Source: Peptococcaceae bacterium (GTDB lineage: Bacteria; Bacillota; Desulfitobacteriia; Desulfitobacteriales; Syntrophobotulaceae). Taken from it: a stretch of 58,524 nucleotides of DNA. The notes below the pieces were generated by a model. That model ran no database searches, had not been told where the DNA came from, and saw only the letters and a list, made by a program, of their open reading frames with translations. Where the stretch lies: the NCBI GenBank assembly GCA_012521215.1, contig JAAYMU010000148.1:1-58524 (forward strand), in the 5' to 3' direction. Positions 1 through 58,524 of the stretch are shown here, piece by piece. Both the position numbers and the translations under genes were made by a program. Position 1 is the first letter of the stretch, and every line of letters starts with the position of its first letter.

Positions 1-3
1 ACT

Positions 4-336
4 TTAAAATACCGTCTGTACTAAGAACATATAAACTGCAGTTCCTGCTCCGATGCTGAGTAGGGCATTGTTTTTCCAATGGTGGAGCAACACAATAAAA
101 ATAATAGCAATAGCCTCGGGAGCATAATTAGCCGGGCTGGTGAAATTTACTTCCCTTAGGCAATAAACTACCAGCATAGCGATAGAGGCATAAGGCAGAA
201 CTTTACCCAAATAAGTTATATAGCTACTGTTCTTTTTATTATTATGGAATAAAATAAAAGGTAAAAATCTAGTGATAACTGTACCGAGAGTTAGCATGCA
301 AATAATAATAAAAGTTTGCCCGGCTGTTAAAGTCAT
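4..336 (-). CDS. azlD: AzlD-family branched-chain amino acid transport protein
   Basis: This 110-residue, strongly hydrophobic protein has about four predicted membrane segments (near residues 7-25, 43-61, 70-87 and 90-108), the size and profile of AzlD. In the family, AzlC and AzlD together form an exporter of branched-chain amino acids and their analogues in the cytoplasmic membrane. Its ATG overlaps the end of azlC by four bases, so the two are translationally coupled, and the lrp-type regulator lies upstream in the same operon. The gene is complete, with its stop three bases inside the window edge. Family assignment rests on size, membrane profile and the azlC neighbour; the exported amino acid is inference. 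Confidence 0.88.
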   Translation of the reverse strand: MTLTAGQTFIIICMLTLGTVITRFLPFILFHNNKKNSSYITYLGKVLPYASIAMLVVYCLREVNFTSPANYAPEAIAIIFIVLLHHWKNNALLSIGAGTAVYMFLVQTVF

Positions 337-1037
337 TTTACTTCCTCCTTAGCTAAATTCTTGCGAAATACAGTCAGAATTACCAGGATTGCAGCCATGG
401 AAGGAATAATAAAATTACTTGGCCCGAAAACAATTAAGCAGCCAATGGAACATAAAATCCCAATAATTGCGGGTTTATGATTTTTTTGGGCTTTCCACTG
501 CCCCAGGAAGATGACAACAAAAAGCGCTGTTAACACAAAATCAAGGCCTTGGGTATTAAAAGAAATCATTGAGCCCAACAGTCCCCCCAGAATTGAACCG
601 AGTACCCAATAACTATGGTCAAGCAAAGTAATAAAAAATATAAACCATTTGCGGTTTACACCCGGAGGCGGTTCTGTGGAGCAGACAATAGAAAAGGTTT
701 CATCACATAATCCAAATATTAAGTAAGGTTTTAGTTTACCGGTATTTTTATATTTATCCAGCAAGGAAATGCCATAAAATAAATGACGAGCATTAATCAT
801 TAAGGTCATTAGTAAGGCGTAAATGGGATTAAAAACCGAGGTGAGAAATGTAATTGCTATATACTGGGCGGAACCGGCAAAAACTAAGAAACTGGCTAAG
901 GCCGTCCACCATACGCCATAACCTTTACTGCTCATTAAAACGCCATAGGCAATACCTAAAAAAGTAAATCCCGTAAGTACAGGGATGGTGTGGGGAAAGG
1001 CCGCTTTTAGTGCTCTTTTAAGATTGTTTTTTTTCAA
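333..1037 (-). CDS. azlC: AzlC-family branched-chain amino acid exporter subunit
   Basis: A 234-residue polytopic membrane protein with the AzlC signature around residues 20-60, including GIAYGVLMSSKG and the conserved FAGSAQ, followed by the NARHLFYG segment. AzlC is the large subunit of the AzlCD branched-chain amino acid efflux system. The start is a TTG at 1037, preceded by AGGAGTG at good distance. The gene sits 12 bases downstream of the Lrp-type regulator and overlaps azlD by four bases, the same order as the azlB-azlC-azlD operon of Bacillus subtilis. Regulation by the adjacent Lrp protein is likely but inferred. Confidence 0.93.
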   Translation of the reverse strand: MKKNNLKRALKAAFPHTIPVLTGFTFLGIAYGVLMSSKGYGVWWTALASFLVFAGSAQYIAITFLTSVFNPIYALLMTLMINARHLFYGISLLDKYKNTGKLKPYLIFGLCDETFSIVCSTEPPPGVNRKWFIFFITLLDHSYWVLGSILGGLLGSMISFNTQGLDFVLTALFVVIFLGQWKAQKNHKPAIIGILCSIGCLIVFGPSNFIIPSMAAILVILTVFRKNLAKEEVK

Positions 1038-1049
1038 ATAATTTCACTC

Positions 1050-1523
1050 CTAAACTTCATCAACTGGCACATAAACAGTTCTTTTTTCTGTACTCATAAC
1101 TACGCTTGTTTCCACCCTGCTAATGCTGGAATTTCGCATTAAAGAATCAATAATAAAATTCCGGTAGCTATCCATATCCTTGGCTACAATCTTAAGCAGA
1201 TAATCATGACTGCCCGTAAGAGTGTAACATTCTTGCACTTGAGGGAATTTTTGGACATCCTCTAAAAAGGAATGAATTGTTTCTCTGTTTAAAGGGGATA
1301 GGTTTACAAGGGCAAAGGCAGTGACTTCCATGCCTAATTTTTTTTCATCAACAATAGTGGTAAATTTTTTAATAATCCCCGTTTCTACTAAATTTTTGGT
1401 TCGGGCCAGGCAAGCCGAAGGGGAAAGTCCTATTTTCTTGGATAATTCCAGATTGGAAATGGAAGCGTCAAGCTGCAATTCCCGCAAAATGGCCCTATCA
1501 GTATTATCAAGCGCAATTGGCAT
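1050..1523 (-). CDS. Lrp/AsnC-family transcriptional regulator (AzlB-like)
   Basis: A 157-residue protein with an N-terminal AsnC-type helix-turn-helix (about residues 8-60; LDNTDRAILRELQLDAS and the recognition region LSKKIGLSPSACLART) and a C-terminal RAM effector domain (about 70-150; GSHDYLLKIVAKDM). Such proteins bind amino acids and DNA as octamers or dimers. It is the first gene of the lrp-azlC-azlD operon, matching AzlB of B. subtilis, which represses azlCD. Autoregulation from the AT-rich region at 1524-1620 is expected from family behaviour; no operator is clear by eye. Confidence 0.93.
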   Translation of the reverse strand: MPIALDNTDRAILRELQLDASISNLELSKKIGLSPSACLARTKNLVETGIIKKFTTIVDEKKLGMEVTAFALVNLSPLNRETIHSFLEDVQKFPQVQECYTLTGSHDYLLKIVAKDMDSYRNFIIDSLMRNSSISRVETSVVMSTEKRTVYVPVDEV

Positions 1524-1722
1524 ATTTTATCCTCCGTTTATGTACTTTTACAGAATTATATTTCGCATATCAAAAAGATTACTATATAATATTATGGAGG
1601 TCAATAGTATACTAATTATATCTGAGAGCTTGAAATAACCTGATTGATAAAAGCTAAGTAAAGCCATTTACTTGAAAACTTTTATCATAGGAGATAAAAT
1701 AAAACTCATAGTTCCATCACTC

Positions 1723-1758
1723 TATTATGAATTGCAATACTATTATGAATTGTAATAC
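1723..1758. repeat. Tandem 18-bp direct repeat upstream of rex
   Basis: Two head-to-tail copies of TATTATGAATTG(C/T)AATAC lie at 1723-1740 and 1741-1758 and differ at one base. They end about 40 bases before the rex start codon. The first copy contains the palindrome ATTGCAAT. This looks like a duplicated regulator site or a slippage duplication in the rex promoter region; the binding protein is unknown. Confidence 0.6.
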
Positions 1759-1799
1759 ACGTATAAAGATAACTGGCCTTCCCGGGAGGAATTATAATT

Positions 1800-2438
1800 A
1801 TGACTCGAAAACCTGTATCCAGCACAGTAATCAGAAGATTGCCCAGATATTATCGGTATCTTACTTCTTTAAGGGAGATAGGTATCAGTAATATATCTTC
1901 TAAAGATCTTGCCAAAAGAATGAACATAACCGCATCTCAGGTCAAACAAGATTTTTCCACTTTTGGATGTTATGGTCTTCAAGGGTATGGTTATGATGTG
2001 GATTTTCTACATGATAGAATTGGTGAAATCCTAGGGCTTGATACAATACGCCATATGATTATTATCGGGGCAGGAAGTTTGGGGCACGCTCTGGCCAGGC
2101 ATACTGAATTTGAAAAAAGGGGATTTAAAGTAATTGGTATCTTTGATACCAGATCAGAGCTAATCGGGGAGGAGATTGGTAATCTTAAGATTAGGCATTT
2201 TGACACTATTGAGGAATTTTTAGCCCAAAATAAGGTAGATATAGCAGCATTGGCTGTTCCTGAAAATCATGCCAAAAGAGTAGTGGAATATATTACGAGC
2301 CTGGGCATTAAAGCTATTTGGAACTTTGTGCCCATGAAACTCACAACTGATAAGGATGTTATAGTGGAAAATATTCACCTCATTGATAGCTTATTGGTCT
2401 TGGGCTGCCAGATTCAAGATAAAAAAAATAAAGTCTAG
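1800..2438 (+). CDS. rex: Redox-sensing transcriptional repressor Rex
   Basis: A 212-residue protein with the Rex layout: an N-terminal winged helix (residues 6-60, with SSKDLAKRMNITASQVKQD) and a Rossmann NAD(H)-binding domain starting at GAGSLGHAL (90-98). Rex senses the NADH/NAD+ ratio and releases DNA when NADH rises, so controlling fermentative and respiratory genes. The ATG is preceded by GGGAGGA. The gene is monocistronic and ends at a bidirectional terminator. adhE in this window (33.5-36.1 kb) is a typical Rex target, but I could not see a convincing Rex operator upstream of it. Confidence 0.96.
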   Translation: MTRKPVSSTVIRRLPRYYRYLTSLREIGISNISSKDLAKRMNITASQVKQDFSTFGCYGLQGYGYDVDFLHDRIGEILGLDTIRHMIIIGAGSLGHALARHTEFEKRGFKVIGIFDTRSELIGEEIGNLKIRHFDTIEEFLAQNKVDIAALAVPENHAKRVVEYITSLGIKAIWNFVPMKLTTDKDVIVENIHLIDSLLVLGCQIQDKKNKV

Positions 2439-2481
2439 TTTGGCAAACTTAACTTCCTACTTTCAAATACATGAAAATAAC

Positions 2482-2530
2482 AAAGGTAGAGCAGAACTAT
2501 AAATATCTTGCTCTACCTTGTTGTTTTACT
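2482..2530. terminator. Bidirectional terminator between rex and nifX-like gene
   Basis: AAGGTAGAGCA (2483-2493) pairs with TGCTCTACCTT (2509-2519). The stem is followed by a T-rich run on the plus strand. It lies between the convergent rex and NifX-like genes. Confidence 0.8.
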
Positions 2531-2541
2531 TTGTTTTTCTT

Positions 2542-2904
2542 TTAGTGATGACATCCGTGTTCATGGGCCTCACAGGAATCACCGGAGTCAACAAGGGCTC
2601 CTTGTAAATATTGGAGAGTAACTTCTTTCACATTCCCCGAGCAGCCGCGTACTACTTGGATTCCGGCGTTATTTAGGACATTTACTGCTCCTTGTCCCAT
2701 GTTGCCTGCCAGCATAATGCTGACACCCATATCGGCCAGAGTCTGAGCAATATTTGACTTACAGCCGCACCCTTCAGAAGAGGGGATGGTTTCCTGCTCT
2801 AGGATTTGTTTACTGTTATCATCGATGGTGAAAACCGTAAAATACTCGCAATGGCCGAAATGACTGTCGACCTGATTTTCTCGAGACGGTAAGGCAATTT
2901 TCAT
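2542..2904 (-). CDS. NifX/NafY-like dinitrogenase iron-molybdenum cofactor family protein
   Basis: A 120-residue protein of the family that includes NifX, NafY, the NifB C-terminus and the archaeal MTH1175-type proteins. The opening MKIALPSRENQVDSHFGHCEYF and the segment LAGNMGQGAVNVLNNAGI (about residues 65-83) are diagnostic. The C-terminus is a Cys/His-rich tail (CEAHEHGCHH) that could bind metal. Stand-alone members are common in anaerobes without nitrogenase and often accompany Fe-S or P-loop MinD-type genes; no nif genes are in the window. It is divergent from the hemerythrin-like gene across a perfect 28-bp palindrome. The cofactor handled is unknown. Confidence 0.9.
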   Translation of the reverse strand: MKIALPSRENQVDSHFGHCEYFTVFTIDDNSKQILEQETIPSSEGCGCKSNIAQTLADMGVSIMLAGNMGQGAVNVLNNAGIQVVRGCSGNVKEVTLQYLQGALVDSGDSCEAHEHGCHH

Positions 2905-2969
2905 CGCAGTTTAATACCTCCATGTATGCAATTTTAATGTATTATGTTTACTCTGGTAATCGTAATTCT

Positions 2970-2997
2970 ATTATAAAACATTATTGACATATGTCAA
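2970..2997 (-). promoter_or_regulatory. Candidate sigma-A promoter of the nifX-like gene
   Basis: On the minus strand, TTGACA (2997 to 2992), a 16-base spacer and TATAAT (2975 to 2970) are both consensus hexamers. The -35 lies inside the palindrome at 2977-3004, so a protein bound there would block this promoter. Confidence 0.65.
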
Positions 2998-3004
2998 TAA
3001 TGTT
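2977..3004. promoter_or_regulatory. Perfect 28-bp palindromic operator in the nifX-like/hemerythrin-like gap
   Basis: The half-site AACATTATTGACAT (2977-2990) is followed directly by its exact reverse complement (2991-3004). Each arm carries a TTGACA, so the palindrome contains potential -35 hexamers for both divergent genes. A plus-strand -10 would be the weak CATAAC at 3007. The size and position fit a dimeric repressor site of ArsR, MarR or a similar type; the protein is not encoded next to it. Confidence 0.75.
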
Positions 3005-3137
3005 AGCATAACTTGTTTCTTTCGATAACAAAATTTCCTTCTTTTTCATTCGGTATCCTATGTTACGTCCTCAATATGGGGTTTTTGGTAATATTAGCTT
3101 AAAGTTTATAGAAAGCTTATAGAAGGGAGCAGGTAAA

Positions 3138-3554
3138 ATGACAAGAACAGAAAGATTTAGGAAGCAGCATACGGCAATAACGGAAGTTGTTACAACAATC
3201 AAGGCTTTATTGCAACCGGAATTGGTAGTTAATAATTCAGAGCTTATTCGAAAAAACTTATCCAAACTAATGGGGAAATTGTCGGTTCATCTAGCTGCGG
3301 AAGATGAGGTGCTATATCCCGAACTTCTCAGGCATGATGATGGTAAGGTAGTGCAGACTGCACAAAAATATTTGCAAGAACTCGGAGATATTAAAGAACG
3401 GTTTTCTGCATATTGCAGCAAATGGGCAGTAGCCCCCCTGATTAAAAACAAACCTGAGGAATTTATCAAGGAAACTGTGGAATTGTTTAGGACCTTAGGG
3501 AAAAGAATTGACCTGGAAGAAAAGGAATTATATAGACTGGCTGATTCATTATAA
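3138..3554 (+). CDS. Hemerythrin-like (HHE) domain protein
   Basis: A 138-residue helical protein with the spaced His/Glu pattern of the hemerythrin HHE family: KQH near residue 11, HLAAEDEVLYPELLRH near 54-70 and a C-terminal DLEEKELY helix. Such proteins bind a non-haem di-iron centre and act in oxygen or nitric oxide sensing or in Fe-S repair; the role here is inferred. GAAGGGAGC precedes the ATG. The 3' end overlaps the convergent MFS gene by six bases. It shares its promoter region and the palindrome at 2977-3004 with the NifX-like gene. Confidence 0.8.
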   Translation: MTRTERFRKQHTAITEVVTTIKALLQPELVVNNSELIRKNLSKLMGKLSVHLAAEDEVLYPELLRHDDGKVVQTAQKYLQELGDIKERFSAYCSKWAVAPLIKNKPEEFIKETVELFRTLGKRIDLEEKELYRLADSL

Positions 3555-4757
3555 GGATTTAGTATTATATGTCATGGCCTTTTTTCCATGCAGCAAGTAG
3601 TACAGGGGGATAGCGGCAAATAATATAACAGTCAGAATTAGATATAAACCGCGAAATCCCGAAAAGGGAATAACGAGACCATGCAAAAAGGGGCCGATCC
3701 CCAAACCGCCGTCTAATAAAACAAAATAGGTTGAAGTGGCGAGCCCTACCCGGTGCTTAGGCGAAACTTTAACGGCTATGGCCTGACAGCAAGAGTTTAG
3801 AGAACCAAAACCTAAACCGATTAAGGCCGCTGCTAAAAGAAGGATAAAACCATGCCGGGCTTGACTGAACAATAACATACCCGAGGCAAAGGAGACTAGG
3901 GAGGGGAAAATTACAATATTCTCCCCTTTTTTATCAAATAAGGGACCGGTAATTAACCTGGAAATCAGGATAGAAACGGCGTATACTATAAAAAAGTAGG
4001 TTGCCGGATGTACCAAGTTGATTTCCCGGGCATAGGAAGTCAGGAATGTCAGAACACCCGAGAAAGTATAGGTCATAATGAATATAAAGATCGAAATGGG
4101 GAGAGCTTTGATTTCAAAATAGTTTTTGAAATCAAAGCCAACTACCGGCCATTTTTTTTGGCTCCTAGGCCGCTTGGGGGCTGTCATTTCAGAAATGTTG
4201 GCCGGCAAAGCAATTAAAATACTAATGGCGGCCAACAGGACGCAAACCATAAACAGTACGGTGAAATTGGCATGAATAGTTAAGTAGGAGCCGACAAAGG
4301 GACCGAAGCCCATAGCTAAGGTCATACTCATGGAATAGTAACTAATTCCTTCTCCCCGGCGTTCGGAAGGAATAACTTCCACTACGGCTACGGCCAAAAC
4401 AGTTACCACAACGCCAAATGCCAGTCCGTGACCAAAACGGATAATTAGCAGAATAGTTAAACTTTGCACCGGAAAATACAAAAGCATAATAAGTAAAAAC
4501 AAAATAAGTCCGGTGAAAAGTGTCCTTTTCCTTCCCCATATTTCCAAATATCTGCCTGTAATTAGGCGGCCAATAAGTTCGCCGATTATGAAAATACCGG
4601 CAACGAGGCCAGCCATACTCTTGGGAGCGGCAAATTCTTCTACGGTATAAATGGCTAAAGTTGTAAGTAAGAGGTGGAGGATTAAAAAAACGCAAAAAGT
4701 TGTAAAAAATAAAACAATAAAATCCTTAGTCCATAATTTTGGCTTTATCTTGTGCAT
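3549..4757 (-). CDS. MFS transporter, drug-efflux type
   Basis: A 402-residue major facilitator protein with about 12 membrane segments. The loop 2-3 signature GRLITGRYLEIWGRKRT is the MFS motif A, and the N-terminal half has the layout of YwoG/YfmO-like multidrug exporters. The substrate is unknown. The gene is divergent from the ferredoxin gene at 4959; a plausible promoter lies at 4835-4864 with a perfect palindrome just upstream of its -35. The stop codon overlaps the convergent hemerythrin-like gene by six bases. Confidence 0.88.
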   Translation of the reverse strand: MHKIKPKLWTKDFIVLFFTTFCVFLILHLLLTTLAIYTVEEFAAPKSMAGLVAGIFIIGELIGRLITGRYLEIWGRKRTLFTGLILFLLIMLLYFPVQSLTILLIIRFGHGLAFGVVVTVLAVAVVEVIPSERRGEGISYYSMSMTLAMGFGPFVGSYLTIHANFTVLFMVCVLLAAISILIALPANISEMTAPKRPRSQKKWPVVGFDFKNYFEIKALPISIFIFIMTYTFSGVLTFLTSYAREINLVHPATYFFIVYAVSILISRLITGPLFDKKGENIVIFPSLVSFASGMLLFSQARHGFILLLAAALIGLGFGSLNSCCQAIAVKVSPKHRVGLATSTYFVLLDGGLGIGPFLHGLVIPFSGFRGLYLILTVILFAAIPLYYLLHGKKAMTYNTKSL

Positions 4758-4834
4758 ATAATTTCTCCGATTCTAGAATAATTAAATAATTCACAGTTAC
4801 TTTTTTAATGGCTGCATCTAATCAGTACCATTTT

Positions 4835-4864
4835 ACTATAAACAGTGGGCCTTACAAAAGTCAA
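4835..4864 (-). promoter_or_regulatory. Candidate sigma-A promoter of the MFS gene
   Basis: On the minus strand, TTGACT (4864 to 4859), an 18-base spacer and TATAGT (4840 to 4835) are visible. The palindrome at 4874-4891 lies directly upstream of the -35, an activator-type position for this gene. Confidence 0.55.
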
Positions 4865-4873
4865 CCTAAGTCT

Positions 4874-4891
4874 CGGTAACATATGTTACCG
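4874..4891. promoter_or_regulatory. Perfect 18-bp palindromic operator, CGGTAACAT/ATGTTACCG
   Basis: CGGTAACAT is followed immediately by its reverse complement, between the divergent MFS transporter and ferredoxin genes. The central ACATATGT is identical to that of the palindrome at 2977-3004, while the outer arms differ. The spacing suits a dimeric regulator; none is encoded nearby. Confidence 0.7.
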
Positions 4892-4958
4892 CCCAAAAAA
4901 GTGATAAGTTTTAATATTAAATCATAAAATAATTTTGTTGCTTTAAGGAGGTTAAGTT

Positions 4959-5147
4959 ATGAAAGCGAAAATAGAACGGGAAAAATGTATTGGTTGCGGA
5001 CTATGTGCCTCTCTATGCCCCGAAATATTTTCCATGGGGGATGATGACATTGCTCAGGCGGTAGACCAGGAATTACTTGGAGATGTGCTGGAAAGTGCCG
5101 AAGAGGCTAAGGATTCCTGTCCGGTAGAATGTATTATTATTGAATAG
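4959..5147 (+). CDS. Monocluster [4Fe-4S] ferredoxin
   Basis: A 62-residue acidic protein with Cys10, Cys13 and Cys16 (CIGCGLC) plus Cys54 (SCP) as ligands of one [4Fe-4S] cluster. Cys20 and Cys58 occupy the places of the second cluster site or disulfide seen in bacterial monocluster ferredoxins. It is a soluble low-potential electron carrier. AAGGAGG precedes the ATG. The YgbA-like gene begins about 100 bases downstream on the same strand, so they may be cotranscribed. The upstream palindrome at 4874-4891 is a candidate control site. Confidence 0.95.
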   Translation: MKAKIEREKCIGCGLCASLCPEIFSMGDDDIAQAVDQELLGDVLESAEEAKDSCPVECIIIE

Positions 5148-5269
5148 TCATTCTTTTGTTGCAGGCGGAATAACTTAGAGCTTAAAAAAGCAAGATAATG
5201 ATATAGTAAAAAAAACGAATTGACCTATATGAAGGATTGGTTCAGAAAGAAATGGGTATTGTTAAGATT

Positions 5270-5620
5270 ATGAATAAGCAGCAAAGAGAAAAACATACAA
5301 TTGAAAAAATGATTGATATTTACTGTAAAGCGATGCATCAGCCGGACAAGGTCAGATGTGAACAGTGTGAACGGTTGCTCCAATACTCGATCCAAAGAAT
5401 TGAGAAATGTATCCACGGAAAAGATAAGCCGGTTTGCGCTAAGTGTAAAATTCATTGTTACCGGCCTCAAATGCGGGAAGAAATAAAGAAAGTTATGCGC
5501 TATGCCGGACCAAAGATGATATTTAAACATCCGATTCTAGCAATTTATCATCTGTTGGATTCTTTTAGAAGGCAACCAGAAACAATGAAACCGCAAAAAA
5601 ATTATAAGGAGAGGACGTAA
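5270..5620 (+). CDS. YgbA-like protein (nitrous oxide-stimulated promoter family)
   Basis: The product matches the small YgbA family: RCEQCERLLQYS, then EKCIHGKDKPVCAKCKIHCY and RPQMREEIKKVMRYAGPKM, a cysteine-rich set that could bind metal. In E. coli, ygbA responds to nitric oxide through NsrR; its biochemical role is not established. I prefer the ATG at 5270 (product about 116 residues) because the family typically begins near MNKQQREKHTIEKMI, but in-frame starts at 5237 (TTG) and 5252 (ATG) exist and no ribosome site is decisive. The downstream lipoprotein gene starts four bases after the stop, so these two are an operon. Confidence 0.82.
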   Translation: MNKQQREKHTIEKMIDIYCKAMHQPDKVRCEQCERLLQYSIQRIEKCIHGKDKPVCAKCKIHCYRPQMREEIKKVMRYAGPKMIFKHPILAIYHLLDSFRRQPETMKPQKNYKERT

Positions 5621-5624
5621 GAAT

Positions 5625-6335
5625 ATGAAAAGGTCTGCTTATTTACTGCTCTTAACAATGCTTATGTTATTTATGACATTCTTTTATGTTGGCTGTACAA
5701 AACCCCCTTCAACTGATCCCCTTCCTCCCAACCATAACAACCAGACAGCTGATAATAACCAGGCTGGTAAAGACAACGAGAGAACGGGAGATTTAAAACC
5801 GGGAGATTTTTTCCCGTTGACCAACGGATCTTTTTGGGATTATCTTGGGGAAGGAATGGAGTATGCTACCTTTAACCGTCAGGTGATATATGCTGACAAC
5901 AATCTGGCTCAAGTCCGGGAGGATAACGGAGGAACGGTAAGTGCTTCTGTTTATCAGGTTACCTCTGAGGCCGTGACCAGAGTCTTTTTTCAAGGGGAAG
6001 CGTATGAGGATTCAAATTTCCTAGGGGCTGACCCCAATGATAATACTATAATAATTAAAGCCCCGCTTGAAGTCGGGAATAAGTGGGGCATAAGGGACGG
6101 AACGAGAGAAATTATCGCTCTTAATGCCGATATAGATACACCTGCCGGCAATTTCAAAGACTGTCTGGGAATAAAAATTAGTTATAGCAGCGGCTCTGTA
6201 TCTTATGAATATTTTAAGGCGGGAATAGGTATGGTTAAAAGAGAATTCAAAAGCAATGGGGAGACAGTTACCTCCAGTTTGGAAGATTACAAAGTCAACA
6301 ACTTAAATCAAAGCAATAAGCGGGATAACCCCTAA
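5625..6335 (+). CDS. Putative lipoprotein of unknown function
   Basis: A 236-residue protein with a lipoprotein signal peptide: basic MKR, a hydrophobic core and the lipobox VGC with Cys24. An Asn/Pro-rich linker (residues 25-60) leads to a beta-rich extracytoplasmic domain beginning near GDFFPLTNGSFWDY. It is expected on the outer face of the cytoplasmic membrane. AAGGAGAGG precedes the ATG, four bases after the YgbA-like gene, and a strong terminator follows. I do not recognise a function. Confidence 0.8.
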   Translation: MKRSAYLLLLTMLMLFMTFFYVGCTKPPSTDPLPPNHNNQTADNNQAGKDNERTGDLKPGDFFPLTNGSFWDYLGEGMEYATFNRQVIYADNNLAQVREDNGGTVSASVYQVTSEAVTRVFFQGEAYEDSNFLGADPNDNTIIIKAPLEVGNKWGIRDGTREIIALNADIDTPAGNFKDCLGIKISYSSGSVSYEYFKAGIGMVKREFKSNGETVTSSLEDYKVNNLNQSNKRDNP

Positions 6336-6372
6336 ATTGAAATAACCCCAAATAAAACCCCCTAAATAAATT

Positions 6373-6424
6373 AAACCCTAGGGAAGTCAGATCAAATAGT
6401 TGCTGATTCCATAGGGTTTTTATA
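6373..6424 (+). terminator. Terminator after the lipoprotein gene
   Basis: AAACCCTA with an adjoining GGGAAGTCAG arm (6373-6390) pairs with CTGATTCC and TAGGGTTT (6403-6418), followed by a T run. It closes the ferredoxin/YgbA/lipoprotein transcript. Confidence 0.8.
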
Positions 6425-6491
6425 CTTTATTAGAATATAAAGGAGGGGCAGGGACATAATAAACTAGACATTTCAAATGGAGGTGTATATT

Positions 6492-6692
6492 TTGTTAAAC
6501 ACTAGACTGGCTCCTCATGAGACCCTTGATTTACATGAATTGCTTGCAGCCAAAACCCTGAGTATTTCTAAGAGTGCTGCCATGACTTCTTTTGTTAATG
6601 ACCCCGAGTTAAAAAGTATTATGCAGGCAGAAATGCAAACTTGCTCGAAGCACGCTCAAGATATTCAATCTCTGCTCAATCAGGCTATATAG
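6492..6692 (+). CDS. Small CotF-related spore coat protein
   Basis: A 66-residue helical protein (RLAPHETLDLHELLAAKT) resembling the short partner proteins that accompany CotF-type spore coat proteins in Clostridia. The TTG at 6492 is the best start because GGAGGTG lies six bases upstream; an in-frame ATG at 6477 overlaps that same ribosome site and cannot use it. The CotF-domain gene follows after 11 bases. It probably functions on the spore surface and is expressed late in sporulation, by family analogy; no sigma-E or sigma-K promoter was identified with confidence. Confidence 0.75.
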   Translation: MLNTRLAPHETLDLHELLAAKTLSISKSAAMTSFVNDPELKSIMQAEMQTCSKHAQDIQSLLNQAI

Positions 6693-6703
6693 GGGGGAAA
6701 GCA

Positions 6704-6997
6704 ATGGAACAGTATGTAAGAACAAGCCTTAGCGACCAAACTATTTGCGGAGACTTACTCACTAGTGCTAAAATGGCTGTTAAAAGCTATGCTACGGCTT
6801 TAACTGAAGCAACTACTCCACAGGTAAGAGACCTTTTACGCCGCCAGTTGGATGATGCCATAAGCAGCCAGGAGAAAATTTTTAGATTTATGGAGAAAAA
6901 GGGTTGGTACAAACCTTTTGATATTAATGCTCAAATCCAGATGGATATTCAAAGTTCACAAAAAGCGATAAATGAGGTTAGAGCTTATATGCAGTAA
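6704..6997 (+). CDS. CotF-domain spore coat protein
   Basis: A 97-residue, four-helix ferritin-like protein with the CotF pattern: TICGDLLTSAKMAVKSYATAL, then a second helix with DLLRRQLDDAISSQEKIFRFM and the usual C-terminal KGWYKPFD. CotF proteins are components of the Bacillus and Clostridia spore coat. The ATG at 6704 follows AGGGGGGAAA; longer in-frame readings into the previous gene have no support. It forms a two-gene operon with the small coat protein at 6492 and is followed by a bidirectional terminator. Confidence 0.85.
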   Translation: MEQYVRTSLSDQTICGDLLTSAKMAVKSYATALTEATTPQVRDLLRRQLDDAISSQEKIFRFMEKKGWYKPFDINAQIQMDIQSSQKAINEVRAYMQ

Positions 6998-7050
6998 CCT
7001 TAAGGGCTTACAGTTAGGATTTTAATGAATTAGCTAATAAAACATAACCA

Positions 7051-7083
7051 GTAAAAGCCAGGTTTATCCTGGCTTTTACTAAT
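7051..7083. terminator. Bidirectional terminator between cotF-like and degV-like genes
   Basis: GTAAAAGCCAGG (7051-7062) pairs perfectly with CCTGGCTTTTAC (7068-7079) across a five-base loop. It serves the two convergent genes. Confidence 0.85.
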
Positions 7084-7130
7084 CATAAATATCCTGTATA
7101 ATAACTAGGTAATTCTTTAAAACCAGCAGT

Positions 7131-7961
7131 TTATTTCGTAGCAAATATACCAATGGCATTCGGCCCGGAATAGCAGGCGACAACTGAGCTAAACTGTGAT
7201 ACAATGACTTCTTTGGGGTTATGTTTTTCCACCAGGGCCTTAACCTCGTTCAGAAGCTTTTCATTGCTTAAAGTGCATAAGCCTACAGTTTTGTCTTTGA
7301 TGTTGAGACTGTTCAGATGTTTGGAAATCCAACGCAGGATGCTTTTTTCCTTGCCTATGAATTTTTCGGTCAGGCTAATTTTGCCTGTGCCGTCTGAACC
7401 GCAAACAATATTTAGATTAAGGAGATTTCCTGCAATATATTGGGCTTTGTTGATTCGCCCTCCCTTAAAGACATATTCCAGGGTATCTATAATAATGGCA
7501 TAATTCATTTTACTGCGGATTCGATGTATGCAGGAAATTATTTCTTCGGGTAATTTGCCGAAAAGAGCCATTTTGGCCGCCTCGATAACCTGCAGCCCCT
7601 GTCCCAAGGAAATACCCATACTGTCCAGGACGGTAATCTTTCTATCAGGCAGTTGTTCTTTAGCTGTTAAGGCTGCTCGAAAAGTCCCGCTTAATTGAGA
7701 GGACATAGTGATTGCTATAACCTCATCCCCATTACGGGTTAAATTATCAAAGACTGTATAAAATTGGTGAGGTGGAATTTGGGAAGTTTGAGGGTAATGA
7801 CCTTTATTTATATATTGACATACAGTTTGAGCGTTAATTTCCACCCCGTCAATAAAACTTTGATCCATAATGTTGACATAAAGGGGTAGTACGGTAATAT
7901 CATATTTATCAATGATTGCTTGTGGCAGTTCAGCAACACTATCGGTTACGATTTTTATCAT
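7131..7961 (-). CDS. DegV family fatty acid-binding protein
   Basis: A 276-residue protein with the DegV hallmarks: KIVTDSVAELP at the N-terminus, TSQIPPHQF near residue 60 and TMSSQLSGTFRAA near 90, then FKGGRINKAQ in the second domain. DegV/FakB proteins bind a fatty acid and present it to the FakA kinase, which makes acyl phosphate for phospholipid synthesis. No fakA is in the window. The gene is monocistronic, divergent from metA and convergent with the cotF-like operon. Confidence 0.93.
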   Translation of the reverse strand: MIKIVTDSVAELPQAIIDKYDITVLPLYVNIMDQSFIDGVEINAQTVCQYINKGHYPQTSQIPPHQFYTVFDNLTRNGDEVIAITMSSQLSGTFRAALTAKEQLPDRKITVLDSMGISLGQGLQVIEAAKMALFGKLPEEIISCIHRIRSKMNYAIIIDTLEYVFKGGRINKAQYIAGNLLNLNIVCGSDGTGKISLTEKFIGKEKSILRWISKHLNSLNIKDKTVGLCTLSNEKLLNEVKALVEKHNPKEVIVSQFSSVVACYSGPNAIGIFATK

Positions 7962-8064
7962 CTAAAACTTCCTTTACAAAATTAGTAATGCTATAAGCTT
8001 AACATAAAAAGACAAATAACCCAACAAAAAAAATTTATTCACAAAGCACAAGGGGGAGAAATCA

Positions 8065-8985
8065 ATGCCTATAAAAATACCTGACGATCTTCCGGCCAAA
8101 GGAATATTGGAGAATGAAAATATATTTATTATGGATGAGGATAGGGCCCTGCACCAGGATATCAGGCCCCTAAGAATTGCCTTATTAAACCTGATGCCGA
8201 CTAAAATTGTTACTGAGACCCAGTACCTGCGTCTTTTAAGTAATTCACCTCTGCAAATAGAAATAACTTTACTATATACTAAAACCCATAAACCCACTCA
8301 TACTTCGCCGGAGTATTTAAGAAGATTCTATTATTCGTTTGAGGAAGTCAAAGATCAGAAATTTGACGGTTTAATTATTACAGGAGCGCCTGTAGAAATA
8401 ATGGAATTTGAAGAAGTTGATTACTGGGAAGAGCTCAAGGATATCATGTCCTGGAGTCTTTCTAACGTCTATTCCACCATGTATGTTTGCTGGGGCGCGC
8501 AAGCAGGCCTTTATTATCATTATGGGATTCCTAAGTACATTTTGCCCCAAAAAATGTTCGGCATATTTAGCCACCGAATTTACAATAAAAGAAACAACAG
8601 TTTTTTGCGTGGATTTGATGATGTGTTTTATGCACCCCATTCTCGCTACACTGAAGTAAGGGCTGAGGATATCCAAAAACATAAGGAGCTGGAAATCCTG
8701 GCGGTGTCCGAAGAGGCAGGAATTTTCATGGTGGCCCGTAAAGACGGACGGCAAATTTTCATTACCGGTCATCCGGAATATGATGCCCTAACCTTAAAAA
8801 TTGAATACGAGAGGGATATTAGCAGGGGGTTAGACACTAAAGTCCCAGCCAATTATTTTCCCAATGATGACCCCCAGCGCGATCCTATTGTTAACTGGCG
8901 GGGTCATGCCAATCTGTTATTTCAAAATTGGCTCAACTATTATGTTTATCAGGAGACCCCTTATGATTTGAATCAACTCCGTTAG
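8065..8985 (+). CDS. metA: Homoserine O-acetyltransferase (MetA family, acetyl-CoA type)
   Basis: A 306-residue MetA-family enzyme with the catalytic Cys142 in [16 protein letters not shown] and the His/Glu region GHPEYD near residue 235. It activates homoserine for methionine synthesis in the cytoplasm. The residue that sets acyl-CoA choice is Glu111 (ITGAPVE), as in the Bacillus cereus enzyme that uses acetyl-CoA; E. coli, a succinyltransferase, has Gly there. So O-acetylhomoserine is the predicted product despite the usual succinyltransferase label. AAGGGGGAG precedes the ATG. The gene is monocistronic; no SAM riboswitch fold is visible in the 100 bases upstream. Confidence 0.95.
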
Positions 8986-9064
8986 GTCAGTCATTATTAT
9001 TAAATTATTGGATAGGTAATTGGAAAACGGCAAAAAAATAATGAAGGAATGAAGGCTGCCCAAG

Positions 9065-9886
9065 ATGAGTTATCATTCTAAGTTGGAACTGCTTAAGCAG
9101 GAATTAAAGAACCAAGGCCAGGCCTTAATCGCTTTTTCCGGAGGAGTAGACAGCACTTTGCTGTTAAAGGTTGCTAAGGATGTACTGGGAAAAAACGTGC
9201 TGGCGGTGACAGTCCGGTCCCCTCTTTTTCCGGACAGGGAACTAAAGGAAGCCCAAACATTTTGTGCCAACCAAGGCATTGAACACTTGATCATCGCTAG
9301 CGACGTGTTAAGACATGAAGGGTTTAGGAAAAATCCCGTAGACCGCTGCTATATATGTAAAAAGCTGTTATTTAAAGAAGTATTGGCCATTGCGGACCAA
9401 AGAGGAGTAAAATATGTGGCTGAAGGGTCCAATCAGGATGACCTGGCCGATTTCCGTCCGGGAAGAAAAGCATTATTGGAATTAGGCATAGAAAGCCCGC
9501 TGCTCAAGGCGGGCTTAACTAAAGAAGAAATTAGAATTCTGTCCCAAAAATATGGCTTAGTTTCTTGGGATAAGCCTTCCTTAGCTTGTTTGGCTTCCAG
9601 GATTCCATATGGCGAAGAGATTACGGAGAAAAAATTAAGAATGGTGGACCTAGCAGAACAGTATCTGCGGGATTTGGGTTTTAAGCAAGTACGAGTGCGC
9701 TTTCACGGCGATTTGGCTAGGATTGAGGTTCCGGCGTCCGATAACCCTAGAATAGTTGATCCCTCCATAGCAGAACAAATTTATAACAGGTTTGCTGAGC
9801 TAGGTTTTTTGTATACTACGCTCGATCTCAAGGGATATCGGTGCGGAAGCTTGAATGAGAAATTTCATTATACGATCAAAACATAG
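9065..9886 (+). CDS. larE: LarE family ATP-dependent sacrificial sulfur transferase
   Basis: A 273-residue PP-loop protein with SGGVDS at residues 25-30 and Cys175 in PSLACLASRIPYG, equivalent to Cys176 of Lactobacillus plantarum LarE, which donates its sulfur to the nickel-pincer cofactor precursor. Further cysteines at 95 and 98 (RCYICKK) are present. LarE adenylates the pyridinium biscarboxylate precursor and thiolates it. No larA, larB or larC lies in the window, so the cofactor role is inferred from the family. The gene is separated from metA and cinA by about 80 and 105 bases. Confidence 0.92.
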   Translation: MSYHSKLELLKQELKNQGQALIAFSGGVDSTLLLKVAKDVLGKNVLAVTVRSPLFPDRELKEAQTFCANQGIEHLIIASDVLRHEGFRKNPVDRCYICKKLLFKEVLAIADQRGVKYVAEGSNQDDLADFRPGRKALLELGIESPLLKAGLTKEEIRILSQKYGLVSWDKPSLACLASRIPYGEEITEKKLRMVDLAEQYLRDLGFKQVRVRFHGDLARIEVPASDNPRIVDPSIAEQIYNRFAELGFLYTTLDLKGYRCGSLNEKFHYTIKT

Positions 9887-9992
9887 GAAGCCAATAACAA
9901 AATGGCTTTACAACACATGGCTGTAAGCGTAATAATAGAAAAGTAGATAAAAATCTGATAGAGAAAAGCTGATAAATTTTTGGAGGTTTCCT

Positions 9993-11180
9993 ATGAATGC
10001 GGAAATTTTGGCCGTAGGAACGGAACTTTTGATGGGGCAGATCGTTAATAGCAATGCCCAGTACATTTCAAAAAGATTACAAGATATAGGAGTTAATGTT
10101 TATTACCATAGTGTGGTGGGCGACAATCCGACAAGACTCCGGGGGGCTTTAAATATAGCTCTGCAAAGATCTGATCTGGTCATTATGACCGGGGGGCTGG
10201 GTCCCACTCAGGACGATTTAACTAAAGAAACAGTAGCGGAGATCGTGGGTCGGAAGCTTGTGTTGCATACAGAGACTCTTGAGGATATTGAGGCCTTATT
10301 CCGAAGAGCCGACTGGACAATGACAGACAATAATAGAAAGCAAGCTTATTTCCCGGAAGGGTCTATAGTTATGAAGAATAGCCATGGTACTGCTCCGGGT
10401 TGCATTATGGAAACCGACGGAAAAATTCTTATTATGCTGCCCGGTCCGCCTTCCGAGATGAAGCCCATGTTTGAGCAAAGTGTGTTGCCGTATTTAGAAC
10501 AAAAATCGCCTTACAAAATAGTGTCAACCTACCTAAATATCTTTGGCATAGGAGAATCGGCGGTAGAAAACATGCTCATGGATTTAATCGTCCAGCAAAA
10601 AGATACTACCATAGCAACTTATGCCACTGACGGGCAAGTTACAGTTAGGCTGACCTCTAAGTGTGTAAAAGATAATCCAGAAGATTTGAATGCCGGAGTA
10701 GAAAAGGAAATAAGGAAAAGGTTAGGTGATAGGATATATTCCACCGGCAACAGTAGTTTAGCGGAAGTAGCCGGAAAACTTTTGCTGGAAACCAATACCA
10801 CGATTTCTATAGTCGAATCCTTTACCGGCGGTTTATTGGCTTGCGTTTTATCTAAAATACCGGGAATATCGCGTGTGTTTAAACAGGGGTTGATTACCTA
10901 TGCTAACAGCCGACCGGATAGGGAAACAGCTATCCAAGCAGCTCAGAATATAATGAAGATTTCCGGTTCCGATTTGGGCCTTGCCATTTTGGGCCCTTCT
11001 GACACCGGCGAGAATCATGAAAAAGATGAATACGCTTATATAGCCTTTGTTACTAGGAAACAAAACCAAGTCCAGTGTCTGGAATATAAGCTTGTAGGTG
11101 ACGGGCAAAGAAGAAGGAACCGTAGTGTGTTGCAAGCTTTAGATATAATGAGAACTTACATCCAGGAAAATATAAATTAA
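9993..11180 (+). CDS. cinA: CinA-like protein with degenerate C-terminal deamidase domain
   Basis: A 395-residue protein. Residues 1-170 form the molybdopterin-binding-like (COG1058) domain with ILAVGTELLMGQ, TGGLGPTQDDLT and LPGPPSEM. Residues 255-395 correspond to the PncC/CinA C-terminal amidase that deamidates nicotinamide mononucleotide. The amidase part is shortened: ESFTGG (275-280) keeps the serine of the usual ESCTGG, but after GLITYANS the usual lysine-containing stretch and the HGAVS segment are missing, and the TGIAGP loop reads LAILGPSD. NMN deamidation is therefore doubtful, while the N-terminal ADP-ribose pyrophosphatase-like domain looks intact. GGAGG precedes the ATG. Confidence 0.9.
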   Translation: MNAEILAVGTELLMGQIVNSNAQYISKRLQDIGVNVYYHSVVGDNPTRLRGALNIALQRSDLVIMTGGLGPTQDDLTKETVAEIVGRKLVLHTETLEDIEALFRRADWTMTDNNRKQAYFPEGSIVMKNSHGTAPGCIMETDGKILIMLPGPPSEMKPMFEQSVLPYLEQKSPYKIVSTYLNIFGIGESAVENMLMDLIVQQKDTTIATYATDGQVTVRLTSKCVKDNPEDLNAGVEKEIRKRLGDRIYSTGNSSLAEVAGKLLLETNTTISIVESFTGGLLACVLSKIPGISRVFKQGLITYANSRPDRETAIQAAQNIMKISGSDLGLAILGPSDTGENHEKDEYAYIAFVTRKQNQVQCLEYKLVGDGQRRRNRSVLQALDIMRTYIQENIN

Positions 11181-11258
11181 AGTAAATTTTAAAAACTAGA
11201 GTTTGAAAAGTAAAGGTTTAAGCGGTAAAATCCTAAGAGAAATAGCTATGAAAATAAA

Positions 11259-11300
11259 GGACAGTTCGTTTAGTTGTTTATAAACGGACTGTCCTAATTG
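11259..11300 (+). terminator. Hairpin after cinA
   Basis: GGACAGTTCGTTTA (11259-11272) pairs with TAAACGGACTGTCC (11281-11294). The T tract is weak, so it may act mainly as a 3'-end stabiliser for cinA; the convergent gene at 11382 lies beyond it. Confidence 0.6.
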
Positions 11301-11381
11301 TTATAATAAATCTATGGAATGTATTATGAATTCCTGGACAAATGCGGCAGAGGACACTCTTTTACTTAGCCTGATCAGCAG

Positions 11382-11702
11382 TTACTTACTTACTTTTGCC
11401 TGATCATAGGCTACAAGGGCTGCAGGCAGGCAAGTAACAACTCCTTTCATCCCACAGACCAGTAAAGTCATCAAAATAGCTTCTTTTACTTCATCCCGGG
11501 TGGCTCCTGCTGCTTTGGCCATTGGAGCATGTATTTTCACGGCGCCGACATCCCCTTCGGCTGCTCTCATGGCCATATAAATCAATTGTTTAGTTTTTTC
11601 ATCAAGTCCCTTGCTGGAGAAAACCGTTTTGGACATTTCATTATAAGCATCAAATAATTCTGGAGCTTCAGCGATCATAATATCTACCGGATTTTTTTCC
11701 AT
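11382..11702 (-). CDS. Carboxymuconolactone decarboxylase/AhpD-like family protein
   Basis: A 106-residue helical protein of the CMD/AhpD fold (KTKQLIYMAMRAAEGDVGAVKIHAPMAKAAGATRDE, written here as a region of residues 36-70 in overlapping motifs KTKQLIYMAM, GDVGAVKIH and AGATRDEVKEAI). The usual redox CxxC of AhpD is replaced by VGAV, so thiol peroxidase-reducing activity is not expected. Many such short, cysteine-less members exist in Clostridia with unknown function. GGGGAAAAAAAG precedes the ATG. The gene stands alone. Confidence 0.8.
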   Translation of the reverse strand: MEKNPVDIMIAEAPELFDAYNEMSKTVFSSKGLDEKTKQLIYMAMRAAEGDVGAVKIHAPMAKAAGATRDEVKEAILMTLLVCGMKGVVTCLPAALVAYDQAKVSK

Positions 11703-12027
11703 CTTTTTTTCCCCTTTCTTCCTTTAAAATATTAACTGGCATTACAAAACGGATTCCAGTATTAACTAAATCTATTAGTTCTAGTCTCTACCCTATTATT
11801 CCTGCAAAATTTTAGATTTTTTGGTTAATTTATCAAAAGAATGAACAGCCACGAATGGTTTGACTTAACCAAGCAATTATGATATTTTTTAATCCAATAT
11901 AAAGGATATCATGGTATAATTATATATAATATTTGTGATTATACTTTTAAGAGCATTCCGTAAAAAAGAGAAGGCTTTTTTTATTTCTGATACGAGATGT
12001 GTAAAAATCAAACAGAGGGTAGTCTAA
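11703..12027. other. 325-base gap with likely tcdA promoter
   Basis: This AT-rich gap has no open reading frame worth calling. On the plus strand TGG-TATAAT (11911-11920) is an extended -10 about 110 bases before tcdA, and TTGACT (11860-11865) with a 17-base spacer to TATTTT is a second possibility. No riboswitch fold was recognised. Confidence 0.4.
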
Positions 12028-12762
12028 ATGCATGAATTTACACGCACCGAATTGTTAATTGGTCCGGAAGGGCTGGAAAAACTAAAAAAAAGCCAAGTAT
12101 TGATTTTCGGGCTGGGCGGTGTCGGCTCTTTTACAGCTGAAGCCTTGGCCCGTATTGGTATAGGGAGCCTTAAACTGGTAGATCATGATAAGATCTCTTT
12201 ATCTAATATTAATCGCCAAATTCATGCTTTGCATTCCACTCTGGGCAAGTATAAAGTTGAGGTTATGGCCGAGAGAATTAAGGATATTAATCCAAAAGCA
12301 AAGGTTGAGATATATACTACTTTTTATACCCAGGAAGAGGCAGAGTTCTTTCTGCAAGACAAACCGGATTATGTTATTGATGCTATCGATACTGTTAAAA
12401 GTAAGGTTAGCCTGGCCGTTGAATGTTGTCGAAGAAACATTCGTTTTATTTCCTGTATGGGAACCGGCAACCGTCTGGATGCTTCGGGTTTTCAAATTGC
12501 GGACATCTCCAAAACTTCAGGCGACCCGTTGGCTAAAGCAGTACGTAAACTTTTGAAACAAGAGGGAATCACCCGGGGGTTTAAAGTGGTATTCTCGCCC
12601 CAGCCATCCCTCAAACCCCGTCCGACAGAGTCAAGCTGTCTTGGGGGCATAGATAGTTGTTTTCCCCAAAAACGGCAGGTCCCGGGGAGTGTTTCTTTTG
12701 TGCCTCCGGTTGCCGGCTTGCTTATGGCTGGGGAAGTGGTCAGGGACATTTTGGGCTTATAA
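12028..12762 (+). CDS. tcdA: tRNA threonylcarbamoyladenosine dehydratase (TcdA/CsdL)
   Basis: A 244-residue ThiF/E1-like enzyme with the ATP-binding GLGGVGS (28-34), the LSNINRQ motif of ThiF-type proteins near residue 60 and YVIDAIDTVKSK near 116. TcdA cyclises t6A at position 37 of ANN-decoding tRNAs to the oxazolone form ct6A using ATP. The segment VPGSVSFVPPVAGLLMAG near the C-terminus is typical of TcdA and separates it from ThiF and MoeB. GAGGGTAG precedes the ATG. It is followed after 112 bases by an MFS gene on the same strand. Confidence 0.93.
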   Translation: MHEFTRTELLIGPEGLEKLKKSQVLIFGLGGVGSFTAEALARIGIGSLKLVDHDKISLSNINRQIHALHSTLGKYKVEVMAERIKDINPKAKVEIYTTFYTQEEAEFFLQDKPDYVIDAIDTVKSKVSLAVECCRRNIRFISCMGTGNRLDASGFQIADISKTSGDPLAKAVRKLLKQEGITRGFKVVFSPQPSLKPRPTESSCLGGIDSCFPQKRQVPGSVSFVPPVAGLLMAGEVVRDILGL

Positions 12763-12874
12763 CGATTAGGGTTTTCTTTGATTAAAACTTAGCATAACAA
12801 AAGCATTGACCTTCCATTGGGAAAAGCTTATCTTTATTAGGAACGGTAAATTTAGGAAGGAAGTGCTGTACTAA

Positions 12875-14092
12875 GTGAACGAGAAATTAGGAAAAATAAA
12901 AACCACTGAGCGTGATTTTATTTTTTTTCTATTTGTTGCTGTCTTAGTAGGAGTGGGACAAAGTGTAGATAGTGCAACTTTTAATAATTTTCTTAAAGAC
13001 CAGTTTGGTTTTATTGTTACCCAAAGAACATTATTGGAATTGCCCAGAGAGTTGCCGGGACTTTTGGTGTTTATTTTTACCGGCCTGTTATTTGTCTTGG
13101 GTGATATTAGGATAGCGGCCATTGCCAATATCGCGGCTGCCATAGGTATGTTTTTATTAGGAATTATCCCTAATAATATTTTTATCATGCTACTGGTTGT
13201 TTTTATCTACAGCTCCGGCCAGCACTTGTTTATGCCTTATTTTAACAGTATCAGCATGAGCTTTGCGGAAGAGGATAAGCTGGGACGAAGACTTGGACGT
13301 CTAAGTGCCGTGATGAATATTTCACTGGTGGCGGCCAGTGCTCTTTTATGGACCTTGTTCTATTTCCTGCACATCTCATATCTTGTTTCTTTTAGTATAG
13401 GAGCCCTTGCTTTTTTGGGAGCGGCTATTTTTCTTCTTTTCATGAACAAGCAACGGGTTACTCCTCAGACCGAACGTTTTGTTATTAGGAAAGAGTACGG
13501 TCTTTATTATTGGTTGAACGTTTTGTACGGTGCTAGGAAACAAATATTTTTAACCTTTGCGCCCTGGGTTCTGGTGGATGTTTTTCATCAGAAAGTTACT
13601 ACCATGACCATGCTGTTTTTTGTAGTAGCCTGTCTGGGTATTGTTGTTAAACCACTGCTGGGCTATTTGATTGACAAGATAGGGGAAAGAATTATTCTTA
13701 CTGGGGAAGCGGTAATACTGTTTTTCCTTTGCTTAAGTTATGCTTTTGCCGAGGATTTGTTTCCCCGTACAGTGGCCTTAGTGGTGGTGGCCTCCTGTTA
13801 TGTTTTGGATATGAGCTTGGATGCGGTTATGATGGCCAGAGCAACTTATGCCAAGAAAATAGCCTTGCATGAGGATGATGTGTCCCCCACTCTTTCTTTA
13901 GGGGTTAGCTTGGACCATGTTGTCTCCATGATAATACCGTTGGTCGGTGGTTATATCTGGGTTCTGGCCGGACCGGGTGGATATAAATATGTTTTCCTAG
14001 GAGGAGCGCTTATCGCCTTAATGAACTTTTTCTCTGCCCGTAGAATTGTGATTAACAAAGAAAATCCCTCAAAGGAAAGCCAAGCAATATAA
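12875..14092 (+). CDS. MFS transporter
   Basis: A 405-residue polytopic protein with about 12 membrane segments. The loop EEDKLGRRLGRLSAVMN is the motif-A-like sequence between the halves. The start is a GTG at 12875, with AAGGAAG about ten bases upstream. The substrate cannot be read from sequence. It lies between tcdA and a GIY-YIG gene that begins 34 bases after its stop; the three may share a transcript. Confidence 0.85.
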   Translation: MNEKLGKIKTTERDFIFFLFVAVLVGVGQSVDSATFNNFLKDQFGFIVTQRTLLELPRELPGLLVFIFTGLLFVLGDIRIAAIANIAAAIGMFLLGIIPNNIFIMLLVVFIYSSGQHLFMPYFNSISMSFAEEDKLGRRLGRLSAVMNISLVAASALLWTLFYFLHISYLVSFSIGALAFLGAAIFLLFMNKQRVTPQTERFVIRKEYGLYYWLNVLYGARKQIFLTFAPWVLVDVFHQKVTTMTMLFFVVACLGIVVKPLLGYLIDKIGERIILTGEAVILFFLCLSYAFAEDLFPRTVALVVVASCYVLDMSLDAVMMARATYAKKIALHEDDVSPTLSLGVSLDHVVSMIIPLVGGYIWVLAGPGGYKYVFLGGALIALMNFFSARRIVINKENPSKESQAI

Positions 14093-14126
14093 GCGGCAAG
14101 TATTGTAAGGAAAACCGGAGGATTTT

Positions 14127-14372
14127 ATGTACTACGTTTATATCATTGAGTGCAAGGATAAAACATTATATACCGGCTGGACGGTTAACCTTGAAAAAAG
14201 GTTGGCCCGTCATAATGAAGGAAAAGGAGCGAAATACACTCGTTCTAGATATCCTGTACAACTAAAATATTTTGAACGGGCCACAAGCAAGAGTGAAGCC
14301 TGCCGCAGGGAATACGAGATTAAACAAATGTCCAGAGCTGAAAAAATTAAGTTGATTAACTTTGGCAAATAG
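14127..14372 (+). CDS. GIY-YIG nuclease-fold protein (UPF0213/YhbQ-YazA type)
   Basis: An 81-residue single-domain protein with YVYIIECKDKTLYTGWT (the GIY-YIG motif appears as YVY...YTG), followed by RLARHNEGKGAKYTRSR and the C-terminal REYEIKQMSRAEKIKLI. It matches the short YhbQ/YazA family, some of which have DNA-nicking or repair-related activity; the physiological substrate is uncertain. CCGGAGG precedes the ATG. Confidence 0.92.
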   Translation: MYYVYIIECKDKTLYTGWTVNLEKRLARHNEGKGAKYTRSRYPVQLKYFERATSKSEACRREYEIKQMSRAEKIKLINFGK

Positions 14373-14454
14373 GTTGGCACCCCTGTCCGCTTGTGACGTT
14401 TGAATTCAAAGATCATATATTATTATGGAAATAATTACCTGGGAGGGTGAGCAA

Positions 14455-14541
14455 ATGTTTTTTGGATGGTTTCCGTTCTGGGGTTTTCCGTTTTTCGGAG
14501 GCTTCTTTGGTTGGCGCCGCCGTTATCGTTATTGGTGGTAA
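14455..14541 (+). CDS. Candidate 28-residue Phe/Trp/Gly-rich microprotein
   Basis: An ATG at 14455 follows a very good ribosome site (GGGAGGGTGAGCAA). The product has 28 residues: it opens MFFGWFPFWGF, continues with FFGG and FFGW, and ends with RRRYRYWW. The aromatic hydrophobic half and basic, aromatic tail suggest a membrane-inserting peptide or a sporulation-associated small protein. It lies alone between the GIY-YIG gene and a strong terminator. No function is known to me, and the call rests on the ribosome site, composition and position. Confidence 0.5.
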   Translation: MFFGWFPFWGFPFFGGFFGWRRRYRYWW

Positions 14542-14620
14542 ACAATAACAACGATTATCTTAATCTTATTCTATTAAATATCCCCCTGATAAAAGGAACG
14601 TGTATCCCCTAATAAAAAAA

Positions 14621-14664
14621 GAACGTGACGAAATTCTGATTCCGAGTTTCGTCACGTTCCTTTT
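14621..14664. terminator. Bidirectional terminator before the DUF1360-like gene end
   Basis: GAACGTGACGAAA (14621-14633) pairs perfectly with TTTCGTCACGTTC (14646-14658). On the minus strand it is followed by seven T residues, a strong terminator for the DUF1360-like gene; on the plus strand a CCTTTT tail follows the microprotein ORF. Confidence 0.85.
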
Positions 14665-14707
14665 AGGAGCGGCTATTATTTGCTATCAATAGACTATTTA
14701 AGAGAAG

Positions 14708-15022
14708 CTATTTAAGAGGTAGATCTGAATTCTTTTCATAGATATTAATTAATGGCTCCAGGGCAACGGCTGTAATCAGACCAAGATAGGCTGAAATAAA
14801 ACCAAAAGCCAACAGCTGACTGATTTGAGCCCAACTTAGGCTAAAACCATGGTAATAGAGGTAGACGGCCAGGCCGCACCAAAAACCCTGGCAGAAGGGG
14901 CAGGAAAATAACTTGCGAAAAAAATACCCCTTTTGTTTCAAATAGTTCCTAATTCTTTTGAAAAGTATAAAGTCAAATAGGAAAAAACGAATACTTAAAG
15001 CAAGTAAGAATTCCAGCAGCAT
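14708..15022 (-). CDS. DUF1360-like small membrane protein
   Basis: A 104-residue protein with a hydrophobic N-terminus (about 2-20), the CPFCQGFWCG motif near residue 41 and two further membrane helices (about 50-85). DUF1360 proteins of Firmicutes have this layout; B. subtilis members are linked to sporulation, but the function is not known. It lies 89 bases behind typA on the same strand. Its ribosome site GGTGAT is exactly complementary, as part of a 9-base block, to a segment 45 bases upstream, so translation may be controlled by RNA folding. Confidence 0.7.
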   Translation of the reverse strand: MLLEFLLALSIRFFLFDFILFKRIRNYLKQKGYFFRKLFSCPFCQGFWCGLAVYLYYHGFSLSWAQISQLLAFGFISAYLGLITAVALEPLINIYEKNSDLPLK

Positions 15023-15027
15023 AGATC

Positions 15028-15090
15028 ATCACCAAACTCTTCTTAATATCCATCATATTCCAGTTTATGGAATTATTATTATTTGGTGAT
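15028..15090 (-). promoter_or_regulatory. Possible RNA structure covering the DUF1360-like ribosome site
   Basis: In the minus-strand RNA, ATCACCAAA (15090 to 15082) is complementary to TTTGGTGAT (15036 to 15028), which contains the ribosome site of the downstream gene. An inner hairpin ATTCCA/TGGAAT (15057-15073) would bring the arms together. There is no T tract, so it is not a standard terminator. Confidence 0.45.
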
Positions 15091-15111
15091 AGGACGATAA
15101 GGCCTGGATTC

Positions 15112-16944
15112 TTAATTATGTGTTGCCAGAGCACGTCGCTTTTCATACTTAACTCTGGAATTCTTGTCCAAAAATCTTTTGCGCAGGCGGATATTAACAG
15201 GTGTTATTTCCACTAATTCATCTTCATTGATATACTCCAAAGCCTCTTCCAAGCTGAAAGTCCTGGGTGGTTCCAGGCGCAGGCTTTCATCGGCTCCGCT
15301 GGCCCGCATATTGGTTAACTGTTTTTTACGGGTGATATTAACATCTATGTCCTGTTCTCTGTTGCTTTCACCGACAATCATGCCTTCGTAAACTTTGGTG
15401 CCGGGGTTAATAAAAATCCGGCCCCGTTCCTGGAGATGATAAATTGCATAGGCTGTGGATTCACCAGGTTCAGAGGCCACCAGTGCACCTCTGCTCCTTC
15501 TTTGGATTTCACCCTTGTAGGGCTGGAAGGAGTGGAAGACATGCGACATTATGCCTTCTCCCTTGGTTTCGGTCAAAAAATCACCGCGAAAGCCAATTAG
15601 GCCGCGCGCAGGAATGACGAATTCCAGTCGGGTTACGCCGCCGGGTAAATTTACCATATCAGTCATTTCCCCTTTACGGGAGCTGACCATTTCGATGACG
15701 GTTCCGGTGGAGGAATCAGGAACATCGCAGGTTAAAAGTTCATAAGGTTCACATTTAACTTTATTTATTTCTTTAATAATTACCTCCGGTTTGGAAACCT
15801 GCAGTTCGTATCCCTCCCGGCGCATATTTTCTATAAGGATGGAGAGATGGAGTTCTCCCCGTCCGGAAACCTTAAAGGTATCGGTATCTTCTGTTTCTTC
15901 CACCCTGAGGCTGACGTTGGTCTCAATCTCTTTAAACAATCTTTCTCTTAGTTGGCGGGACGTCACATATTTGCCCTCAGTTCCGGCAAAAGGACTGGTA
16001 TTAACCATAAACATCATAGTCAGAGTAGGTTCGTCGATTTCCATAGCCGGCAGGGGTTCGGGGTTTAGAACATCGGCAATAGTTTCGCCAATACTAATAT
16101 TGGGAATGCCGCTGACAGCTACAATATCCCCGGCATCAACTTCCTGAGCAGGAACGCGGCTTAGATTTTCAAAGGTAAAAATCTTGCCGGTTTTAACGTT
16201 TTCTACTGTGGAGTCCCGTTTGATTACGGCTACCGGGGAGTTAGGGATAAGTTTGCCGCGAAAAACGCGGCCAATAGCGATTTTACCCAGGTAGTCGTTA
16301 TAATCCAGTGTAGTTACCAGCATCTGCAAGGGCAGATCGGGATAAGATTCGGGAGCGGAAATTTCACGGAGAATGGTTTCAAATAGGGGGACAAGATCAC
16401 TGCTCATTTTTCCCGGTTCATGACCGGCTGTGCCTTGGCGAGCAGAGGTATAGATCACTGGAAAATCAAGCTGCTCTTCGCTTGCTCCCAATTGTAAAAA
16501 TAATTCCAAAACCTCATCCACAACTTGATAGGCCCGGGCGTTCGGACGGTCAATTTTATTGATAACGACAATACATTTAAGATTTAGTTCCAGAGCTTTG
16601 CGTAGAACAAACTTGGTTTGGGGCATGGGTCCTTCAAAGGCATCAACAACCAGCAAAACCCCGTCCACCATTTTTAAAACCCGTTCCACCTCACCGCTGA
16701 AATCGGCATGGCCGGGTGTATCAACAATGTTTATCTTTACACCCTGCCAAATAACAGATGTATTTTTAGCGAGGATGGTAATTCCCCTTTCCTTTTCCAG
16801 CTCGTTGGAATCCATAATTCTTTCTTCTACTTTTTCATTGCTGCGGAAGGCGCCGCTTTGCCTGAGCATAACATCTACCAGGCTGGTCTTGCCATGATCA
16901 ACGTGAGCAATAATTGCGATGTTTCGTAAACTTTCTGCTTGCAT
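15112..16944 (-). CDS. typA: Ribosome-associated GTPase TypA/BipA
   Basis: A 610-residue translational GTPase with G1 AHVDHGKT (13-20), G2/G3 [10 protein letters not shown] and DTPGHADF, and NKID for G4. The length and the C-terminal region [19 protein letters not shown] and LTETKGEG are the TypA/BipA signature. It binds the 70S ribosome and assists 50S assembly and stress or cold adaptation. AGGAG precedes the ATG. The gene is followed on the same strand by a DUF1360-like gene and is divergent from the CHAP-domain gene. Confidence 0.97.
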
Positions 16945-17186
16945 AAATAATTCTCCTGTACTAAGATGAGATTTGTATTTTGTGACTAGCTAGATGAAAG
17001 TTGTAGGATTTAAAATAATAAATTGTAGTTTTGACGTTTTATGACTTGCCGGCAGGATATTGCCTAATAACCTTTAATATTATAATTAGCTTTAAACTGA
17101 TTTTCAAATAAAATACAATTCTGTTTGTTTTTTATGACTAAGAACAGCATTTTTTAGCTATCATAATTCAAAATAGGGTGATAACA

Positions 17187-17876
17187 ATGCGTTATAAAAG
17201 ATCTGGCCAAAATCCATTTGCCGCCAGTATTTTGTTAATAGTTGTGGCTTTAATTATAGTTTCCGGAAGCAGAATTTTAGCTGAACAAAAGGATGACGAG
17301 GCAAAACCGCTTCCCAGCTACGGTTTTCAAGCAGCCGTTAGTAGCGACCAGAGAGAGCAAACTCCGGAAGTTAAGCGTCAAAGTGATTTTGAACCGGGAG
17401 TTAAAATAGATGAATATAAGGGAATAGCGGTTTATTCCAATGGCACGGATTATTTGTCCAGTCATGGTCTACATTATAGTGAAGACGGGTATTATTACGG
17501 TTATAAATGGCAGTGTGTTGAGTTTGTGAAGCGTTTCTATTATGAAAGATTTAAACACAGCATGCCAGATGGGGCCGGCAATGCCAAGTACTTTTTTAAC
17601 ACTCTGCTGGAGCAGGGTGAGTTTAACCAGCAGCGGGGTCTGTATCAGTATAGAAACGGCGGAGATGTTAGACCTCAAGCCGATGATCTATTAGTGTTTA
17701 CTAAGGGCCCATATGGCCATGTGGCCATTATTAGCGATGTAGGGGATGACTGGGTGGAAGTAGTTCAGCAGAACTCTGAAGTTACCAGGGAAAGACTACA
17801 AATGGAAGTCAAAGATGGGACCTACACCATATACGGAGAAAAAGAACCGGCCGGCTGGCTTAGAATTGAGAAATAG
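17187..17876 (+). CDS. Exported CHAP-domain peptidase/amidase
   Basis: A 229-residue protein with an N-terminal signal peptide or membrane anchor (about 11-30) and a C-terminal CHAP domain: Cys110 in KWQCVEFVKRFYY, His178 in GPYGHVAII and Asn196 in VVQQNS form the usual Cys-His-Asn set. CHAP enzymes cleave amide bonds in peptidoglycan or in glutathionylspermidine-like compounds. It acts outside the membrane and probably on the cell wall. I use the ATG at 17187 because AGGGTG lies six bases upstream; a GTG at 17178 is also in frame but overlaps that site. It is monocistronic. Confidence 0.85.
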   Translation: MRYKRSGQNPFAASILLIVVALIIVSGSRILAEQKDDEAKPLPSYGFQAAVSSDQREQTPEVKRQSDFEPGVKIDEYKGIAVYSNGTDYLSSHGLHYSEDGYYYGYKWQCVEFVKRFYYERFKHSMPDGAGNAKYFFNTLLEQGEFNQQRGLYQYRNGGDVRPQADDLLVFTKGPYGHVAIISDVGDDWVEVVQQNSEVTRERLQMEVKDGTYTIYGEKEPAGWLRIEK

Positions 17877-18006
17877 TATTTATCAGACCGCAATGTCTAA
17901 CTCCTAGGGCTTGTTTATTACCCAAATAATATGGTATATTGATTTAAAACATATTTTCCGTCGAAAATGGAAAAAATATATTTAAGAGTAATGTAAAGGA
18001 GAGCTT

Positions 18007-18648
18007 ATGAGAATCCCCAATCATATTGGTGTAATTCCTGACGGTAATAGGAGATGGGCTGAAAAGAGAGGGCTGCCCAAAGAAATGGGGTATAATGAGG
18101 GATTACAGCCGGGATTGCGTTTGCTTAAATTATGCCAGGAAGTTGGGGTCGAAGAATTAACTTATTATGGTTTTACGGTCGACAATACGAAAAGGCCTGC
18201 AGTTCAAACCAGAGCATTTATTCAATCTTGCATAGATGCCGTAGAACTGATTGCCAATGAAGATGTATCTTTATTGGTGATCGGCAATACCGATTCCAAG
18301 ATGTTTCCCAAAGCCCTGCTTCCTTATACCACCAGGACCGAATTCGGTAAAGGGGGTATAAAGGTAAATTTTCTCGTAAACTATGGATGGGAATGGGATT
18401 TAGCCAACCTTTTGGCCCATGATAATAAACGCAAGAAAATTATGAATTACCTGAAATCAAATGATATATCCAGAGTGGATCTTTTGTTGCGCTGGGGAGG
18501 CCGAAGGCGTTTAAGCGGTTTTTTGCCGGCGCAGTGTGCTTATGCTGACATTTATGTTATTGATGATTACTGGCCCGACTTTAAAGACGAGCATTTTTAT
18601 GAAGCGTTAAAATGGTATGACAAACAGGACATAACACTTGGGGGCTGA
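18007..18648 (+). CDS. Divergent cis-prenyltransferase (undecaprenyl diphosphate synthase family)
   Basis: A 213-residue protein with the UppS fold pattern: IPDGNRRWAEKRG with Asp12 for Mg-diphosphate, NYG near 125 and WPDF near 189. Several residues conserved in true UppS differ: the GHxxG histidine is Tyr29, the NW of NWxRP is NT (60-61), and the C-terminal RTxGExRLS reads RWGGRRRLS, so the Glu is Arg. Length is shorter than the usual 240-250. It is probably a family member with a different or reduced prenyl transfer activity; a normal uppS would be expected elsewhere. GGAGAG precedes the ATG. It is monocistronic. Confidence 0.8.
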   Translation: MRIPNHIGVIPDGNRRWAEKRGLPKEMGYNEGLQPGLRLLKLCQEVGVEELTYYGFTVDNTKRPAVQTRAFIQSCIDAVELIANEDVSLLVIGNTDSKMFPKALLPYTTRTEFGKGGIKVNFLVNYGWEWDLANLLAHDNKRKKIMNYLKSNDISRVDLLLRWGGRRRLSGFLPAQCAYADIYVIDDYWPDFKDEHFYEALKWYDKQDITLGG

Positions 18649-18673
18649 ACTGAAATTTTTTGAGTGGCAATGC

Positions 18674-18703
18674 TTGACAGGACTGGCCTTTAATTGTTAT
18701 TAT
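18674..18703 (+). promoter_or_regulatory. Promoter of the leuA T-box transcript
   Basis: TTGACA (18674-18679), an 18-base spacer and TATTAT (18698-18703) place a start near 18710, directly before the T-box stem I. Both hexamers are near consensus. Confidence 0.7.
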
Positions 18704-18714
18704 GTTAGGAAATA

Positions 18715-18992
18715 TGCGCAAAGACTATGACAGGGAACAGTAAGCTGCTTAAGCTTGTACAGAGAGCCGCGGACGGTGAAAAGCGGTCAAGAAGAAGGAG
18801 CCGAACTCCCCCTTGAGTTTCCGGTCGAACCCTGAAAAAGGCAGTAGAACCGGACGGAAGCTTCTACCGTTAAAAGGAAGGAGATATCGGATATATATCC
18901 CGTATCTTACAGAGTGAACGGCCTGCCGTTAATTTGAGTGGTACCGCGAAGAAGAACCTTCGTCTCAATACAGAGACGAAGGTTTATTTTTT
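18715..18992 (+). promoter_or_regulatory. Leucine-specific T-box leader of leuA
   Basis: The leader contains the standard T-box landmarks in order: an AGAGAG loop near 18759, GGTG...GCGG, a specifier region GAACTCCCCCTTGAG near 18802 with CTC (Leu) as the likely specifier codon, an AGTAG motif near 18842 and the T-box sequence TGGTACCGCG (18939-18948). A terminator follows: AACCTTCGTCTC (18955-18966) pairs with GAGACGAAGGTT (18973-18984), then T residues. Uncharged tRNA-Leu would pair with the specifier and the T-box and stop terminator formation, so leuA is made when leucine is short. The specifier reading is by eye. Confidence 0.9.
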
Positions 18993-19056
18993 CAATCGGG
19001 AGTTTTTTTACCCTAATTCTTGCCTGAAAAGAAAAAAATTTAAAGGAGGAATATAT

Positions 19057-20613
19057 ATGCGGAGATTGTATTTTTTCGATACAACTTTGCGAGATGGAGA
19101 ACAATCTTTAGGCATAACTCTAAATGTTAGAGAAAAATTAGATATTGCTCGGCAGATTGTCAAGCTGGGTGTAGATGTTATTGAAGCCGGTTTTCCTGCC
19201 TCTTCTCCCGGAGATTTTGAAGCGGTGAGGATTATCACCCGGGAGATTAAAGGGGCCGTGATCTGCGGTCTTTCCAGGTCGGTGCCTAATGATATTGATC
19301 TTTGCGCCGAGGCTTTACGTGGAGCTGAGTATCCCCGCATTCATACCGGAATTGCTGTTTCACCGATTCATATGGAAAAAAAGCTGCGTCTTTCGCCGGA
19401 CCAAGTGATTGAAATGGCGGTTGGAGCAGTCAAACATGCTAAAAAATATATGAATGACGTCGAGTTTTATGCCGAAGACGCTTTTCGCAGTAATAGAGAA
19501 TTCCTAGTTAAAATCCTGACCAAAGTTATTGATGCCGGAGCGACTGTAGTTAACATTCCGGATACGGTAGGTTATGCTACTCCCTGGGAGTATGGAGAAC
19601 TTGTTTCTTACGTTAAACAGCACGTGCCCAACATTGATAAGGTCATACTAAGCATTCATTGCCATAATGATCTGGGAATGGCTACCGCTAACTCTTTAGC
19701 GGGGATTAAGGCCGGAGCCGACCAGATAGAGGGGACTATTAACGGCATCGGCGAAAGGGCAGGCAATACTTCTCTGGAAGAAGTAATAATGGCTATATAT
19801 ACCCAGAAAAAAGATTACGGAGTTGAGACCAAAATAAACACCAAGGAGATAGCAGCTACCAGCAGGCTTGTATCCTTGATTACCGGGGTTCCGGTACCAA
19901 ATCACAAGGCTATAGTCGGTGCCAATGCCTTTATGCACGCTTCCGGGATCCACCAGGATGGGGTTTTGAAAGATACCCAGACTTATGAGATTATTGACCC
20001 CGAGATTATTGGTATTCCCAGGAATCAAATTGTCTTAACAGCTAGATCGGGGCGGCATGCTTTAAAACACCGTTTGCAAGAATTAGGGTATGTTTTACCG
20101 GATTCTCAGTTGGAGCAGGTTTATGAAAGTTTTTTACTCTTGGCAGATAAAAAACAGGAGATCTACGATGAGGATTTGCACGCCCTTATGGGAGAAACAA
20201 AAGCCGTTCCTAAGCTGTTCCGGCTTAAAAATATTGCCGTAGCTACTTCCGGGTCCCAATCAGCGACCGCAACTGTTACTATTGCCATTAACGACCAGGA
20301 GGAAGTTACAGATGCCGCGATTGGCAATGGTCCCGTGGATGCGGTATTTAAAGCTATTGATCGTATAACGGGCAATCAGGCCAAATTGGAAGACTTTAGT
20401 TTAAGGTCCGTGAGCAGGGGAACGGAAGCCCAAGGCAATGCCACTGTTAAGATTAGCTCTGCTCAAAATTCTTATATCGGTCGAGGAGTAAACACCGATA
20501 TAATTACGGCCAGCGCTCAGGCCTATTTAGATGCTGTTTCGAAATTAATGGAAAGAGAAAGGGACAAGAATGAAAGTAAAGCGGACCTTCCGGACTCACC
20601 ACATAGAGCCTGA
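19057..20613 (+). CDS. leuA: 2-isopropylmalate synthase
   Basis: A 518-residue enzyme, the usual length for LeuA. The catalytic TIM barrel carries TTLRDGEQS (9-17), VSPIHMEKKLRLS near 101, the metal ligands HCHND (201-205) and NGIGERAGN (229-237), with HASGIHQDGVLK near 295. The LeuA dimer/allosteric domain runs from about 385 to the end, expected to bind leucine. It condenses acetyl-CoA with 2-oxoisovalerate, the first step of leucine synthesis. AAAGGAGGA precedes the ATG at 19057. Control by the upstream Leu T-box supports LeuA rather than citramalate synthase. leuBCD are not adjacent. The 3' end overlaps the rluA-type gene by 44 bases. Confidence 0.94.
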   Translation: MRRLYFFDTTLRDGEQSLGITLNVREKLDIARQIVKLGVDVIEAGFPASSPGDFEAVRIITREIKGAVICGLSRSVPNDIDLCAEALRGAEYPRIHTGIAVSPIHMEKKLRLSPDQVIEMAVGAVKHAKKYMNDVEFYAEDAFRSNREFLVKILTKVIDAGATVVNIPDTVGYATPWEYGELVSYVKQHVPNIDKVILSIHCHNDLGMATANSLAGIKAGADQIEGTINGIGERAGNTSLEEVIMAIYTQKKDYGVETKINTKEIAATSRLVSLITGVPVPNHKAIVGANAFMHASGIHQDGVLKDTQTYEIIDPEIIGIPRNQIVLTARSGRHALKHRLQELGYVLPDSQLEQVYESFLLLADKKQEIYDEDLHALMGETKAVPKLFRLKNIAVATSGSQSATATVTIAINDQEEVTDAAIGNGPVDAVFKAIDRITGNQAKLEDFSLRSVSRGTEAQGNATVKISSAQNSYIGRGVNTDIITASAQAYLDAVSKLMERERDKNESKADLPDSPHRA

Positions 20614-21475
20614 ACACCAAGGCTTAACCGTTGAAGAATATTTAAAAAAAAAGCTGCAGTTATCCGGAAGGAAGATACAAAAAATAACCAGGCTTAAAGG
20701 TATTCTGCTTAATAATAAACCGGTTTACCTGCAAAAGAAGCTTAAAGCCGGTCAGATGTTAAATGTTTTGGAGCTCAGCGATCAAAGCTATGGTGTTGAT
20801 CCCGAGCCCGGGGTTATCGATATTTTGTATGAAGACAGCCGAATTATTATTTTAGATAAACCCGGCGGTCTTCTGGTTCATCCGGCCGGCCGGACTAGGC
20901 ACGGGACGCTGGCCAATTATCTGGCCGCTTACTTTGCCCAAAACGGCAAGGTTTGCACCATTAGGCCGCTTCACCGTCTTGACCGGGATACGACCGGCTG
21001 TGTAGCCTTTGCCAAAGATTCCTTAACCCAGACCATCTTGGAAAAACAATTACTAAAAGGTAGTTTTAAACGTTCTTATCTGGCTATTGTTCAAGGAGTT
21101 TTGGAACCGCTTGAGGGAACGATTGATGCTCCTATCGGATCGCATCCCTTTAAGCCAAACCGCAGGGCTATAAATGAGCAGGGGGAAAAAGCTCTCACTC
21201 ATTATCGCACCGTTTTGACCTCCCAAGGGATGTCTCTTTTGACCCTAACTCTGGAAACGGGCAGAACGCATCAGATTAGGGTGCATTTGGCTTCGGTAGG
21301 GCATCCGGTAATCGGCGATAAAATATATGGAAAAAGCTCGCCGCTTATTAGGCGGCAAGCTTTACATGCTCAATCTTTGGAATTTCTTCATCCTGAGGAT
21401 GGGAGGAAAATTAAGGTGCAGGCCCCCTTTCCCGCGGATTTTGCTTTCTTTAATATCCCAGGCTGTGATTTTTAA
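20570..21475 (+). CDS. RluA-family 23S/tRNA pseudouridine synthase
   Basis: A 301-residue protein with an N-terminal S4 RNA-binding domain (about 20-75) and an RluA catalytic domain. The catalytic Asp138 lies in HRLDRDTTG; LVHPAGRTRHGTLAN and ETGRTHQIRVHL are further family motifs. It isomerises uridine in rRNA or tRNA; the site is not predictable here (RluD-type by length). The ATG at 20570 lies inside the end of leuA in another frame with AAAGGGA upstream, so it is probably translated by coupling. It ends two bases before the convergent speD stop. Confidence 0.93.
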   Translation: MKVKRTFRTHHIEPEHQGLTVEEYLKKKLQLSGRKIQKITRLKGILLNNKPVYLQKKLKAGQMLNVLELSDQSYGVDPEPGVIDILYEDSRIIILDKPGGLLVHPAGRTRHGTLANYLAAYFAQNGKVCTIRPLHRLDRDTTGCVAFAKDSLTQTILEKQLLKGSFKRSYLAIVQGVLEPLEGTIDAPIGSHPFKPNRRAINEQGEKALTHYRTVLTSQGMSLLTLTLETGRTHQIRVHLASVGHPVIGDKIYGKSSPLIRRQALHAQSLEFLHPEDGRKIKVQAPFPADFAFFNIPGCDF

Positions 21476-21477
21476 AG

Positions 21478-22293
21478 TTAAAAAATATTTCTTCCGGAAA
21501 AAATCTCCAGCATTTCATGCTTGATTCTTTGTTTGATTCGGCGGCGTTTGCTCGGCGTAAGTTCCTCTTTTTCTGTTCCGAACAAATAATGGTCCAGATT
21601 AAACTCTTTTAGCAGCATTTTGGTATGAAAAGTGTAATCTTGGTAAACGTTGACATCAATCATTTGATATTTGTTACGGGTTTCTTCGGAAATAAAATTT
21701 TGAATAGAATTAATCTTATGATCAATAAAGTGTTTTCTGCCGTTCACGTCACGGGTAAACCCCCGCACCCGGTAATCAATAATGGCAATATCGGGTTCAA
21801 AACTGGTAATGAGGAAATTTAAAGCCTTAAGTGGTGAAATCTGGCCGCAGGTAGAGACATCAATGTCAGCCCGGAAAGTACTTATGCCTTTATCCGGGTG
21901 ATTTTCTGGATAGGTATGAACGGTAATATGGCTTTTATCCAGGTGGCCCACAATAGCCTCCGAAGTCGGTCCGGGGACTTCATTTTCTTCAATTTTTATG
22001 GGACCATCGTTAATAACCTCATTCTCAGCGACGAGCATGGTGACACTTGCCCCTTGGGGATCATAGTCTTGATTGGCAATATTTAGAATATTAGCTTCAA
22101 TTATTTCGGCCACAGAAGTAAGAATCTTAACCAGGCGGTCCGCATTATATTCTTCATCAATATACTCGATATACTTTTTATGTTGATCCTGACTAAGAGC
22201 ATAGCAAATATCGTAAAAATTAAAGCTTAAGGTCTTAGTGAGGTTATTAAAACCGTATAATTTAAGTTTTTTATTAATGGGCCGGATTTTCAT
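21478..22293 (-). CDS. speD: S-adenosylmethionine decarboxylase proenzyme (E. coli type)
   Basis: A 271-residue proenzyme of the class 1A SpeD type, longer than the 120-residue Bacillus SpeH form. Self-cleavage is expected at Lys120-Ser121 ([12 protein letters not shown]), giving a pyruvoyl group on the alpha subunit; [11 protein letters not shown] near residue 145 carries the catalytic Cys. The product, decarboxylated SAM, is the aminopropyl donor for spermidine. No speE, speA or speB is next to it. The gene is monocistronic. Confidence 0.95.
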
Positions 22294-22510
22294 AGTATTT
22301 CACACCTGTTTGCTGGATAGATTAAAAAAACATTTCCTTAACACAATAAAAAATTATATACTTTTCTTAGGTAGCTTTCAACTTAAGCAGAATAAATTAC
22401 GATTTATATAAAACCTTGTTATACTTAAAATACTGTATAAATAGGCATTTTTTATGCAAAGAATTGTTTAAAAAAAATTTATTGGTCAATAATGGTAAAG
22501 GTGAGAATGC

Positions 22511-23290
22511 ATGAGTATAGGCTTTTTTGACTCCGGGGTAGGCGGCATCACGGTTTTGGCTGAGGCTTTGAAACAGCTCCCTAAAGAGAATTATATCTAT
22601 TATGCCGATACGGATCATGTTCCCTACGGTACAAAAAGTAAAGAACAAGTAAAAAAGTTCGTGCTGGAAGCTGTTGATTTTTTGGCTGCCCAAGGAATAA
22701 AAGCTTTAGTAGTGGCTTGTAATACAGCAACCAGTATTGCTATAAATGATCTACGTGCTAAGTACAGCTTTCCGATTCTGGGAATGGAGCCGGCAGTTAA
22801 ACCGGCGGTGGAAAGAAACGGTACGAAAAGAATTCTGGTCACAGCCACCCCTCTTACTCTGCGGGAAGAAAAGTATCAAAATTTAATTGCCAGGTTTGAT
22901 AAAGCCCATCTGGTTGACGGCTTAGCCTTGCCTGAACTTGTAGAGTTTGCCGAGAATTTTGTGTTTGATCCTGGTATTATCCAAGCTTATCTGCAACAAA
23001 AACTGGTCGGTTATGATTTAAGTTCTTATGGGACCGTGGTGTTAGGGTGTACCCATTTCCCTTTTTATAAGAACTGCTTCCGAAAAGTGTTTCCGCCGGG
23101 GACTGATATTATAGACGGAAGTACAGGGACAGTTAATTATCTTAAGAAAATATTGCTGGAAAGGGATCTCTGCCAAAACGGCCAGGGTAAAGTTATATAT
23201 TATTCTTCAGGCAGGAAACAGGCCGCCAATATAAAATATGCAAAATATTTGAGAATTCTCCAGGTTGCTAACTCTGCCTCCCAAGCATAG
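22511..23290 (+). CDS. murI: Glutamate racemase
   Basis: A 259-residue MurI with the two catalytic cysteines in the expected places: Cys70 in VVACNTAT and Cys180 in LGCTHFPF, and the N-terminal GFFDSGVGG. It makes D-glutamate for peptidoglycan in the cytoplasm. AAAGGTGAG precedes the ATG. A small membrane protein gene follows after 45 bases and may be cotranscribed. Confidence 0.96.
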   Translation: MSIGFFDSGVGGITVLAEALKQLPKENYIYYADTDHVPYGTKSKEQVKKFVLEAVDFLAAQGIKALVVACNTATSIAINDLRAKYSFPILGMEPAVKPAVERNGTKRILVTATPLTLREEKYQNLIARFDKAHLVDGLALPELVEFAENFVFDPGIIQAYLQQKLVGYDLSSYGTVVLGCTHFPFYKNCFRKVFPPGTDIIDGSTGTVNYLKKILLERDLCQNGQGKVIYYSSGRKQAANIKYAKYLRILQVANSASQA

Positions 23291-23335
23291 ATTATACAAA
23301 TACCATTATTTGGCAATAAAAGGAGGTAGAGTTTT

Positions 23336-23602
23336 TTGCATTTATTTAGAAATGTATGCTATGAAAGCATAGCGCCTTATCAAGGCAGGCAAGTCACCCT
23401 GTTTCTTAGGGACGGAAGGCAATACACCGGACAAATAGTTCAAGTCTATCGCGATGGTATACTATTCCACTCTTCTAATCCCGGTTTCTTTTTTCTACCT
23501 TTTGCGGCCATAGCTCTTTTGGCCTTATCATTTGGAGTCGGCTATAGTGTTGGACGCACTTCCTATCCCCGATATGGTTGGGGTGGATATCCGTATTTTT
23601 AG
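23336..23602 (+). CDS. Small LSm-like membrane protein of unknown function
   Basis: An 88-residue protein started by TTG with AGGAGG at good distance. Residues 10-45 resemble a short Sm/LSm beta-barrel strand set (GRQVTLFLRDGRQYTGQIV, then VYRDGILFHS). A membrane helix follows (about 50-70, FFFLPFAAIALLALSF), and the C-terminus is Gly/Tyr/Pro-rich (YPRYGWGGYPYF). Similar small proteins occur in spore-formers with unknown role. It lies behind murI and is closed by a terminator. Confidence 0.7.
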   Translation: MHLFRNVCYESIAPYQGRQVTLFLRDGRQYTGQIVQVYRDGILFHSSNPGFFFLPFAAIALLALSFGVGYSVGRTSYPRYGWGGYPYF

Positions 23603-23616
23603 AAGAACCCATTGTT

Positions 23617-23667
23617 AAAAAAATTTGGGAGCTAGCAACAAAACTTTGCTATCTCTCAATTTTTTAG
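23617..23667 (+). terminator. Terminator after murI/LSm-like gene
   Basis: A long stem pairs AAAAAATTTGGGAGCTAGCAA (21 bases, here given as AAAAAATT-TGGGAG-CTAGCAA; 23617-23638) with TTGCTATCTCTCAATTTTTT (23645-23665), ending in T residues. Confidence 0.8.
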
Positions 23668-23700
23668 GAGCATGCTCTGGGCATTTTTCAATAAGAAAGA

Positions 23701-23731
23701 GGTGTAGTAAAACTTAGTTTTGTTACACCCC
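23701..23731 (-). terminator. Terminator of the LolA-like lipoprotein gene
   Basis: GGTGTAGTAAAAC (23701-23713) pairs with GTTTTGTTACACC (23717-23729) with one mismatch. On the minus strand it is followed by a T-rich CTCTTTCTT run, 37 bases past the lipoprotein stop. Confidence 0.65.
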
Positions 23732-23767
23732 TGTTATAAAGCCATAGGCAGAAGTAGCGGGCAGAAC

Positions 23768-24496
23768 TTATCGGCATTTAGCGACGTTGCCCATAATATC
23801 ATTGAGATCTATTATTTGGATATATTCAGGCAGGTCAAAGGTCCCAACGGGCACTGCTCCGGCTCCGATTCTGATGTTTTTATATTCGGAAGTAGTGGTC
23901 TGACCGTCGAGGGTTTGTTCGAATTTTACGACTATACCATGATCTTTACTCAGCCATTCTTTAAAACTACCCTCTTCCGTACTAAAGGAAAGGACTTGAC
24001 ATTCCATGCCGTTAACGGTTTGGGTTCCAGTCAGCTTATAATCATTTTCATTTAGATATGCGAGGAAATCCATGGGGGTAATGTTGTCCAACCCGTCGTA
24101 TTCACAGATTTTTTGTTTGGTGGCCATATCCTCTCCGGGCAGATAAGAAATAACCTCGTCTTTTTCGAAGTCAAATAAACAGTAAGTTCTCTTTCCGTTC
24201 ATAAGGGTATTGGTTTTCATTTTTGTTTCCTTAAACCACACTCTGCTCTCAGAAGAGATTCCACCTCCGACTATGATCAGATCATAACTAATTTCCGTAA
24301 TGCCATTGCCTTTGGTGAGCAAGGCAGAGATAGAATCTTTATCTGTGGAGGATTTATTATCAACAGATGAAAGCGCCGTTGAAAAAGAAGGCGAGGGATC
24401 AGAAGTTTCAGGTGCATTTTTGGAGCTACAGGCGCTAACTACAATGCTACTTAGTATAAAGAAGGTAATTATTAATACTCTGGTAGTGGCGTTCAT
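23768..24496 (-). CDS. LolA-like lipoprotein
   Basis: A 242-residue protein with a lipoprotein signal (lipobox VSAC, Cys23), a Ser-rich linker to about residue 55, and a domain resembling LolA/LppX-type lipoprotein carriers (ISYDLIIVGGGISSESRVWF, then MNGKRTYCLFDF and VNGMECQVLSF). It sits on the outer face of the cytoplasmic membrane. In Gram-positive bacteria such proteins have no Lol role; some act in envelope or sporulation processes. The specific function is unknown. GGAGGATAAAAG precedes the ATG. Confidence 0.75.
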   Translation of the reverse strand: MNATTRVLIITFFILSSIVVSACSSKNAPETSDPSPSFSTALSSVDNKSSTDKDSISALLTKGNGITEISYDLIIVGGGISSESRVWFKETKMKTNTLMNGKRTYCLFDFEKDEVISYLPGEDMATKQKICEYDGLDNITPMDFLAYLNENDYKLTGTQTVNGMECQVLSFSTEEGSFKEWLSKDHGIVVKFEQTLDGQTTTSEYKNIRIGAGAVPVGTFDLPEYIQIIDLNDIMGNVAKCR

Positions 24497-24663
24497 CTCT
24501 TTTATCCTCCCGAATATTTATGGATACATTTATTTAAAATGATAGCAGTATGCATATTCGCCAAAGATAAACCAATCCCCTCTGTTTGAAGAGGATTTTT
24601 ATCTTTTCTATATGGTATAATATTATTCGTCATCCGTCAAAATTATTGGGAGGGTTGATAATA

Positions 24664-26535
24664 ATGAATAACAACGTTGAAACCAGGGAGTTTCAGACTG
24701 AGATTAGACAACTGCTAGATATTGTTATTAATTCTCTCTACACAGATCGGAATGTTTTTTTGAGAGAGTTGATATCAAATGCGGCGGATGCGACAGAAAA
24801 GCTGCGCTATTTTAAATTAACCGAAGAAAAAAGTGACAATCTTGATCTGCCTTTAGAAATTTCTATTCAAACGGATGAACAAGCTCATACCTTAACCATC
24901 TCCGATAATGGAATCGGTATGACCAAGGAAGAGTTGATTGAGAATCTTGGAACCATAGCCCATTCGGGTTCCAAAGAATTTATCAGAAAGCTGACGGAAG
25001 CCAAAAAGGAATCCGGAACAGAATCAATGGATTTGAGTCTTATCGGGCAGTTCGGAGTGGGCTTTTATTCCGCCTTCATGGTTGCCGACAAGGTCACTAT
25101 TCATACCCGTTCTTTCAGACCGGATGCTGAAAGTTGGGTTTGGACTTCAGATGGCACGGGAACATATTCCTTGGCTAAAGGTGACAAAAATACTTATGGT
25201 ACCACTATTGTCCTTAGTCTCAAGTCAGATGCCCATAATTATTGTCAAGCTGACGAAATAAAACGCATTATCAAGCAGTATTCAAGTTTTGTTCCTTTTC
25301 CCATTAAAGTAAATGATGAAAAGGTCAATACGGTTGAGGCCATTTGGACCAAAAATCCTTCCCAAATCAGTGATGAGGAGTACACCGAATTCTATAAATA
25401 TATTGACAATTCCTATCAAGAGCCTTTTTATAAGCTTCACTTTACCTCGGATGCTCCGCTGTCTATAAGAGCTCTTCTTTTCGTACCGGCGGAAAATTTT
25501 GAAAGGCTGGGTTTTACCCGTATGGAAAGAGGGGTTAACCTATTCTGCAAAAAAGTGCTTATCCAGGAAAAGTCTGAGGCAATTGTACCGGAGTGGATGA
25601 GGTTTGTGCGGGGAGTTATTGACAGTGATGATTTACCGCTAAACATTTCCCGGGAAACACTTCAGGACAATGCTTTAGTTGTCAAGCTCAATAAAGTAGT
25701 AACCTCTCGCTTTCTTAAGTTCCTTGAGGAACAGGCCAAAGACAATCCGGACAAGTACCGGCAGTTTTGGGAAAAGTTTAACCATTTTTTGAAAGAGGGA
25801 GCAGCTACAGACTATGTTCATAAAGATGCTTTAGTTAGGCTGTTGCGTTTTGAATCTAATTTTACGGCTTCAGGAGAGCTCATAGCGCTGGATGATTATG
25901 TGGGAAGAATGAAAGAGGATCAGAAAGCTATTTATTACGTGGGTGGAACGAACCGGGAAGTTATCGAATCCGGTCCTTATTTGGAAATTTTTAAAGACAA
26001 GGGAATTGAAGTCCTTTATACCTATGAGGCCATTGACGATTATATCCTGGATAATTTGCATGAATATAAAGGCAAAAAAATAATTGCCGCTGAGCAAGAC
26101 AGTACCGACTTACCCGATGTCGATCTTAATGAAAGTCAAAAAGAAGAGGAAATGGCCGAAGACGATAAACAGGCCCTGCTGACCTGGTTTAAAGAAACTT
26201 TGGGTACTAAGGTTACTGAAGTCCGGGCCTCCAAACGTTTGGTGGACAGCCCCGCTGTGGTCTTAAGCCCTCATGGTACGCACAACATGCAGAAAATGAT
26301 ACAGCTTATGAACAAAGAGTTTAACTCCGTGCCGGCCGGCATCTTGGAGATAAACAGCCGTCATCCTGTAATCAAGGGGATTAATGAGCTTCGAAAAAAT
26401 GCAGATCCCTTTGCCAAGGAAGCAGCCGAACAGGTTCTCCAAAATGCTCAGATTGCTGCCGGCCTTATAGTGGATCCGCGCAATATGGTAAATCGCTTGT
26501 ATAATATTCTGGAAAGAGCGGTAACTAATAAGTAA
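24664..26535 (+). CDS. htpG: Molecular chaperone HtpG (Hsp90)
   Basis: A 623-residue Hsp90 with the GHKL ATPase domain first: ELISNAADA, DNGIGMT and GQFGVGFYSAFMVADK, followed by the middle domain (NISRETLQ) and a C-terminal dimerisation domain. The ATG at 24664 follows GGGAGGGTTGAT; an upstream in-frame extension to 24586 would have no ribosome site. An extended -10 TATAAT lies at 24616-24621. No CIRCE element is visible, so HrcA control is unlikely from this sequence. The gene is monocistronic with a clear terminator. Confidence 0.97.
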   Translation: MNNNVETREFQTEIRQLLDIVINSLYTDRNVFLRELISNAADATEKLRYFKLTEEKSDNLDLPLEISIQTDEQAHTLTISDNGIGMTKEELIENLGTIAHSGSKEFIRKLTEAKKESGTESMDLSLIGQFGVGFYSAFMVADKVTIHTRSFRPDAESWVWTSDGTGTYSLAKGDKNTYGTTIVLSLKSDAHNYCQADEIKRIIKQYSSFVPFPIKVNDEKVNTVEAIWTKNPSQISDEEYTEFYKYIDNSYQEPFYKLHFTSDAPLSIRALLFVPAENFERLGFTRMERGVNLFCKKVLIQEKSEAIVPEWMRFVRGVIDSDDLPLNISRETLQDNALVVKLNKVVTSRFLKFLEEQAKDNPDKYRQFWEKFNHFLKEGAATDYVHKDALVRLLRFESNFTASGELIALDDYVGRMKEDQKAIYYVGGTNREVIESGPYLEIFKDKGIEVLYTYEAIDDYILDNLHEYKGKKIIAAEQDSTDLPDVDLNESQKEEEMAEDDKQALLTWFKETLGTKVTEVRASKRLVDSPAVVLSPHGTHNMQKMIQLMNKEFNSVPAGILEINSRHPVIKGINELRKNADPFAKEAAEQVLQNAQIAAGLIVDPRNMVNRLYNILERAVTNK

Positions 26536-26584
26536 GCGGGAGCCTAGGAAACCTCGGAAATGTTTTTTCTGCTAAAGTATCGAT

Positions 26585-26613
26585 AAAGTAGCCTATCCGG
26601 CTACTTTTTTTAT
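26585..26613 (+). terminator. Terminator after htpG
   Basis: AAAGTAGCC (26585-26593) pairs with GGCTACTTT (26599-26607), and the T run continues to about 26611. Confidence 0.88.
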
Positions 26614-26659
26614 GCCAACAAATAAGCGGCTTGGCTTATATGAAGATTATAAAATTGTT

Positions 26660-28207
26660 TTACTCCGTAAGCACCTGACCTATGCGGGGAAAGGATATAA
26701 TAAAACTCGTTCCGGTTCCTAAGCTACTTTCAACTTTAATCTTCCCCCCTCTAATTCGAACCAGTTCGGAGACAATGGCGAGACCCAGGCCTGAACCTTG
26801 GCCTCTGGTATGGGAGCGGGAACGATCACCTCTGAAGAACCTTTCAAAGATATATGGTAAATCTTCAGGAGGGATTCCTTGGCCGTTATCTTGAATTGTA
26901 ATTGTGGTTTTAGATTCTTCTTCGCCGGTTAGGATGCATATAGTACCGTCTTTTTCCGTGTGCTGTATGGCATTGTTCAACAGATTATAGAGTATTTGTT
27001 TAAGCTCATCAGGCTTTAAAGGCAAAATTTGGGCCGGAATAGAGATATTCGGATTTTCGGCGTTATTAATCACTTGAGAGTTAATTTTCAATGTTCTGTT
27101 GTCAAGCAGAGGATATAGAAGAGGTAGCAGTTCGGGAATTACTTCTTTAAGCGTGCAGGCATGTTTTTGCGTCTGCTCCCCGCTAGGTTCCTCCTGGGCA
27201 AGGCGGTTAAGGGTAAGCAGACTTTCAGTCAGACGGATCAACCGTTCGGTTTCGATGAGCATGGTCTGATGGGCAGAATCTAATATTTTCTTATCCTTAG
27301 CCCCGCCACGCTGCAGAATTTCCAAAAAACCCCTAATAGAGGTAAGGGGAGTCCTTAGCTCATGGGAAGCGTCAGCAATAAAGCGGGACATATTTTCTTT
27401 TGCTCTGCGTTCCGTGTTTAGAGCCATTTCCAATTGGCTGAGCATATGGTTCAGAGCTTCCTGCAACTGCTGAATTTCATAGGATGTTTTTTGGTTAGGC
27501 AAGCGCAAATCATAGCGTCCCCCCGCTATTTTGCGGGCGGTGGAAGATATATTGAGAAGGGGTTCCAAAGGTTTCTGTAAAGCATAAGCCGAAAGCAGGG
27601 TACTTAACAACATAACGAGCAAGGCATTAAAAATGTAACTCTTGACACTGTTGTTGAGGATAAGTGTTTCTTCAAACAGAGGTTCGCCCATTACTGCATA
27701 GCCCAGAATAGTTCTTTGATAGCCGGTGGTTATAACGGGTTGGACTAAAAGCATATATTTGTTATTGGCGGAGTCAGTATAAATAAAAGGCTTGTTTTCC
27801 AGAGCTTTTTGATATAAATCAAAGTTTAGTTTTTGTTTTATAAAAGCTGACATGTCGTACTTAGCAGGGCCATAACTATAAACAATAAATTCGGGTTTAC
27901 TGTCAGCGGAATAAAAGGCCACAAAATTCCCCGGCCTGAGGTCGGCAAACCTGCCAGGGGGAAGTACACTGCGTCCAAGCCAGTCCTGCATACTGCTTCT
28001 TATAGAGTTGTAATCGGATATTAGATTTTGCTCAACTCCTTGGTAGAGGGAGTTTTTTAAAGCATCATATTGAATTGAGCCTATAATTGTAAAAAAGATA
28101 ATAAAACAAAACCATAAACGCAGTAAAAGCTGGCCCACTAATGATCTTCGCCAATTTACCATATATTTGCTTATTTTGGAAGCTAAGTTAATTAGTTTAG
28201 TTTTCAT
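26660..28207 (-). CDS. Membrane sensor histidine kinase
   Basis: A 515-residue kinase: membrane segment 1 (about 25-45), an extracytoplasmic domain (46-188), membrane segment 2 (189-210), HAMP (210-262), HisKA with His282 in DASHELRTPLTS, and an HATPase domain with NNAIQH, DNGQGIP, ERFFRGD and GSGLGLAI. It overlaps the response regulator gene by 11 bases, so the two form one operon. The long N-terminal extracytoplasmic domain has no recognised ligand signature. The start is likely the ATG at 28207, within the end of the regulator gene. Confidence 0.95.
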   Translation of the reverse strand: MKTKLINLASKISKYMVNWRRSLVGQLLLRLWFCFIIFFTIIGSIQYDALKNSLYQGVEQNLISDYNSIRSSMQDWLGRSVLPPGRFADLRPGNFVAFYSADSKPEFIVYSYGPAKYDMSAFIKQKLNFDLYQKALENKPFIYTDSANNKYMLLVQPVITTGYQRTILGYAVMGEPLFEETLILNNSVKSYIFNALLVMLLSTLLSAYALQKPLEPLLNISSTARKIAGGRYDLRLPNQKTSYEIQQLQEALNHMLSQLEMALNTERRAKENMSRFIADASHELRTPLTSIRGFLEILQRGGAKDKKILDSAHQTMLIETERLIRLTESLLTLNRLAQEEPSGEQTQKHACTLKEVIPELLPLLYPLLDNRTLKINSQVINNAENPNISIPAQILPLKPDELKQILYNLLNNAIQHTEKDGTICILTGEEESKTTITIQDNGQGIPPEDLPYIFERFFRGDRSRSHTRGQGSGLGLAIVSELVRIRGGKIKVESSLGTGTSFIISFPRIGQVLTE

Positions 28208-28886
28208 TGCCCGCCTCTAAACGATATCCTAATCCTCTGATGGTTTTAATAATTTTATGGGAATTATCGCCCAGTTTTTCTCTTAAATAACTGATATATA
28301 CTTCTACAATATTATCCTCGCCTTCAAAATCATAGCCCCAGACATGAACGAGGATTTTTTCTTTACTCAAGGTTTGGTTGACATTCCAAAGCAAATAAGT
28401 TAAGAGCCTGTACTCGGTAGGTGAAAGATGTAGAACTTTACCGTCAAGGGCTATGGTTTTTTGCAATTCATTAATTGTAAACCTGCCGATAACTTTTTGC
28501 CCCGTGAGGTCAGGAAAACGATTGCGCAGTTGAACTTCGATTCTAGCCAGTAATTCTTCAAAATGAAAAGGTTTCACCAGGTAATCGTTAGCTCCCATTC
28601 TAAGTCCTTTTACTATGTCCTGGGAAGTATCTTTGGCCGTGAGCATAATGGTCGAAGCGTTGGATATTTGAGGGATGGTCTGGCATAAATCATAGCCGTC
28701 CATAACCGGCATCATAATATCCAAAATTATGACTTGGGGTTCGAAAGTGCGAATTTTTTCTAAAGCTATTTCGCCGTTTTCAGCAGTTTCTACCTCATAG
28801 CCTTCTTGAATCAGACCAAGGCTCAACATTTGTCTGATGGAAGGATCATCATCAACCACCAGAATCTTAAATTTAGGATTAGGCAT
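28197..28886 (-). CDS. OmpR/PhoB-family response regulator
   Basis: A 229-residue regulator with a receiver domain (7-118; acidic DDD at 12-14, phosphoacceptor Asp56 in ILDIMMP, and Lys near 105 in LVKPF) and a C-terminal winged helix (about 135-225; TPTEYRLLTYLL-type region, VEVYISYLREKLG and TIRGLGYRLE). It is the partner of the overlapping kinase gene. GGAGGGATAAAAT precedes the ATG. The target genes are unknown. Confidence 0.96.
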   Translation of the reverse strand: MPNPKFKILVVDDDPSIRQMLSLGLIQEGYEVETAENGEIALEKIRTFEPQVIILDIMMPVMDGYDLCQTIPQISNASTIMLTAKDTSQDIVKGLRMGANDYLVKPFHFEELLARIEVQLRNRFPDLTGQKVIGRFTINELQKTIALDGKVLHLSPTEYRLLTYLLWNVNQTLSKEKILVHVWGYDFEGEDNIVEVYISYLREKLGDNSHKIIKTIRGLGYRLEAGNEN

Positions 28887-29206
28887 ATTTTATCCCTCCG
28901 GTTTCAAAGTCCAAATTATTATAAGAGTTTTAAAAATTTACTATTTCCATTATTAACATTAACGAGTATTGCCCTTAACAATAAAAAGTATTGCTGTATC
29001 GAGTAAGCGGGTACTATTATTAAAGGTAATATATGTACGATATTGCTACATAAAGATTATTACAAGTTGCTGAAAATACCCTTGGAAGAAATCTGAGATA
29101 TAATATTTGAAAGTGGAAAAAAACTAGAACTTAACAAAAAGTACCATCCGGACACTTTTTATGATAAAATATTACGATAAAAAAGGAAAGAAAATGGTGA
29201 GTGCTC
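28887..29206. other. 320-base gap between response regulator and metH
   Basis: AT-rich divergent intergenic region. I see no open reading frame, no SAM or cobalamin riboswitch fold and no clear operator. A weak A/T hairpin with ACTTTTTATG lies at about 29136-29160, and possible -10 elements are too degenerate to place. Confidence 0.4.
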
Positions 29207-32200
29207 ATGAACAAGAATCTGCTCCAACAACAATTGGCCAAAAAAATTCTTATTTTGGATGGAGCTATGGGGACCATGCTCCAGCAAATGGGCTTGCAAA
29301 CAGGGGATTTCGGGGGAGAAAGTAGGGAAGGCTGCAATGAAATTCTTAATCTAACCCGGCCTGATATTGTCAAGTCCATTCATGAAAGATATCTTCAAGC
29401 TGGAGCAGATATTATTGAGACTAATACTTTCGGGGCTACAAGGATTGTTCTGGCCGAGTACGGTTTGGCCGACAAGGATATAGAAATTAATAAAGCAGCT
29501 GCCTTGCTGGCTTGTGAAGCCGCAGCGCGTTGGTCTTCTCCGCAGCAACCTCGTTTTGTGGCCGGTTCCATGGGCCCTACCATTAAGATGCTATCCTTAA
29601 CCGGGGGCCTTACCTTTGCCGAGTTGGCAGAAGCGTATTACCGCCAAGCCTTAGGTTTGCTGGCCGGAGGGGTTAATCTGCTACTGCTGGAAACCTGCCA
29701 GGACACCCTAAATGTTAAAGCTGCGGGGCTTGGTATAAATAGGGCTTTTACCAAGCTCGGTATACGGGTCCCGCTTATAATTTCCTGTACTGTGGAACCT
29801 TCCGGCACCATGTTGGCCGGACAAAATATTGAAGCCTTCTATGTTTCTGTCGAACACCTTAAGCCTTTGGCTATTGGTCTTAACTGTGGGACCGGTGCGG
29901 ATCTGATGCATGATTCTCTTCGGACCTTGCATGAGCTGGCTTCTTGCGCAGTGTGCTGTTACCCCAATGCCGGCCTGCCTGATGAAGAGGGTAAATATCG
30001 GGAGACGCCTGAACAATTTGCAAGCAAAATCATGAAATACGCTGCTAATGGTTGGTTGAATATTGCCGGAGGATGTTGCGGTACCACCGATTATCATGTT
30101 AAAGCTTTGGCGGATGTTTTAGCCGATTACCGGCCACGGAAAGTAGACAAGGATAAGGCCTTAAAAAGCTGTGTTTCCGGACTGGAAGTTGTTTGGCCGG
30201 AAGAGGACAACCGGCCCCTTTTGGTCGGAGAACGATGCAATGTGATCGGTTCACGCAAGTTTAAAGAGATTATTACTCAAGGACGGTATGAAGAAGGGGC
30301 TGAACTGGCCAAAGTTCAGGTTAAAAAAGGTGCGCAAATTATAGATATTTGCGTAGCCAACCCGGACAGTGACGAGCTGCAAGATATGGAAGCTTTTCTT
30401 CCCCATGTGGTAAATAGGATCAAAGCACCGCTTATGCTGGATTCTACTGACCCTAGGGTATTGGAATCAGGACTGACTTTCTGTCAGGGTAAGGCAATTA
30501 TCAATTCTATCAATTTAGAACATGGTCTAAAACGGTTTGATGAGGTTGTCCCCCTTATTAAAAGCTACGGGGCCGCGGTGGTCGTGGGAACCATTGACGA
30601 GCAGGGGATGGCTGTAACCAGAAAACGCAAACTGGCTGTGGCCGAACGTTCCTATGATTTACTGGTTCACAAATATGGATTACGTCCCCAGGATATAATT
30701 TTTGATCCCTTGACTTTCCCTGTAGGGACCGGAGACAGTAAATATCAGGGCTCGGCTGTGGAAACAATTGAAGGGTTGCGGCTTATTAAGCAAAAGATGC
30801 CGGAATGCAAAACTATTCTGGGTATTAGTAACGTTTCCTTTGGCTTGCCGGCAGCGGGAAGGGAAGTACTTAATTCTGTGTTTGTTTACCTTAATACCCT
30901 GGCTGGTTTGGATTACGCCATTGTCAATGCTGAAAAATTGAAACGTTATGCGACTCTTCCCTCTGAGGAGAAGAAGCTGGCCGAGGATCTGCTGTTGAAT
31001 ACCAATCAACAAACCCTCAAAGCTTTTACCGATTTCTACAGGGAAAAAGCAGCGGATGCGACTCCGGATAAGGTAAAAGCAAAGCCCCGTCTTACCCTTG
31101 AGGAACGCTTAAGCGGGTATATTGTGGAAGGTATGAAAGAAGGTTTGGTCGAAGACCTGCAAGAAGCTTTAAAAACTTATTCACCTCTACAATTAATTAA
31201 TGGTCCCTTGATGAGGGGTATGGAAAAAGTGGGAGATTTATTCAATCAAAACCAGCTTATAGTGGCTGAAGTCCTGCAGAGTGCGGAGGTTATGAAAGCT
31301 GCTGTTAACATCTTGGAACCATATATGGAAAAAGCGGAACAAGCGGTTAAGGGTAAGGCCTTACTGGCAACGGTTAAAGGTGATGTCCATGATATCGGCA
31401 AGAACTTGGTGGATATCATCTTAAGTAACAACGGCTACCAAGTTATTAACCTCGGAGTTAAAGTTAGTTCCGAACAGCTGATTGAGGCTTGCCGCCTGGA
31501 AAAGCCCGATGTGATCGGTTTGTCCGGGCTTTTGGTAAAATCCGTTCAGCAAATGCTTATCACTGCTCAAGATTTACGGGATGCCGGCTTTGATATCCCG
31601 CTTATACTGGGGGGGGCGGCTTTGAGCCGGAAATTTACCGAGGAAAAGATTGCCCCAGAATATAGAGGGCCGGTGATTTATGCCCGTGATGCCATGGAAG
31701 GTCTTACTTTATTGAATAACCTGCTGGCTTCCCGTTCGCCCGACGAGAATTTACAGGCCGGTGATAAGCTATTAAAGAAGGCAGTTGCGGCAGAACTTAA
31801 AGAACCGTCTAATAAGAGGGAAATAAGTTTAGACAGTAAAACAGGGAAAAAAGAAGATCAAGAGAATGTAAGCCCCGATCATTTAAACCCTAGCCATGAG
31901 AGGAAGCTTCTGCGGGATTATGCGTTGGCCAAACTTATACCTTATTTGAACTTTAATAAGATCTATCGCAAGTATTTGGGGGTTAAAGCTAATAATCAAA
32001 GTACTAAGGTTGAAGAGTATAAACAGTTTGTGACTGAGTTTCTGGAGGAAATTCAAGACAAAAAAATAATCACGGCTTGTGGGGTCTATTCCTTCTTGCC
32101 CGCTTATTCGGAGGGCGAAAGCATTTATATTTTAGATCCGACGAGTTTAGATCCGGCAAGTAAATCTCAACATTCCTCAGGGCAACGGAGAGTTTTGGAA

Positions 32201-32650
32201 GAGTTTACTTTTCCCCGGCAAAAGAAAAGAGAAGGCCTTTGCCTGGCGGATTTTATTCGGCCTTTAGGCCAGGAAAAACCCGATATTTTGGCCTTGTTTG
32301 CTTTAAGCACCGGAATTGGTGTTAGGGAAAAGGCCGATCAATATAAAGAAAACGGGGAGTATCTGAAGAGTATATTTCTGCAGGCTTTAGCTCTGGAATT
32401 AGCGGAAGCCTTTGCTGAGCATCTGCATGCCGAAATTCGAAAAATATGGCGGATTCCTCCGGACCAAGGAATCAGAGTGTCACCGGGCTATCCGATTTTT
32501 CCGGCTATAGAGGATCAAACTAAAATTTTTCGCCTGCTTAAACCACAAGAGGTTGGAATAACTCTTACGGAGGGGATGATGATGGATCCGGAAGCGTCCG
32601 TAAGCGGAATAATAATTGGATCTCCTCAAGCCAGGATTTTTAAGTGTTAA
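29207..32650 (+). CDS. metH: Cobalamin-dependent methionine synthase
   Basis: A full-length MetH of 1147 residues. Order: homocysteine-binding barrel (1-300; zinc-type cysteines in LNCGTG and GGCCGT), pterin-binding domain (about 330-600; RCNVIGSRKFKE), cobalamin cap and binding domains (about 640-860; GDVHDIGKNL is the DxHxxG motif) and, after a charged linker near 870-900, a SAM-dependent reactivation domain (about 910-1147; VSPGYPIFPA and GIIIGSPQA). It transfers methyl from methyltetrahydrofolate to homocysteine. The ATG at 29207 follows GGTGAG; an upstream GTG at 29201 is possible. The reactivation domain indicates repair of oxidised cob(II)alamin with a flavodoxin or ferredoxin. Confidence 0.96.
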   Translation: MNKNLLQQQLAKKILILDGAMGTMLQQMGLQTGDFGGESREGCNEILNLTRPDIVKSIHERYLQAGADIIETNTFGATRIVLAEYGLADKDIEINKAAALLACEAAARWSSPQQPRFVAGSMGPTIKMLSLTGGLTFAELAEAYYRQALGLLAGGVNLLLLETCQDTLNVKAAGLGINRAFTKLGIRVPLIISCTVEPSGTMLAGQNIEAFYVSVEHLKPLAIGLNCGTGADLMHDSLRTLHELASCAVCCYPNAGLPDEEGKYRETPEQFASKIMKYAANGWLNIAGGCCGTTDYHVKALADVLADYRPRKVDKDKALKSCVSGLEVVWPEEDNRPLLVGERCNVIGSRKFKEIITQGRYEEGAELAKVQVKKGAQIIDICVANPDSDELQDMEAFLPHVVNRIKAPLMLDSTDPRVLESGLTFCQGKAIINSINLEHGLKRFDEVVPLIKSYGAAVVVGTIDEQGMAVTRKRKLAVAERSYDLLVHKYGLRPQDIIFDPLTFPVGTGDSKYQGSAVETIEGLRLIKQKMPECKTILGISNVSFGLPAAGREVLNSVFVYLNTLAGLDYAIVNAEKLKRYATLPSEEKKLAEDLLLNTNQQTLKAFTDFYREKAADATPDKVKAKPRLTLEERLSGYIVEGMKEGLVEDLQEALKTYSPLQLINGPLMRGMEKVGDLFNQNQLIVAEVLQSAEVMKAAVNILEPYMEKAEQAVKGKALLATVKGDVHDIGKNLVDIILSNNGYQVINLGVKVSSEQLIEACRLEKPDVIGLSGLLVKSVQQMLITAQDLRDAGFDIPLILGGAALSRKFTEEKIAPEYRGPVIYARDAMEGLTLLNNLLASRSPDENLQAGDKLLKKAVAAELKEPSNKREISLDSKTGKKEDQENVSPDHLNPSHERKLLRDYALAKLIPYLNFNKIYRKYLGVKANNQSTKVEEYKQFVTEFLEEIQDKKIITACGVYSFLPAYSEGESIYILDPTSLDPASKSQHSSGQRRVLEEFTFPRQKKREGLCLADFIRPLGQEKPDILALFALSTGIGVREKADQYKENGEYLKSIFLQALALELAEAFAEHLHAEIRKIWRIPPDQGIRVSPGYPIFPAIEDQTKIFRLLKPQEVGITLTEGMMMDPEASVSGIIIGSPQARIFKC

Positions 32651-32674
32651 CAACGGCCTTGTCGGCTTGTAAAA

Positions 32675-32712
32675 AGAGTTTCGTTTCCTATTTGGGAGCG
32701 AAACTCTCTTAT
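32675..32712 (+). terminator. Terminator after metH
   Basis: AGAGTTTCG (32675-32683) pairs with CGAAACTCT (32699-32707), with further TTCC/GGGA pairing inside. A CTTATT tail follows. It lies between convergent metH and the repeat protein gene. Confidence 0.7.
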
Positions 32713-32759
32713 TATGAGCAAGGCTTATCATAAGCAAGAATTAAATGCGATGGTTACTT

Positions 32760-33422
32760 TTAGTTCTGGTATTGCCGTCGTTTGCCAAATAAAGATGAAT
32801 TATAGCTTGGAAAGTTAGAATAGGGATAAGAGTTACCCGCATTTCCTTGGTTGAGATGCGGTACATTCTGAGGGACGGTTTGAGCTGCTGCTTGCGGTAC
32901 AGCTACCGCTTGAGGGGGATTTACAGGGGCAGTTGGAGGTGTAGCGGGAAGTGTAGCGGGTGGTGTAATTTGCGGTGCTGCCGGTGGAACCGCCTGAGTG
33001 AGAGATTGTCCTGTCGGTACGGCAGATTGCCCTGTCGGCCTAAACAAGCCCCGGCGTTTTCCTCTATTGGCCTTAATTAGATTCTTTATTTTTTTATTCT
33101 TTGGCTTATCTATTTCTTTAGTGGGGGTAGTATTTATTTCTGAAATTACCTTGGCGGCACTAGGGGATAAAGAGATATTATTTTGGGTTAAAACCTTATT
33201 GATTAGCGGATATCCTACTTTATTCAGTAAAATAATACCGGTTTTCCGGGCGATGGGTATACCAATTTTTTTAGCTATCGGCAATCCCACTTTTTTAGCC
33301 AACGGAATACCTATTTTTTCGGCTATTATCGGTCCAACCATTTTATTAACCTGAGGGCCGAGTTCTTTTATGATCAGAGGTACTATTCTTTGCATAAAAT
33401 AGGAGGGTGCATTAATCTCCAT
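32760..33422 (-). CDS. Octapeptide-repeat, Pro/Ala-rich protein of unknown function
   Basis: A 220-residue protein with three parts. Residues 29-76 hold six head-to-tail eight-residue units of the form (V/I)-G-(I/L)-P-(I/L)-A-K-K, such as IGIPLAKK, VGLPIAKK and IGIPIARK. Residues 100-125 are strongly basic (KNKKIKNLIKANRGKRR). The rest is Pro/Ala/Gln-rich with TPPATLPATPP and ends in a Tyr/Ser/Asn-rich tail. There is no signal peptide. A spore-surface or nucleic-acid-associated structural role is possible, but this is a guess; I do not recognise the family. AAGGAGG precedes the ATG. It lies downstream of adhE on the same strand. Confidence 0.7.
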   Translation of the reverse strand: MEINAPSYFMQRIVPLIIKELGPQVNKMVGPIIAEKIGIPLAKKVGLPIAKKIGIPIARKTGIILLNKVGYPLINKVLTQNNISLSPSAAKVISEINTTPTKEIDKPKNKKIKNLIKANRGKRRGLFRPTGQSAVPTGQSLTQAVPPAAPQITPPATLPATPPTAPVNPPQAVAVPQAAAQTVPQNVPHLNQGNAGNSYPYSNFPSYNSSLFGKRRQYQN

Positions 33423-33518
33423 ATTAATTCCTCCTTATGGATAAACTGGAAAACATTTACATCTAAAGTATATGCTGCCTCTGATTTTATGTGTTTGTCT
33501 TATTGCGATTGTCTGACA

Positions 33519-36089
33519 TTAATAAGCTAGGCGATAGATATTCTCCAGTTCATGGATAAGCGGCATGCGAGGGTTAGTAGTTATGGTTTGATCTTGAAAG
33601 GCTTCTCGGGCTAACTTGGGGATTTTGGCTTCGTAATCCTCTCTTTTGATTCCGGTCTGAGAAATCTTAAGGGGCAGTTGAAGTTTTTCCATAAGGGATT
33701 GGATAGCCTGAATCAACTTTTCTATTCCTTCCCTTTGGCTTTGGAAATCAAGATTAAGAGCCGCCGCGATTTGAGCGTATTTTTGGGGAGCAACATAATA
33801 TTTGTACTTAGGAAAAACGGTTATTTTAGAGGGCACTTCACTGTTATAACGTATAACGTGAGGCAGGAGGATAGCATTGGCCCTGCCGTGAGAAATATTA
33901 AATTCTCCCCCCAGTTTGTGGGCCAAGGCATGGTTTACTCCCAAAAAAGCATTAGTAAAGGCCATACCGGCCATACAGGAAGCATTATGCATTTTCTCCC
34001 GGGCCTCGCGGTCCTTACCGTCGCTATAAGCTCTGGGTAGGTAATTGAAAACCAGCTGTATGGCCTTAAGGGCTAAGGCGTCAGTAAAATCGGAGGCCAT
34101 AACGGAAACATAGGCTTCCAGGGCATGGGTTAGGACATCCAGGCCGGTATCGGCAGTTACGCTCGGCGGGACAGTAAGAGTGAATTCCGGGTCAATGATG
34201 GCCACGTCCGGTGTAAGCTCATAATCAGCTATCGGATATTTAATATTCCTTTGTTTATCCGTGATCACAGCAAAAGATGTCACTTCCGAGCCGGTACCGG
34301 AAGTAGTGGGAACCGCAACAAATTTTGCTTTGGGGGCTATTTGAGGAATTTTGTAAATTCTTTTGCGAATATCCATAAATTTAAAGGTCAGGGCTTCAAA
34401 CTTGATTTCCGGGTGCTCATAAAACATCCACATAGCTTTAGCAGCATCGATGGGAGAACCACCTCCCAAGGCGATAATGACATCGGGCTGAAAAGTTTGC
34501 ATCATCGCCAAGCCTTTTTGCACTGTTTCCAAGGAGGGATCAGCTTCCACTTCGGCGAATATTTCACTGTGTACATAATCCATTCTGCGGCGGAGATAAT
34601 AGAGCACTCTGTCTACATAACCGTTTTGCAGCATAACCTGGTCAGTGACGATAAAAGCTTTGCTGATGCGAGGCATTTTTTCCAGATACTTGATCGAACC
34701 ATACTCAAAATAGATTCGATCAGGAATTTTAAACCACTGCATATTTACCGTCCTCCGCGCCAAACGTTTTTTGTTGATAAGATTGACGGCCGTAATATTA
34801 GCGGTAGTGGAATTACTGCCGAAAGAACCACAGCCCAGGGTCAATGAAGGGATATTGGTATTGTAAAGATCCCCGATAGCTCCGTGCGTTGAGGGCGAAT
34901 TGACAATTAAGCGTCCGGTTTTAATTGTTTGGGCAAAGCGATCGATAATCTCTTTGTTTTGGGAATGAATAACGGCGGAATGTCCAAGGCCACCATAACG
35001 AACGATCTTATCGGCCAGTTCTATTCCTTCCTTGTCATGTTCAACTTTATAGAAAGCCAGAACAGGACTTAGTTTCTCGGCTGAGAGAGGACACTCAGGA
35101 CCAACTCCTTCCAGCTCAGCAATAAGAATTTTGGTAGCAGGATCGACTTCCAAGCCTGCCATTTGGGCTATGGTATAGGCACTTTTGCCTACTACGGAAG
35201 GGCTGAGGTGACCTTTCTCCGGATCAAAAAGAACCTTTTCCAGCTGGCTGACTTCTTCAGGAGAAAGAAAATAGCAATTTAACTCTTGCATATAGTTTTC
35301 TACCTCTTGGGCCACTTCCTTATCCACAATAACGGCCTGTTCGGAGGCGCAGATCAGCCCGTTGTCAAAAGTTTTAGAGATAATAATGTCATTAACTGCA
35401 GTTTTAATATCTGCAGTTTTTTCAATATAACAGGGTACATTGCCCGGTCCGACCCCTATAGCCGGTTTACCTGAAGAATAGGCAGCTTTAACCATTGAAG
35501 TCCCGCCGGTGGCCAGGATAAGAGAGATTTGCGGATGCTTCATTAAAGCATGGGTTTTATCAATGGATGGTTCTTCCAACCATTGTATGCAATACTGAGG
35601 AGCTCCGGCTTTGATTGCGGCCTCTCTCATAATCCGGGCAGCTTCTACGCTACTTCTTTGGGAACGGGGATGAAAGGCGAAAACAATAGGATTGCGGGTT
35701 TTAGCCGCGATAATGGATTTAAACATGGTGGTGGAGGTAGGATTGGTTGTGGGGGTAATGCCGGCAATAATCCCTACCGGCTCGGCAATTTCCTCATAGT
35801 TTTGGTATTCGTTACTTTCAATTACGCCCACTGTCTTTTCGTACTTGATACTGTGATAGATATATTCCGTAGCAAATATGTTTTTCGTAACCTTATCTTC
35901 AATTATACCCATCCCGGTTTCCTCTACAGCCAGCTGAGCAAGATAGAGCTGATTTTCCAGTCCGGCCAGAGCCATTTCCCGCACTATTTCATCAATTTGG
36001 GCTTGAGTCATTTGCATATATTGCTCCAGAGCCTGCTGAGCCTGTTCCATAATCAGATCCATATCCGAATTATGTTTATTAATTTCCAT
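33519..36089 (-). CDS. adhE: Bifunctional acetaldehyde-CoA/alcohol dehydrogenase
   Basis: An 856-residue fusion enzyme. The N-terminal CoA-acylating aldehyde dehydrogenase (about 1-440) has the catalytic Cys in NGLICASEQAV; the C-terminal iron-dependent alcohol dehydrogenase (about 455-856) has GGGSPIDAAK, DVLTHALEAY and the metal histidines in NHALAHKLGG and SHGRANA. It reduces acetyl-CoA to ethanol with two NADH, or runs in reverse. AGGAGG precedes the ATG. adhE is a common Rex target, and rex is in this window, but no clear Rex box was found. It is followed by the repeat protein gene after 96 bases. Confidence 0.97.
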   Translation of the reverse strand: MEINKHNSDMDLIMEQAQQALEQYMQMTQAQIDEIVREMALAGLENQLYLAQLAVEETGMGIIEDKVTKNIFATEYIYHSIKYEKTVGVIESNEYQNYEEIAEPVGIIAGITPTTNPTSTTMFKSIIAAKTRNPIVFAFHPRSQRSSVEAARIMREAAIKAGAPQYCIQWLEEPSIDKTHALMKHPQISLILATGGTSMVKAAYSSGKPAIGVGPGNVPCYIEKTADIKTAVNDIIISKTFDNGLICASEQAVIVDKEVAQEVENYMQELNCYFLSPEEVSQLEKVLFDPEKGHLSPSVVGKSAYTIAQMAGLEVDPATKILIAELEGVGPECPLSAEKLSPVLAFYKVEHDKEGIELADKIVRYGGLGHSAVIHSQNKEIIDRFAQTIKTGRLIVNSPSTHGAIGDLYNTNIPSLTLGCGSFGSNSTTANITAVNLINKKRLARRTVNMQWFKIPDRIYFEYGSIKYLEKMPRISKAFIVTDQVMLQNGYVDRVLYYLRRRMDYVHSEIFAEVEADPSLETVQKGLAMMQTFQPDVIIALGGGSPIDAAKAMWMFYEHPEIKFEALTFKFMDIRKRIYKIPQIAPKAKFVAVPTTSGTGSEVTSFAVITDKQRNIKYPIADYELTPDVAIIDPEFTLTVPPSVTADTGLDVLTHALEAYVSVMASDFTDALALKAIQLVFNYLPRAYSDGKDREAREKMHNASCMAGMAFTNAFLGVNHALAHKLGGEFNISHGRANAILLPHVIRYNSEVPSKITVFPKYKYYVAPQKYAQIAAALNLDFQSQREGIEKLIQAIQSLMEKLQLPLKISQTGIKREDYEAKIPKLAREAFQDQTITTNPRMPLIHELENIYRLAY

Positions 36090-36322
36090 TTTTACCTCCT
36101 AAAATATTCCTGCTTTTTTTCCTGACATAGTTTAACGGCAAAAATTTGGTATAAGAGACAAAAAATATATACCGGTTTTAGTCTGAGATTCCTAAAAATT
36201 TTTATACCTGATTCGGTACTAAAGGGGTCGTTGTTTTAAATTACCAACTCCCTAAAAATTAGAAAAACAGCAAGAAATAAATCTAGAAGGGAATAATCTT
36301 TCCTAACCTGAAAATTTGTTTT

Positions 36323-36369
36323 TGCTAACTATATGTAGTATTGTTAAAATGGATATGTACTAGATATGG
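36323..36369 (+). promoter_or_regulatory. nrdR promoter with NrdR boxes
   Basis: TTGCTA (36323-36328), a 16-base spacer and TAAAAT (36345-36350) form a promoter. The spacer holds CTATATGTAG (36329-36338), a full match to the NrdR box core CwATATnTwG. A weaker copy, CTAGATATGG, starts 31 bases later (36360-36369), the spacing usual for paired NrdR boxes. NrdR-dATP would repress its own operon. Confidence 0.65.
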
Positions 36370-36382
36370 AGGGAGGTATAAT

Positions 36383-36841
36383 ATGCGTTGTCCTTTTTGC
36401 CAAAATGATGAGACTAAGGTGTTAGATTCCCGCCCCATCGAGGGTGGAACCGCTATTCGGCGTCGCAGGGAATGTGAAGTTTGCAGTAAGCGTTTCACTA
36501 CTTATGAAAGATACGAAGAATTACAGTTAATGGTTATTAAGAAAGATGGTCGCAGAGAGCCTTTCTCCCGTCAAAAGCTGTTGACCGGATTGCTTAAGGC
36601 CTGTGAAAAACGTCCGGTTTCCACTGAACAGTTGGAGATTATGGTTTCTGAGATTGAAAGGCAACTCAGGGATGCTAATGAACGTGAAGTGCCAAGCGAG
36701 CGGATTGGGGAAGAGGTTATGAACAGGCTTTTTGTAACTGATGAAATTGCTTATATCCGTTTTGCTTCAGTTTACAGACAATTTAAGGATATACATAAAT
36801 TTATGGAAGAATTGGAAGAGCTGGTAAAACGTCGCCGATAA
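36383..36841 (+). CDS. nrdR: Transcriptional repressor NrdR
   Basis: A 152-residue protein with an N-terminal zinc ribbon (Cys3 and Cys6 in [19 protein letters not shown]) and an ATP-cone (about 45-140; [15 protein letters not shown]). NrdR senses ATP/dATP and represses ribonucleotide reductase genes. The ATG at 36383 follows GGAGGGAGG; an upstream in-frame start at 36341 is unlikely. It is immediately upstream of nrdD (32 bases) and nrdG, so it probably autoregulates the operon through the boxes in its promoter. Confidence 0.97.
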
Positions 36842-36873
36842 GAGGGTCTATAGAGCAAAAGGGGGATGTAGAT

Positions 36874-38997
36874 ATGTATGTTATTAAAAGAGATGGAAGA
36901 AGAGAGATTTTTAACCGGGAAAAGATATTGCAGGCGGTAACTAAGGCCTTTATTGCTACTAATACTCCTAACGTCAAGGAGTGGGCTAAGATAGTGACCG
37001 ACAAAGTATTAAGGGAACTTAAAGTTTGCTATGTTGAGAACGAAGGTGTGGAAATAGAAAAAATTCAGGATATGGTGGAAGAGGCTTTGATGCAAACCGG
37101 AAATACCACTGTAGCCAGAGCTTATATTCGCTATCGTTTCCAACATGAGATTCTCCGTAATCAACAAAAAGCCAACAACGACAGTAATAAGTTATTCGCG
37201 GAATATCTGGGTTTAGGAACCTGGGAGATAAAAGAGAACTCCAATATGGGTTTTTCGGTCCAGGGGCTGAACCGTTTTGTTACCAGCAAGGCTACCAACG
37301 CCTTTTGGCAATCCATTTTGCCCGGTGAGGTTGGCAAGGCTCATGATTCAGGGGCTATTCACAACCATGATATGGGGGACTTAGCTCCTTACTGCGTTGG
37401 TTGGGATTTAAAAGATCTCCTGTTGGTCGGCTTTCGAGGAGCGGAGGGAAAGACTACTTCCAAGCCGGCCAAACATTTCCGTTCAGCCTTAGGCCAGATT
37501 GTTAATTTTGTTTATACCTTGCAGGGAGAAGCTGCAGGGGCTCAAGCCTTGTCAAGTTTTGATACCTACCTGGCTCCTTTTGTACGGGCCGATAAACTTG
37601 ATTACCAGCAGGTTAAACAAGGAATTCAGGAGTTTATTTTTAACGTTAATGTTCCCACCCGTGTAGGCTTTCAATCCCCGTTTTTTAATATTACGCTCGA
37701 TGTCAAGGCTGATGAATCGGCGATAAAAGATGAACCGGCCATTGTTAACGGGCAATTTTTAGATACCGCTTATCGCGAATATCAAGAGGAAATGGACCTT
37801 ATTAACCTGGCTTTTTGTGAGGTTATGCTGGAAGGGGATGCCGACGGTAATATTTTCAGCTTCCCGATTCCAACCTATAACATTACCAAAGGCTTTGACT
37901 GGAACAGCGAAGTAGCCAACGCTATATTTAGAATGACCGATAAGTACGGGATCCCTTACTTTGCCAACTTCATAAATTCCGATATGAAGCCGGAAGACGC
38001 CAGAAGCATGTGCTGTCGCCTGCGTTTGGACAACAGGGAACTTCGTAAACGTGGCGGAGGCTTATTTGGTGCTAATCCTTTAACAGGCAGTATCGGGGTT
38101 GTTACCTTGAATCTTCCTCTTTATGGCTATCTGGCTAAGGGTAACTGGGATCAATTTATTGCCTTGGTGGATAATCATATGAATATTGCCAGGTCCGCCT
38201 TGCAAACAAAACGCAAGGCCCTGGAAAGATTGACCGATAACGGGCTTTATCCTTATACCAGATTCTATTTGCGGGATATTAAAAAGCGTTTCGGCAAGTA
38301 CTGGACAAACCATTTCTCCACCATCGGCTTGGTAGGAATGAATGAAGCTATCCGTAACTTTACTTCGGATACAGACGATATTACTACGGAATTCGGACAG
38401 AACTTTGCCCGTGAAACTCTGAATTATATGCGCATAAAGATCCAGGAGTTTCAAGAAGAAGATGGGGATTTGTATAATCTGGAAGCAACTCCGGCTGAGG
38501 CCACCAGTTACCGACTGGCCCGCTTAAATAAGAAGCAATACCCGGATATTATTACTGCCGGTAAGGAGGAACCTTATTATACCAACTCCACTCATTTGCC
38601 GGTTGGCTATACCAGTGACCTGTTCCAAGCCGTAAAACTTCAAGACAGTCTTCAGACCCTTTATACGGGCGGTACCGTCTTACATGGTTATTTGGCTGAA
38701 AGCTTAGATGATTTGGCCATAGCCAAGGCTATTGTCCGCAAAGTATTTGAGAACTTTGAACTTCCTTATTTTACGCTGACCCCGACTTTCAGCATATGTG
38801 AAGATCATAAGTATATAAAAGGGGAACATTTTAATTGTCCGACCTGCGGTCGCAAAACATTGGTTATGACCAGAGTAACGGGTTTTTACCGGCCAATTTC
38901 AGCTATGAATCCAGGTAAGCAGGAGGAAAAAAAAGAAACCGTTAAATATAAAATTGCCGGGATTACCCCGAGCCTTTTTGATGGAGTAGCGAAATAG
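36874..38997 (+). CDS. nrdD: Anaerobic ribonucleoside-triphosphate reductase
   Basis: A 707-residue class III enzyme with an N-terminal ATP-cone (1-90; VIKRDGRREIFNREKI) and the catalytic barrel. Near the C-terminus, CPTCGRK is part of the zinc site and RVTGFYRPISAMNPGK carries the glycyl radical glycine. The enzyme makes deoxyribonucleotides without oxygen, activated by NrdG. AAAGGGGGATGTAG precedes the ATG. The NrdR repressor gene is upstream and nrdG follows after 33 bases. Confidence 0.97.
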   Translation: MYVIKRDGRREIFNREKILQAVTKAFIATNTPNVKEWAKIVTDKVLRELKVCYVENEGVEIEKIQDMVEEALMQTGNTTVARAYIRYRFQHEILRNQQKANNDSNKLFAEYLGLGTWEIKENSNMGFSVQGLNRFVTSKATNAFWQSILPGEVGKAHDSGAIHNHDMGDLAPYCVGWDLKDLLLVGFRGAEGKTTSKPAKHFRSALGQIVNFVYTLQGEAAGAQALSSFDTYLAPFVRADKLDYQQVKQGIQEFIFNVNVPTRVGFQSPFFNITLDVKADESAIKDEPAIVNGQFLDTAYREYQEEMDLINLAFCEVMLEGDADGNIFSFPIPTYNITKGFDWNSEVANAIFRMTDKYGIPYFANFINSDMKPEDARSMCCRLRLDNRELRKRGGGLFGANPLTGSIGVVTLNLPLYGYLAKGNWDQFIALVDNHMNIARSALQTKRKALERLTDNGLYPYTRFYLRDIKKRFGKYWTNHFSTIGLVGMNEAIRNFTSDTDDITTEFGQNFARETLNYMRIKIQEFQEEDGDLYNLEATPAEATSYRLARLNKKQYPDIITAGKEEPYYTNSTHLPVGYTSDLFQAVKLQDSLQTLYTGGTVLHGYLAESLDDLAIAKAIVRKVFENFELPYFTLTPTFSICEDHKYIKGEHFNCPTCGRKTLVMTRVTGFYRPISAMNPGKQEEKKETVKYKIAGITPSLFDGVAK

Positions 38998-39030
38998 TTA
39001 GACTTATATTTAACCGGGCGGTGGGTAAAA

Positions 39031-39702
39031 ATGCTGATGGATATAGAACCATTTTCCTTAGTGGATTATCCGGGGTATATTGCTATCACTGTTTTCTTTG
39101 CAGGCTGTAATTTTCGATGCGGCTTTTGCCATAACCCTTCTTTGGTGCTTGCCGAGGAGAAACCGCAGACTTCTGTTACAGAGCTTATTGCTTTATTACA
39201 GGATAGAAAAGATCTTATAGAAGGGGTATGCTTGACCGGAGGTGAACCTTTATTGTCCCCGGATATGCCTTCTTTGCTTCCCCAAATAAAGGAGATGGGG
39301 TATAAAATAAAGCTTGATACCAACGGTAGCAATTTGGCTCAACTTATAAAAGTTGCTCCTTATCTTGATTTTATTGCCATAGATATTAAGGCGGAGCCTG
39401 AAAAATATGAATTGCTCACAAACTGCCCGGGAAGCTGGGCCGAAGTGGAGAAAACCATAGCTTGGGTGAAAAAGTGCGGCTTGTCTTACGAATTTCGAAC
39501 CACGGTATTACCTGCCTGGCATAACGAAGACAGTCTGGCTAGAATCCGTCTACTTCTTGGAGATAATGTCCCCTGGATTCTGCAGCAATTTAGACAGCCA
39601 CCGCATGGGGTGTTGGACGGTAAAAAATACGAGAGCTATTCTGATGCTTGGCTAAAAGAGCTAGGACGGAAACTGAATTGCCCGGTTCGGGGGGTAAATT
39701 AA
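39031..39702 (+). CDS. nrdG: Anaerobic ribonucleotide reductase activating radical SAM protein
   Basis: A 223-residue radical SAM enzyme with CNFRCGFC (CxxxCxxC cluster ligands) near residue 28 and GGEP near 70. It uses a [4Fe-4S] cluster and SAM to form the glycyl radical in NrdD. The short N-terminus (FSLVDYPGYIA) is typical of stand-alone activases. GGGCGGTGGG precedes two possible ATGs (39031 and 39037). It is the last gene of the nrdR-nrdD-nrdG operon. Confidence 0.95.
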   Translation: MLMDIEPFSLVDYPGYIAITVFFAGCNFRCGFCHNPSLVLAEEKPQTSVTELIALLQDRKDLIEGVCLTGGEPLLSPDMPSLLPQIKEMGYKIKLDTNGSNLAQLIKVAPYLDFIAIDIKAEPEKYELLTNCPGSWAEVEKTIAWVKKCGLSYEFRTTVLPAWHNEDSLARIRLLLGDNVPWILQQFRQPPHGVLDGKKYESYSDAWLKELGRKLNCPVRGVN

Positions 39703-39825
39703 TGGGTTCATTAATTGATATATTGCGATTAAGGTAAAAACTTTTTTTATAAATAAACTGTTATACTAACTATCAATATAATAGTATTTGATTTATAGTT
39801 GGATTTACGATATTATGTACTGTAG

Positions 39826-39845
39826 AGCTATTTTATAGCTTTTTG
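39826..39845 (+). terminator. Short candidate terminator after nrdG
   Basis: AGCTAT (39826-39831) pairs with ATAGCT (39835-39840) across a three-base loop, followed by five T residues. The stem is short, so this is tentative. Confidence 0.4.
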
Positions 39846-39948
39846 GGGACACCCAATAATTAATTTCTCTACTTTCTTTGTTTTAGGGGCCTTGACTGGA
39901 ACGCACGTCAATGGTCCCACTATTTTCATTAATTTGGGGGGTTTAGTG

Positions 39949-41121
39949 ATGTCTTTTAGTGAACAGGAAAAAATCTACACAGTTATTATGAGATCAGGCA
40001 CTAGTAAGGGAATATACCTGAACGAAAATGATCTGCCCCAAGATAAAGCTTTGAGGGACAAAGTAATCCTTTCCATTTTTGGCAGTCCGGATCCAAGGCA
40101 AATCGATGGGCTGGGCGGAGCCGATAACCTTACCAGTAAGTTGGCGCTTGTTGCCGTATCTTCCCATCCTGATGCAGATATCGATTACACTTTCGGCCAA
40201 GTAGAGATTGATAAACCTTACATTCACTATTCCGGCCTTTGCGGCAATATTTCCGCCGGTGTGGCTCCCTATGCTATCGACGAAGGATTGATTAAAGCTG
40301 TGGAGCCTGTGACCAGGGTAAGGGTTCACAGCACAAACAATAATCAGATATTTATTACTGAAGTTCCGGTCCATAACGGTAAAACCAAAGTGATCGGCGA
40401 TTATGCTATTGACGGGGTGCCCGGTACTTCGGCCCGTATTAATATCGATATGTCTTTAACCGCCGGTACAGTTAAGGGCTTGCTTTTACCTACAGGAAAT
40501 GCCAAAGATAAAGTCTATATCGATGGCTTTGGCGAGATAGAGATATCTGTAATTGATGTAGTTAACCCCAGCATATTCGTTAAAGCTGCGGATCTGGGCT
40601 TAAGGGGAGACGAAAGTCCTCAGGAATTTAACAAAATGACTGATAAAATTGAAATTCTCGAGAAAATCAGGGCCTATGTTGCGGAAGAAATATTAGGCTT
40701 TAAAGATTGGAGTAAAGCAGAAATAAGGGACACCAATCCTTTTATTGGCTTTGTAGCACCCCCAAAAACATATATTAACCACTTGACTAAAGAAGAAGTT
40801 TCCGCTGACTCGGTTGATTTTCTGTCTCGCATTTTGTTCATGGGAGGAATGCACCAGACCCATCCCGGCAGTATTTCTTGTGTTGTAGGGACAGCATCCG
40901 TTATCCCCGGCACTGTTGTTAGCGAAGTAGCAAGCTTTAAAGCTATGAGTAAAAAAGTGCGGATCGGTCATCCGGCCGGAATTATCGAAGTCGAAGCTGC
41001 TGTGGAAAATGCGGAACCAGGAGCCAAAGAACCTTATAAACTTACCAGGGCTGTGTATAGCAGAACGGTTCGTCGGATTATGGACGGTTACGCTTACGTT
41101 CCTAAAACAATATTTGAATAA
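39949..41121 (+). CDS. PrpF-family aconitate-type isomerase
   Basis: A 390-residue protein of the PrpF/methylitaconate isomerase family (diaminopimelate-epimerase-like fold). Diagnostic parts are MRSGTSKGIYL at the N-terminus, DGLGGADNLTSK near 45, YSGLCGNISAGVAPYA near 100 and GMHQTHPGS near 300. Family members move the double bond of 2-methylaconitate, methylitaconate or oxalomesaconate; the substrate cannot be set from sequence. The ATG at 39949 follows a G-rich site, while a longer reading from 39892 has no ribosome site. No prpB or prpD is in the window. A terminator follows. Confidence 0.88.
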   Translation: MSFSEQEKIYTVIMRSGTSKGIYLNENDLPQDKALRDKVILSIFGSPDPRQIDGLGGADNLTSKLALVAVSSHPDADIDYTFGQVEIDKPYIHYSGLCGNISAGVAPYAIDEGLIKAVEPVTRVRVHSTNNNQIFITEVPVHNGKTKVIGDYAIDGVPGTSARINIDMSLTAGTVKGLLLPTGNAKDKVYIDGFGEIEISVIDVVNPSIFVKAADLGLRGDESPQEFNKMTDKIEILEKIRAYVAEEILGFKDWSKAEIRDTNPFIGFVAPPKTYINHLTKEEVSADSVDFLSRILFMGGMHQTHPGSISCVVGTASVIPGTVVSEVASFKAMSKKVRIGHPAGIIEVEAAVENAEPGAKEPYKLTRAVYSRTVRRIMDGYAYVPKTIFE

Positions 41122-41196
41122 AAGGCGAGAAGAATCAAAAGATATAGAAGCCTACATTCAGGAATTCGAGATTTTGACATACTAGGCATATATTAA

Positions 41197-41244
41197 GAAA
41201 ACGGGCAGTTCCCGGTAATGAATATGGAGGCTGCCCGTTTTTAT
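41197..41244. terminator. Bidirectional terminator between prpF-type and lysR-type genes
   Basis: AAAACGGGCAG (41198-41208) pairs with CTGCCCGTTTTT (41231-41242), with T residues after it on the plus strand. It separates convergent genes. Confidence 0.85.
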
Positions 41245-41258
41245 GGTTCCGTTAGTTC

Positions 41259-42197
41259 CTAGTATTGAAATGGATCAGGTTTATAATCATCTAATTGTTG
41301 GGTGACTTTCTTGGCAATATCAATAAAGTTCAACATAATCTTTGATAGGTAATCGTTTCTACGATAACAAATATTCAGGGAGTGGGTGTATTCACTTTCA
41401 AATCTAAAATAAGAAGCAGCAGGCCGGTGGTAATTAACCATTGACTCTAAGACCATAGTTAAGGCCATTCCCTGGGCCACTAGACGATGAGCAAGTTCAA
41501 TGCTTGAGGTTTCCAAGATAACCTTGGGGGTTATGTTATGGTCACTGAATATTTTGTCAGCAATTTTACGGACATGATGTTCTGATGAAATAATGATAAA
41601 CGGTTCGTCTTTGACCTTATCCATATCGATAATAGGCAGATTGTTCTTGTCTATTGTTTGTTGGGCTAGAGGATGATCATGGTGCATAGCCAGCAGAACT
41701 CTGTCCTCGATGAGAGGGATGCTGTCCAGTTCAACGTTGTTAATCGGATTAGCCAAAGCCAGGTCTACTTTGCCACTTAAAACCATCTCTGTCAGCTTTT
41801 CATTACTGCCTTCCTGTAAAACCAATTCTACTGACGGATATTTCTTTTGGAAGATGGGGAACGCAAGTGGAATAATATTAGTGCAACGCAAGGAGGAGAT
41901 TCCTATAACCAGCCTTCCGGATTTGCTGTCCACAATATCTTCTATTTCCCGTTTTAAACGGCGTTCTATTCTGAGGATTTCGGAAGCGGCTTTGATAAAC
42001 TTTTCACCGGCATAGGTTAATGACAAAGGGATGGTACTCCGGTCAAAAATAGGTGCACCTAGTTCTTTCTCCAGAGCGCTGATACTTTGGCTTAAAGACG
42101 GCTGAGAAAGGTAAAGTTTTTTGGCTGCGTTGGAAAAGCTTCGTTCTTCGGCCACGGTAAGGGCATAGATTAAATTCTTAGTATTCAGGAATAGCAC
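41259..42197 (-). CDS. LysR-family transcriptional regulator
   Basis: A 312-residue regulator with an N-terminal winged helix (about 7-65; AVEERSFSNAAKKL-type segment, LSQPSLSQSISALEKELGAPIFDR) and a periplasmic-binding-type effector domain (about 95-300). The start is probably the GTG at 42197 with GGAAGAAG close by, although the spacing is tight. It is divergent from the MBL hydrolase operon, the classical LysR arrangement, so that operon is the likely target; the prpF-type gene is convergent. The inducer is unknown. Confidence 0.93.
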   Translation of the reverse strand: MLFLNTKNLIYALTVAEERSFSNAAKKLYLSQPSLSQSISALEKELGAPIFDRSTIPLSLTYAGEKFIKAASEILRIERRLKREIEDIVDSKSGRLVIGISSLRCTNIIPLAFPIFQKKYPSVELVLQEGSNEKLTEMVLSGKVDLALANPINNVELDSIPLIEDRVLLAMHHDHPLAQQTIDKNNLPIIDMDKVKDEPFIIISSEHHVRKIADKIFSDHNITPKVILETSSIELAHRLVAQGMALTMVLESMVNYHRPAASYFRFESEYTHSLNICYRRNDYLSKIMLNFIDIAKKVTQQLDDYKPDPFQY

Positions 42198-42360
42198 CTT
42201 CTTCCAAAAAAATTAGGACTTAAAATAATACACTTATAAAAAGTATACTATATTAATTATTGCTGGCATAGCATTTTCGTTATATAGTCTATCATATTAT
42301 TGAGATAAGTTCTTAGTCAAGGTTGGAACAGGGTATATCGTACAAAAGGAAGGGTAAGCA

Positions 42361-43131
42361 GTGAAATTATATGTCATGGTAAACGGAATAGCAACCGGTA
42401 TGCCGAGGGAAGCTTTAGTAAGCTCCGGGGCTCCACTTGACCCTAACGACGTTGTCTCTATTCCGACGACAACCTATTTGATTGACCATCCGGATGGACT
42501 GGTACTATATGATACGGGGTGGACCCAAAGAAGTCCTCATAAAGGCGCAATTCATTCCGAAAAAAATATTGTAGACTGCTTGGCTAAACTTGGTGTCAGG
42601 CCGAGTGATATTAAATATGTAATATGTTCTCATCTTCACCTGGATCATGCAGGCTGTCTGGAGTTTTTTAAAGATTCGGTAATTCTCGTCAGTGAATCGG
42701 AATTTACCAATGTCGCCAAACTTTATATGCTAGATCAGTTAGGTCCCCACTATGTAAAAAAAGATATTGAAGAATGGATTAGAATAGGGCTAAAATGGAG
42801 ATTGATCGGTGATGAGGGTAAAGTAGTCGATTTTTTGGACGGTATCAAAATATTAAGCTATGGTCCAGGACATTCTTTCGGCATGCTCGCCTTACTGGTG
42901 CAACTATCTAAAACGGGAAATGTTATATTAACATCTGATGCTATCTACTGCCGGAGGAATCTGGGGCCACCCATTCGTCTGCCGGGAGTTATCAGGGATT
43001 CCGAGGGTTGTGAACAAATTATCAAAAACCTTATTCAGCGTGCTCAGGATTATAATGCTCAACTTTGGTACGGGCATGATATGGAACAATTTAAAGCTTT
43101 GAAAAAGTTTGATCAAGGATATTATGAATAA
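42361..43131 (+). CDS. MBL-fold hydrolase, N-acyl homoserine lactonase-like
   Basis: A 256-residue metallo-beta-lactamase-fold protein with HLHLDHAG (His91, His93, Asp95, His96), a later metal His in PGHSFGM and Asp in TSDAIY. The overall pattern (FPTTTYLIDHP-like start, LVLYDTGW) resembles AttM/AiiA lactonases. It could hydrolyse a lactone or other ester; quorum quenching is only one option. The start is a GTG with GGAAGGGTAAG upstream. A UPF0316 gene follows after 38 bases and an AbrB-type gene overlaps that one, forming an operon divergent from lysR. Confidence 0.85.
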   Translation: MKLYVMVNGIATGMPREALVSSGAPLDPNDVVSIPTTTYLIDHPDGLVLYDTGWTQRSPHKGAIHSEKNIVDCLAKLGVRPSDIKYVICSHLHLDHAGCLEFFKDSVILVSESEFTNVAKLYMLDQLGPHYVKKDIEEWIRIGLKWRLIGDEGKVVDFLDGIKILSYGPGHSFGMLALLVQLSKTGNVILTSDAIYCRRNLGPPIRLPGVIRDSEGCEQIIKNLIQRAQDYNAQLWYGHDMEQFKALKKFDQGYYE

Positions 43132-43169
43132 AGAGAGACCAAAAGAATTTTCGCGGGAGTCTGAAAATT

Positions 43170-43712
43170 GTGAGTGATGTATTACAGCTTATCCTGCTTA
43201 TTGTAGTCATTAATATTACTTATGTATCCCTAACTACAGTCCGTTTAATCCTGATGATTAAAGGCTTAAGATTATTTGCTTCTTTATTGTCCGTTGTGGA
43301 AGTTCTCGTTTATATTACCGGTCTTTCCATTATTTTGACCAACCTTAATAGCGTTTGGAATATTGCTGCTTATTGTGTTGGTTATGGAATTGGAGTATAT
43401 GTCGGAAGCAGGATTGAAGAAAAGCTTGCCCTCGGTTATATTACTGCCCAAGTGATATCCGATACTGTTAATAATGATATTCCCCAAAAGTTGCGCCAGG
43501 AGGGTTTTGGCGTGACAACCTGGTTAGGGGAGGGCCGTGACGGTCCACGTTTGGTGATGCTGGTACTGGCCAAGCGCAATAGACAAAAAGAACTGTTAAA
43601 ATTAGTAGACAGTGTCTGTCCCTCTGCCTTTGTGTTATTTGACGAGCCCCAGAATTTCCGAGGAGGCTTCTGGACTAAAAAAATTGGACGACATAGGAAA
43701 AAAGTAAAATGA
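43170..43712 (+). CDS. UPF0316/DUF2179-type membrane protein
   Basis: A 180-residue protein with three N-terminal membrane helices (about 5-25, 35-55 and 62-80) and a C-terminal cytoplasmic DUF2179-like domain (about 95-165; GFGVTTWLGEGRDGPR, ending in FDEPQNFRGGF). UPF0316 proteins of the YebE type have this layout; the function is unknown. The start is a GTG at 43170 with GGGAG upstream. Its last four bases overlap the AbrB-type gene. Confidence 0.85.
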   Translation: MSDVLQLILLIVVINITYVSLTTVRLILMIKGLRLFASLLSVVEVLVYITGLSIILTNLNSVWNIAAYCVGYGIGVYVGSRIEEKLALGYITAQVISDTVNNDIPQKLRQEGFGVTTWLGEGRDGPRLVMLVLAKRNRQKELLKLVDSVCPSAFVLFDEPQNFRGGFWTKKIGRHRKKVK

Positions 43713-44815
43713 AAAAAAAGTTATTAAGATTGGCCGCTTGTTTAATAAGTGCCTTGCTTGGTGGCGGAATATTTGCTTTGTTTCACATGCCTCTGCCTTG
43801 GCTTCTCGGCCCGATTGCGGTAACAATGATCGGCTCCAGCCTCTTAAAACTCAATTTTTTTTGCCCTGTTTTTATAAGAAATATAGGGCTCCTGCTCATT
43901 GGCTATGCAATGGGTGCCTCATTTACCGGCAACATCTTGACCTTGATTGCCGCCCAGCTACCCTGGATGTTGTTAATGACGGTAATGACTTTACTATTTT
44001 GTTTTTTTCTGGCTTATGTTAATTCCAAAATTGCAAAAGTCGATTACCTTACAATTTTAACAGGCAGTATGCCGGGAGCATTCAGTCAAATGATAGTTTT
44101 AGCGGAAGAAATAGAAGGTATTAATTTAGCGGTGGTTACCTTTTTTCATGTTATTAGGTTATTGATGATTGTTCTAATCATCCCGCTAATGGTATTCAGC
44201 CCCTTATTTAGTACCGGCAATGCCTTAATTTCAGGCGATGCTGTCTTTCTACAAGAATGGCAATGGAAAAGCTTATTTCCCAACGTCCTTATCTTTGCGG
44301 TTGTGGCCGTACTCTGTGCTTTACTGGGGAAGAAGATAAGGCTGCCGACCCCTTACCTGCTGGGTCCTGTGATCGGGACTGCGGCTCTGTGTTTAATTGG
44401 ACTTCAAAGCTTTTCCCTGCCGCCAATCATGACCAATATTTCCCAATTGTGTGTAGGCTGTTATATAGGATTATTGCTAAAACCCCAGCAAATGGCCAAC
44501 ATGTCCAAAGTGGTGGCTTGTGCTATACTTAATGGCCTTTTCTTAATCCTCTTTTCCTGGGCTTTAAGTCAGGTTCTTGTTCTGTTGCACGGTATACCTT
44601 CTGAGACAAGCTTTTTGTGTTTAGCACCTGGGGGAATGGATCAAATGGGCATCATAGCCCATGAAAAAGGGGCAATTTTATCTTTAGTGACTTGTTATCA
44701 GATGTTTCGATCCTTTTTTATTTTATTATTTATGCCTCCTCTTTTAAAATTATTATGGAAGTATAAACACCCCTTGCCCAGTGATGTCAGGCCGCTTTCC
44801 AAAAAGGAAGATTGA
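43709..44815 (+). CDS. AbrB-family (PF05145) membrane transporter-like protein
   Basis: A 368-residue polytopic protein made of two similar halves with the family motif PLPWLLGPIAVTMIG in the first half and LPTPYLLGPVIGTAAL in the second, plus GSMPGAFSQM and APGGMDQMG. This family (formerly called ammonia monooxygenase-like, unrelated to the DNA-binding AbrB) is thought to contain transporters, perhaps for organic compounds. The ATG overlaps the UPF0316 gene by four bases. A strong terminator follows. Confidence 0.9.
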   Translation: MKKKLLRLAACLISALLGGGIFALFHMPLPWLLGPIAVTMIGSSLLKLNFFCPVFIRNIGLLLIGYAMGASFTGNILTLIAAQLPWMLLMTVMTLLFCFFLAYVNSKIAKVDYLTILTGSMPGAFSQMIVLAEEIEGINLAVVTFFHVIRLLMIVLIIPLMVFSPLFSTGNALISGDAVFLQEWQWKSLFPNVLIFAVVAVLCALLGKKIRLPTPYLLGPVIGTAALCLIGLQSFSLPPIMTNISQLCVGCYIGLLLKPQQMANMSKVVACAILNGLFLILFSWALSQVLVLLHGIPSETSFLCLAPGGMDQMGIIAHEKGAILSLVTCYQMFRSFFILLFMPPLLKLLWKYKHPLPSDVRPLSKKED

Positions 44816-44860
44816 GAAAATCAAAAAGGAAAATGGAGTATTTGGTCAAGTTTAATGGTA

Positions 44861-44954
44861 AAAAAGATGCCTTCAAGGATTGTACTGACTCCCCAATCAT
44901 TAGATTTTTAGGTCTAACTTTTAGGGGTCAGTACAGATGAAGGCATCTTTTTCC
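44861..44954. terminator. Large bidirectional terminator between abrB-type and antiporter genes
   Basis: AAAAAGATGCCTTCA (44861-44875) pairs with TGAAGGCATCTTTTT (44938-44952). A second inner stem pairs GTACTGACTCCCC with GGGGTCAGTAC. It serves both convergent genes. Confidence 0.85.
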
Positions 44955-44977
44955 ATACTTGGTTTATTGTTATAACC

Positions 44978-46462
44978 TTAGAGGAAGAATATCAATGTAT
45001 TTAAGATAAAGAGTGGAATCAAGAAGACCAAGGCCCATCCCATATAACCAAAGAAACTCGGCATTTTTATTTTATTCTCTTCAGCAATAGAACGAACCAT
45101 AAAGTTGGGAGCATTTCCAATATAAGTGTTGGCTCCCATAAATACGGCACCACAGGATACTGCTAATAGCATCTCGGGGGCAATGGTTCCTACGGTTGTA
45201 ACTATACCTGAAGTTGAGCCTAAACTAGCTGCAGTAGTCATAAATACCAAGTAGGTCGGAGCATTGTCCAGGAAACTGGAGAGGGCTCCTGTGGCCCAGA
45301 AGAACTGTGCAGGGTGAGCTAACCCCAATTCCGAACCACGGGCACTTAAAATAGCCAAGGCCGGAATCATGGTAATAAAGATACCGATAAAGAGGATCGC
45401 AACTTCTTGAATAGGATACCAAGTAAATTTATTATCTTGGCGAATAGTTTTAGATGTAGTTTTAACTGAAAGGTAAGCGGCCAGTAATATTGTCAAATCT
45501 CTAATAATATTAACAAAAGGCAAAACGATGGTATCTGCACCGTATTTAAAAATAGTAATACCATAAAGTTCACCGGTAGCTAAATTGGCAAAGGCAGAAG
45601 TTTTAGGTAGAATTCCGCTTAAGATAACTGAACCGACAATCATGGCTAAAAAGATAATATTGTGCAGCCCTTCTACTCTTAACGGTTCTTTCACGGTATT
45701 TTCATTAATGTTAGGAACATTGGTTCCTAAGGTAATTTCTTTACGGTAATAATATTTATCCATAATATAATAAATAGCCAGCAAAATAATAGCATTAAAA
45801 GCCATAGGGCCTAATAAATTCATAGTCCAGAAAAAAGGTACTCCCCTTAAAAAACCGAGAAATAAGGGGGGATCCCCAACAGGTGTTAAGGAACCACCCA
45901 TATTACTAACCAGGAAAATAAAGAAAATTATCATATGAGTTTTCTTTTGACGCCACTCATTAGCCCGAATTAAAGGCCTGATTAACAACATGCTAGCTCC
46001 GGTAGTCCCAATCCAGCTGGCGAGAATAGTACCAATTGTAAGAAATATTAAATTAACCTCCGGAGTACCTTTTAAAGAACCCCGCAGGATAATGCCGCCT
46101 GAAACAGCAAACAAACCAAAAAGAAGAATGATAAAGGGAATGTAATCCAGGACTATTTGATGTAATAATTGTTCGACGGCCATGCCTCCACCATAAGCAA
46201 TTAGGAAAGGGACAAAAAATACCAGTGACCAAAAAGCACTAACCTTACCCATATTACGTTCCCACCATTGGCCGTTAACCAAGGGACAAATAGCAATAGA
46301 TAATAGCATTCCAACAAAAGGCAAAACACTCCATAGAGGTAAGGTGCTCCCCAGCTGAGTTCCTTCTCCACCGGACGCTAAAGCCACACTATTAACGGAA
46401 AGTAAGAATAGTACAGTGCATATAAAAACGACAAACACTTTTTTGGGTTTCAATAATAACAT
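44978..46462 (-). CDS. NhaD-type sodium:proton antiporter (IT superfamily)
   Basis: A 494-residue protein with a signal-like N-terminus and about 11-12 membrane segments. The conserved loops SNMGGSLTPVGDPPLFLGFL and SFLDNAPTYLVFM, and the late GANTYIGNAPNFMV, are shared by NhaD/ArsB-like antiporters of the ion transporter superfamily. It probably exchanges sodium for protons and supports pH or salt homeostasis. It is monocistronic. Confidence 0.9.
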   Translation of the reverse strand: MLLLKPKKVFVVFICTVLFLLSVNSVALASGGEGTQLGSTLPLWSVLPFVGMLLSIAICPLVNGQWWERNMGKVSAFWSLVFFVPFLIAYGGGMAVEQLLHQIVLDYIPFIILLFGLFAVSGGIILRGSLKGTPEVNLIFLTIGTILASWIGTTGASMLLIRPLIRANEWRQKKTHMIIFFIFLVSNMGGSLTPVGDPPLFLGFLRGVPFFWTMNLLGPMAFNAIILLAIYYIMDKYYYRKEITLGTNVPNINENTVKEPLRVEGLHNIIFLAMIVGSVILSGILPKTSAFANLATGELYGITIFKYGADTIVLPFVNIIRDLTILLAAYLSVKTTSKTIRQDNKFTWYPIQEVAILFIGIFITMIPALAILSARGSELGLAHPAQFFWATGALSSFLDNAPTYLVFMTTAASLGSTSGIVTTVGTIAPEMLLAVSCGAVFMGANTYIGNAPNFMVRSIAEENKIKMPSFFGYMGWALVFLIPLFILNTLIFFL

Positions 46463-46650
46463 CCTTTCATACTGTTTTATTATGGTTCAAGTAGTTTCCA
46501 CTCCTATCCTTCTTTTTGTCTATTATTCCTATCATCCCCCTTAATGCAAACTTACATTTTTATGTACATTTTACATTAATATACATATAGCTATTATGTA
46601 ACATTATATCATATAAAAACATTATACAACTTTTTATTATAGAAGGTATT

Positions 46651-46678
46651 AAAAAAAAATACCACTTTTAAGTGGTAT
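46651..46678 (-). terminator. Terminator after the YcdB/SLH protein gene
   Basis: ATACCACTT (46659-46667) pairs with AAGTGGTAT (46670-46678) with a two-base loop. On the minus strand nine T residues follow, a strong terminator for the gene ending at 46732. Confidence 0.88.
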
Positions 46679-46731
46679 ATCTTATTTATGGGGTAAATCT
46701 TTGTGGTTTTGTCTTGCCTAGAAATCTGACA

Positions 46732-48939
46732 TCAATATTTAAACCCCAATCCCAAAGCTTTGATTATGGAATATGCTGCTTCAGCTCTGGTCACAGGCCG
46801 GTCGGGGTTAAATTTCCCATCTTTTGGTCGAGGAATAATATCCAGTCCTGTTACCAGGGAAATATAACCTTGGGATGCTGGGGCAAAGGTTTGCGCATCA
46901 TTAAAAGAAGAAGTAAAGATACTGTTAAGGCGAGCTATTTTATCCAAACCTAAATAGCGAATAATGATTTTGCTGAAAAGTTCTTTGGATACAATTTGGT
47001 TTGCTGAGACTTCCTCTTGTAACCAGCCCAGCCTTTTCGCTTCTTTAATAATGTCGGCAGAACTAAGATTGTTGTCAATAATCCCGTTCTTGACGGCTAG
47101 TAAGGCTTTAAGCAGGGAATGGACAGTAATATTTTGCTGCGGTTTAAATTCATTTCCATATTCTCCAAATATCCCGGCTAATCCCAGGACCGTAATTTCC
47201 TTGGCGTAAGGATTGTCAGCAATATCATTAAAGTTAAGTCGACATGGTTGGTCGGTTAGGGGTTTACCCCGCCAATCCAGAAAGATACCGCTTTTAGCAT
47301 CCATAAGGTCAGAACTGGCACCGTTTATGGCCGCGGGCCTGTAGACCAAGCGCGCTTCTTTAGCTTCCCCCTGATCATAAACTATAGCATACTGCAATTC
47401 CATAGGCCTGGAGTGGAAAAATAATTCTTCGGCCTGATTTTTAGGCATTGCCACTGCAAGTTCAGGAAATTCAAGATTCCACCAGTTTAAACTATAGGAA
47501 GTGATTTTTTTTGTTACTAGATCCACTGTGGCGCTAATTTGATTGGCGGGGAATAGGATGCCGTTGACCATGCGCTGGTAGTTAAAAGTGATGGAAGTTC
47601 TGTCATCCGGCAAGGGCAATTTTGCTGCCGGTTCACTGCTATTTGGGTTTTCTAGGGCTAAGTTATCGGTATTTAATTTTGTCTGCTTGAACTTATCCGG
47701 CTGAATATGTTTAACAAAGTCTTCAGCAATTTTTAAGGCTTCACTGGGAGAAATAAGTTTAGTTTGGTCGGAAGAAGTTGCCGATGAATTATAGGAGCTA
47801 AAACTTATCAGTTCACCATTTTCAGCGTTGACTTTGGCACTAATAAACTGGGTTCGATTTTGGCTTTCCCAGTGGAAAGACCATGCTCGATTGCCGCGCA
47901 GGCTGCTGTCTTTATAAAGATTCATATTTCTAATACTAAAATCTTTAGGGATTTCTACCCACTTTTGAACAGCTTCTATCGCTTGTTCTTTCGTCAGCAG
48001 TTTAGCAAGATCTGCTATTTCTTGCTGTTCTTGGGGAGTTAAAGTGGCTTCTTTAGAATCAAGCTCTTTTGATCCCATGCCTCCAATTATTCCGGTTTCA
48101 TCGGCCCAGAATTCATCCTGGTTAAGAATCACCGGGTGCCCCGTCAGGGCATCAATTGTGCCGTTGTTTTTTAATTGGTAAACTAGCCGAACCTTTTCTT
48201 GGCCCTTGTCATTGGTTTGGAGCGGTCTGACTTCAGGGGCTAAAAAATATCGAAGTTCAAGTAGGTTAGATTCGCTCAAGGCTTGAGCTGCTTTAGTGGC
48301 ATCAATAGTATTGGCTTTGGCAAAGGTAAGATCAGTCCAATTAAGGTTATAGGACATTAAGCGGCCTGTTTCAGAGTCGATCTGGATACCGGCTCCATCG
48401 CCCGGAACCGGAATGTTGTTTTCTGTCCTTTGCCAAGCAAAACTGTAGGAGGTTTGCCCATAATCATTAAGTGGAATTATGGTGTTATCTGTAATTCGTT
48501 TAAGACGTTGGTATTTGTCCCCGGCTAACTTTTTTAAATTTTGATCCGCTAATTTTTCAGCCTGCTGTAAGCTTATGTCCGGAATTTTATATGATTGGTT
48601 TGGGGTGTAGGGTTTAGAATAGTGAATACTTAGAATGTCACCGCTTACAGCATCAACATAGGACATAAGACTTCCTGCTTTTGCCCCCTCAGAAGACCAA
48701 TTTAAATACCAAGCCTGGTGTGAATTATAATTGCTAAATCCGGATGAGAAATCTTTGAGTTCTGTCGGGATTTCAATTTTCCCCTTGACTGTCTGGATGG
48801 CTTGTTCCAAAGAAATAAGGGGCTTAGATGTACCTTTAGCTGATGATTGTTCAGCCCTGGCCAATAAAGGGGCCGGCATGCCTAATTGAACAAGCAGTAT
48901 TATAGCCATAGAAAAAACAAACAAACGGCGGGTTAACAC
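46732..48939 (-). CDS. Secreted YcdB/YcdC-domain protein with C-terminal SLH module
   Basis: A 735-residue exported protein. After a signal peptide (about 1-30) come repeated YcdB/YcdC-type (PepSY-like) domains (about 40-590; SYVDAVSGDILSIHYSKP, IDSETGRLMSYNLNW, VNAENGELISFSSYN and VDLVTKKITSYSLNWW). The end (about 605-735) contains SLH-like segments, the last reading FNPDRPVTRAEAAYSIIKAL. SLH modules anchor proteins to cell wall polymers, so this is probably an envelope-bound protein. PepSY-like repeats often inhibit or modulate peptidases; the target is unknown. It is monocistronic. Confidence 0.85.
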   Translation of the reverse strand: MLTRRLFVFSMAIILLVQLGMPAPLLARAEQSSAKGTSKPLISLEQAIQTVKGKIEIPTELKDFSSGFSNYNSHQAWYLNWSSEGAKAGSLMSYVDAVSGDILSIHYSKPYTPNQSYKIPDISLQQAEKLADQNLKKLAGDKYQRLKRITDNTIIPLNDYGQTSYSFAWQRTENNIPVPGDGAGIQIDSETGRLMSYNLNWTDLTFAKANTIDATKAAQALSESNLLELRYFLAPEVRPLQTNDKGQEKVRLVYQLKNNGTIDALTGHPVILNQDEFWADETGIIGGMGSKELDSKEATLTPQEQQEIADLAKLLTKEQAIEAVQKWVEIPKDFSIRNMNLYKDSSLRGNRAWSFHWESQNRTQFISAKVNAENGELISFSSYNSSATSSDQTKLISPSEALKIAEDFVKHIQPDKFKQTKLNTDNLALENPNSSEPAAKLPLPDDRTSITFNYQRMVNGILFPANQISATVDLVTKKITSYSLNWWNLEFPELAVAMPKNQAEELFFHSRPMELQYAIVYDQGEAKEARLVYRPAAINGASSDLMDAKSGIFLDWRGKPLTDQPCRLNFNDIADNPYAKEITVLGLAGIFGEYGNEFKPQQNITVHSLLKALLAVKNGIIDNNLSSADIIKEAKRLGWLQEEVSANQIVSKELFSKIIIRYLGLDKIARLNSIFTSSFNDAQTFAPASQGYISLVTGLDIIPRPKDGKFNPDRPVTRAEAAYSIIKALGLGFKY

Positions 48940-49202
48940 ATTATCACGTTCCTTTCTTGGTATCTAATATAAAAGACTTCAAGATAATGTGTTTTATGAC
49001 GCAAATTTTTGTAAAATTTCCCTGTTCTAAGGTTAAGAAATTGCATACAGTATATTATTCATCAATAGTAGATTTTTGGCTTAATTTATGCTAAAATTGA
49101 TAATCACATTTGTTCAATATAATTGTTATTTCTGTTTAAAAAATCCCATAAGGAACAAATATGTTCTTTTTTTTTGAGTAGGGTAGGGCTGGCGAGTAAA
49201 GT

Positions 49203-49631
49203 ATGTATATTTCTAAAAAGGAAATTCAGATAACATATGCTGACACGGATATGATGGGGGTTATTTACCACGCCAATTATCTGAAGTGGTTCGAGTTAGG
49301 CCGAACCGAACTTATTAAGGAACTTGGTTTTAATTATCAGGATATGGAGAAGGCGGGTTATGTGGCACCCGTTTATGAAGTTAAAGTTACATACAAGAGA
49401 CCTGTTCGTTACGGTGATGCTATCTATGTAGAAACCTGGATTGAAGAAAATACCGGTGTAAAAACTGTTTATGGCTACCAAATTGTTAACGATCAAGGCC
49501 TTGTTTTTGCTCAAGGGACAACAACCCATATAGTAGTGCGTAAGGATAATTTTAAACCAATACAATTTAAAAAAGTTTTCCCAGGCTGGTTCCAAAAATA
49601 TGAAGAAATTAAGAAGCATAAATCCGATTAA
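49203..49631 (+). CDS. Acyl-CoA thioesterase, 4-hydroxybenzoyl-CoA thioesterase/YbgC type
   Basis: A 142-residue hotdog-fold protein with YADTDMMGVIYHANYLKWFE (Asp16 is the catalytic-type residue of the DxxGxxY motif) and the segment FELGRTELIKELG. Such enzymes hydrolyse acyl-CoA; the acyl group is not predictable. The ATG at 49203 has only a weak upstream site (GGCTGG). The citrate synthase gene begins 64 bases downstream on the same strand. Confidence 0.9.
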   Translation: MYISKKEIQITYADTDMMGVIYHANYLKWFELGRTELIKELGFNYQDMEKAGYVAPVYEVKVTYKRPVRYGDAIYVETWIEENTGVKTVYGYQIVNDQGLVFAQGTTTHIVVRKDNFKPIQFKKVFPGWFQKYEEIKKHKSD

Positions 49632-49695
49632 ACTTTTGGTTTTAATTACTCTAATTGCATCGGGAAATCTTGGGGCTTAGTGAGGTGAATAATAT

Positions 49696-51072
49696 ATGGA
49701 ATGTATAGGTAAAGAGGATATGGAAGTTTTTAAAGAAGAGTTACTGCGCAAACTTAGTGAAAAGGCGTTAGTTAGTAGTAATATAGCTCCTGAACTATAC
49801 ACTAAATATGAGGTAAAAAGAGGCCTTCGTGATGCGGACGGCAAGGGAGTCTTGGTTGGGCTTACTGAAATTGGGGATGTACATTCCTATATTCTTGATG
49901 AAGGGGAAATGGTTCCTGTGCCCGGAAGGCTAACTTATAGGGGCATTAATATTAAGGATATTGTCAATGGTTTTATGGCCGACGGGAGATTTGGTTTTGA
50001 AGAAGTTACCTACCTACTTCTTTTTGGTCACCTTCCGGACGAAAAGACCTTAAAGGATTTTAAGAAGCTTTTAGGTATATATCAGCAGCTACCGGAAGAC
50101 TTTGTACGTGGAGTAATCCTCCATTCGCCCGGTAAAGATATTATGAATATGCTGGCCAGAAGTGTTCTGACCCTGTATTCTTACGATGATAATGCCGATG
50201 ATACTTCTATCCCTAATGTACTTAAACAATGCTTGAAGCTTATTGCCTGGTTTCCTTCCCTGGCGGTTTACGGCTATAATGCTTATGTTCATTATCATGG
50301 CAATAAAAGTCTTATTCTCCACAGCCCCAGACCTGAGCTAAGCACTGCAGAAAATATCCTGTATATGTTGCGGCCGGATTGCAAATATACGGAGCTGGAA
50401 GCAACTCTTCTGGATTTGGCCCTTGTATTGCACGCCGAACACGGAGGGGGTAACAATTCTTCATTTGTTACCCATGTCATAACCTCTACCGGAACCGATA
50501 CTTACTCGGTAATGGCTGCTGCTATTGGGGCTTTAAAAGGGCCGAGACACGGAGGAGCCAATATAAAGGCAGTCTATATGCTGGAGGATATAAAACGAAA
50601 TGTTAAGGATTGGCAGGATGACGATGAGATACGAAACTATCTATTCAAGATTCTAAGGAAAGAAGCCTTTGATAAAGCAGGCCTTATTTATGGCATCGGA
50701 CATGCTGTTTATTCCATTTCCGACCCTCGCGAGGTTATATTTGAACACTATGCCAGTAAACTGGCTAAGGAAAAAGGACTGGAAGAAGAATTTAATTTAT
50801 ATCTTAAGGTTGAAGAGCTTGCCCCAGGTGTTATTGCAGAACACACCGGAAATAACAAAGTAATCAGTGCCAATGTGGATTTTTATTCCGGATTTGTTTA
50901 TCGCATGCTAGAGATTCCGATTGAAATGTTTACACCGATATTCGCAATTTCCAGAATATCCGGCTGGAGTGCCCACAGAATTGAAGAAATAATTAGCCAT
51001 GGGAAGATTATCAGGCCGGCTTATAAGAGCGTAGCTCCCCGTCGAGAGTATATACCTTTGAAAGACAGGTAA
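49696..51072 (+). CDS. Citrate synthase family enzyme
   Basis: A 458-residue (Si-type) citrate or 2-methylcitrate synthase. Catalytic-region motifs are LHAEHGGGNNSSF, GPRHGGAN, GIGHAVY and VDFYSGFVY, which cover the active-site His, His and Asp. It condenses acetyl-CoA (or propionyl-CoA) with oxaloacetate. It is longer than the 370-residue Bacillus CitZ and has an N-terminal helical extension (about 1-60), as in clostridial enzymes. GTGAGGTG precedes the ATG. 2-methylcitrate use is possible given the PrpF-type isomerase 9 kb away, but nothing here decides it. A terminator follows. Confidence 0.92.
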   Translation: MECIGKEDMEVFKEELLRKLSEKALVSSNIAPELYTKYEVKRGLRDADGKGVLVGLTEIGDVHSYILDEGEMVPVPGRLTYRGINIKDIVNGFMADGRFGFEEVTYLLLFGHLPDEKTLKDFKKLLGIYQQLPEDFVRGVILHSPGKDIMNMLARSVLTLYSYDDNADDTSIPNVLKQCLKLIAWFPSLAVYGYNAYVHYHGNKSLILHSPRPELSTAENILYMLRPDCKYTELEATLLDLALVLHAEHGGGNNSSFVTHVITSTGTDTYSVMAAAIGALKGPRHGGANIKAVYMLEDIKRNVKDWQDDDEIRNYLFKILRKEAFDKAGLIYGIGHAVYSISDPREVIFEHYASKLAKEKGLEEEFNLYLKVEELAPGVIAEHTGNNKVISANVDFYSGFVYRMLEIPIEMFTPIFAISRISGWSAHRIEEIISHGKIIRPAYKSVAPRREYIPLKDR

Positions 51073-51142
51073 GTATAAGGTGGGAGAGCAGGAGTCGGGG
51101 GGCAAGATATGAAAGGTCAGAAGACATGGAAGCATAAAAAGA

Positions 51143-51188
51143 CAAAGGGGCATAAAGGAACTTTGGTTTCATTATGCTCCTTTTGTAT
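51143..51188 (+). terminator. Terminator after citrate synthase
   Basis: CAAAGGGGCATAA (51143-51155) pairs with TTATGCTCCTTTTG (51172-51185) with one bulged or wobble position, followed by a T-rich run. Confidence 0.75.
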
Positions 51189-51318
51189 TTCATAACTTTA
51201 ATTTTAGAATTTATTCTGCTAAGATAAGGCTACAAAGAAGTTGGGATTTTGCATAATGATAACGGCGAAGTAATAATTACGCCAAAGTATTGCTTGGATT
51301 AGTAGTGGGGTGATAACC

Positions 51319-52920
51319 TTGGTTGGGGTTGAACAAGTTTCGGGTTTTTTGGCCAAGTATGGAGCAAAGGTTTTTATACAATCAAGGTCAACTTCGTTGG
51401 TTAAAGACTGTGTTTTTTTATATCAGGCAAAAGCTCCGTTAAGAACAAATATACTGTATGCCTGTACATCTGCAGAGCTTAGTGTTTTACCTACCAGCTC
51501 ATCGGAATTAAATATTTTGTGTATAAATGAAGGCAATCTTGATGATAATTATTGGACCCAAATAAAACATAATGTAATCGTAGTTCCTGCCAATAGGGAG
51601 ACGGATAGTATAGACATAAATCATTTAGTTAATAGTGTCTGTGAATATTTGAACTCATACTGGGAGTTAACCTTGGCTCAGTCTAAGTTGACGGAAGTTC
51701 TTCTTTCAGGAATGGGTCTGCAGCAAATTGTTGATACCGGCAGTGAACTTTTAGGAAATCCCATCCTTGTTATTGATATCAGCTTTAAAGTGGTTGCTTA
51801 TAGCAGGACAATTCAATCTGATGATATTCCTTGGCAAAAGATGACGGAGAGCGGGTATTGTTCTTATGAAATGATTGATGTCATGATCGACGATAGATAT
51901 GAGCATAGGTACAGCAAATTTCCTGTATACGTAAAAGCCCAAGCTATTTATCCTTATAATTCTCAGCTTTCCGGGATTAGAATCCGGGGGAAAACGGTTG
52001 GGCATGTCAGTCTAATCGAATGCAAAAGACCAATAAAAGAGACCGATGCTCTTCTTCAGAAATTTCTTTGTGACGTAATTGCCTGTGAAATGCAAAAAGA
52101 CAGTTTTACTAGTCAGTCTAAGGGGGTTATGTACGAGAATTTTATTGCCGATTTATTGGACGGTAAGATTAAAAACCGTAGGGTAATTGAGGAAAGAATG
52201 AAATTATTGGATTTTCTAAGGCAAGATATTTTTTATATCTTGACCGCGCGTTTGCGGCCCGAAATTGCAGTTAATAAGCCGCTTTTGTATTTTAGAGATG
52301 TTTTAGAAACTATTATTAGCGACAGCAAATGCCTCATCTATAAAAATGATATTGTTGCTCTGATTAGCAAAAGTAAGGAAAACGGTTTAAACAAAGCTGA
52401 GTTAGGTGAAGTTATTGGCTTCCTAAAAAAGCACCGCATGGTTGGCGGTTTAAGTAATTGTTTTGAAAATGTGGCAGAGGCTAAAACCTTTTACCAGCAG
52501 TCCTGCAAGGCCATTGAGCTGGGGCTGCGCTTGGATAGTGAGAAAACGTTATTTCAATATGAGCATTATTTTGTTTATAATCTGTTTGAAATTGCCGAAA
52601 AACAGGAAGATCTAAAGAATTTTTTAAGCCCTTTATTATTTCGGCTTATGAATTATGATTTGCAGAACAATACTGACTATATGGGCAGTTTGTATGCTTA
52701 TTTGGCCAGTGGCAATAACCTAACCAAAGCCGCTCAAGTGTTTGACATCCATCGTAATACTATGAATTACCGTATAAAACGGATTGAGGAAATTATGAAT
52801 GTCAATCTCAATGATCCCAATGTTAGTTTTATCCTCAATTTCTCTTTTAAATTGCTTTTGTTTTCTAATTATGGTGGGTCAAACTTGACTGAGGTTTTGA
52901 AAAAGTTATCAAGATTATGA
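51319..52920 (+). CDS. PucR-family transcriptional regulator
   Basis: A 533-residue regulator with a short N-terminal PurC-like regulatory region, a central GAF-like segment (about 130-250; GNPILVIDISFKVVAYSR) and a C-terminal PucR helix-turn-helix (about 465-515; YLASGNNLTKAAQVFDIHRN). PucR-type proteins usually activate catabolic or amino-acid/purine-use genes. I place the start at the TTG 51319 because GGGGTG lies six bases upstream; a GTG at 51310 is also in frame. It converges on the oxidoreductase operon, 68 bases away, and is the best candidate for its regulator. Confidence 0.87.
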   Translation: MVGVEQVSGFLAKYGAKVFIQSRSTSLVKDCVFLYQAKAPLRTNILYACTSAELSVLPTSSSELNILCINEGNLDDNYWTQIKHNVIVVPANRETDSIDINHLVNSVCEYLNSYWELTLAQSKLTEVLLSGMGLQQIVDTGSELLGNPILVIDISFKVVAYSRTIQSDDIPWQKMTESGYCSYEMIDVMIDDRYEHRYSKFPVYVKAQAIYPYNSQLSGIRIRGKTVGHVSLIECKRPIKETDALLQKFLCDVIACEMQKDSFTSQSKGVMYENFIADLLDGKIKNRRVIEERMKLLDFLRQDIFYILTARLRPEIAVNKPLLYFRDVLETIISDSKCLIYKNDIVALISKSKENGLNKAELGEVIGFLKKHRMVGGLSNCFENVAEAKTFYQQSCKAIELGLRLDSEKTLFQYEHYFVYNLFEIAEKQEDLKNFLSPLLFRLMNYDLQNNTDYMGSLYAYLASGNNLTKAAQVFDIHRNTMNYRIKRIEEIMNVNLNDPNVSFILNFSFKLLLFSNYGGSNLTEVLKKLSRL

Positions 52921-52988
52921 GTGAAGGCTTTTAGGTTCTTAGGCTGTGAACAATCTTTTATTGCGTTCAAATCTATAGTCCTTGGTAT

Positions 52989-53401
52989 TTAGGAAGAAGT
53001 ACTGGTATACTCCACATTCGGTCCGCCTGAAAAATGGATGATCGGTCTCCGTAAATCCTCAATGACAAAGGGGCTGTGCTTCATTCCTGCAGGGACATAG
53101 ATGAGGGCGCTTTTGGTCAATACGATCCATTCCTCCTCCAGCAGGAATCTCACTGTTGCGCCCAGATCACTGGGGTTATCGGGGTCAGTACCAATGAAAC
53201 CGAGAAATTCATCAAAATCATGGGTATGAGTCGGGGGAGCGGGTTCGCGGGGGCTGATAAACCACATAATCTCAAAATAGGGGGCCTCGGCCATGGTGGA
53301 CCCATCCATATAGAGAATTTTTCTCATGATCGAGGGATCGGCCACTCTCCCTGGCTTGTCAGGCGTGTATCATACGTAATCAGATGGTCGTATTTACCCA
53401 T
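52989..53401 (-). pseudogene. Cupin-like small protein gene with a frameshift near its 5' end
   Basis: Downstream of AGAGGAG, an ATG at 53401 opens a frame reading MGKYDHLITYDTRL and 25 residues in all, ending in a TGA at 53324-53326. The adjacent -1 frame then reads MRKILYMDGSTMAEAPYFEIMWF-type sequence (in pieces: MRKILYMDG, PYFEIMWF, THTHDFDEFLGFIG, VPAGMKHSPF) to the stop at 52989, a small cupin-like protein. The two parts together look like one complete family member of about 135 residues. A single missing base near 53327-53345 would explain this; no slippery heptamer is visible. Alternatively a GTG at 53345 starts a 118-residue protein. Confidence 0.6.
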
Positions 53402-53528
53402 TTTTTTCTCCTCTCTGTTTTTACTTATTTAAATTTTCAAATGGCATTTGAACTACTATTCTAAATACTTAATTGTCGTTAGTTTGCTCTAAAATCCTGC
53501 GGTATATCTTAAGATTACAGCTTTAGCC

Positions 53529-55484
53529 TTAAATATTGCAGCATAGGTCATAAGACTTAAGATTGGCGTTTTTGATGTTTTTAACTTCATAGGCATCGCC
53601 AATAACGTAAACATCGGGTATGAGGTAACGGAAGGGGTCAATGGCGGCGGTATTGCTTTTCATGCCGAAAGCTTCTACCACATAATCGGCGGGAAGTGTT
53701 TTTTGCTTCCAATCCTTATCCTCCACGACGACACCTTCTGTAGTGATGGAACGGACAATATGACGGCCAAGCTTGGTAATTTTATGCTCCTCGAGGAGAT
53801 AAAGCAGCATTTGGCGGGTTATGGGATGAAGACCGGAGGCGAAATCCTTCTCCTCAATTTGGTCTACAATTGTCACCTCACAGCCGTCCATAGCCAGTTG
53901 AAGAGCCGACTCGCAACCGGATAGCCCTCCGCCGCAGACCACGATGCGGCCTGACAGTTTAACTCTGCCGGAATCAACATCCAGGACGTTGAAAACGTTT
54001 TCCAAGTTCAATCCCGGCACAGGGGGTCTTAGGGGTACACTGCCTGTGGCAATTAATATGACATCAGGAGATTCGGCCCTAACCATGGCGGGGGTTGCTT
54101 CACAGTTTAAACGGATATCGGCTCCGCACTGTAGAGTGGTTCGGCTAAGCCATTGGGTATAACGTAAAAGATCGTCCTTGAAAGACAATTTATTGATATC
54201 GTGCAGCAGACCGCCAAGGCGGTCATTTTTTTCAAACAGGACGACCTCATGTCCGCGCTTAACCAGAGTCTGCGCCGCCTGGCAGCCGGCCACCCCGCCG
54301 CCGATAACTACCACTTTCTTTTTTTCCTCGGCCTTTCTTACTTTGTCATAAGGAAAGCTCCTTCCCAGGGAGGGGTTAACGGCACAGGAAATATGGGAAC
54401 CAAAACCGCCGGCGCAGCTGTAGCAGCGCAGGCAGGGACGAGTATCTTCCGGACGCCCGCGCCAGGCTTTGTGTAACATTTCGGGATCAGCGAGCAGGCT
54501 GCGGGCTATGGCACACATATCGGCGCTGCCTTCGGCGATAATTTTTTCAGCCATATCGGCCGAGACAATGCCACCCACAACGCTGACCGGAATTCGGATT
54601 TCCGGACACTGTTTTATAGCCCGGGCATAGGGTATATTGGCTCCTTTGGGACGGTAATAGGGAGGCATGCTATAAAACTTTTGCTTATCGATATTGAGGC
54701 CTGCGGATACATTGACCAGGTCAATATATTCTTGGGCCACCTTCAAAAACTCAATAACCTCCTGAACTTGTACGCCGCCCGGGACGATTTCATCGCCGCT
54801 AATACGGTATTCAATAAGAAAGTCTTTACCTACAGCTTCTCGCACGGCTTTAAGTACCATAAGCGGAAACCTGATGCGGTTTTCAAAGCTGCCGCCATAG
54901 ATATCGGATCTGTGGTTGGTAAGGGGGGACATAAACTGGGCCAGGAGTTTGCCATGGGCGCCGTGAATCATTACCCCGTCAAAACCGACTTTTTTCAGCC
55001 GAAGGGCACAGTCGCCAAAGCAATGGACAACATATTCAATATCATGCTGATCCATCTCCTTAATATATTGGCTTTGTCCGGGAACTGGGATATTGGAGGG
55101 GGCCAAAACATAAGGAGCAGTAATCACTTGCGGGTTAGCCCCGCGTCCGGCGTGCACCAGTTCTACGGACAGTTTGGCACCGCCGCGATGCGCTGCTTCC
55201 GCCAGCAGGTACAGATGGTTGATTTTCAAGTCGCTCGTTACATCCAGTTCGGAGGGATAGTCCGGAGCCGTGGCTTTATCTACGGGGGTGGCTCCGAGCG
55301 TAATCAGCGCAACACCGGTACGGGCTTGGGCCTCTACGAAATCGATATAAGCTTGGGTAGCTTCCCCGTTGCAATTGGTTAGGTCACTGACCAAGGGAGA
55401 GAATTCTATGCGGCTTTTCAAAGTGGTATGGCCGACCTTAATAGGTGAGAATATATGTTCATAATTATTAAACGGTACTTTCAT
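53529..55484 (-). CDS. NADH:flavin oxidoreductase, FadH/BaiCD-type Fe-S flavoprotein
   Basis: A 651-residue enzyme with an FMN TIM barrel of the Old Yellow Enzyme family (about 8-340), a [4Fe-4S] site with Cys351, Cys354, Cys357 and Cys367 (CLRCYSC, then SCAVNP), and an FAD/NAD(P) Rossmann part with GGGVAG (395-400). Relatives reduce enoyl or dienoyl CoA esters, steroid-type acids or similar double bonds. The active-site loop reads HGAHGKLLAQF, with Lys179 where E. coli FadH has Tyr166. GAAAGGAG precedes the ATG. It is cotranscribed with the SDR gene 33 bases upstream. The substrate is unknown. Confidence 0.92.
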   Translation of the reverse strand: MKVPFNNYEHIFSPIKVGHTTLKSRIEFSPLVSDLTNCNGEATQAYIDFVEAQARTGVALITLGATPVDKATAPDYPSELDVTSDLKINHLYLLAEAAHRGGAKLSVELVHAGRGANPQVITAPYVLAPSNIPVPGQSQYIKEMDQHDIEYVVHCFGDCALRLKKVGFDGVMIHGAHGKLLAQFMSPLTNHRSDIYGGSFENRIRFPLMVLKAVREAVGKDFLIEYRISGDEIVPGGVQVQEVIEFLKVAQEYIDLVNVSAGLNIDKQKFYSMPPYYRPKGANIPYARAIKQCPEIRIPVSVVGGIVSADMAEKIIAEGSADMCAIARSLLADPEMLHKAWRGRPEDTRPCLRCYSCAGGFGSHISCAVNPSLGRSFPYDKVRKAEEKKKVVVIGGGVAGCQAAQTLVKRGHEVVLFEKNDRLGGLLHDINKLSFKDDLLRYTQWLSRTTLQCGADIRLNCEATPAMVRAESPDVILIATGSVPLRPPVPGLNLENVFNVLDVDSGRVKLSGRIVVCGGGLSGCESALQLAMDGCEVTIVDQIEEKDFASGLHPITRQMLLYLLEEHKITKLGRHIVRSITTEGVVVEDKDWKQKTLPADYVVEAFGMKSNTAAIDPFRYLIPDVYVIGDAYEVKNIKNANLKSYDLCCNI

Positions 55485-55517
55485 AACCTTGCTCCTTTCT
55501 TATCATAACCTTCCAGG

Positions 55518-56324
55518 TTAACCAATGCAGAGAAGTCCGCCGTCATGGACAATAATAGTGCCTGTGATATGACAGCCGGCAGGGGAAGCCAGAAAGACAC
55601 AAAGAGCACCAATCTCTAGAGGCTCACCGAAGCGGTGCATGGGCATGCGTTCTTCAATTTTGGTGAAAGCATCGGGAGGAAGTTGCTTATCAAGATCGGA
55701 ATGGGTTGGGCCGGGTGCTATGGAGTTAACTCGGATGCCGTAATCGCCGAATTCGATCGCTAAGGACCTCGTTAAGTTGTCCAGGGCCGCTTTACAGGCA
55801 TGGTAGGCAATATTGGGATGGGTCCTGGTACCGGCTACGGACTGGCCGCCGATAGACGAGATATTAATAATGCTGCCGCCCTTTTTCCCTTCAATTATTT
55901 TGGGAGCAAAGGTATAGATCACATTGGCCGGGCCATGAAAATCCGTTGCCGCCACCTCATGCCATTGGCGGAGGTTTTCATCTTCCAGAAAACGAACTGA
56001 GGCGGCGATGCCGGCGTTATTGACCAGGACATCGATGCTTGGAAATACCTCAAATACTTTTTGGGCGGCATTTTTGACACTTTCCAGATCGGCTATGTCC
56101 GCTTGGAAGACATATGAGGCTATGCCGTAAGCAGCCAGTTTTTCGGCGGCTGCCTTGCCGCTTTCCGGATTGCGGCAGAGGATAGCCACATTAGCTCCGC
56201 CCTGGGCAAAGGCCGAAGCAATACCAAACCCGATCCCGCGGTTTCCCCCGGTAATAACGACATTTAGTCCTTTTATGGAAAAAGCACCTTCCATAGTGGT
56301 GATGGGTGATGTCCTAATGACCAT
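55518..56324 (-). CDS. Short-chain dehydrogenase/reductase
   Basis: A 268-residue classical SDR: cofactor motif TGGNRGIG (25-32), NNAG (102-105), catalytic Ser156/157, Tyr174 and Lys178 (YHACK), and the C-terminal region IVHDGG. The residue pattern near the end of strand 2 (LCRNPESG, Arg51) suggests NADP(H) as likely, but this is weak. It oxidises or reduces a hydroxyl or keto group on an unknown substrate. The ATG at 56324 follows AAGGAGGAGC; a longer reading to 56366 has no such site. It sits between two Fe-S flavoenzyme genes in one operon. Confidence 0.93.
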   Translation of the reverse strand: MVIRTSPITTMEGAFSIKGLNVVITGGNRGIGFGIASAFAQGGANVAILCRNPESGKAAAEKLAAYGIASYVFQADIADLESVKNAAQKVFEVFPSIDVLVNNAGIAASVRFLEDENLRQWHEVAATDFHGPANVIYTFAPKIIEGKKGGSIINISSIGGQSVAGTRTHPNIAYHACKAALDNLTRSLAIEFGDYGIRVNSIAPGPTHSDLDKQLPPDAFTKIEERMPMHRFGEPLEIGALCVFLASPAGCHITGTIIVHDGGLLCIG

Positions 56325-56387
56325 ATTGCTCCTCCTTCCAGTCAGAAAAAAATAATCCAATAACAAATTGTTTTTTCAGCAGAAACA

Positions 56388-58355
56388 TTAGAAACGACCT
56401 AAGCTAACGGCTATGTCATGGGCTGTACCGGTAGCGTTAGCAATATTTTGGGGAGTAATACAGTCCCCGATCATATGAAACTCCGGGGCGCAGAACCTAA
56501 GGGCCAGGGCTTCATCTTGCAGCGGTTGCTGGCCGACGGCATAAATCACGCTATCCGCTTCCAAAAATTCTTTTCCTTCTTTTGTTTCACAGACAATGCC
56601 CTGAGCGGAAATCTCATTAACTTTGGTATTGAATCTAAGGCTGATTCCGTGTTTTTTAAGTTCTACCTCCAAACTTCTGGCGTGAAGTATATTGCCGCCG
56701 TCGCTGATTTTATCCGTTAGCTCCACAACGGAGACAAGCTTGCCCAGGATGGACAGGTATATAGCCAGTTCCAAGCCCACGAGACCGGCACCGATGATAA
56801 TAGCCTTTTCACCGACTTTTTGCGGATATCGATAGGCTTCTTCAGCTCCCAGGACATTAGGCCCGTCGATGCCCGGAATATCCGGTTTTACAGGTCTAGA
56901 CCCCAGGGCGGCAATAATAACATCCGGCTCAAGGGAAGAAGCCAGTTCCGGAGTGACTTCAGTATTGAGACGGAGATCAATATTTGCTGTGGCTATGGCT
57001 TGAGCCTGGGAATCCAGGTACATAGCCAGCTTTTTCTTAAAAGGCACATCTTTTTCGCAGCGGATGGCGCCACCCAGGACGCCGCTTTTTTCACAGAGTA
57101 TGACTTGATGGCCGCGCTCGGCGCAGCTTAAAGCCGCCTGCATGCCGCCGATACCGCCGCCTACGACAAGCACTTTTTTTCGGGTTTTAGCTTGCCTGAA
57201 TTCGTACTTGGATTCGTGTTCCCGACCGCTTTCCGGATTGACCGCGCAATATTTAACTCCATATTTCATTTGTGTAGAGAAACAGTGCAGGCAGCGCAGG
57301 CACCATTTGATATCATCCAGGCGCCCGGCCCGTATTTTATTGGGCAGATCGGGGTCGGCAATTAGGCTTCGGGCTATTTCAACGACATCCGCTTTTCCGG
57401 AGGCGATAATTTCTTCCAGCATTTCCGGTTCACCCAGGGCTCCAATTGCTGCGATAGGAGTTTTGACGTGTTTTTTTATTTCGGCGGCATACTTTACATT
57501 GCAGCCGTCACCTAAGAACATACTGGGAGTCATAACAGAAAATGCTTCTTGGACCTCGTGGCTTCCCACCGAAACATTTATCAGATCCACGTATTCCTCT
57601 AACTGTTTAGCAAAGGCAATGCCTTCTTCAAGGTCATATCCGCCGTCATAACCTTCACTGGCACTAATTCGGATCTCAATTGGGAAATTGGGACCTACGG
57701 CTTTACGTACCGCCTCGCAGACGGCAACGGCAAATCGGGCGCGGTTTTCGATGGCGGGCCCGCCCCATTTGTCTTTTCGTCTATTGAGCTGGGGAGAAAG
57801 GAACTGTTGTAACAACCAGCCGTGACCGGCATGAATTAATATCATGCCAAAACCGTAGTTTTTGGCGGCAGCGGCAGCAGCTGCGTATTTTTCAATGGTC
57901 CGTTCAATAATCTCCTCCGGCATTTCCCGGATAATTCTGCCGTCTAATTCTAATTCCACTGGACCGTAAGCCACTCCCCTGGAAGTAGCGCCGAATACGG
58001 ACAGATCACGGTTGGCGTACATACCCGCATGTTGCAGTTCGGCAGTGGGCACGGCGCCGTACCTGCTTATGGCTTTGGCTATTTTCTCCAGAGGCATTAG
58101 GGATTGAGGATTATCAATACAAATATGATTGAGGCTGCCCCGGCCGAATTCCGTGTCCACAACCAATTCCCCGGTGGCAACGGAAGCTGCTCCGCCCATG
58201 GCTTTCCTGCCATAGTAATCCCCTGCTTCCAGCGGCCAGACACTGTCATAGGTCATATTGCGATATCCGGTGGGAGCGGCAAATATCCGATTGCGGAACA
58301 AGGTGCCGCGGAGTTTTAAGGGTTCAAACAGATGTGGGTACTTAATTTTTTTCAT
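56388..58355 (-). CDS. Second NADH:flavin oxidoreductase, FadH/BaiCD-type Fe-S flavoprotein
   Basis: A 655-residue paralogue-like enzyme of the same architecture: OYE barrel (about 8-345), [4Fe-4S] ligands Cys352, Cys355, Cys358 and Cys370 (CLRCLHC, then YCAVNP), and FAD/NAD(P) domain with GGGIGG (399-404). The active-site loop is HAGHGWLLQQFLSP, so Trp180 stands where FadH has Tyr166 and the other flavoenzyme here has Lys. The two proteins are clearly diverged, so they likely act on different intermediates. GGAGGAAAAATA precedes the ATG. It lies 46 bases after the TRAP permease gene and 63 bases before the SDR. Confidence 0.92.
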   Translation of the reverse strand: MKKIKYPHLFEPLKLRGTLFRNRIFAAPTGYRNMTYDSVWPLEAGDYYGRKAMGGAASVATGELVVDTEFGRGSLNHICIDNPQSLMPLEKIAKAISRYGAVPTAELQHAGMYANRDLSVFGATSRGVAYGPVELELDGRIIREMPEEIIERTIEKYAAAAAAAKNYGFGMILIHAGHGWLLQQFLSPQLNRRKDKWGGPAIENRARFAVAVCEAVRKAVGPNFPIEIRISASEGYDGGYDLEEGIAFAKQLEEYVDLINVSVGSHEVQEAFSVMTPSMFLGDGCNVKYAAEIKKHVKTPIAAIGALGEPEMLEEIIASGKADVVEIARSLIADPDLPNKIRAGRLDDIKWCLRCLHCFSTQMKYGVKYCAVNPESGREHESKYEFRQAKTRKKVLVVGGGIGGMQAALSCAERGHQVILCEKSGVLGGAIRCEKDVPFKKKLAMYLDSQAQAIATANIDLRLNTEVTPELASSLEPDVIIAALGSRPVKPDIPGIDGPNVLGAEEAYRYPQKVGEKAIIIGAGLVGLELAIYLSILGKLVSVVELTDKISDGGNILHARSLEVELKKHGISLRFNTKVNEISAQGIVCETKEGKEFLEADSVIYAVGQQPLQDEALALRFCAPEFHMIGDCITPQNIANATGTAHDIAVSLGRF

Positions 58356-58401
58356 TATTTTTCCTCCATTGTTTTTGACCTTAATAAAGTTTAAACAAGA
58401 A

Positions 58402-58524
58402 TTACATTAACAAGTTCGGCAGGTAGGTGGCTATGCCGGGGAAGATGCTCATAAGCAGGGCCATAGCCAAATAGGCGAAAATAAATGGAATGGACCCCTT
58501 GAATACTTGTTGCAAGGCAACCCC
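58402..58524 (-). CDS. TRAP transporter large permease, C-terminal fragment
   Basis: The last 40 codons of a gene that runs off the window. The reading ends PGIATYLPNLLM, preceded by a membrane helix with PFIFAYLAMALLMSIF; this is the C-terminal end of DctM-type TRAP permeases. Such transporters take up dicarboxylates or other organic acids with a binding protein and a small permease. It is in the same direction as, and 46 bases before, the flavoenzyme gene, so uptake and metabolism are probably one operon. Confidence 0.72.
   Translation of the reverse strand, partial: GVALQQVFKGSIPFIFAYLAMALLMSIFPGIATYLPNLLM

Follow-up and report, generated by a model that had tools for sequence, protein, structure and literature searches.

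A TRAP transporter-flavoenzyme-SDR gene row with an active-site departure in a Peptococcaceae bacterium and its possible role in the reduction of plant-derived acids

Which compound is taken up, and what is done to it, by the products of the transporter, flavoenzyme and SDR genes lying at the end of contig JAAYMU010000148.1 of a Peptococcaceae bacterium? The window analysed here (58,524 nucleotides) is the whole of that contig (C195), one of 234 in a genome of 2.5 Mb. The original prediction described five closely spaced minus-strand genes at positions 52989-58524 with a convergent PucR-type regulator, and read them as a module for an organic acid.

Gene order and completion of the operon

The following features were assigned.
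58402-58524, minus strand: C-terminal 40 aa of the TRAP large permease DctM; open-ended ORF at which the contig ends, complete in the sister genome
56388-58355, minus strand: flavoenzyme 1, 655 aa (PF00724, 1.2e-55; PF07992, 1.3e-33), motif HAGHGW
55518-56366, minus strand: classical SDR (PF13561, 6.2e-59)
53529-55484, minus strand: flavoenzyme 2, 651 aa (PF00724, 2.7e-63; PF07992, 3.5e-28), motif HGAHGK
52989-53401, minus strand: cupin gene with a 1-nt deletion, as judged by comparison with the related genomes G002 and G001; readable C-terminal ORF at 52989-53345
51310-52920, plus strand, convergent: PucR-type regulator (PF13556, 2e-16; C-terminal HTH_30)

From DctM through flavoenzyme 1 and the SDR to flavoenzyme 2 the genes are separated by 46, 21 and 33 bp, which is the spacing expected of one transcript, and a further 183 bp lie between flavoenzyme 2 and the cupin ORF; promoter and terminator scans of the operon returned no more than was found in shuffles. 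The five close genes and their strand were as originally predicted, except that the cupin gene is not intact and that PucR lies outside the interval given for the module.

It had also been proposed that the rest of the TRAP genes would be found by extending the sequence to the right, which proved correct but only by way of relatives, as the window ends with its contig. The sister genome G001 (MAG Peptococcaceae bacterium AS21ysBPME_346) shares 88.8% DNA identity over 3339 bp and continues past the window end, giving the full order LysR-type regulator, flavoenzyme 0, DctP, DctQ, DctM, flavoenzyme 1, SDR, flavoenzyme 2. At this locus (L036) DctM passes TIGR00786 and DctP (10599-11642) passes NF037995, while DctQ was assigned by similarity. 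Since the G001 DNA runs on into a complete DctM, the 40-aa fragment in the window can be identified as DctM, and the predicted TRAP permease is thereby confirmed as a DctM-type carrier. In the window's own genome, the pair of LysR and flavoenzyme 0 genes sits at the end of contig C218, so we infer that C218 and C195 join and that DctP, DctQ and most of DctM fall into the assembly gap between them. Another DctM gene at a contig-end break (C81) was considered as the missing neighbour and rejected, being only 46% identical to the sister DctM. The matches of the TRAP binding protein in the PDB were all distant and indicated no ligand.

The SDR carries the classical set of motifs (GGNRGIG, NNAG and YxxxK); its TTG start may be placed too early, as there is an in-frame ATG about 40 bp downstream. 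A citrate synthase gene and PucR also follow flavoenzyme 2 in G001, with PucR in the same position (88%), and the 3' end of PucR is readable in G002. This position suggests that the regulator may belong to the system; its N-terminal sensor domain was matched by no Pfam model. Just upstream of PucR, positions 49203-51072 of the window encode a YbgC/FadM-type thioesterase and the citrate synthase (PRK14032 type).

Signs of decay in the cupin gene and in the sister operon

In the congener G002, flavoenzyme 2 is followed by a cupin of 137 aa that is intact. In the window, the RBS-preceded ATG at 53401 is followed by one base fewer around codon 13 than in G002, which puts the gene out of frame and leaves a readable 118-aa downstream remainder with the metal-binding cupin motifs, and all that is left in G001 is the last ~18 codons. 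Judging from these sequences, the cupin would be either dispensable or decaying here, or the deletion in the window would be an assembly error; as a stable member of the operon, which it had been taken to be, the cupin did not hold up. No sequence match was found for it in Pfam, NCBIfam or the PDB. Its structure model shows a partial cupin fold resembling epimerase and lyase cupins, a resemblance to be read as a hint only, because the model is of low confidence (pLDDT 64). A second TRAP-SDR row of the same genome (contig C98, L059, 4218-9268), whose SDR is 58% identical to that of the window, includes on the opposite strand a 280-aa two-domain homologue of this cupin, itself of no recognised family, which suggests that cupins of this kind travel with TRAP and SDR genes. 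In addition, flavoenzyme 1 of G001 (L036, 13644-15614) is interrupted by a single in-frame TAA at a position that codes for glutamate in the window, and, since the cupin decays as well, the cell may be able to do without the module, or the module may have degraded in part.

Flavoenzymes 1 and 2

Both flavoenzymes consist of an OYE barrel (PF00724), Fe-S cysteines and a C-terminal FAD/NAD(P) domain (PF07992), and by sequence they are assigned to the three-cofactor proteins of the FadH/2-enoate reductase type. The consensus of the Fe-S motif between the domains is CX2CX3CX11-13C; all four cysteines are present in both proteins, as CX2CX2CX11C in flavoenzyme 1 and as a short CX2CX2CX9C in flavoenzyme 2, and may hold a cluster. 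The spacing before the last cysteine, usually 11-13 residues, is thus 9 in flavoenzyme 2; it is short in the nearest relatives of this protein as well, with about 7 in Sporobacter (L107).

The AlphaFold2 model of flavoenzyme 1 (pLDDT 92) has 2-naphthoyl-CoA reductase (NCR; 6qkg, TM 0.92) as its top fold match, followed by 2,4-dienoyl-CoA reductase (1PS9, TM 0.90) and then trimethylamine dehydrogenase; the best sequence match is NCR too, again followed by dienoyl-CoA reductase. The best NCBIfam model for both flavoenzymes is BaiCD (NF041087), an assignment that was rejected at 432 and 402 bits; with about half of the cut-off of 825 bits reached, the close link to bile acids considered earlier was not upheld. 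The long form of bilirubin reductase (NF045599, cut-off 750 bits) was rejected likewise, the scores being 397 and 361 bits and the motifs HGW and HGK, not HGDR.

An alignment of 93 relatives with E. coli FadH, in which Y166 marks the proton-donor position, places Trp there in flavoenzyme 1 and Lys in flavoenzyme 2. Among the 93 relatives this column holds Trp in 56, Asn in 23 (including the nearest relatives of flavoenzyme 2), Lys in three, all of them flavoenzyme 2 of this genus, and His, Gln or Phe in nine; Tyr is confined to FadH and one paralogue group. Both proteins are therefore placed in a Tyr-less branch of the superfamily and not with the canonical ene-reductases. In a FastTree tree computed with the columns of the proton-donor position left out, which has several long branches, the Trp state needs one change against a shuffled mean of 29.8, and all seven states together need 7 (minimum 6, shuffled mean 34.9). 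The branch uniting all Trp rows has weak support (53), and 53 of the 56 group together with good support. Every Trp, Asn and Lys row retains the HxxH pair of YqjM-type OYEs; the residue corresponding to FadH H252 is kept in 52 of the 56 Trp rows and is Asn in flavoenzyme 2. Since each of the two Tyr-less groups contributes one member, flavoenzymes 1 and 2 are not two copies of one enzyme, and such mixed rows recur on contig C55 and in the termite and rumen rows described below.

The proton-donor tyrosine has been called invariant in OYEs, and it is Tyr197 in NCR (PMC6502838); a departure is already known from BilR, which has Arg at the position of the donor Tyr (PMC10769871). Among open-licence papers, no literature was found on this operon or on the Trp-type OYE class.

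Conservation of the row in other genomes

Within the genus, flavoenzyme 2 is 93-96% identical in two congeners, and the SDR is 91% identical in G001 and 95% in G002. A termite-gut Oscillospiraceae MAG (WRJA01000004) has the row DctP, DctQ, DctM, flavoenzyme 1, flavoenzyme 2, flavoenzyme 0 and an AFOR-family gene, with gaps of 22-91 bp and identities of 70%, 65% and 54% for flavoenzymes 1, 2 and 0, respectively. With this TRAP-flavoenzyme row kept in another lineage, conservation of the order reaches beyond the genus, and the arrangement is more than chance. In Sporobacter termitidis DSM 10068, a cultured carrier, the SDR (61%) adjoins flavoenzyme 2 (66%). A flavoenzyme-SDR-flavoenzyme-flavoenzyme-flavoenzyme row (SDR 58%) of a rumen Lachnospiraceae MAG lies close behind a molybdoenzyme pair, the small subunit of which has pyrogallol transhydroxylase as its best match (7e-47). 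An absence of conserved order, named beforehand as the outcome that would speak against the operon, is not what the termite, Sporobacter and rumen rows show. Neither a CoA ligase nor an acyl-CoA enzyme could be recognised among the identified neighbours in the two TRAP-flavoenzyme rows, in line with the original observation for the window. The carrier genomes come from rumen, termite gut and digesters, the habitats being partly inferred.

Host genome setting

The host has 23 PF00724 (OYE-barrel) genes in 2.5 Mb, at least 17 of which are full-length relatives of flavoenzyme 1; there are 17-19 in G001, G002 and G021 and 0-9 (median 2) in 37 other relatives. It also has eight copies of AFOR_N and at least six small subunits of the pyrogallol-transhydroxylase type, six of them with E below 1e-45. 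These six, a striking number for 2.5 Mb, are found on contigs C79, C43, C121, C221, C7 and C41, most of them beside a large subunit; TRAP genes are located near the one on C121 and a Trp-type flavoenzyme near the one on C7. One of the large subunits matches the Pelobacter enzyme (4v4c_A) at 2e-135, far above DMSO reductase.

Contig C67 (L155, 962-7765) carries in one row genes coding for CtfAB, a thiolase, an SDR, a PF04199 cyclase, a PF05853 (BKACE) cleavage enzyme and a 3-hydroxyacyl-CoA-dehydrogenase-like protein, which is the gene set published for phloroglucinol degradation in Clostridium scatologenes (PMC10470551), so this row is apparently a phloroglucinol-degradation operon. The SDR of the window was considered as phloroglucinol reductase and rejected, as the DPGC and TAL genes on C67 have an SDR of their own, with 36% identity between the two.

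Of the 16 other genomes with relatives of flavoenzyme 1, 13 have a transhydroxylase subunit as well. Within 41 relatives of the host it occurs in 4/5 carriers and 8/36 others (p=0.02), counts that are not phylogenetically independent; because the carriers were found by a scan with flavoenzyme 1 and are related to each other, the co-occurrence overstates independence. With the OYE expansion, the transhydroxylase-type molybdoenzymes and the phloroglucinol operon, the host, an uncultured anaerobe, is probably a polyphenol fermenter and the module a part of that metabolism.

Two further rows of this genome contain related flavoenzymes. Contig C181 (L039, 2969-15393) carries, all on the minus strand, TRAP DctPQM, a Trp-type flavoenzyme, an SDR, MmgE/PrpD, an ABM protein, AFOR, ferredoxin, a metallo-beta-lactamase-fold protein and a PEP-mutase-family protein; loci L044 and L136 are partly similar to it, and its TRAP-flavoenzyme-SDR-PrpD-AFOR-ferredoxin module points the same way as the window operon. 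On contig C24 (L049, 1248-8159), MutE and MutL of the methylaspartate-mutase type are found beside an Asn-type flavoenzyme and an iron alcohol dehydrogenase.

Functional interpretation

With a probability of roughly 0.5, the operon serves the uptake and reduction of a plant-derived aromatic or alicyclic carboxylic acid that is not activated with CoA. The TRAP transporter would import the aromatic-derived or alicyclic carboxylate, and two or three flavoenzymes would pass hydride from NADH through FAD, Fe-S and FMN to a C=C bond in conjugation with an oxo, phenolic or carboxyl group that the two histidines of the HxxH pair keep in place. Protonation would come from another residue, such as His266 in flavoenzyme 1, or from solvent, and the SDR would interconvert a ring hydroxyl and ketone between the flavoenzyme steps. 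The product would enter the polyphenol-fermentation route of the cell or leave the cell, with reduction serving as an electron sink. Gene order, TRAP type and genome setting support the original reading, in which the module has a catabolic or electron-accepting role and handles a free acid of aromatic-derived, alicyclic or unsaturated type, while we infer the substrate class, direction, step order and absence of CoA activation from sequence; a CoA ligase may be encoded elsewhere in the genome, though none was recognised in the rows. As a whole, that interpretation is partly supported, and it had missed the replaced catalytic tyrosine and the expansion of the OYE gene family.

A plain operon for side-chain enoate reduction, in which phenylpropenoic acids such as cinnamate, caffeate and ferulate are used as an FldZ-like electron sink, seems rather unlikely. 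TRAP systems for aromatic acids are known, the host setting is rich in lignocellulose, and clostridial 2-enoate reductases share the cofactor architecture (PMC5882074), but such a pathway would not need two different flavoenzymes and an SDR, which make ring chemistry likelier than a single side-chain reduction; moreover, both flavoenzymes lack the Tyr donor of the characterised Tyr-type ene-reductases, so simple enoate reduction may not be their reaction. It is likewise unlikely, if as a special case of the main reading, that quinate, shikimate or another polyhydroxylated alicyclic acid is dehydroxylated in a Bai-like 'oxidise, eliminate, reduce' manner, with the SDR making a ring ketone, a hydroxyl being eliminated and the flavoenzymes reducing enones to cyclohexanecarboxylate-type products, the cupin having perhaps once been the lyase or epimerase, as its weak model would suggest. 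An SDR with two flavoenzymes does match the logic of the bai pathway (PMC11574389), a reductive gut route from quinate to hexahydrobenzoate has been reported with its enzymes mostly unknown (PMC11602726), and the carriers probably come from fitting habitats; however, no dehydratase is fixed in the operon, and of three congeners only one has the cupin intact, the gene being frameshifted or deleted in the others.

The opposite, oxidative direction, with the flavoenzymes acting as dehydrogenases of an amine or a cyclic acid (TMADH-like, histamine-dehydrogenase-like or aromatising), is improbable: the nearest folds include TMADH and histamine dehydrogenases, and a lost proton donor would fit an oxidative reaction, but both proteins keep a recognisable NAD-binding subdomain, and their sequence and fold matches to reductases are stronger. 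Reduction of a steroid, bile acid or terpenoid acid is hardly credible, since BaiCD, although the best NCBIfam model of both flavoenzymes, is matched with 432 and 402 of the 825 bits needed and the row is without other bai genes.

Reduction of a plant-derived acid thus remains the preferred reading, and the sequences argue for a conserved catabolic or electron-sink unit with a noteworthy active-site departure. As a speculative extension, the Trp clade and the Asn/Lys clade would each represent an uncharacterised catalytic class of OYE-type Fe-S flavoenzymes. Jointly with the SDR they would act on the rings of hydroxyaromatic or alicyclic acids in their free form, perhaps dearomatising these without CoA activation, and would provide polyphenol-fermenting Clostridia of gut, rumen and digester with their main reductive toolkit. 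Should the Tyr-less clades prove to be active reductases, the OYE proton-donor rule would break down in a large natural group, and a simple motif could be used to look for the enzymes still missing from quinate or polyphenol reduction in gut and rumen. For most Fe-S flavoenzymes of Clostridia no function is known, although some strains hold more than 10 (PMC11574389). In the present host, which has at least 17 of them, an operon that is conserved and linked to a transporter connects two clades defined by sequence with the breakdown of plant acids and narrows the candidate substrates to a short, testable list.

Comparison with known systems

E. coli FadH (1PS9) and the clostridial 2-enoate reductases (FldZ) share with the window enzymes the FMN barrel, the Fe-S linker, the FAD/NAD domain and a length of ~650 aa, the likeness to FldZ being drawn at the level of architecture and not from its active-site residues. 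Compared with FadH, to which they are about 30% identical, the window enzymes have Trp or Lys at Y166 and HxxH in place of MGSE, and they are linked to a TRAP transporter. The type III aryl-CoA reductase NCR has the three-domain fold and three-cofactor architecture in common with flavoenzyme 1, but it keeps its donor Tyr197 where the window enzymes have Trp or Lys, and it takes a CoA ester as substrate and does not use NAD(P)H (PMC6502838), whereas no CoA ligase was seen in the window operon. BaiCD/BaiH and BilR belong to the same enzyme superfamily, and bai likewise combines two flavoenzymes with a dehydrogenase; the window enzymes differ in reaching about half of the curated cut-offs and in having neither an HGDR motif nor other bai genes beside them. 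As for the phloroglucinol and tannin fermentation of Clostridium scatologenes and Pelobacter (PGR-DPGC-TAL and transhydroxylase), none of its genes is part of the window operon, and they are found elsewhere in the genome of the same host.
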